This document shows positions 1 through 28,365 of a stretch of DNA of 28,365 nt, one piece after another (positions within the stretch are counted from its first letter, which is position 1; each line of letters opens with the position of its first letter). The notes under the pieces are model-generated. The model saw only the letters and a program-made list of their open reading frames with translations. It did not search any database and had not been told where the DNA came from. A program made the translations under genes and the position numbers. Source of the stretch: a virus; the IMG/VR virus record IMGVR_UViG_3300030012_000498, positions 1 through 28,365 of that record; one strand, given 5' to 3'.

Positions 1-55
1 TAGATTGTGATTATTATTTCACAAGGTTATGAGATTGTGCATTCTTCTATCGGGC

Positions 56-83
56 ACTCCAAACCGTTAAGCAAGTTTGGAGT
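56..83. repeat. 9-bp inverted repeat in leader region
   Basis: ACTCCAAAC (56-64) and GTTTGGAGT (75-83) are perfect complements separated by 10 bases, so the RNA of either strand could form a stem-loop. No T tract follows on the + strand, so it is not a normal intrinsic terminator. An AGGAGG sequence lies just downstream at 95-100 with no start codon at a usable distance. The stem could be an operator, an RNA-processing site or the end of an upstream transcription unit. The sequence does not decide between these. Confidence 0.45.
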
Positions 84-166
84 ATAGTACACACAGGAGG
101 TGTTAAATCTAATCTAGTATAAACCATTTAGTTTTAGTTTGTGTAAAAAACAGAAATTTATTTTTT

Positions 167-376
167 ATGATAAACTGTCTAACTATGACCCTTGACTACA
201 TACAGAACGGAATGAGATTCAAAATACAAAATGAAAAAATAATGTATCTCAAGAACGGGGTCTTGATAGATAGCTGGACACAACCAAACTTAAATCCAAA
301 AGCACTTGAACGATACATTGTGGACAGAATGATTTCTTTAGCATACCTTTACAAAGAGGAACTTATCCGACTATAA
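167..376 (+). CDS. small hypothetical protein
   Basis: This is an open frame of 69 codons that I do not recognise. The product is compact with mixed charge and no signal peptide or membrane segment. Its C-terminal half (about 43-68) looks helical. No good Shine-Dalgarno sequence precedes ATG 167 or the alternative in-frame ATG at 185, so the start is uncertain. The region upstream is AT-rich and non-coding, and a 117-base gap with a strong hairpin follows. Its place just before an HNH/terminase block suggests a late-region gene, but no function can be given. The natural-looking amino-acid composition argues for a real gene. Confidence 0.5.
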   Translation: MINCLTMTLDYIQNGMRFKIQNEKIMYLKNGVLIDSWTQPNLNPKALERYIVDRMISLAYLYKEELIRL

Positions 377-449
377 TAAAACCTATGGTTTTAGATTTCA
401 ATGTTAAGATTGTGATGTCGGCTCCACTAACCGATATCCTCCCATCACT

Positions 450-471
450 GGCTATTCCTACGGGGATAGCC
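450..471 (+). promoter_or_regulatory. stable RNA hairpin with UACG tetraloop before the HNH gene
   Basis: GGCTATTCC (450-458) pairs with GGGATAGCC (463-471) over nine positions with one T-G wobble, closing the loop TACG on a C-G pair. The C(UACG)G loop belongs to the exceptionally stable UNCG tetraloop class. Only two T residues follow, so it is a poor terminator. It ends nine bases before the AGGAG ribosome-binding site of the TTG-started HNH gene. It could shield or set translation of that gene, or stabilise the 5' end of the mRNA. Confidence 0.6.
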
Positions 472-493
472 TTATCCAAAAGGAGTTCTTCAC

Positions 494-883
494 TTGAGAG
501 TTGAATGGGACCCGGAGAACGAAACCTACGCAGAGTTTAAGAAAAGACGAAGTGCTAGTTTTGGTATATCGGGAATGGGGCAAAAGAAACGAGAAGGAAC
601 AGGTAAAAAGAATTTATCAGAGCTTCGGGAGAAAGCTCTCAAAAGGGCCAAGTACACATGTGAGTGGCCTAATTGCAATTCCAAGAAATGGCTAGAGATG
701 GCTCACCTTCGAGCGAAGGGTATGGGTGGACGCGACAGAGATATATCAGATGACCCAATGAATGTTTGCATACTTTGTAAACATCATCACGACATCTTTG
801 ATGGTAGACAACAAGTTGGCTCTCATAGAGAATACACTGAACTATTGAAAGGATTTCTTGTATTACAATGGAGAGTGCAATGA
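494..883 (+). CDS. HNH endonuclease, terminase-associated type
   Basis: A 129-residue HNH-family nuclease. Cys56 and Cys61 with Cys92 and Cys95 form the likely structural zinc site. His71 (in AHLRAKGMGG), Asn90 and the His97-99 cluster make the His-Asn-His metal core. The basic N-terminal 50 residues may bind DNA. The start is TTG at 494, chosen because AGGAG at 481-485 sits eight bases upstream and the first in-frame ATG lies 27 codons inside. Small HNH proteins encoded beside the large terminase are widespread in HK97-type phages, and in HK97 gp74 works with the terminase in DNA cutting and packaging. The location two genes before the terminase supports that role here. A free-standing homing nuclease is the alternative, but the conserved context makes it less likely. 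Confidence 0.88.
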   Translation: MRVEWDPENETYAEFKKRRSASFGISGMGQKKREGTGKKNLSELREKALKRAKYTCEWPNCNSKKWLEMAHLRAKGMGGRDRDISDDPMNVCILCKHHHDIFDGRQQVGSHREYTELLKGFLVLQWRVQ

Positions 884-1170
884 CAGAGTCATATACAGAA
901 TTAAAGGAAGAAAATCCTAAAGCAGAGATATGGGAAGGTTTTGAACAGGCCTATCTTGGTTATGGATACAATAGCGACAATAAGTGCGTAGCTGTTTATG
1001 ATTACTACACAATGCTTGACTTAGTTATTGAAGGCATTGAAGAGACTATGGAAGATGATGATATGTTAGTTGTTGATGTTATCGACGCCGCAATAGAACA
1101 TATACAGATTAATGTTATAGGTCGTGAAAGAGGTGGGTGCAAGCCCTTAGTAATTTATAAAGATTTTTAA
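880..1170 (+). CDS. small acidic hypothetical protein before terminase
   Basis: A 96-residue protein, rich in Asp and Glu, that I do not recognise. The start is placed at ATG 880, which overlaps the HNH stop as ATGA and has GGAG at 870-873 at good spacing. An in-frame ATG at 868 would add four residues but lies before that site. The stop overlaps the terminase start (TAATG at 1168-1172), so translation is probably coupled to both neighbours. The position is where a small terminase subunit often sits, but the sequence shows no helix-turn-helix and is too acidic for a typical DNA-recognition subunit. A terminase accessory role is possible but unsupported. Confidence 0.75.
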   Translation: MTESYTELKEENPKAEIWEGFEQAYLGYGYNSDNKCVAVYDYYTMLDLVIEGIEETMEDDDMLVVDVIDAAIEHIQINVIGRERGGCKPLVIYKDF

Positions 1171-2402
1171 TGCCTAACAAATATGTTCCAAAGCTACCTC
1201 CTCTTCATGAGGGGCAGATGAAAGTGGCCCAATCAGAAGCTCGTTGGAAAATACTATGTGCAGGTAGGCGATTTGGTAAAACAAGACTTGGTGTTCAATT
1301 ATGTATGGAAGTTGCTCTAAAAGGCGGAAGAGCTTGGTGGGTTGCTCCTACATTCTCAATTGCTAGAGTTGGTTGGCGTGATATCGCTGCAAGTGCAAAA
1401 TCATTTCCTAAAGAAATAGAACCAAAAGTATCTTTAGCTAATATGCAAATAGATTTAGCCAATGGTGGCTCTATAGCTGTAAGGTCTGCTGATAATCCTC
1501 AAAGGTTAAGAGGTGAAGGTTTGGACTTTCTAGTTATGGACGAGGCTGCGTTCGTAAAACCCGAAGTGTGGCAAGAAGTATTAAGGCCTACTCTTACTGA
1601 AAGAAAAGGTTCTGCTTTATTTATTTCTACACCTATTGGTAGAGACAATTGGTTTTTTGATTTATGGGAAACAGCAGAAGACGGAGACAATTGGGAACGC
1701 TTTAGATTTGCAACTACTGACAATCCTATGATTGACCCCGAAGAAGTTGACGCAGCTCAAAAAGAAGTAGGCTCTATAGTTTTTGCACAAGAGTACTTAG
1801 CAGAGTTTGTTGACGCAGGTCAAGGTATGTTAAAACCGGAATGGATGAATTATTACATTATAGTTCCGGATAATGCAGGTAATCTTAAATGTGTTGTTGA
1901 TGGCTCAGAATACTATCTAAATTCTTTAACTAAATACGGAGTAGTTGATTTAGCAACTACAACTAATAAAGATTCAGATTATACAGTTATAACTTCTTTT
2001 GCACAGACACCAGATAATAGATTATTAATACTAGATATGGTAAGACAGAAGATGGAAGGGCCAGACATCATACCGGCGATAAAACGAGCAATAGCGAAAA
2101 ATAAGCTACAATATGTAGGTATAGAACGCCAAGGTTTTCAAACTACGATAATCCAGATGGCGCAACGAGCTGGTATTCGAGTTAAAGACCTTAAGACAGA
2201 CAAAGATAAGGTCACGCGAGCTCTACCTCTTGCTGCAAGAATGGAAGCCGGAGAAGTATTTTTACTAAGAGATACACACTGGCTACCAGAAGTTGAGAGA
2301 GAAATAATGACTTTTCCAGCAGGTGCTCATGACGATATTATCGATACTTTGTCTTACGGAGTTCAACTACTACAAGAGAAGAAGAGCTGGAGCGCATATT
2401 AA
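1170..2402 (+). CDS. terL: terminase large subunit
   Basis: The packaging motor that pumps DNA into the procapsid and cuts the concatemer. The N-terminal ATPase domain shows Walker A AGRRFGKT (31-38), Walker B LVMDEA (121-126, Asp124 and Glu125) and the coupling motif FISTPIG (151-157). The C-terminal RNase H-like nuclease has its acidic metal ligands at Asp260 (VVDLA), Glu319 (GIERQ) and Asp388/Asp389 (AHDDIID). The length, 410 residues, is on the short side for the family, but both domains are complete. It begins in the TAATG overlap with the gene before it and its stop abuts the portal start directly, so the two are probably translated together. No recognisable small terminase gene is present in the window. 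Confidence 0.97.
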   Translation: MPNKYVPKLPPLHEGQMKVAQSEARWKILCAGRRFGKTRLGVQLCMEVALKGGRAWWVAPTFSIARVGWRDIAASAKSFPKEIEPKVSLANMQIDLANGGSIAVRSADNPQRLRGEGLDFLVMDEAAFVKPEVWQEVLRPTLTERKGSALFISTPIGRDNWFFDLWETAEDGDNWERFRFATTDNPMIDPEEVDAAQKEVGSIVFAQEYLAEFVDAGQGMLKPEWMNYYIIVPDNAGNLKCVVDGSEYYLNSLTKYGVVDLATTTNKDSDYTVITSFAQTPDNRLLILDMVRQKMEGPDIIPAIKRAIAKNKLQYVGIERQGFQTTIIQMAQRAGIRVKDLKTDKDKVTRALPLAARMEAGEVFLLRDTHWLPEVEREIMTFPAGAHDDIIDTLSYGVQLLQEKKSWSAY

Positions 2403-5021
2403 ATGGCTGAAAACAAGTCAAGATTTGAACGAGCGGTAGATTGGTTAAATGCCCCAACTGACGCCCGTGTTAGAAGAGAAGCACAACAAAAAGGCATTGT
2501 TGTTAATCAACAAGAATATTCATACTTAAATCAAGCTGTATTCGGTTACAATACCGAATCGGGGTACTTTGACCATAAGAAACTAGCAGAGATAGGTGAC
2601 GGAACTGGTAACTCAGCTGTCGTAGCCTGTCTTAATGTTTTAGCAACAGCGTTTGCTGAACCGGGACTAATTATATCTACTAGAAACTCCGAAGGAGATT
2701 ATCAAAGAGATATGAATCATCCTTTAGCTAGATTGTTTAGAAGACCAAATCCTTATATGACACAGCAGTTACTTGCTAACTACATAGTGACATCACTTAA
2801 CGCAGCAGGTGACGCTTTTATATATAAGAATAGGAACGCTAGAGGACAGGTCGTGGAGCTTGTACCCTTAATGCCTCATTTAGTTACTGCTAAAGGTAAC
2901 GAAAACGAATTAATTACACACTTTAACTATCAACCTCAAGGTGGTATGCAAGGTGAAGAAACAGTCAAGATTGAAAAAGCAGACATGGTTCACCTTAGAC
3001 AAAATGTAGACCCTAACAATATGCGTAGGGGTATGGCTCCATTAAAAGCAGTTTTAAGAGAAATAGCAGGTGACGAGGCAGCAGGACAATATACTGCCGC
3101 TTTGTTACACAATATGGCTGTTCCCGGAGTAATTCTCTCACCGAGAGATGACGCTATGGGTGGTCCAACGAGAGAAGAAGCCGAAGGCATTGCTGATATG
3201 TATAAGCAAAAATTTGGTGGTAAGAACAGAGGTGCTCCTATGGTCTTGTCCGGTGCTATGAATGTTGAAATAGTATCTTTCTCTCCAGACCAAATGAAGT
3301 TAGCCGAATTAAGAAGAATACCGGAAGAGCGAGTTTCTGCCGTACTTGGCGTTCCAGCTGTTCTTGCAGGACTTGGTGCCGGTCTTGATTCAGCAACATA
3401 TAACAATACTAAAGAACTAAGAGAGTTCTTTACCGAGTCAAAAATGGTCCCTATGTGGAGCATGGTTGCGCAAGAAGTGACTCATCAATTGTTACGACCA
3501 GAGTTCGGCGGTAATGATAATCAATATTGTGAATTTGATGTTGACAATGTTAGAGCATTAGCCGTTGACAAAGACAATCTCTATAAACGCATGAATACTG
3601 CTGTACAAGGAGGTTGGGTAACAATTGGCGAAGCTAGAAAAGTAGTAGGTCTTGAAGCTGATAACAGACACGATGTTTATCTTAGACCTATGAATATGAT
3701 TCAAGTCACAGAAGATGGTAGTCCACTTCTGAATGACGGAGATACCGAACCTGCAACGGAAAACAATGATGATGAGTCTAAAGCAACATTGACAACTATT
3801 GGTTTACCGCCAGAGGTAGAGAGAGAAGACGAAATAATTCCAACTCCTACTTATTTAGATGATGGTAAAAAATATATTGCTGAAATGCCTAACGGAGCTT
3901 ATTGTGTTATCAGCCATGAAGACGGAAAAATAATTAAATGTTTTGAAACAAGAAAAGAAGCTGAAGAGTTTCTTAATAATAAGAAAGACGGAGTAATAGA
4001 AGAAATTAAAGTATCTTTAGAAGAAGCAGAAACAATGTACGAACGAGGTGACAAATTGCATAGTCCTGAAGAAAAACAAACAAATTTTCCAAGAAGTGGT
4101 GATGACCAAAAGATAAGTTTATCTAATTCACAACATCCACAGTTTCCTAGTTATGCCTATGTTAAAGATTTAAAAGAAAACTGGCCAGAGATTTGGAGAC
4201 GCGCTGGTACCGGAGGTAACCCACCTACTTCATTTACAGGCAATGACGCATTCAATAAATGGACTGCTTATAAAGGTGGTGACAGAAGTGAATCTGTTCT
4301 TAACTGGGTTAAGAGAAGAGAACGCTTTATGAATCGCCATAAGAAGAACAATAGACTAAACGGAATTATTGCTGTGATGAAATGGGGCGGTGTTACTGCC
4401 GGTGGTGTTTCACAAATGAAGTCAGTTGTTAACGATTATAAAAAAGTAATTAGAGAGAGAAGAAAAAAATCTCTTGATATGGCAGAAGATATTTTGATGA
4501 AGCAATTGTCTGCAAGAGTAAGAAAAGCTTTACAGAAAAAAGTAGAAGACCACAATGCTAAAAATCCTAAGCACAGAGCTACTCTAAGAATGTTATCAGC
4601 AGTATTTAGAAGAGGTGTTGGTGCTTATAGAACTTCACCGGGTTCAGTTAGAGGTAATGTTACATCTGCTGACCAGTGGGCGATGGCCAGAGTTAACGGG
4701 TTTTTAAGAGCATTAAGAACAGGTAAGTTTAGAAGAAAACCTTATGACCAAGACTTACTACCAAGTTCACATCCATTGTCTTCTAAGAAGTCTGGTAATA
4801 AAGCAGAATCAGTTAGAGTTGGTCAAGCGGTTAGTTGGTCTATAAATAAAGACCCAGACCCACCATCAGTTGTTCATGGTATAGTCACTTCTGTTAATGG
4901 TAAGGACAAAGAAGCGACAATGGAAGTATGGGCTCGCTTAGAAAATGGTGACCATAAGAAGACCGATAGGAAAGTAACAATGCCTATCTCAAAGCTAAGA
5001 ATTATATCAGACTTTAGATAA
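2403..5021 (+). CDS. portal protein with long C-terminal multidomain extension
   Basis: The first 435 residues are an HK97-type portal, the dodecameric ring at the capsid vertex through which DNA passes. The region around IPEERVSAVLGVP (306-318) and the following Gly-rich stretch is typical. At 872 residues it is about twice the usual length. The added part contains an acidic linker (about 440-480), a small beta-rich segment (485-525), a conserved-looking block (575-690) with aromatic and basic residues such as SVLNWVKRRERFMNRH, a helical basic block (695-790) ending in YDQDLLPSSHPLS, and a final beta-rich domain (802-868) that resembles small Tudor/SH3-like HVA1 domains. Residues 460-475 nearly match a peptide in the capsid protein. 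The roles of the extra domains are unknown. They could face the capsid interior or act before assembly. There is no sign of a frameshift fusion. Confidence 0.92.
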   Translation: MAENKSRFERAVDWLNAPTDARVRREAQQKGIVVNQQEYSYLNQAVFGYNTESGYFDHKKLAEIGDGTGNSAVVACLNVLATAFAEPGLIISTRNSEGDYQRDMNHPLARLFRRPNPYMTQQLLANYIVTSLNAAGDAFIYKNRNARGQVVELVPLMPHLVTAKGNENELITHFNYQPQGGMQGEETVKIEKADMVHLRQNVDPNNMRRGMAPLKAVLREIAGDEAAGQYTAALLHNMAVPGVILSPRDDAMGGPTREEAEGIADMYKQKFGGKNRGAPMVLSGAMNVEIVSFSPDQMKLAELRRIPEERVSAVLGVPAVLAGLGAGLDSATYNNTKELREFFTESKMVPMWSMVAQEVTHQLLRPEFGGNDNQYCEFDVDNVRALAVDKDNLYKRMNTAVQGGWVTIGEARKVVGLEADNRHDVYLRPMNMIQVTEDGSPLLNDGDTEPATENNDDESKATLTTIGLPPEVEREDEIIPTPTYLDDGKKYIAEMPNGAYCVISHEDGKIIKCFETRKEAEEFLNNKKDGVIEEIKVSLEEAETMYERGDKLHSPEEKQTNFPRSGDDQKISLSNSQHPQFPSYAYVKDLKENWPEIWRRAGTGGNPPTSFTGNDAFNKWTAYKGGDRSESVLNWVKRRERFMNRHKKNNRLNGIIAVMKWGGVTAGGVSQMKSVVNDYKKVIRERRKKSLDMAEDILMKQLSARVRKALQKKVEDHNAKNPKHRATLRMLSAVFRRGVGAYRTSPGSVRGNVTSADQWAMARVNGFLRALRTGKFRRKPYDQDLLPSSHPLSSKKSGNKAESVRVGQAVSWSINKDPDPPSVVHGIVTSVNGKDKEATMEVWARLENGDHKKTDRKVTMPISKLRIISDFR

Positions 5022-5068
5022 TAAGACACTTAAACTCGTAATCATAATATACAATAATTAAAACGCGC

Positions 5069-5091
5069 TTCTACAAATTTATATTGTAGAA
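5069..5091 (+). repeat. 8-bp inverted repeat upstream of protease gene
   Basis: TTCTACAA (5069-5076) and TTGTAGAA (5084-5091) are perfect complements around a seven-base AT loop in the 82-base gap between portal and protease. The stem stops just before the protease ribosome-binding site GAGG (5096-5099), so it could affect initiation. It has no T tract suitable for an intrinsic terminator. The gap is very AT-rich and could hold a promoter, but I see no pair of -35 and -10 boxes at proper spacing. Confidence 0.4.
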
Positions 5092-5103
5092 TATTGAGGT
5101 ATT

Positions 5104-6486
5104 ATGAATAACGAATCTAAAAATATTGACATTGAGTTGAAAGATGACTCGGGTCAAGTAGAAGCGGTTTTCAGCATTTTCAATTCCCTTGATAGCGATG
5201 GAGATGTTGTTATGCCCGGAGCCGTAAAGTCCGGTTTTAAAAACGACCAAGTTCCAATGGTATGGTCTCACAAATGGGATATGCCTATAGGTAAAGGAAC
5301 AATCAAACAAGATAGCGACAAAGCAGTTTTCAAAGGTGAGTTCTTTATGGATACAGAATCCGGTAAAGAAGCTTACAACTTAGTTAAAAATATGGGCGAC
5401 ATGCAACAATGGTCATTCGGCTATAAAGTTAACGATTCAGATTTTGGTAAAGCAGATGATAAAGCTGGCGAAGAAACAAATGCTAGATACCTCAAAGACC
5501 TTACAGTATATGAAGTTTCTCCTGTACTAGTTGGCGCTAATCAAGATACATACACTCTTGCTATTAAATCAAATACAGAACTACTAAAAGAAGTAGCTAA
5601 AGTTGCTGACCCAGAAGAAGGCTCCGAAGACGAATGTTGCGGAACTTGTGAAGGTGAAGAAAAAGCTGCTAGAGGTAAAGATATGTATGACAATCCGGGT
5701 GAAGCCATGGAAGCGTCAAAAGAATTAAGTTGTGCTATTGGTGTACACACTCATAAAAATGCTGCTGGCGATACAGTTTTTATGCCTTGCAAAACTCACG
5801 AAGAATACGAGAAAGCAATAGGCAAAGGTTACGACGACGATGAGGATGATGACGACAAAAAAGGTTATGGTGACGACGAGGATGAAATGAAGGATTGTAA
5901 ATATCATAGAGGAGGACCTTGTATGAAGGAATATGATGAAGACGGCAAAAAATCTGCCGAAGAAGTTTCTGAGGAAGGCTCACAGTCTTTCTCTGATGAA
6001 GTCAAAGATGTGCTTGCTGCATTGGATGACTTAGTAGCCCGAGCAAAAGCTATTTCTATGCTCAGAGGCAATGATGGAAGGAAATTAGGCGTTAAAGCCA
6101 CCGAAGCACTTCGTGCAGTCGCAGACGACTTGAACGACGCTTGGACCGAGATTGATGAGTTCATCGGAAATGTCGGAACTGAGGGTGCATTGGAACAGTT
6201 AGAAATAGATGAAGAACCTGTGGAAGATGAACCAGCTGAAACAGAAGAGGTAGCTGAGGCTTCAACTGATACTATTGATGTTGAAACAGAAGTCGAAGAA
6301 GTTACTGAGGAAGAAGCACCAGCAGAGGAACCTGCTGTTGAAGAACCGGAAGATGAAGCTGCTGAAGAAGAAACTCCAGAGGATAACACTGAATCATCTG
6401 ACGACGAGGATTTTGACGCAGAGTGGGTAAGGGCACAGGAATTAATTGCTGAGTCCTTAGTCGAAGAAATAGAAATCGAAGTATAA
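5104..6486 (+). CDS. prohead protease (S78) with Cys/His module and acidic scaffold-like tail
   Basis: Residues 1-155 are an HK97-type maturation protease. His56 in MVWSHKW and Ser104 in QQWSFGY are the catalytic pair, with Glu137 in VYEVSP a likely third member. It trims capsid and scaffold parts inside the procapsid. The remaining 300 residues are unusual. They include a Cys/His-rich segment (178-232, with CCGTC, GVHTH and MPCKTH), a run of Asp (243-260), a second Cys/His patch (265-273), a helical segment (295-355) and a strongly acidic tail (365-460). A long acidic helical tail fits an internal scaffold fused to its protease. The capsid protein keeps its own helical N-arm, so scaffold duty may be shared. 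The start has GAGG four bases before the ATG. Protease assignment is firm; the extension is inference. Confidence 0.92.
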   Translation: MNNESKNIDIELKDDSGQVEAVFSIFNSLDSDGDVVMPGAVKSGFKNDQVPMVWSHKWDMPIGKGTIKQDSDKAVFKGEFFMDTESGKEAYNLVKNMGDMQQWSFGYKVNDSDFGKADDKAGEETNARYLKDLTVYEVSPVLVGANQDTYTLAIKSNTELLKEVAKVADPEEGSEDECCGTCEGEEKAARGKDMYDNPGEAMEASKELSCAIGVHTHKNAAGDTVFMPCKTHEEYEKAIGKGYDDDEDDDDKKGYGDDEDEMKDCKYHRGGPCMKEYDEDGKKSAEEVSEEGSQSFSDEVKDVLAALDDLVARAKAISMLRGNDGRKLGVKATEALRAVADDLNDAWTEIDEFIGNVGTEGALEQLEIDEEPVEDEPAETEEVAEASTDTIDVETEVEEVTEEEAPAEEPAVEEPEDEAAEEETPEDNTESSDDEDFDAEWVRAQELIAESLVEEIEIEV

Positions 6487-6513
6487 GCAATTATAGATTG
6501 GAGAAATCTAACA

Positions 6514-7755
6514 ATGAGTAATCAAAACGAACTCATGGATAAAATTGCTGCCAAAAGAGCAGAATTAAAATCTGTTTTTGAATCTGATACAGACGGCAAG
6601 TACACCTCTGAACAAAAAGAGGAAATTAAGTCAAGAAATGATGAACTTGCAGAATTAGTAGAAGACTTGAACATTGAGAAGAAAAAACTTCAAAATGAGA
6701 AAGCTCTTGATGAAGATTCTAAACCAGTAGCAGAAATGCCTTTAGCTGGAAACCCAGCCGAAGTTAAAACTGTTGGACAGCAATTTGTAGAATCCGACGC
6801 TTATCATAATTATAAGCAACACGGAGTTAAAGGTGTTGACTCAAAAATTGAGACAAAAACAACTTTAACAACAACTGGTTATCCACCAGAGGTTTTAAGA
6901 CAACCGGGGATTCTCGAAACAGCTCTTAGAAATCCAGATACTGTTATATCATTATTTGATGTAATCAACACAGACCAAAACAGTTTCTCATACTTAGAAG
7001 AAACTACCTTCACAAACAATGCTGCTGAAGCAGCTGAAGGTTCTGCTGTTGGTGAAGCAGCTTTGGCATTCACAGAGCAAACAGAAGCTATCCGTAAATT
7101 GGGTATATTTATCCCAGTTACAGATGAATTAATCGCAGACGAAGCTGGTATTCAAGGTTACTTGAACAGCAGACTTCAAACAATGATTAAACTAAGATTA
7201 GACAGTCAGCTCCTTGCAGGAGACGGTACTGCACCTAACTTAGAAGGTATATTAGACGCTGGAAAATCCAGTGTTGGTTCTTCCGACTTTAACAGTTACT
7301 CCGGTAACTTAGGAAGAATTGGCGCAATTTACAATGCAATCACTGACATTCGTGTCAACGCTTTCACAGAGCCAGACGCAATTGTAATGCACCCTAATGA
7401 CTGGAACCAAATCGTTACATCTGTTGGCGCAGATTTTGCTGGAACATCTTCAGCAGGTTATGCAGAAAAGTCACCACTTTTCGTAGCCGCAGGTGGAATG
7501 GGCGCAGGTCCAGCCGCTTCAATTTGGGGACTTAAAGTCATCCCTACTACTGCAATTTCTAACAACACAGTGCTTGTTGGTAAATTCGGTGGTGGTGAAG
7601 CAGCTAATGTTGTTATGAGACAAGGTATCGATTTAGCGGTAACAGATTCTCATAGTGATTATTTCACAAAGAACATGCTAGCTATTAGAGCTACAATGCG
7701 TGTTGGCTTCCCTGTCTACAGGCAAGCAGCTTTCCACAAAATAGAAAATATGTAA
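6514..7755 (+). CDS. major capsid protein, HK97 fold
   Basis: The main shell protein, 413 residues. The first 70 residues are charged and coiled-coil-like, fitting the delta (scaffolding) domain that the upstream protease removes. An N-arm follows with KTTLTTTGYPPEVLRQ (115-130), then the body with features typical of HK97-fold capsids, such as FIPVTDELIAD (199-209) and LLAGDGTAPNLEGIL (233-247). GGAG at 6500-6503 gives a good ribosome-binding site. The gene is followed by the only clear intrinsic terminator in the window, which would let it be made in larger amounts than the genes after it. No capsid-inserted domain is apparent. Confidence 0.96.
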   Translation: MSNQNELMDKIAAKRAELKSVFESDTDGKYTSEQKEEIKSRNDELAELVEDLNIEKKKLQNEKALDEDSKPVAEMPLAGNPAEVKTVGQQFVESDAYHNYKQHGVKGVDSKIETKTTLTTTGYPPEVLRQPGILETALRNPDTVISLFDVINTDQNSFSYLEETTFTNNAAEAAEGSAVGEAALAFTEQTEAIRKLGIFIPVTDELIADEAGIQGYLNSRLQTMIKLRLDSQLLAGDGTAPNLEGILDAGKSSVGSSDFNSYSGNLGRIGAIYNAITDIRVNAFTEPDAIVMHPNDWNQIVTSVGADFAGTSSAGYAEKSPLFVAAGGMGAGPAASIWGLKVIPTTAISNNTVLVGKFGGGEAANVVMRQGIDLAVTDSHSDYFTKNMLAIRATMRVGFPVYRQAAFHKIENM

Positions 7756-7778
7756 TATTTCCTATTTGGAATTTTGAA

Positions 7779-7810
7779 GAGAGCCGGGTAAAACCGGCTT
7801 TCTTCTTTTT
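7779..7810 (+). terminator. intrinsic terminator after the capsid gene
   Basis: AGCCGG (7782-7787) pairs with CCGGCT (7794-7799) around a six-base loop, followed directly by TTCTTCTTTTT. The GC-rich stem with a T-rich tail is a standard Rho-independent terminator. Because downstream neck and tail genes run in the same direction without an obvious new promoter, it probably stops only part of the transcripts and lowers their level relative to capsid. Confidence 0.85.
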
Positions 7811-7831
7811 ATAGGGTAAAATGATTTCATT

Positions 7832-8104
7832 ATGTCAGATATATTTAAACCAGAGAAGACAATTTGGAAGATGAAGGATGGCTCCTTCTTCGAAGGTTCA
7901 TTAGCAGAACTACCTAAATCTGGTGCTTCAAAAATTGCACAAGCAGGAAGAGAAGTATCTAAGAAATGGTTAAAAGAGCAAGGTTGGAAAGACGGTAAAA
8001 AAGCTCCAGCTAAGAAAGCTCCTGCTAAAAAAGCACCTGCTAAAAAAGCAGCACCTAAGAAAAAAGTCGAAACCAAAGCTGTCAAACCATCAGAAGATAA
8101 ATAA
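7832..8104 (+). CDS. small basic protein with histone-H1-like KKAPA tail
   Basis: A 90-residue protein. Residues 1-55 form a small folded part that looks mixed alpha/beta. From about 56 onward it becomes a disordered Lys/Ala/Pro tail made of repeated KKAPA units, like the tails of histone H1 and of bacterial histone-like proteins. Such tails bind nucleic acid without sequence preference. Lying directly after the major capsid gene, it may be a head-internal DNA-binding protein or a small head decoration protein with a charged tail. The ribosome-binding site is weak and the gene lies just past the terminator, so expression may be modest. The family is not recognised. Confidence 0.75.
   Translation: MSDIFKPEKTIWKMKDGSFFEGSLAELPKSGASKIAQAGREVSKKWLKEQGWKDGKKAPAKKAPAKKAPAKKAAPKKKVETKAVKPSEDK
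8000..8049 (+). repeat. 15-base tandem repeat coding KKAPA units
   Basis: Three consecutive 15-base units start at 8000, 8015 and 8030 (AAAGCTCCAGCTAAG and close variants), with a partial fourth from 8045. Unit differences are mostly in third codon positions, which points to selection on the peptide. The array lies inside the small basic protein gene and could change copy number by slippage or recombination. Confidence 0.85.
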
Positions 8105-8115
8105 GGAAGGCCTAA

Positions 8116-8760
8116 ATGGCTCTTTGTAGTTACACTGATGTGGAAACTTTCCTAGAAATAGATGTAGATTCTACATTACAAACGCATTTAACAAATACTT
8201 TTATCCCTTATGTTGACGCTGCAATTAAAAGATTTTTAGGATATGATGTTGAACAAGCAACATATACAGAAACTTTTGACGGCAATGAACAACAGGATTT
8301 ATTTTTAAGGCACATACCTGTTGCCTCTATTACTTCAGTGGTAGAAGATGGTAATACACTAACCTCTGGTAATACTAAAGACTATGTTCATTACGACAAC
8401 GGTAAATTAAGAAGAATAGTAATTCGTTGGTCTGGAATAAAACCTAAGAATGTAGTTGTTACTTATGTTGGCGGATATTCCTCATCTGATATACCAGACC
8501 AAATAAAATTAACATCTGCTCGTGCTGCCGCTAGATTGTTTATGACTTCTTTACAAACATCTGCAAAAGCTGATACAGGAACAGTAAGTTCTCATTTATC
8601 AGATAACACAGCTCAAACAGGATTTGATGTAGCACTTACAGAACGAATAGGAGATTACGATATATCATTTGCTGATGTAGTAATACAAAACTTACAACCT
8701 GTACTTACCACAGCAGACATGGCTATATTACAACCATTTAGGTCAAGATTTTTTGTATAA
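8116..8760 (+). CDS. head-tail connector (HK97 gp6-like adaptor)
   Basis: A 214-residue protein of the type that docks under the portal as the first neck ring. The N-terminal helical part begins CSYTDVETFLEI and contains the conserved-looking helix YVDAAIKRFLGY (33-44). A beta-rich middle follows (VASITSVVEDG and VVVTYVGGYSS), then a helical C-terminal half (about 135-155). This order matches HK97 gp6 and SPP1 gp15-type adaptors, and the position after the capsid genes agrees. It is longer than the usual 100-150 residues because of an extended C-terminal part. AAGGAAGG at 8103-8110 gives a strong ribosome-binding site. Confidence 0.82.
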   Translation: MALCSYTDVETFLEIDVDSTLQTHLTNTFIPYVDAAIKRFLGYDVEQATYTETFDGNEQQDLFLRHIPVASITSVVEDGNTLTSGNTKDYVHYDNGKLRRIVIRWSGIKPKNVVVTYVGGYSSSDIPDQIKLTSARAAARLFMTSLQTSAKADTGTVSSHLSDNTAQTGFDVALTERIGDYDISFADVVIQNLQPVLTTADMAILQPFRSRFFV

Positions 8761-8782
8761 TGAATATTAGGAGGATATTGAT

Positions 8783-9424
8783 ATGGTACATAGAAAAGCT
8801 CCTACTTTAGAAGAAGCAACAGAGTTATTTGCCAAAGAACCCGACAAAATGCTCAATGACTGGGCAGAAGAGTGGGGTGTCACACATGAACGAGTACGAC
8901 AATTAAGAATTGCTTCTGGTGTTCCTCAACGCGGTGCTTACAACGAAGATACTGCTAATACAATACTTGATATTATTAGAACAGGAAGAGGTGGATTATC
9001 TACACCTAGAACTTATGAAGAGGTCAACATTGGATATGAAAGATTCAAAAGCTGGATAGAAGAAGAAGAAGGCCTATCTGATAAAGTTCAACAAGCACAA
9101 AAAGAAGCAGAGAAATACTTAAAAGACCCAATTGAAAAACAATGCAAGTATTGTCGTCAATGGATAGAGGTACAAAATTTTAAGAGAAATCAAAAATACT
9201 TAGATGGTTATACAAAGTTTTGCGTTGCTTGTTTAGAAGTACTTAAAGCTAAGAAAGAAGAGCTTGGTGAAGAAAGAGTAAAAAATTGTTTATCTTGTAG
9301 AAAAGACTTGCCTACTTCAAAATTCACTAGAAATCCTAACTCAAAAGATGGTCTTAAATTATTTTGTAAAGATTGTCACAAAACAGAGAAAAGAAAGAAA
9401 AGGCGTAGAAATGCCCAGATATGA
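8783..9424 (+). CDS. helix-turn-helix protein with two zinc modules
   Basis: A 213-residue protein, probably DNA- or RNA-binding. Residues 23-50 look like a helix-turn-helix (MLNDWAEEWGVTHERVRQLR). Two zinc modules follow with identical spacing, C-x2-C-x22-C-x2-C: Cys121, 124, 147, 150 and Cys169, 172, 195, 198. Both share a pattern of CxxC, a hydrophobic-Phe position, an Asp-Gly turn and CxxC, so they probably arose by duplication. Single modules of this kind occur at the front of some phage HNH/endonuclease VII-like proteins, but no nuclease motif is seen here. The C-terminus is very basic (KRKKRRR). The AGGAGG site at 8769-8774 is strong. It lies between neck genes, where it is not expected, and may be a late regulator or accessory gene. 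Confidence 0.82.
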   Translation: MVHRKAPTLEEATELFAKEPDKMLNDWAEEWGVTHERVRQLRIASGVPQRGAYNEDTANTILDIIRTGRGGLSTPRTYEEVNIGYERFKSWIEEEEGLSDKVQQAQKEAEKYLKDPIEKQCKYCRQWIEVQNFKRNQKYLDGYTKFCVACLEVLKAKKEELGEERVKNCLSCRKDLPTSKFTRNPNSKDGLKLFCKDCHKTEKRKKRRRNAQI

Positions 9425-9656
9425 ACATCAATGTATCAAGCATAAATGTTATTTTGAGTTTGAAGTAACTTACTCAATACACGAAGACCCTTTAATTAAA
9501 TGTCCTAAGTGTGAATCTCATACTAAAAGACTTATTGGTAAGAATGTTATGTTTGAAACACCGATAGATGTAGAATGGGAAAAAGACCCTAGTGATTTAA
9601 GTGAGAAATCATTTAGGCAATTTGAAAAAGCAAAGAAGCAAAAATTTAGATGGTAA
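9411..9656 (+). CDS. small zinc-ribbon protein, FmdB-like
   Basis: An 81-residue protein beginning MPRYEHQC, as FmdB-type regulatory zinc-ribbon proteins do. The likely zinc ligands are Cys8, His11 (or Cys13), Cys31 and Cys34. The first knuckle is altered from the usual CxxC. The start is ATG 9411, inside the end of the previous gene in another frame. An in-frame ATG at 9348 would add 21 residues with no resemblance to the family. The tail (50-81) is highly charged. Its stop overlaps the start of the AIPR-like gene, so the three zinc/AIPR genes appear to be one translational unit. Zinc ribbons of this type occur in many phages without known function. Confidence 0.72.
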   Translation: MPRYEHQCIKHKCYFEFEVTYSIHEDPLIKCPKCESHTKRLIGKNVMFETPIDVEWEKDPSDLSEKSFRQFEKAKKQKFRW

Positions 9657-10828
9657 GAGACGAATTAGAACAAATACAAAATGGTAACGGAAGATACTTC
9701 TTTAGTTTTCATTCTTACAATATAAGCAAAGACCCTGTCAACACAAATGTATTTACTATAAATGCTTTAGTTCCTGTAAAACAATTCGCTATAGATAGAC
9801 CTAATCTAAAACAATTACTACCTACACATCCAGATGTTAAAGATAGACCTATATATCAAAGTGAAAAGCAAAACTTTTTACGAGCACTAAAAGACAATGA
9901 AGGAGAAATAAATATATTTCATCATAGAAGTCAAGGTATAACTTTATTTTGTGAAGAAGTAAAAATAGAAGAAGATAGAAAATTATTAGAAATCAATATT
10001 AAAGATTATTACAAAGAAGGAATTATTGATGGTTCTTACATATATGAATGCTTAAAAGATATTCCTACTGAAGATTTACCTAAGAAGTGTTATATAAAAT
10101 TAGAAATACTTGTAGGGTTACATCACAGACATGCCGAAGATATTATTAAATCTAGGAATGTAAAAATTAGAAAAGATAGAAAAACACACCTCACTAAATC
10201 AGAAGTTGAATGGATAAATGATTGTATTGATGATACACCTTACAAAGACAAAATAGACCACGCAACTGTCTTGTCTTTAATTAATTTGTTTAGAAATAAT
10301 AAATATGATTCTCAAATAGATGACCAACCTATCAAAAGTTATTCAGATAAAAATATGATTGTTGAAGATTATCAAAAGAACAAAGATGATTACAAAGCTT
10401 TTGCTGACATACTAAAAGATATACTTTATCTATACGACTATACAAATGTAACAGGTCAAGAGCTATGGTCAGAAAAGAAAGGTACTCTTGGTAGTTCCGG
10501 TATATCACTCCCCTACAAACAAAAAAATTACGAGTTTCCCATGATGAAGAAAAAGCTAGATTATAAGTTTCATGACGCAGTTGTGTATCCTTTGTTAAAT
10601 GGACTAAGAATGTATGTAATCTTTTTAGATGGTAAAGCTAAATGGTCTAAAGACTTTGACAAAATATTAAATATCTACAAAATCCTTTTACCCGAACTAA
10701 TTAAAATAACAAGAGACCACAATAAACAAATAGGATATAATGTTCATCTTCTTGGTAAAAGCAAATTACTTTACAGTATTATTTACAAAGAACTTCTCAT
10801 GGGAGACATGTTAAATCAATTTCAGTAA
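9650..10828 (+). CDS. AIPR-like protein (abortive-infection family), accessory
   Basis: A 392-residue protein with the core layout of AIPR-type proteins, a family named for abortive infection and phage resistance. The matches are INIFHHRSQGITLF (87-100), like the family's 'F..NNGI.I' strand; GIIDGSYIYECL (124-135), like its 'GIIDGGHTY' loop; and LEILVGLHHRHAEDIIKSRN (151-170), like its 'V.VLVG....EIA.ARN' segment. The loop His and the ARN motif are altered, so any enzymatic role is unsure. The C-terminal 200 residues are helical and not recognised. It starts in an overlap with the zinc-ribbon gene, sits between two neck genes and looks richer in A than its neighbours, all fitting an acquired accessory gene. 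Superinfection exclusion or competition with other phages is conceivable. The family call rests on motif memory only. Confidence 0.62.
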   Translation: MVRDELEQIQNGNGRYFFSFHSYNISKDPVNTNVFTINALVPVKQFAIDRPNLKQLLPTHPDVKDRPIYQSEKQNFLRALKDNEGEINIFHHRSQGITLFCEEVKIEEDRKLLEINIKDYYKEGIIDGSYIYECLKDIPTEDLPKKCYIKLEILVGLHHRHAEDIIKSRNVKIRKDRKTHLTKSEVEWINDCIDDTPYKDKIDHATVLSLINLFRNNKYDSQIDDQPIKSYSDKNMIVEDYQKNKDDYKAFADILKDILYLYDYTNVTGQELWSEKKGTLGSSGISLPYKQKNYEFPMMKKKLDYKFHDAVVYPLLNGLRMYVIFLDGKAKWSKDFDKILNIYKILLPELIKITRDHNKQIGYNVHLLGKSKLLYSIIYKELLMGDMLNQFQ

Positions 10829-10848
10829 TCGTGTAGTAAAGTATAGGT

Positions 10849-11187
10849 ATGCCTTTACGAACAAGAAACTTACCGGATACTTGCACTATTCAAACTGTAT
10901 CAGAAACGGCTGTTGATGAGAGAGGTTTACCTAGTTCATCATGGGCTGATACTTACACAAGTGTAAAAGCAAAGTTTGAAAGTCAAGGAATAGAAGAAGA
11001 CAGAGATGGTAGAAATACTACTATTGAAACATTTGGTATCTATATAGAGCCGGGTGTTACCATTGTTCCGGGAGATAGACTGGTAAAGGGCGGAACTGAA
11101 TATCATGAAATTATAAGTGTTCAACAAGTTAAAGACAGATATGGGAAGGAGTGCTACAAGTATCTGCAAACTCTAGTTAGAACCTAA
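10849..11187 (+). CDS. head closure protein (head-tail joining)
   Basis: A 112-residue small beta-barrel protein of the head-closure (SPP1 gp16 / HK97 gp7-like) group. It forms the ring below the connector that stops DNA leaking and joins the tail. Family-like features are an N-terminal DTCTIQTVSETAVDERGLP (10-28), the central VKAKFESQGIEED (39-51), and the C-terminal VPGDRLVKGGTEYHEIISV (72-90). The length is normal. It resumes the neck gene order interrupted by the zinc/AIPR insert. The ribosome-binding site is poor. The stop overlaps the next start (TAATG at 11187). Confidence 0.83.
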   Translation: MPLRTRNLPDTCTIQTVSETAVDERGLPSSSWADTYTSVKAKFESQGIEEDRDGRNTTIETFGIYIEPGVTIVPGDRLVKGGTEYHEIISVQQVKDRYGKECYKYLQTLVRT

Positions 11188-13196
11188 TGCCTCAGTACTT
11201 CAGATTTTTCAAAGAGGGCGTTCAACTCAACAAGCCTAAATCTAATGCTGGTCGTTCTGGTGGAATGATTGGTGGATTTCGTTCTCGTTTATATTCATTT
11301 GGTAAAACAGCTGGTGATATTAACGCTGTTGCACAATCACCATTTATAAAAAATGCAAGAAGACAAGCCTATGGTGTTGCAAGAGGAGCAGGTTTCGTAT
11401 CTTCTGTATTTGGTGGAGATTTTAAAAAACAATATGGTTCTACTCAATCTTTGCTACTTCGTGGTGCAAGGGTAGGTGTAGGTAGAGTTTCTGGTATGGC
11501 TATAAATCAAGTTGTACCTAAATCTTTGGGTCCTGTATTTGGTCGTATAGCAAGAAGACAATTAGGTTCTTATGTATCTAAAAGTCCTTGGTATCAATTG
11601 GCTAATAAAAAAATACAATCTACTTTAACTGGTGTTTTTCACTCAGACGCTATGCCTCATTATCACCATGTAGTAAGCGAAATGAATATTCAACAAGTTT
11701 TAGATTTACAAATAGAAAGAACTGCACAATTAATAAAAGCTAGTGCTCCAGATATATCTTCTGGACAATATATGCTTGGTGTTGGTGCTAGTGAATTAGG
11801 AATAAATATAGCTGATAAAAGACTCAATCAAACTCAATATGATGAAGAAAAAGGTATGAGTTTTGAAGAAAACTATAAACTTAAAACATTGAAGTCTTAC
11901 TCAAATACAGGAACTAAAGCTAATCCTGTGATATCTAAAGAGTATGTGGAAATGGATATATTTGGATTTACTGAGCCGGGTAAAGCTAGAGAGTTACTAT
12001 TAAAGTCTGTTCAAACTAATTATGTAAGACCACCGAAAGGAAATAAACAATTACTTCGTGGTGATGTAAGAGTAGGTACAAGTAGAAAAAATGGTCAATA
12101 TGCTGATTTATTTCCATGGATATGGTTAGTTGAATATGGTGGACCTATAAGTCAAACTGTATCTAGTTGGAGCAGAAAAGATAACAAACCTGTCACAAAA
12201 GATGTCAAAAAATATATACCTCCAACATTATTTGTAACTAGAGCTGTAAAATCTGTAAACAGTATGAAATTCAAAGGTGCAAATGTAACAGTCAATATGA
12301 AAACACCAAGAGTTGGTGGTATGAAAAACCCAGTAGAGTTAATGAATAACATACTAGGACAAAGAGGTCAATATAACGAAATGATTAAAAAAGGTGGCTT
12401 AGCTATAGAAAAAGACGGAAAGTTATCTTATAGACCTAAAAGTTTGTTAGCTGCTATGAACAGAAAAGGTAGAGGTAGACATTTTAATCAAGGTGTAAAA
12501 CTTGATAATGTAGCTGGTAGAAATAGAAGATTTTATAAATACAATAAATCTCACGATATTGCTGGTGTTAAAATACATAGCACTCATGGTGTTTCTTACT
12601 CTCAAGAACTACAAGACGCTATTGGAATAAGTTTTAGTCCCGCAGAAATTAAAGCGACAGTTAACTTTAAGAATGTAGGAAAAATTAAAGGTGGAGTAAA
12701 TGCTAGAGAAAAATTCTTAACTGACTTACTTACTGGTAAAAACCCTAATAAAAGAGGTGGTGGTTACAGAGAAGGTGTTCTACACAATGTTGAAATGCTT
12801 GAAGATACTTATGGAGATAAAGCATTTGCAGGTACACAGGCTTCTGATTTTATGGACTTTGACTCATTGGATATTAGCGGTGACACTGGTTATGGAAAAA
12901 TCAAAGGTGCAAGACTATCTAAATATATACAAAAAAATTACAATGTACGCGTTACAAGAAAGAAAGGTGGTAGAGGCTCTGGTGCTTATGAAGTAGTTAT
13001 GACTGCTAAAAACTCTAAGAGACCTAAGAGGCAAGGAAGTGCTTCCGATAAAAGATACGAAAAAGGTGCAAAAAGACCACTTAGAAAATCTAATGCTGCT
13101 ACAAGAAAAGCTGCTAAAGCAATGGTTGAAAACGCTAACTATGAAGAAATAGTATCTGCTGCTAACTTCTTCTATGACGCTGAAAATAACTTTTAG
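11187..13196 (+). CDS. enlarged HK97-gp10-like neck or tail-completion protein
   Basis: A 669-residue basic protein. Around 305-355 it has ADLFPWIWLVEYGGP followed by YIPPTLFVTRAVKS, the signature arrangement of HK97 gp10-type proteins (a 'VEYG' strand and a proline-led terminal helix), which act at the head-tail junction or in tail completion. Family members are usually 110-160 residues, so about 500 residues are extra. Residues 20-150 are Gly/Arg-rich and might associate with membranes or nucleic acid. Residues 450-669 are rich in Lys, Arg and Gly and contain several GxGxY-type turns. The gene order (closure, gp10, terminator) supports the assignment. No break or frameshift is seen. The extra parts are not recognised. 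Confidence 0.68.
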   Translation: MPQYFRFFKEGVQLNKPKSNAGRSGGMIGGFRSRLYSFGKTAGDINAVAQSPFIKNARRQAYGVARGAGFVSSVFGGDFKKQYGSTQSLLLRGARVGVGRVSGMAINQVVPKSLGPVFGRIARRQLGSYVSKSPWYQLANKKIQSTLTGVFHSDAMPHYHHVVSEMNIQQVLDLQIERTAQLIKASAPDISSGQYMLGVGASELGINIADKRLNQTQYDEEKGMSFEENYKLKTLKSYSNTGTKANPVISKEYVEMDIFGFTEPGKARELLLKSVQTNYVRPPKGNKQLLRGDVRVGTSRKNGQYADLFPWIWLVEYGGPISQTVSSWSRKDNKPVTKDVKKYIPPTLFVTRAVKSVNSMKFKGANVTVNMKTPRVGGMKNPVELMNNILGQRGQYNEMIKKGGLAIEKDGKLSYRPKSLLAAMNRKGRGRHFNQGVKLDNVAGRNRRFYKYNKSHDIAGVKIHSTHGVSYSQELQDAIGISFSPAEIKATVNFKNVGKIKGGVNAREKFLTDLLTGKNPNKRGGGYREGVLHNVEMLEDTYGDKAFAGTQASDFMDFDSLDISGDTGYGKIKGARLSKYIQKNYNVRVTRKKGGRGSGAYEVVMTAKNSKRPKRQGSASDKRYEKGAKRPLRKSNAATRKAAKAMVENANYEEIVSAANFFYDAENNF

Positions 13197-13212
13197 ATGA
13201 TACGATACACTT

Positions 13213-13710
13213 ATGGGTATAAAAGCAGTAGGCTCACAATTTGACCAATCACAAAAGTTTCCGCCAGACGCGGAAATAATCTTTCGTGAATGGTGCGTTA
13301 ATACAACCGCTATTACAGATATATGCAGTACAAGAGTAGCAACTCGTTTAGCTCGTAGTGCAGATTTACCATTTTTAACTATATTTAACGCTGGTGGAAC
13401 ACTTATGCAACCTAACTCAGAAGCCGCAATTACAGGGGCTGCAATCACAGTTGACGCTTATGCAGGCCGGTGGGGGAGTGGTGGTACTACTTCTCAACCA
13501 GATTATGCAAATGCTTACGCTTTAGCTAATGCTGTAGCTGCTTCTGCTTTCAAGATGAAGAGTACAAGAGTTAAAACACCCACTACTAATACTTCCGCTG
13601 TAATTTACAACATGGAAGTACAAGGACTTCCTACTCGTATAGAAGAGACTGAAACGGGATTGGGACATTATCAGCTATCATTAATAATGTATTATCGAGG
13701 ATTAGATTGA
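13213..13710 (+). CDS. tail terminator / minor tail protein (DUF3168-like)
   Basis: A 165-residue protein with the shape of tail terminators, which cap the tube and bind the neck. It shows AEIIFREWCVNTTAITDI (20-37), then RVATRLARSADLPFLTIFN (41-59), a Gly-rich strand and ITVDAYAGRWGSGG (77-90), a helix (99-114) and a final beta hairpin (131-165). The order and position between the gp10-like and major tail genes fit HK97/lambda gene order. It begins 16 bases after the previous stop with a weak ribosome-binding site. Confidence 0.78.
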   Translation: MGIKAVGSQFDQSQKFPPDAEIIFREWCVNTTAITDICSTRVATRLARSADLPFLTIFNAGGTLMQPNSEAAITGAAITVDAYAGRWGSGGTTSQPDYANAYALANAVAASAFKMKSTRVKTPTTNTSAVIYNMEVQGLPTRIEETETGLGHYQLSLIMYYRGLD

Positions 13711-13711
13711 T

Positions 13712-14002
13712 ATGAGTAAAAAGAATAAGAATAAAAAAGTAGAAGTTAAAATCAACCCTTTGTTGTTGGAGAAAACTACTGTTCGAGATACTGAAACAGG
13801 AATAGTCTTCAACCATAATAGTTGGGTAGAGATAGACAAGGTTATCTGGGAGCGCCTTCAAGAAGCTACTTATAAACAGGGAACACAAAAAATCGCTGTT
13901 TTAATAGCTAATGAGGAAGAATCAGATGACTCATCAGCAGGGGACGACAAGGAACCTGTTGAAGAGGTAGTGGAAGACTTCTTTATAGCTGAAGAAGAAT
14001 AA
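13712..14002 (+). CDS. small hypothetical protein with basic start and acidic end
   Basis: A 96-residue protein that I do not recognise. The first ten residues are Lys-rich, residues 11-70 look folded, and the last 25 are almost all Asp, Glu and small residues (EESDDSSAGDDKEPVEEVVED). It starts two bases after the terminator stop with GAGG at 13697-13700 upstream. Located between the tail terminator and the major tail protein, it may be a minor tail or assembly factor. Nothing in the sequence shows its activity. Confidence 0.75.
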   Translation: MSKKNKNKKVEVKINPLLLEKTTVRDTETGIVFNHNSWVEIDKVIWERLQEATYKQGTQKIAVLIANEEESDDSSAGDDKEPVEEVVEDFFIAEEE

Positions 14003-14008
14003 CGACAA

Positions 14009-14065
14009 AGCTGAAATCGACTTGAAAAAGTCGGCTGAGCTCAGCTGATAAGTATAAGTATAAGA
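14009..14065 (+). promoter_or_regulatory. compound hairpin and hexamer repeat before the major tail gene
   Basis: CGACTT (14018-14023) pairs with AAGTCG (14028-14033) around a GAAA tetraloop of the GNRA type. AGCTGA (14009-14014) can pair with TCAGCT (14041-14046) to enclose it. GCTGAGCTCAGC (14034-14045) is also a perfect 12-base palindrome, so alternative folds exist. ATAAGT then repeats two and a half times (14048-14065). No T tract follows, so this is not a usual terminator. It may stabilise or process mRNA ahead of a highly expressed gene. Confidence 0.6.
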
Positions 14066-14083
14066 TAGTTAGGAGACATAAAA

Positions 14084-14737
14084 ATGTCATATAATACAAG
14101 CGGTACTATATCCGAAGTATTAATTGGTACTGGTGTTCTCTATTACAAAGATAGGACTACAACATCTTTAGCATGGCCGGGTGATGATAGCCAAAACTTC
14201 AAACTCCCTACAAGCATGACACCTGCTTGGGAAGAAGTAGGCTACTCAGAAGATGGCTGGACATTAGAAGTTGATAAAACTTTTGAAGATGTCATGGTTG
14301 CAGAAGAAGTAGACCCTATTAAAACTCTTAAGTCAGCACAAGAAGTAAGACTAACTGGTGAGCTTTCACAAGCTGCACAGAATAAGTTACAAATAGCAAT
14401 GGGTGGTGGTACCATCACAGAAGACGATACAACCAATTTCGGTTCTGGATATGATGTATATCTACCTCCATTGTCTGATACTTTCACAGAGTATGCACTT
14501 ATTTTACATACAGATGGTCCTGCCGGTGCAGACAGACAGTTCCACATTCCTAGAGCAGTGAATGTTGGTTCTTTCGCAATGGCTCACCAAAAGGCTCCAG
14601 CTAAAGTAAGTTTGGCTACAGAATTTAAAGTTCTTGTACCAGACTCAACTTTAAATGTTGGAACTTCTGGCGGTGCGTACTACTTGTTCAGAGTTGTAGA
14701 TAACACTAACGATACTGACGAGTTAGATATTAACTAA
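14084..14737 (+). CDS. major tail protein (tail tube)
   Basis: A 217-residue beta-rich protein that forms the non-contractile tail tube. The N-terminus (SYNTSGTISEVLIGTGVLYY), the central GYSEDGWTLEVDKTFEDVMV (53-72) and the following alternation of strands with a single helix (SQAAQNKLQIAM, 95-106) fit tube proteins of siphoviruses. AGGAG at 14071-14075 gives strong initiation, fitting a gene needed in many copies. Its place just before the tail chaperone pair and tape measure is diagnostic. A short C-terminal stretch, about 190-217, may be surface-exposed. No Ig-like domain is fused. Confidence 0.9.
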   Translation: MSYNTSGTISEVLIGTGVLYYKDRTTTSLAWPGDDSQNFKLPTSMTPAWEEVGYSEDGWTLEVDKTFEDVMVAEEVDPIKTLKSAQEVRLTGELSQAAQNKLQIAMGGGTITEDDTTNFGSGYDVYLPPLSDTFTEYALILHTDGPAGADRQFHIPRAVNVGSFAMAHQKAPAKVSLATEFKVLVPDSTLNVGTSGGAYYLFRVVDNTNDTDELDIN

Positions 14738-14759
14738 ATTAACGATTGGAGAATAAAAA

Positions 14760-15116
14760 GTGGATAAATATAAAGACTTTGACGAGGCTTTAGAAGCTGA
14801 CAATATATTAAAATTGCAGATGAAGGTAGCAGGAAAAACATACGATTTACCTGCTGTCCTTCCTGCAAAAGCAGTCCTTTCACAAATGAAGATGGCGGAA
14901 GAGGGAAACCAAAGCTTATCTTCAATTGCTGAGTGGGTGGAGTCAATAGTGGGTAAAGATAATTTCAACTCAATGCTTGACGATGGTATAGGTTGGGAAA
15001 AGCTAAACGACATACTTATATGGTTGTTAGAAGCTTATGGCCTAGCTACACCAGACGAAGTAGAGGCAGAAGTTGCTGCTAAAGCTGAAACCGAAGAGGG
15101 TGATAGCCCAAAATAA
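14760..15116 (+). CDS. tail assembly chaperone, short form (lambda G analogue)
   Basis: A 118-residue acidic helical protein, the unshifted product of the tail chaperone gene. It starts with GTG at 14760, supported by GGAG at 14748-14751 at eight-base spacing. Members of this group bind the tape measure during assembly and are absent from the finished tail. The beginning (FDEALEADNILKLQMKVAGK), the helical body and the acidic end are as expected, as is the place between tube and tape measure. The last codons before TAA form a slippery site from which the longer form is made. Confidence 0.88.
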   Translation: MDKYKDFDEALEADNILKLQMKVAGKTYDLPAVLPAKAVLSQMKMAEEGNQSLSSIAEWVESIVGKDNFNSMLDDGIGWEKLNDILIWLLEAYGLATPDEVEAEVAAKAETEEGDSPK

Positions 15117-15454
15117 GTTGGTCGCCAACTGATATATTATCGAATTGGGGACCAATAGAAGCAGACTTTCTAAGGTTTTATCAGATTACAAAACCTCAAG
15201 ATGTTGAATATCGAAAGTTTCTAAGATTAATAAGAAACTTACCTCCTAATGATTCTGTATTTTACTTAACACTTCAAAGTGACCAAATCACTTACGATGA
15301 GGACACCGGGAAAGCTGTTAGAAAAGAAGAATATAATAAAGAAAGTAAACAAGCTAGAAGAATGCTTCAAAGACAACACAAAAGACACAATAGACCTAGA
15401 AAACAAGTTTCATTAGATGAAATTATGGGTGATATAGGAGGTACTAATGGCTGA
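14760..15454 (+). CDS. tail assembly chaperone, -1 frameshifted long form (lambda GT analogue)
   Basis: A ribosome slipping back one base at CCCAAAA (15107-15113) continues from 15113 in the -1 frame for 113 further codons to TGA at 15452-15454, giving a 231-residue product. The extension begins ISWSPTDILSNWGPIEADFL and contains the basic segment MLQRQHKRHNRPRKQ near its end. It has no stop codon and no early start of its own (first ATG at 15361), so it can only be made by frameshifting. The extension overlaps the tape measure start (15447) by eight bases. In the lambda system the T part contacts the tape measure/tube, and the same role is inferred here. Confidence 0.88.
15107..15130 (+). other. 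programmed -1 frameshift site and stimulatory hairpin
   Basis: The heptamer C-CCA-AAA lies in the zero frame exactly as the X-XXY-YYZ rule needs, directly before the stop TAA. AGTTGG (15116-15121) and CCAACT (15125-15130) form a perfect six-pair stem with a three-base loop, beginning two bases after the slippery site. The close stop codon and the hairpin are both features that raise -1 slippage. An upstream Shine-Dalgarno-like purine stretch (GAAGAGGG, 15093-15100) could add to the effect. Confidence 0.87.
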
Positions 15455-18400
15455 TATGAATCAAAGCCTCCAAGTAACCTATGAGTTAGTTCAGACTAAG
15501 GTTCAAGATAAAGCAGCTGCACAGACTGAAAAGTCTATGAAGAAGCTTGCTTCAAAAGCCACTGTAGCAAACGCTAGTATAGCCGCTGCTACTGGTGCAG
15601 CAGTAGGTGCAGTAGCCGCACTAGGTGCTGCAATGTTCTTAACAGTTGGAGCTGCTTCTAAATTCGAAGATTCCTTTGCTGGTATTAGAAAAACTGTTGA
15701 CGCTTCTGAAAGTGATTTCAATAGATTAGCTGCACAGGTAAGACAGTTAGCACAAGACATTCCTGTTGCAGTTACTCAATTAAATGCAATTGGTGAGCTT
15801 GGTGGTCAGTTAGGTGTAGATGTAGAAAACCTAGAAGAGTTTATAGAAGTTATTGCTCAAATAGGTGTAGCTACTAGATTATCTACAGAATCTGCTGCAT
15901 TGTCATTAGCTCGAATGGACCAAATATTTAACTTAGGTGGTAAAAGTTTCGATAGACTAGCTTCTTCATTAGTTGACTTAGGTAACAACTTCGCAGCTCT
16001 TGAAGATGAAATACTTTCTACTGCATTAAGACTTGCAGCAGCAGGTAAAGTTGCAGGAGCTACTGCCGCAGATGTATTTGGTATAGCAACAGCACTTCAA
16101 GCGGTCGGTGTTCAATCACAGGCTGGTGGTACTGCTATGGCTCGTGTATTCCAGCAAATTCAAATTGCTGTATCTTCTGGTGGTAAACAATTAGAAGTTT
16201 TTGCAAAAACAACAGGTCTTACAACAGACCAGTTTCAACAATTAGCTAAAGCTGACCCTGCCGGTGCTCTTAACTTATTCGTTACATCATTAGCAGCAGC
16301 TTCTAAAGCTGGTACAAACATTATTGAAGTTCTTGACCAATTAGGTCTTAAACAGCAGAGAACAATTAGAGCTTTACTCGCTGTGGGTGAAGCAGAAGGA
16401 TTATTAACAGACGCACTTGCAACTGCTAATACTGCTTTTGAAGCAAACATAGCATTAACAACTGAGGCAGAAAAAAGATTCGAAACTTTCAAATCACAAA
16501 CAAAATTATTAGGAAATGAACTTACAGAATTAAGAATACAAATAGGTAACGAATTAATGCCTATTGCTAAAGCTTTAGTTGTATCATTAAGTTCTCTAAT
16601 AGGTGGTTTTCAGAACGCAGATGAAGAAGCAGGCAGACTAGCCCCTGCACTTAAATTCTTATTTGCAACTATAGTTGCTGGTACAGCGGCAATGTTTACT
16701 CTTGGTCTTGCAACAAGAACCTTTACCGCTGCTTCTCATGCAATGGGTATGACTGAAGATAAAGTCCGTACAAAAATTGCAGCTAGTACTTTACAAAAAA
16801 CTGCATTGGGTAGAGCAGCAACATTTTCATCAAAAGCAATTAATCTTATGAGATTTTCTTTGATTGGTTTAGGTGCAACACTTGCAATAGTAACAGTAGG
16901 TATGGCTATATTTACAAGAAAACAAGAAAAAGCCCGACAAGCTTCAGAAAACTTTTTGAAAAATCGGGCAGCTTCCGCAGGTATAACACAACTTGTTCTT
17001 GATAAAGAAAAAGAACTTCAAGACCTCTTAACACAAGAAGACATTCCAGAACAAAGAATAGAAATGATGGAAGCTGAACTTGAAAAAATGAAAGAGATTG
17101 AAGAACAAATTAATAAGAAGAGTATTCAAGATTTCTTTAAGCAAGCTGGGTTTGACAAAGCTGAAGCAGAGGAGGCACAAGAATCTTTAGATGATGTTAG
17201 TAACGCAATATCTAACTTCTTTAACTCTGGTTTAGGAGAAGAAATAAATATTACAACAGGTCAAATCAATACTTCAAACATATTTACAGACGCTATAAGA
17301 GACGCAGAAGTTTTAGACTCTCACTTACAAGGTTTAGGTATGAGCTTTGAAGACTTAGATACTTTAGCTCCTAATGAACTATTGGATGTTTTAGGAATGT
17401 TGGAATCAAAAGGTGTAAATGCTCTTGAACTATATGCAAGAATTATAGACCCAATACTTAGAACTAATAAATTATTAAATGCTGGAACTGTAGAATTAAC
17501 TGCTAATCAAGAAGAACAATTTAGTTCACTAAGAGGACAGAATGCTCAGTTAACTCAAATACAAAAAGCTTTTAGAGATACCGATTTATCTGAAAAAGCA
17601 TTAACAGAAACTATTCAAAAAAATGTAGACGCTTTTAACGAATTAGAAAATAGACAAGGTATGGTCGCTGTAACCCTTGATGATGTTCTTGACGGAAGTG
17701 TTGCGTATATAAATATATTAAAAGCTATAGATGGTGAACAGGAAAATGCAGCTGAAACAGCAACTCAATTAGCAGAAGCTGCTTTTGCTTTGTCAGACGA
17801 AGTAGCTGAAAATGTTAGAGAATTTAGAAGTCTTAATCAAGCTTTAGAATCTTTCGGAAGAGTAGCACCTACATCACTAAATTTAATTGCTGAAGGATTA
17901 GAAATTGCTGGTGACCGTGCTGACTTTGTACAGTTACAGATTGTTGACTTAGCTGAACAGGGATTTGTACCTCTAGCTGTAGCAATATCAGATATGCCTT
18001 TTGAGCAAGCATTTGGACTTGCTTTATCATTAGGTAGCGCTACTGAAGACCAAATAAAAGCTATTCAAAATTCTGTTATAGCAACTAATGCTGAACTTAG
18101 AACTTTGTCATTTAATGAAGAACAAATAGATGACTTTATCGCAGGACAAGAAATGATGATTAATGCACAAGGATTGAATGAGCAAACACAATTAAGAATA
18201 CGAGTTCAAGCTGAAGCACAATTACAACTTGAAATGGAACAAGCTGAAGCAGCTTTGCAAATATTTAATATTGCAAGTGCTGAAGAATCAACTAGAGAAA
18301 GAATTTTAGAACTACAAGAAGAGATGGCTGATATGACTGCTGAGATATCTGCTAATGGTATAACTATAACTCAAGAGCAGATAAGACAATTAGATGTAGT

Positions 18401-19535
18401 AGAAGCACAAGAAGGATTCTTATCAGCAATAAATGAATTTGGACATGAAGGTGTTGTAACTGCTAGTGAAGAATTAGCAATTTTACAATCACAATTAAAT
18501 CTTCAAAGAATGCGAGATAAAATTGAAGGCAAGATGTCTAATCGTGACAAGATTAGGATTAGAGATAAAGAAAAAGAAGTTAAGTTTCTTGAGCTAGCTG
18601 TTGAGCAGGGAGTAGCTGAACAGTTAGATTTAGACGCAGCTAAAGATGAATTAGCAGGTTTGAAACAACCTATCTCTGACGCAGAGATGGAAATACTTAA
18701 ATTGCAAGAACAGATTGCAGCAGCACAGCTAGAAGTATTAGAAAGACAAGCAGAAAGACTAGACCCTGCTGTCGTAGACGCAATTAAAAATGTAGCAGCT
18801 GCACAGTCTTTAGAAGCAGACGCAGTAGAAAAGTATGCTGAAAAAGAAAATGATTTAGCAGAAGCAATGCTTGGTGCTCGAATAGAAAGCGAAAAGAATG
18901 CTTTAGTTATATCAGAGCTTACTAAAAAATATCCGGGACTAAAAGGAATTGTTAGTGAGATAGCAAAAGATGTAGGTATCCCAGAAACTATTTTAAATAA
19001 AGTGCTTAACTCAATGGACCAATCAATGTCAGCGTATGAAAAGAAAATTGATGACGCTGTTGAAAAAGGTCAAAAAGCATTATTTGATTTTGAGGAAATT
19101 CTGAAATTTATAGAAACTCATCAAAAACAAATAGGCATAGATTTAGCAAATACAGATTTTAGTGGTTTCGGAAAAGAGACAGGACCAAACCTTACAGACA
19201 GTGGTCGTAGTAGATTCATAGTCGATAGGTTTGGAGACCCAGATAAAGAATTTTTTGGAAGAATGTATGGAGGAATGATTCCTGCCGGTAGAACATCTAC
19301 AGTTGGAGAAGTTGCAGCCGAAAAAGTCATGGCTCTACCTAATGGTGGTGCAATGGTATTCGCAGGCCCTAATGCAGGAAGAGCTAACGGAATTACAGTT
19401 GCAAATATGAATGTTCATATTACTGGACTACCAGCAGACCCACTCTCTGCAAGAAAGGCTGCTATAAATATAAGAAAAGAACTAATGAAGTTAGAAGCAG
19501 AAGGTACAGCAGGTACAGGATTGAGAAATAGATAA
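15447..19535 (+). CDS. tail tape measure protein
   Basis: A 1362-residue protein that fixes tail length and is later ejected with the DNA. The region about 70-380 matches the TP901-type tape measure core (SKFEDSFAGIRKTVDAS, IGELGGQLGVDVENL, LGLKQQRTIRALLAVGEAEG). Hydrophobic stretches at about 41-70, 402-428 and 467-491 could cross the host membrane during DNA entry. Residues 495-1250 are largely coiled-coil and rich in Glu, Gln and Ala. The end (1265-1362) is more globular. By the usual relation of about 0.15 nm per residue, a tail near 200 nm would be expected. AGGAGG at 15436-15441 gives strong initiation. No lysozyme or peptidase domain is apparent. Confidence 0.96.
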   Translation: MADMNQSLQVTYELVQTKVQDKAAAQTEKSMKKLASKATVANASIAAATGAAVGAVAALGAAMFLTVGAASKFEDSFAGIRKTVDASESDFNRLAAQVRQLAQDIPVAVTQLNAIGELGGQLGVDVENLEEFIEVIAQIGVATRLSTESAALSLARMDQIFNLGGKSFDRLASSLVDLGNNFAALEDEILSTALRLAAAGKVAGATAADVFGIATALQAVGVQSQAGGTAMARVFQQIQIAVSSGGKQLEVFAKTTGLTTDQFQQLAKADPAGALNLFVTSLAAASKAGTNIIEVLDQLGLKQQRTIRALLAVGEAEGLLTDALATANTAFEANIALTTEAEKRFETFKSQTKLLGNELTELRIQIGNELMPIAKALVVSLSSLIGGFQNADEEAGRLAPALKFLFATIVAGTAAMFTLGLATRTFTAASHAMGMTEDKVRTKIAASTLQKTALGRAATFSSKAINLMRFSLIGLGATLAIVTVGMAIFTRKQEKARQASENFLKNRAASAGITQLVLDKEKELQDLLTQEDIPEQRIEMMEAELEKMKEIEEQINKKSIQDFFKQAGFDKAEAEEAQESLDDVSNAISNFFNSGLGEEINITTGQINTSNIFTDAIRDAEVLDSHLQGLGMSFEDLDTLAPNELLDVLGMLESKGVNALELYARIIDPILRTNKLLNAGTVELTANQEEQFSSLRGQNAQLTQIQKAFRDTDLSEKALTETIQKNVDAFNELENRQGMVAVTLDDVLDGSVAYINILKAIDGEQENAAETATQLAEAAFALSDEVAENVREFRSLNQALESFGRVAPTSLNLIAEGLEIAGDRADFVQLQIVDLAEQGFVPLAVAISDMPFEQAFGLALSLGSATEDQIKAIQNSVIATNAELRTLSFNEEQIDDFIAGQEMMINAQGLNEQTQLRIRVQAEAQLQLEMEQAEAALQIFNIASAEESTRERILELQEEMADMTAEISANGITITQEQIRQLDVVEAQEGFLSAINEFGHEGVVTASEELAILQSQLNLQRMRDKIEGKMSNRDKIRIRDKEKEVKFLELAVEQGVAEQLDLDAAKDELAGLKQPISDAEMEILKLQEQIAAAQLEVLERQAERLDPAVVDAIKNVAAAQSLEADAVEKYAEKENDLAEAMLGARIESEKNALVISELTKKYPGLKGIVSEIAKDVGIPETILNKVLNSMDQSMSAYEKKIDDAVEKGQKALFDFEEILKFIETHQKQIGIDLANTDFSGFGKETGPNLTDSGRSRFIVDRFGDPDKEFFGRMYGGMIPAGRTSTVGEVAAEKVMALPNGGAMVFAGPNAGRANGITVANMNVHITGLPADPLSARKAAINIRKELMKLEAEGTAGTGLRNR

Positions 19536-20017
19536 TGATTGACAAAATAAAAGATAATTTAGGTTTAGCTGTAACAGTTATAGCACTCATGGGTTCTGTT
19601 GGTGCAGGACTTAGAACTGCTGGCGATATAGTAAGCACATTATCAAACATTGATGAAAGAATGAATGGTATAGAAATGGAGTTTGACCAACTTAAACAAG
19701 ACACAATGGTTTCAAATGATATTGCAGTTCTTTATGAAAAGATACAATCTTTAGAAGAACAAGCTATGCGTTATCAAGAACTTGACCAAACATTAGCAAC
19801 AATGACTACTGAGATAAATACATTAAAAGAAGATTTAAGAGAAAGTGGTATGGATTTCTCTAATAAAAAATTATTAGAAGAGTGGGAATGGTCTGACGCA
19901 CAAGCACAGATTATAAGAATAGATACTATCTTACAACAATTGCAACAAGACCTTTGGAACTTAGATAGCTTAGATACAAGAATAGCTTACTTGGAGGCAA
20001 ACTTACATGGACACTAA
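19535..20017 (+). CDS. one-pass membrane protein with coiled coils
   Basis: A 160-residue protein starting in a TAATG overlap with the tape measure stop. Residues 9-28 are hydrophobic (LGLAVTVIALMGSVGAGL), a likely membrane anchor with a positively charged N-terminal flank. The rest (35-155) is heptad-rich and coiled-coil-like, with an acidic Trp-containing patch (LLEEWEWSDAQAQ). The family is not recognised. Its place could suggest a tail-associated membrane protein that helps DNA entry or a holin-like protein, but a holin would normally have a shorter soluble part. Two very small genes overlap or follow its end. Confidence 0.78.
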   Translation: MIDKIKDNLGLAVTVIALMGSVGAGLRTAGDIVSTLSNIDERMNGIEMEFDQLKQDTMVSNDIAVLYEKIQSLEEQAMRYQELDQTLATMTTEINTLKEDLRESGMDFSNKKLLEEWEWSDAQAQIIRIDTILQQLQQDLWNLDSLDTRIAYLEANLHGH

Positions 20018-20093
20018 TCCTTCTTCACACGCTAACTTTCACATGCACAAAGTTACTCATGATAATGAATGGGTTGAATGGGAAGAAGAATGA
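20007..20093 (+). CDS. 28-residue His-rich small protein
   Basis: ATG 20007 opens 28 codons (MDTNPSSHANFHMHKVTHDN and an acidic end) and stops at TGA 20091-20093. GGAGG at 19993-19997 lies nine bases upstream, one of the best ribosome-binding sites in the region and one that serves no other start. Four His lie within 11 residues, which could bind a metal, and the C-terminus is EWVEWEEE. It overlaps the end of the membrane protein gene by 11 bases and the next small gene by four (ATGA). The tight coupling argues that it is translated. The function is unknown. Confidence 0.6.
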   Translation: MDTNPSSHANFHMHKVTHDNEWVEWEEE

Positions 20094-20185
20094 ACAACTT
20101 AGCAGGTAAAGATTTAGAGCCATGCTTAGAGTGTGGAGATTATTTTTTTAAGATAAATTATGAGATATGTTCGAGGTGTAGATAA
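20090..20185 (+). CDS. 31-residue zinc-knuckle small protein
   Basis: ATG 20090 overlaps the previous stop as ATGA and the frame ends in TAATG with the next gene (20183-20187), so it fills the gap exactly. The protein carries Cys12, Cys15, Cys27 and Cys30 (CLECG and CSRCR), a complete C-x2-C-x11-C-x2-C zinc site in only 31 residues. A GGAAGAAGA purine stretch precedes the start. The intact ligand set and exact fit between neighbours make chance unlikely. Such small zinc proteins often bind nucleic acid or a partner protein, but no target can be named. Confidence 0.65.
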   Translation: MNNLAGKDLEPCLECGDYFFKINYEICSRCR

Positions 20186-21441
20186 TGGCTAACACAGTAA
20201 CAATAGGTAGATTAACTTTTACTTCACCTGCTAGTTTAACTTACAATGGTGGTGGTGCTATTAGAAGTTATACTCTTAGCGGTAAAATTGTACCGACTGA
20301 TTCTGATGGACTAGATTTAACTGAAGCTAAATATATTAGAGATGAATTAGTGTCAATGGCTAATTATGATATTGTTTATCCATTTACATACACAGGAGAT
20401 ACAACTATATCTGCTTATGTAAAGGTAGAGAATGCTGATGTGCAAATAAATAGATATGCTGGTGCAGGTATAAGTTACAATATATCTTTGAACTTTTTAG
20501 GTAATCCGGGTGAAATTAGATTTGAATCACAATTCTCTGGTGGTCTATTAGATAACAATCACAGTATAACTTCTACTGATTCTCAATTCTTTGCACCACC
20601 TGTAGGTGCTTATTCAATACATATTCCCGGAGTTGGAACAGGTAATGTTCCTGCACAAGAAGATAGAATAGCTTCTTACGGAACATCTACTTTAACACTT
20701 AAATATTTTAGTAATGATAATTTAAGAAGTAGCAATATAGAATTTGAATGTAATCCAGAAGATTATTTAAAAGGTGCTTGTGAAGTATCTACAAACGGAA
20801 AAGTAAGATGTGGATTATATAGTCCTAATACCAATGTTGACCAAACTGTTATTAGTAATGGATTAATCAAAATGGAATTGATAAATGACAATACACAATC
20901 TAGGTTTAAGACATCACTATGGGAAAGTGATGGTTGGAGAAGTGAAAAAGAATTTGCTGTATCTAAAGGTTCTTCCGAAACAGAGTGGGATGGTTGGAAT
21001 ACTGTACAGATAATTAAAAACTATCCAGAGTGTGTGACAGTTAGATTTACTGCTAATGCTAATACAGATGGAACAGGTCGTTTAACTTTTGATGTATCTC
21101 TTAGAAGAGGTGCTAGATTTTTTAGTTTAATTGTTAATTCATACGGTACTGCTGACCAGATAGCAATTAAAAGAACTACAGCAGAAGCTTCTACTTCTGC
21201 AACAGGATATGTAGTATCTACTTCAAATGATAGTGAAGGAAACTATTTTGTATTAGGTTCTCCTAACACATTTACAGCAGACACAACTAATGGTGGGATT
21301 AGCCTTACAGCTACAAAGATGAAAGCATTTGTAGGATATGCCTTAGACGGCAGTTCTGCTGCTGGTGAGAATACACCAGATAATGTTAGAGATTCATATC
21401 TCGATTATGTCTATGAGTATGTAAGGTCTATTAAGTCATGA
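20185..21441 (+). CDS. distal tail (Dit-like) / minor tail protein
   Basis: A 418-residue, beta-rich protein between the tape measure block and the tail tip. Its first 110 residues (VTIGRLTFTSPASLTY, YTLSGKIVPTDSDGLDLTEA) look like a distal tail protein N-terminal beta-sandwich, which forms the hexameric ring at the end of the tube. Residues 150-400 resemble a carbohydrate-binding-like or jelly-roll beta domain. The position where Dit normally sits is the main support. Residues 115-150 are a low-complexity linker. The start overlaps the previous stop by one base, and the stop overlaps the tail-tip start as ATGA. Confidence 0.7.
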   Translation: MANTVTIGRLTFTSPASLTYNGGGAIRSYTLSGKIVPTDSDGLDLTEAKYIRDELVSMANYDIVYPFTYTGDTTISAYVKVENADVQINRYAGAGISYNISLNFLGNPGEIRFESQFSGGLLDNNHSITSTDSQFFAPPVGAYSIHIPGVGTGNVPAQEDRIASYGTSTLTLKYFSNDNLRSSNIEFECNPEDYLKGACEVSTNGKVRCGLYSPNTNVDQTVISNGLIKMELINDNTQSRFKTSLWESDGWRSEKEFAVSKGSSETEWDGWNTVQIIKNYPECVTVRFTANANTDGTGRLTFDVSLRRGARFFSLIVNSYGTADQIAIKRTTAEASTSATGYVVSTSNDSEGNYFVLGSPNTFTADTTNGGISLTATKMKAFVGYALDGSSAAGENTPDNVRDSYLDYVYEYVRSIKS

Positions 21442-24400
21442 GCGTAAATGAAAAGCTGATGGCTCCGGGAAGCTTTAATGTTTCCCTTAGTTTAGATAAC
21501 ACACCTAACTCAATTATCAATGCAATGGTGCCTTGGGGTCAAATAGTATTAACACCCACAAGAATAAACCCAGATGAATTTACAGACGCACAGATAAGAA
21601 ACCTAGCTAGATATGTAGGTATTGTTCAAACACAAGAAATAGGTGAAGAAGGTATTGAGATTGCTGGTAGAGGTATTCTTACATATCTTGGTGATAGCGA
21701 TTCAAGAGGTATGGTTCTTGCAAGAGACGCAGGTGTAGGTGCAGTAAGAGCTTATCAAAATGACACATTAGCTGATGTAATAGATAGAACTAGTTCTACA
21801 CCTTATGGTATTTTAAGAGATGAATCAGCAAATCAAAGAGCTGTAAGAAAAGGAACAGTAACAGAAGTTTCGTTTGATGACACAGTATTACTTCTTAACT
21901 TTGAAGGAAGCAATGGTGATACTAGCACTACTGATGGCTCTGCATTTACTTCTAATCAAGTTATAACTTTTCATGGAACTGCTGATATATCAACTGACCA
22001 AGCTAAATATGGAAATACAAGTCTTCACTTAACTACTGATGGATATGTACTTGTTGCAGATAGACCAGAGTTAGATTTAACTTATCAAGAATTTACAGTT
22101 GAGTGGTGGGAGTATAGAACTTCTTCTAGTGGTAATCCTACTGTTATAGCTAGAAACGATGACACTTACTCTCCATGGATATTTGGTAAAGCAGTATCTG
22201 GTAACAACAAAGCTTTCATTACTCATGATGGCGATGGCTATAACGAAACTGAAGACTTAAATATAGATATGGGAAGTATTGATTTGAATCAATGGAATCA
22301 CTTTGCTATATCACATAAAGGTGACCAATTTAAAACATTTAAGAATGGTGTCATAGTTACAACAGTCGATAAACCAGAACTATTTGTAAGAGTTAGTTCT
22401 GATTCTTTACAAATTGGTAGAGGTCAAGGCGGTAATTATTTTGAAGGATATATAGATGGTTTAGCAATTACAAGAGGAACAGCAAAGTATTGGGACGCAT
22501 TTACTCCTAGCACTTCTGCTCCAACTGCAACAACTGCTAATAAAAAATATACAGGTTCTCATTATTTAGAATCTGCATACAAAGCTATAAAAACTATATC
22601 TACCTCTGTAGGTTCTGAATTTAAGATGAACAATGACGGAACTATAGATGTAGGACCAGCGTCAGCATTGTTTACAGGCCACGAATCAAATGAACCAGAA
22701 GCTATTATTGTAAGAAGATTATCTGGTCAAGACCCAGCAATAAAAGGTTACGAAGGTTTTGATTTAACTACAGAATTTAACGCAGAAGATTATGTTAGTC
22801 GTGTAGAGCTTATTGCTTCTAATTATGGTAAAGATGTTAACTTAGGACAAGCAGACGCTAAAGATACTCCATACAAAGATTTACACGGAAATACATTAGA
22901 AAGAATACAGATATTATCTGAGAACGATATACCGGATACTATGCGTGACATAAGGGCAGAAGCGTATCTAAACGAATATAACAAGATTGATAGAACTTTG
23001 AATGTTGGTCTAGCAGACTATGACATAAGCGGTGATGTCAATGTTGGTGATATTATTTATGTTTATGACCCAGAAGTTGGTTTTGAAGATACAGCAACAG
23101 ACGCTGCTTTAGAGAACAGAGATAAGTTTGAAGTAACATATCAAGGTCAAATATTAAATCCTGTAAAGATTCGTATTATGGGACTTTCTTTTCCTATTGC
23201 TACAGGCATGGGTGTTTACTATAGAGACAAAGATGGTAACTACACAGATGTAACTGATTATACAAATTTTGAAGTAGGTAGCACACAAATAGAAGTAGGT
23301 AGTACTACAAGGAATATAAATGAAGATTTAAGAGGTTCAGCTTCTGTTATTGGTGTTGCAGCCTCAAATGAATTTACAGTACCAGACGCTCCAACAGCAT
23401 TTACTGCTGCTGTAGGAACTTATCAAGATGGAAGTGGTAGACCTTTTGCTTTTGCTAATTTATCTTGGACAGAACCTACAAACACAAATGGTTCAAGAAT
23501 TACTGACGGAAATATGTATCGTGTTAGATACAGACAAGTAACTGATGTTGACGGAAACAATCTTATAGATAGTGCTGATAATCAAGTTACTGACTATGAA
23601 TATTTAACAGTAGAGTTCGGCACAACTGCGGTAGTTATAAAAGGTTTAGGTCCAAACAACACTTATGAGTTTGGTGTTGCATGTATTGACAACTCTGGTT
23701 TTTCTGGAGGATTTGCTGTTATTACTGCTCAACAAATGCCTACAGATTCTACTGTACCTCCTCAACCAACTCCACCAGAAAATACTTTTGGTTCTATTGC
23801 TTCTAATGCTGCAAGAGTACAGATAACACACAAACTTGGTGCAGCAAAGACTGTTGCTGGTGCTGTTATATCAAGTCCAACAAACTTTACTTTACCTAGA
23901 GATATAGACCACTTAAATGTATATCGTGGTACTACATCATCTTTTACAATTAGCGCTAGTAACTTTGTAGGAGAGATACAAGCTAGAGCTGGTCATATAG
24001 ACGGAAATATTACAGCAGTTCAATCTTTTGATATATCTACAGCAGGTGGTGCTTACTATAGAGTTACAGCAGTTGATGTTGCTGGTAACGAATCAGACCC
24101 TTCAACTGCTGTACTTGTTACAGAAGAACTTATAGGAACTCAATATATTGAAGACGCTGCTATTACAACAATAAAAGTTGGTGAGGCACAAATTACTGAC
24201 GCCAAGATAGATACTTTAACTGCTTCTAAGATTACAGCAGGAACTATTAGCGGTAAAGAAATTATTGTTGATACAGATTCTGCAACTGACCCTTCTAATC
24301 CTGTATTAGGAAAAATAAGAAGTAGTAACTATGTAACTGGTAGTAGTGGTTGGATAATTAACTCTGATGGCTCTGCTGAATTTCAAAACGCAACTATAAG

Positions 24401-25592
24401 AGGTTCATTAAATGCTAGTGATATGACAACTGGTACTTTGGACGCAAGTAATGTAACTATTTCTAACTTAACTGTTGATGTTGGTAATGTTAACAACTTA
24501 AACTTTTCTTCTCTAGGTGCTACTTCTAGTGATATTATTAATACAATTGCTAATGACGCAATTCTTACAAAAATAACTGACGGTTCAATTAACCAAGCTA
24601 AATTAGGTAATATTTCAGCTGATAAAATAACTGCTGGTACTTTAGACGCTAGTAATGTAACAGTAAGTAACCTCAGTGGAGATGTTATAAGTGGTGGAAC
24701 AATAAATGGTACAACGATAAATGCTGGAACAATTACAACAGGAACACTTAATTTAAGCAGTCTTACAGTTAGTGGTGAAATATCTGGTAGCAGGATAAGC
24801 GGTGGAACAATAGACGGTTCTACTTTATCTGGTGGTTTTATAACTGGTGGAAGCATAAATGTAGGTAATGGACTTGCAGCAGACTCCGGTGGTATGACTG
24901 CTATTGGTGCAGTAACAATTGCTCCTAGTTCATCTTCTCAAATAGGTAATACTACTTATGCTTTACTTGCTGGAGTGAGTGTAGAGTCTAGTACTTTTAA
25001 AAATGGTAACTCTCGTTTTCATATACCAAGTTCAAGTGATTCTTTATTTTTAGTAAGAAATAATACAACAAAATTTGAATCACAAAATATTGAAAACACT
25101 ACACACGACGATTTAAGACCAGAGACAGATAACGCATTTGATTTAGGTTCTAGTTTAAGAAGATTTGATGATGTATATGCAACTAATGGAACAATAAATA
25201 CTTCTGATATAACACTTAAAGAAAATATTGAAACTACAGACTTAGGTTTAGATTTTGTTAATGATTTGACACCTATTGAATTTACTTGGAAAGATGGTGG
25301 CGTTAGAACACACTTAGGTTTTTCAGCACAAGACATAAAAGAAAAATTAATTACGCATAAAGGTGCAGACCAAAATATGGCTGTATATACACAAGGTTCT
25401 TATGAACCATATTATGAAAGAACAGAAGAAGATGATGATGGATTTTCAACATTAATTGAAGTTGAAGACCACGATAAAGAAAGATTTGGTTTAAGGACAG
25501 ATGAACTTATACCTGTTCTTACTAAAGCAATACAAGAACTCTCAGCAAAGAATGATGAGCTAGAATCAAGATTAGAAGCGTTGGAGGGATAA
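21438..25592 (+). CDS. tail tip hub with LamG, two FnIII and S74 chaperone domains
   Basis: A 1384-residue multidomain tip/fibre. Residues 1-145 and about 370-600 look like parts of a baseplate hub (Tal-like) protein. Between them, 146-365 is a LamG/concanavalin-type sugar-binding domain (LLLNFEG, YGNTSLHL, FTVEWWEYR, WNHFAISHKGDQFKTFKNG, YFEGYIDGLAITRG). Two fibronectin III domains follow (about 649-755 and 770-900), then a repeated Gly/Thr/Ser beta-helix-like stalk (905-1130, with GTLDASNVT twice). The C-terminal S74 intramolecular chaperone begins at Ser1256-Asp1257 (SDITLKENI) and ends in a coiled coil. In this family the chaperone trimerises the fibre and cuts itself off before the Ser. 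The protein probably binds the host surface. The start is the ATGA overlap. Confidence 0.9.
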   Translation: MSVNEKLMAPGSFNVSLSLDNTPNSIINAMVPWGQIVLTPTRINPDEFTDAQIRNLARYVGIVQTQEIGEEGIEIAGRGILTYLGDSDSRGMVLARDAGVGAVRAYQNDTLADVIDRTSSTPYGILRDESANQRAVRKGTVTEVSFDDTVLLLNFEGSNGDTSTTDGSAFTSNQVITFHGTADISTDQAKYGNTSLHLTTDGYVLVADRPELDLTYQEFTVEWWEYRTSSSGNPTVIARNDDTYSPWIFGKAVSGNNKAFITHDGDGYNETEDLNIDMGSIDLNQWNHFAISHKGDQFKTFKNGVIVTTVDKPELFVRVSSDSLQIGRGQGGNYFEGYIDGLAITRGTAKYWDAFTPSTSAPTATTANKKYTGSHYLESAYKAIKTISTSVGSEFKMNNDGTIDVGPASALFTGHESNEPEAIIVRRLSGQDPAIKGYEGFDLTTEFNAEDYVSRVELIASNYGKDVNLGQADAKDTPYKDLHGNTLERIQILSENDIPDTMRDIRAEAYLNEYNKIDRTLNVGLADYDISGDVNVGDIIYVYDPEVGFEDTATDAALENRDKFEVTYQGQILNPVKIRIMGLSFPIATGMGVYYRDKDGNYTDVTDYTNFEVGSTQIEVGSTTRNINEDLRGSASVIGVAASNEFTVPDAPTAFTAAVGTYQDGSGRPFAFANLSWTEPTNTNGSRITDGNMYRVRYRQVTDVDGNNLIDSADNQVTDYEYLTVEFGTTAVVIKGLGPNNTYEFGVACIDNSGFSGGFAVITAQQMPTDSTVPPQPTPPENTFGSIASNAARVQITHKLGAAKTVAGAVISSPTNFTLPRDIDHLNVYRGTTSSFTISASNFVGEIQARAGHIDGNITAVQSFDISTAGGAYYRVTAVDVAGNESDPSTAVLVTEELIGTQYIEDAAITTIKVGEAQITDAKIDTLTASKITAGTISGKEIIVDTDSATDPSNPVLGKIRSSNYVTGSSGWIINSDGSAEFQNATIRGSLNASDMTTGTLDASNVTISNLTVDVGNVNNLNFSSLGATSSDIINTIANDAILTKITDGSINQAKLGNISADKITAGTLDASNVTVSNLSGDVISGGTINGTTINAGTITTGTLNLSSLTVSGEISGSRISGGTIDGSTLSGGFITGGSINVGNGLAADSGGMTAIGAVTIAPSSSSQIGNTTYALLAGVSVESSTFKNGNSRFHIPSSSDSLFLVRNNTTKFESQNIENTTHDDLRPETDNAFDLGSSLRRFDDVYATNGTINTSDITLKENIETTDLGLDFVNDLTPIEFTWKDGGVRTHLGFSAQDIKEKLITHKGADQNMAVYTQGSYEPYYERTEEDDDGFSTLIEVEDHDKERFGLRTDELIPVLTKAIQELSAKNDELESRLEALEG

Positions 25593-25924
25593 TGGCTGAT
25601 AAAGTAGAGCCACAAGAAGAACCAAAACCTAAAAAGCAAAATAGTTTTGAGTATAAGTTACATAGTCATGGTGACAAATTAGCTTATTTACTTGACCAAC
25701 AGTTTGCACTAGAAGGTGCATTGTTTGCACACAACATCAATATGCTTGATGAAAAACATTCAATGTATCCAGAATGGAAAGAAAAACAAACACAATTAGA
25801 AAATGAAATATATAGATTGAGATATATCTATGAAAAGATGGGTGGTGCTTGGGAGAACTTACAAGACATAGAGTGGGAACAAGATTATGACGAGTACGGA
25901 GAACCCATAGATGACACAGACTAA
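25592..25924 (+). CDS. small helical hypothetical protein
   Basis: A 110-residue protein starting in the TAATG overlap with the tail-tip stop. Residues 18-85 are helical and may form a coiled coil (EWKEKQTQLENEIYRLRYIY). Both ends are acidic or charged, and the last 20 residues are nearly all Asp, Glu and Tyr. The family is not recognised. Because it is coupled between the tip and fibre genes, it may be a fibre assembly helper. The next gene starts inside its last codons. Confidence 0.75.
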   Translation: MADKVEPQEEPKPKKQNSFEYKLHSHGDKLAYLLDQQFALEGALFAHNINMLDEKHSMYPEWKEKQTQLENEIYRLRYIYEKMGGAWENLQDIEWEQDYDEYGEPIDDTD

Positions 25925-27047
25925 TCAAACACATACATCAGAGGAGATGGCTACATCTACCTCGTTTAGTTATTCTTTTCAAGGTTTTCAAACAGAAGAT
26001 TACACAACAAAGATAGAATCTTTTCAAGACATACTTTACCTAGACGGTAAATCTGTAATATCAGACGGAGCTTTATCTGTAGGTACTTCTAGTAACAATC
26101 CTATGTATTTAGGTGCAGATTCACAAGCTTACTTAAAAATAGAAACAGACGGAAAGATAAACTTTTTATCTGGAAAAATGTCAATCAATGGTGATACAGG
26201 TGCAGTAGGACAATTTTTAAGAACCGATGGTAGCGGTAATATTTCTTGGCAAACAGTTGATTTTACACAGTTTGCTTTTTCTAATATTGCTGTATCTGGA
26301 GAAACAACAATACAATCAAGTTCTACAAGTGATACTTTAACTCTTGCTGAAGGTTCTGGTATAAATATTACAACTTCTGGTAGTACAGTAACTATTGCTA
26401 GTGATACTTCTGCACACAATGCTTTTAAATATATAGCACCACTAGACGGAGCAGGTTCTACTTCTGGAAATCAAATAGAAGCTGATAGTCAAAACGATAC
26501 ACTTACATTTGTTGCTGGTAGTGGTATATCACTTACTTTTGATGAGAACAATGACAAAATTACATTTGAAGCTAGTCAAACTGGTGAATCTAACCAAAAT
26601 GCTTTTTCTTCTATTAGCGTTGATGGTCAGTCATCTTTAGGTGCTGGACAAGCAAGTGATTCTGTTGAGTTTGATTCTTCAACAGATAGAAACCAGCTAG
26701 ATATTACAACAGATACTTCTAATAAGAAAGTTACCTTCAAAGCCAAATTACCAAGAACTTTAAGTATGAGTGGTAGAATACCAACAAGGCTAAGTGACGG
26801 AAGCTTATCTGGAATGCCGATAAACAATCACTTTATAAATCAATCCATATCGGGTGCGGTTGCAAGTGGTGGTGGCTCTTCAATAGGTTTTAGCACTAGA
26901 GCTGTTGTTTGCAACAAATCAGATGGAAGTGTAAGCAAAGTACCAATGCCTGCTTCTACTACTAACGGTTTATTGTTCACATTAAGAGAATCCAACGGAA
27001 GTTCGACACAAGATTTTGAAATAGATATGACAGAAAGCAATATATAA
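25911..27047 (+). CDS. tail fibre protein
   Basis: A 378-residue beta-rich protein full of Ser, Thr, Gly and Asn, typical of trimeric fibre shafts. Repeated units of the type SGxxITxSGSTVTI and GSGISLTFDENNDKITFEA (about 146-225) look like beta-strand pairs of a shaft. The C-terminal part (275-378) is likely a globular tip. The start ATG 25911 has GGAG at 25898-25901. A later ATG at 25947 is preceded by AGAGGAG with no spacing and is less likely. The gene overlaps the previous one by 14 bases. It probably forms a side or tip fibre with its downstream neighbour. Confidence 0.8.
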   Translation: MTQTNQTHTSEEMATSTSFSYSFQGFQTEDYTTKIESFQDILYLDGKSVISDGALSVGTSSNNPMYLGADSQAYLKIETDGKINFLSGKMSINGDTGAVGQFLRTDGSGNISWQTVDFTQFAFSNIAVSGETTIQSSSTSDTLTLAEGSGINITTSGSTVTIASDTSAHNAFKYIAPLDGAGSTSGNQIEADSQNDTLTFVAGSGISLTFDENNDKITFEASQTGESNQNAFSSISVDGQSSLGAGQASDSVEFDSSTDRNQLDITTDTSNKKVTFKAKLPRTLSMSGRIPTRLSDGSLSGMPINNHFINQSISGAVASGGGSSIGFSTRAVVCNKSDGSVSKVPMPASTTNGLLFTLRESNGSSTQDFEIDMTESNI

Positions 27048-27048
27048 A

Positions 27049-28365
27049 ATGGCCGCTAAAAGTCCAATTAGGTATGTATTTGATGGTAGTGGTAATATCA
27101 CTGAATTTTCAGAGTTTCAAGGTTCTGATTTTGTAGCAATAGCAGATGGTGGTACAGGTGCTATTACAGCTTCTGGTGCAAGAACTGCTCTTGGACTAGA
27201 GATAGGTGTAGATGTACAAGCCTATGACGCAGAACTACAAGCTTTATCTGGCCTAACACCAACAGACGGAAACTTTATTGTTGGTAATGGAACTACATTT
27301 ATAAACGAGTCTGGCTCTACAGCTAGAGATTCTTTAGGTTTAGGAACATCTGATTCTGTACAATTTAGTACAACATTAACTTCTAACTTAACTATTGCTG
27401 GAGCTTCTTTAACTTTAGAAGGTGCAACAGATGATTCTTTTGAAACAACATTAACTGTTGCAGACCCAACAGCAGATAGAACAATAACTTTCCAAGACGG
27501 AACAGGTACAGTAGCTTTCTTATCAGATGTTCAAGCTTCTGATACATTAGCAGAAATGGGTGATGTTACTTTCACAAGTTTAGCTAATGGAGACTTTTTA
27601 AGATACGATGGCTCTGGTTGGATAAACGACCCTGTCAATTTGTCTACAGATACTATTGGCGATTATGTACAAGCAATAACTGGTGGAACTGGTATTTCTA
27701 CAACAACATCTTCTGGTGAAGGACAAACACCTACACTAGCCATAGACTTTGGTGAGTTTGATACTGACAATATAACTGAGGGCTCATCTAATTTATTTTT
27801 TACAAATGCTAGAGCTGACGCTAGAATTGCTGCCGCTACAACAGATGATTTAAGTGAAGGTAGCACAAACTTATACTTTACAGCAGAAAGAGTAGATGAC
27901 AGAGTTGGTGCATTATTAATAGATTCTGCAACAAGTGGTATAGATATTAATTATGATGACAATAACAACCAATTAACTTTATCTGTAGATTTACCGGAAG
28001 TAGAAGATTCGTTAGAAGATATAGTTAACGGACTAATCGTAGGCGGTACTGGAATTACAGCAACTTATGATGATACTGCTGGAACATTAACTTTAACAAT
28101 ACCTCAAGAAGTAGGAACTACTAGCGATGTAACATTTAATCAAGTTACTGCTGACTTAGTTGGTAATGTAACCGGAACAGTATCTTCCCTCTCTAACCAT
28201 GACACTGATAGTTTAACTGAGGGTTCATCTAACTTATACTTCACCAATGCAAGAGCAAGAGGTGCGGTATCAGCTACTGATTCTGGAGGAGATGGCTCAT
28301 TTGCGTATGACAACAGTACTGGAGTATTTACATACACAGGGCCATCTGCTTCAGAAGTCAGAGCT
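27049..28365 (+). CDS. tail fibre protein with LYFTNAR repeats, 3' end beyond window
   Basis: An open frame of 439 codons from ATG 27049 to the end of the window with no stop, so the gene is partial. It begins MAAKSPIRYVFDGSGNITEF, followed by ADGGTGAITASGARTALGL, a motif common near the start of phage fibres. From about residue 240 it has repeats of TEGSSNLFFTNAR, SEGSTNLYFTAER and TEGSSNLYFTNAR. This repeat type is frequent in fibres of uncultured marine phages. The second fibre gene starts two bases after the first stops. The receptor-binding end is beyond the window. Confidence 0.85.
   Translation, partial: MAAKSPIRYVFDGSGNITEFSEFQGSDFVAIADGGTGAITASGARTALGLEIGVDVQAYDAELQALSGLTPTDGNFIVGNGTTFINESGSTARDSLGLGTSDSVQFSTTLTSNLTIAGASLTLEGATDDSFETTLTVADPTADRTITFQDGTGTVAFLSDVQASDTLAEMGDVTFTSLANGDFLRYDGSGWINDPVNLSTDTIGDYVQAITGGTGISTTTSSGEGQTPTLAIDFGEFDTDNITEGSSNLFFTNARADARIAAATTDDLSEGSTNLYFTAERVDDRVGALLIDSATSGIDINYDDNNNQLTLSVDLPEVEDSLEDIVNGLIVGGTGITATYDDTAGTLTLTIPQEVGTTSDVTFNQVTADLVGNVTGTVSSLSNHDTDSLTEGSSNLYFTNARARGAVSATDSGGDGSFAYDNSTGVFTYTGPSASEVRA
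27769..28257 (+). repeat. fibre repeats coding 'EGSSNLYFTNAR'
   Basis: Three units are seen, near 27775-27813, 27850-27891 and 28211-28257. The first two are 75 bases apart (25 residues) and the third is further away, with a beta-rich segment between. Each codes DxLxEGSxNLxFTxxR. Codon use differs between units, so the peptide is what is kept. More units are likely past the window end. Confidence 0.8.

Follow-up and report, generated by a model that had tools for sequence, protein, structure and literature searches.

Bacterial defence loci commonly encode AIPR proteins, whose biochemistry is poorly understood. Their genes are often found in R–M operons (PMC2292703; PMC3506569) and also occur in the defence hotspots of phage satellites (PMC9122126), and AbiU1/AIPR has been described with an N-terminal HEPN toxin domain (PMC3506569). 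The N-terminal domain of DndB, a negative regulator, has likewise been assigned to AbiU1/AIPR (PMC3506569), and the DGQQR and DGQHR motifs sit in the NTP-binding site of the ParB/Srx fold (PMC4619093). Phage-borne genes with AIPR-type annotations are already known. As far as the present searches show, a clade-wide AIPR gene with a degraded signature in a late phage gene cluster, and an exchange of cassettes between two slots of that cluster, are new.

The stretch of DNA analysed here (the window; 28,365 bases) is an IMG/VR virus record covering the packaging–head–tail part of an HK97-type siphophage. Its genes run in the order HNH protein (494–883, +; PF13391 HNH_2, 5e-4), 100-aa ORF (868–1170, +), terminase large subunit (TerL; 1170–2402, +; PHROG 38, 4e-41), portal (2403–5021), protease, major capsid protein, small Lys/Ala-rich protein and head–tail connector/adaptor (8116–8760, +; PHROG 442, 9.7e-22). 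A helix–turn–helix (HTH)/zinc protein, referred to as HTHZn, an FmdB-type protein and an AIPR-family protein follow the connector, and then come the head closure or head–tail adaptor protein (10849–11187, +; PHROG 615, 4.9e-4; homologue in sister clade B, PHROG 501 Hc1, 1.7e-7) and the tail genes. A terminator-like hairpin, identified by consensus match only, lies 3′ of the major capsid gene (7776–7805, +). The small protein at 7832–8104 has a Lys/Ala/Pro-rich repeat tail (KKAPAKKAPAKK) and is kept between the major capsid protein and the connector in all clades.

No near DNA relative of the window was found among 50,697 phage records, and the phage collection yielded no homologues of HTHZn, FmdB or the connector. 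Longer relatives are present in IMG/VR, including the 47.7-kb genome G002 (35% GC), which encodes WhiB (PF02467, 1.6e-25). Since WhiB is described as actinobacterium-specific and WhiB-bearing phages have been reported for 'Ca. Actinomarinales' (~32.5% GC) (PMC7771536), the host is probably among the low-GC marine Actinobacteria. A ParB-like protein (602–1243, by eye) is encoded near the WhiB gene of a relative (L247:62–358, −), and SET-domain proteins are encoded upstream of the terminase cassette (L243:861–1169, PF00856, 2e-9; L248:7700–8008).

The initial annotation of the window described three coupled, apparently non-structural genes inserted between the connector and head closure. The three ORFs were confirmed at 8783–9424 (213 aa), 9348/9411–9656 (81 aa from 9411, the likely start, with conserved MPRYEHQ) and 9650–10828 (392 aa). 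The overlaps are 14 nt between HTHZn and FmdB and 7 nt (ATGGTAA) between FmdB and AIPR, and consensus matching revealed no terminator-like site on the same strand from the connector to head closure. Homologues in dozens of IMG/VR contigs and low pooled dN/dS values (0.11–0.12) show that the three ORFs are conserved coding genes, not chance ORFs. The PHROG matches given above agree with the identities assigned to both flanking genes, and the families of the three proteins are not structural ones of the head or neck. None of the three proteins matched any PADLOC-DB 2.0 family at E ≤ 1.

In HTHZn (8783–9424, +), two zinc modules follow a sigma-4-like HTH, and both CxxC...CxxC modules that had been read from the sequence were recovered in the alignments and in the predicted model. 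The HTH (residues ~20–46, MLNDWAEEWGVTHERVRQLRIASG; 8840–8920, +) resembles sigma factor region 4.2, and the HTHZn profile matched RpoH (8hkc_E) over residues 18–47 with an E value of 0.0098. The cysteines are invariant in module 1 (C121-x2-C124...C147-x2-C150; 9143–9232, +), which matched Hpy99I in Foldseek (prob 0.96, E 0.027), and in module 2 (C169-x2-C172...C195-x2-C198; 9287–9376, +), which matched endonuclease VII-type PHROGs (1e-6 to 2e-9). These PHROG matches cover only the zinc modules (stretches ~115–212), and HTHZn has neither a catalytic beta-beta-alpha HNH motif nor an H/N set that is invariant across clades. An endonuclease was thus ruled out, as the zinc modules alone align. Nor is HTHZn needed as the small terminase, given the Sf6-type TerS-like gene upstream of TerL in G002 (L248:6885–7382; PF20901, 2.6e-5, below the cut-off). 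HTHZn might plausibly bind DNA in late expression or packaging.

The FmdB-type zinc ribbon (9411–9656, +; 81 aa) passed the curated cut-offs of both TIGR02605 (7e-10; 38.8 vs 31.3 bits) and PF09723 (1.1e-8; 35.4 vs 34.4 bits), as its first description would predict, and is unremarkable within its family.

The relatives used for the junction survey were picked by their connector and not by the cassette, with six added via HTHZn, giving 69 complete junctions (57 of clade A, 10 of sister clade B and two of outgroup C). The order connector–HTHZn–FmdB–AIPR–head closure was found at 42 of the 69; another 13 have an additional gene (PHROG 7084, 3e-61) separating HTHZn from FmdB and keep AIPR, and two have a 75-aa ORF before AIPR. 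All 10 clade-B junctions, whose connectors are 46–51% identical, read connector–HTHZn–HNH–110 aa–head closure, and in the two outgroup-C junctions HTHZn is followed directly by head closure, the neck slot being empty. HTHZn is present at 69/69 junctions, and AIPR at 57/57 in clade A and 0/12 in the two sister groups; therefore, HTHZn is a fixture of the junction, the contents of the slot behind it vary, and AIPR is a marker of clade A. HTHZn belongs to the core neck-region genes throughout this phage group, and only FmdB and AIPR fill the variable slot, so the cassette as a whole cannot be called inserted. Constancy as structural parts in all relatives, which had been raised as a counter-indication to an accessory system, was found in part: the genes are constant in clade A, but AIPR is absent from the sister groups. 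Haloarchaeal viruses and cyanophages encode homologues of the PHROG 7084 gene (L015:9278–10093 and 12 other junctions).

In clades B and C, FmdB lies just upstream of TerL (L163:286–531, L168:121–366, L246, L243:1545–1784); it is 54–62% identical to the FmdB of the window, and the copies tested (L163 and L243) match PF09723. Clade A has HNH and a ~100-aa ORF there instead. The HMM of the clade-B ~110-aa ORF found ORFs directly upstream of TerL in L005, L015 and L040 (4e-5 to 9e-4), and after iteration it found the window ORF at 868–1170 with 5.5e-21. At the clade-B loci L162, L163, L229 and L246, HNH and the ~110-aa ORF occupy the neck slot and FmdB is upstream of TerL, whereas outgroup C has HNH as well as FmdB ahead of TerL (HNH–FmdB–TerL, L243:1156–1784). 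Clades A and B thus hold the HNH plus ~110-aa cassette and FmdB in opposite places. The window HNH is 63–65% identical to the outgroup-C gene, and because its identity to the clade-B neck HNH is only 39–44%, relocation and replacement of HNH are indistinguishable. Both FmdB and the HNH plus ~110-aa cassette are long-standing phage genes with two sites, one preceding TerL and the other separating HTHZn from head closure. AIPR is the sole lineage-specific gene, and every surveyed member of clade A carries it.

The AIPR-family protein (9650–10828, +; 392 aa), in which no added effector domain was seen, was assigned by homologue profiles, hhalign and Foldseek. The window protein alone had no AIPR match in Pfam, NCBIfam or PADLOC. 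Seven of its 26 homologues matched PF10592 at E ≤ 1 (best 4.5e-10), one of them (L010) with 40.1 bits against a cut-off of 25 bits; the cut-off is thus reached by the protein family, not by the single window sequence. Cellular relatives of ~400 aa found via the phage profile (L236, L237 and L239) matched PF10592 at 1e-19 to 1e-23, and hhalign aligned the phage and cellular profiles over 323 columns (prob 99.9, E 2e-33, 26% identity). The predicted model (pLDDT 78.5, pTM 0.57) matched AIPR (3e-5), GmrSD N-terminal (1e-3) and DndB-type (6e-3) proteins in BFVD, the targets being predicted viral models. Searches of the PDB by fold and sequence returned nothing useful; Foldseek gave nothing at E ≤ 0.001, with the ParB-like PadC at E 0.9. 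The AIPR-like call of the initial annotation therefore stands at the level of the family.

The AIPR core begins near residue 55, and the joint alignment has just five invariant residues, M1, G124, D127, G128 and R320. Every cellular and other viral member carries DGGH[TS], within the pattern G-[IVL]-[AV]-DGGH[TS], in contrast to DG[AS]x[LIF] in the phage clade of the window, where L061 is the one exception (DGGNL). The variants at the DG of this clade read G[AS][NHYA][LIF]Y, with GSYIY in the window (remnant GIIDGSYIY; 10019–10045, +); DG is retained, H-T is lost, and the full DG-G-H-[TS] signature is missing from the clade. The window protein is a divergent AIPR protein keeping the signature DG. 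By analogy with DGQQR/DGQHR, we infer that the changed motif may alter an NTP-binding-type site, and the loss of H-T could represent a change of specificity instead of activity. No N-terminal HEPN toxin domain was recognized, as no invariant R-x4-6-H was read by eye in the 26 homologues. There are no R–M genes beside the window AIPR, the neighbours being phage packaging and neck genes.

The AIPR gene is under purifying selection. Its pooled dN/dS (0.116, 57 close pairs) is similar to that of the connector and HTHZn and too low for decaying cargo. The frameshifted copies in L042 and L067 likely represent sequencing error, because other genes there are broken too. AIPR also had the highest median dS of seven genes (0.62; neighbours, 0.07–0.34), to which both recombination and weak synonymous constraint may contribute, and with a mean amino acid distance of 0.42, compared with 0.12–0.32, it is the fastest-evolving gene measured. 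Between L043 and L049, dS was 0 for MCP, HTHZn and p165, 0.08 for FmdB, 1.03 for AIPR and 0.91 for head closure; L043 and L044, conversely, have AIPR in common (dS 0.02) and differ in HTHZn (0.34). Neck-region alleles are thus replaced by recombination, and AIPR alleles are exchanged independently of HTHZn and FmdB. Apart from their AIPR and head-closure alleles, which differ at dS about 1 with independent breakpoints, the phages L043, L044, L049, L050 and L051 are near-identical. AIPR distances correlated with those of HTHZn (rho 0.89) and p165 (~3 kb away; 0.83) but not with those of FmdB (0.26), and FmdB distances tracked no gene (0.18–0.26). Since the value for the distant p165 nearly equals that for HTHZn, linkage alone can explain the latter.

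These results bear on the earlier idea that the trio forms a three-part, toxin–antitoxin-like or defence system against competing phages, with AIPR as the effector and the zinc proteins as its regulator or antidote. The genes are coupled by overlaps and occur together at 57/57 clade-A junctions, AIPR homology is established at the family level, and AIPR genes have been found in the anti-phage hotspots of P4 satellites (PMC9122126). Against this, HTHZn is found without the other two alongside at 12 junctions, in clades B and C FmdB sits elsewhere in the absence of AIPR, and FmdB shows no co-variation with AIPR. Furthermore, AIPR alleles at dS about 1 are swapped while HTHZn is identical and FmdB near-identical, and such decoupling would hardly be tolerated freely by a dedicated antidote or regulator; FmdB and HTHZn are therefore not AIPR's dedicated regulator or antidote. 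With neither a PADLOC match nor, as read from the alignment, a conserved HEPN-type R-x4-6-H, we reject the three-part system as highly improbable.

Considering these results, we propose tentatively, as a reading that is plausible but far from assured, that the locus combines a core HTHZn gene, old and mobile FmdB and HNH genes and one clade-A AIPR gene with a putative late accessory role. Judging from gene order, the clade-A AIPR would be read with the late genes. It may keep a ParB/Srx-like fold of the AIPR/GmrS/DndB type, as the predicted viral models suggest, and bind DNA or a nucleotide through it, while no longer performing the ancestral chemistry. The late accessory would then meet an AIPR-linked or restriction-type host defence, and the phage AIPR might act as an inactive mimic that attaches to the same partner or DNA end, not as an abortive-infection toxin. 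Late counter-defence or host takeover is our best guess for its role and ranks first, although it is somewhat doubtful in absolute terms. It is favoured because AIPR occurs in R–M operons, two cellular-type relatives adjoin DpnII-type R–M genes (L071; L238, read by eye), the motif is degraded and the alleles recombine. However, counter-defence genes are usually patchy within a genus, and the presence of AIPR at 57/57 junctions also fits a role in assembly or replication; clades B and C contributed only 12 junctions. A more specific form, in which the clade has domesticated a bacterial anti-phage protein as a fixed late gene and this AIPR with a disabled signature serves as a decoy against AIPR- or restriction-linked defence and its alleles are swapped following the hosts' versions, is unlikely.

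In favour of a role in assembly, AIPR is placed between packaging and neck genes, is retained at 57/57 junctions with low dN/dS, occupies a slot common to HNH and FmdB genes otherwise beside TerL, and has paralogues a few genes from TerL in the 224-kb phage contig L259, with a related arrangement in L262. Nevertheless, a domesticated morphogenesis factor acting in DNA packaging or head completion, which ranks second, seems on balance rather unlikely, as the sister clades assemble without AIPR, no structural PHROG gave a convincing match, and the gene both evolves fastest of those measured and exchanges its alleles independently of its neighbours. Recombining alleles, together with the family name and defence context (PMC3506569; PMC9122126), would suit a stand-alone effector of exclusion or abortive infection, blocking superinfection at a late stage and without zinc partners; the degraded signature, the lack of an added nuclease or HEPN domain and the fixed, not patchy, distribution make this third-ranked reading improbable. 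Fourth, and quite improbable, comes a DndB-like regulator whose DNA-binding AIPR domain adjusts late transcription or a host modification operon. The assignment of the DndB N-terminal domain to AbiU1/AIPR, the Foldseek matches to DNA-sulfur modification proteins and the sigma-4-like HTH of the neighbouring HTHZn point in that direction, but there are no dnd genes in the window and the motif differs from DGQHR.

The clade-A proteins with their changed motif form a natural mutant series that could reveal the function of the motif and whether defence proteins are reused by phages against their hosts. In addition, the exchange of cassettes between the terminase-proximal and neck positions separates the moving from the staying genes of the late cluster.

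Among other AIPR carriers, the only match of the phage collection to the window AIPR was MT838632 (L071, H1), a 5-kb record deposited as phage whose genes (MTase, Mrr_cat, DpnII, TIR and a frameshifted AIPR) suggest a defence island. The cellular AIPR subfamily was detected in about 0.6% of 695 genomes of two phyla, mostly those used to build the profile, which is too small a number for statistics on gene neighbourhoods. Two ~224-kb viral contigs unrelated to the window phage carry pairs of AIPR paralogues (L259:3115–7104, L262:5887–9905), the L259 pair lying near nrdD and an opposite-strand terminase large subunit gene.

Compared with known systems, the HNH plus ~110-aa cassette of the window (494–1170) is of the same sort as the HNH proteins beside phage terminase genes, whereas that of clade B differs from them in occupying the neck slot. 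The GmrS (DUF262)/DndB (DGQHR) branch of the ParB/sulfiredoxin superfamily, to which the BFVD matches lead, has DGQQR/DGQHR at a comparable site (PMC4619093), but the window AIPR has neither a GmrD HNH partner nor Dnd genes, and its motif is without Q/H and R. Bacillus phage Goe8 ('putative AIPR protein'), Podoviridae sp. ct8nN1 ('AIPR protein') and PHROG 1841 ('Abi alpha-like') likewise represent phage-encoded AIPR-type proteins. The Goe8 gene, however, stands singly next to sigma-factor and tRNA-repair genes, the L259 and L262 paralogues keep DGGH[TS], and none of the Goe8, ct8nN1, L259 and L262 genes was seen in the connector–head closure slot. The stand-alone cellular PF10592 subfamily (L236, L237 and L239) is homologous over ~323 columns, similar in length and alike in keeping DG and R320. 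The window AIPR differs from this subfamily in having DG[AS]x[LIF] in place of DGGHT, in lying in a late-type phage cluster and not in a chromosomal or R–M setting, and in being fixed in a viral clade.
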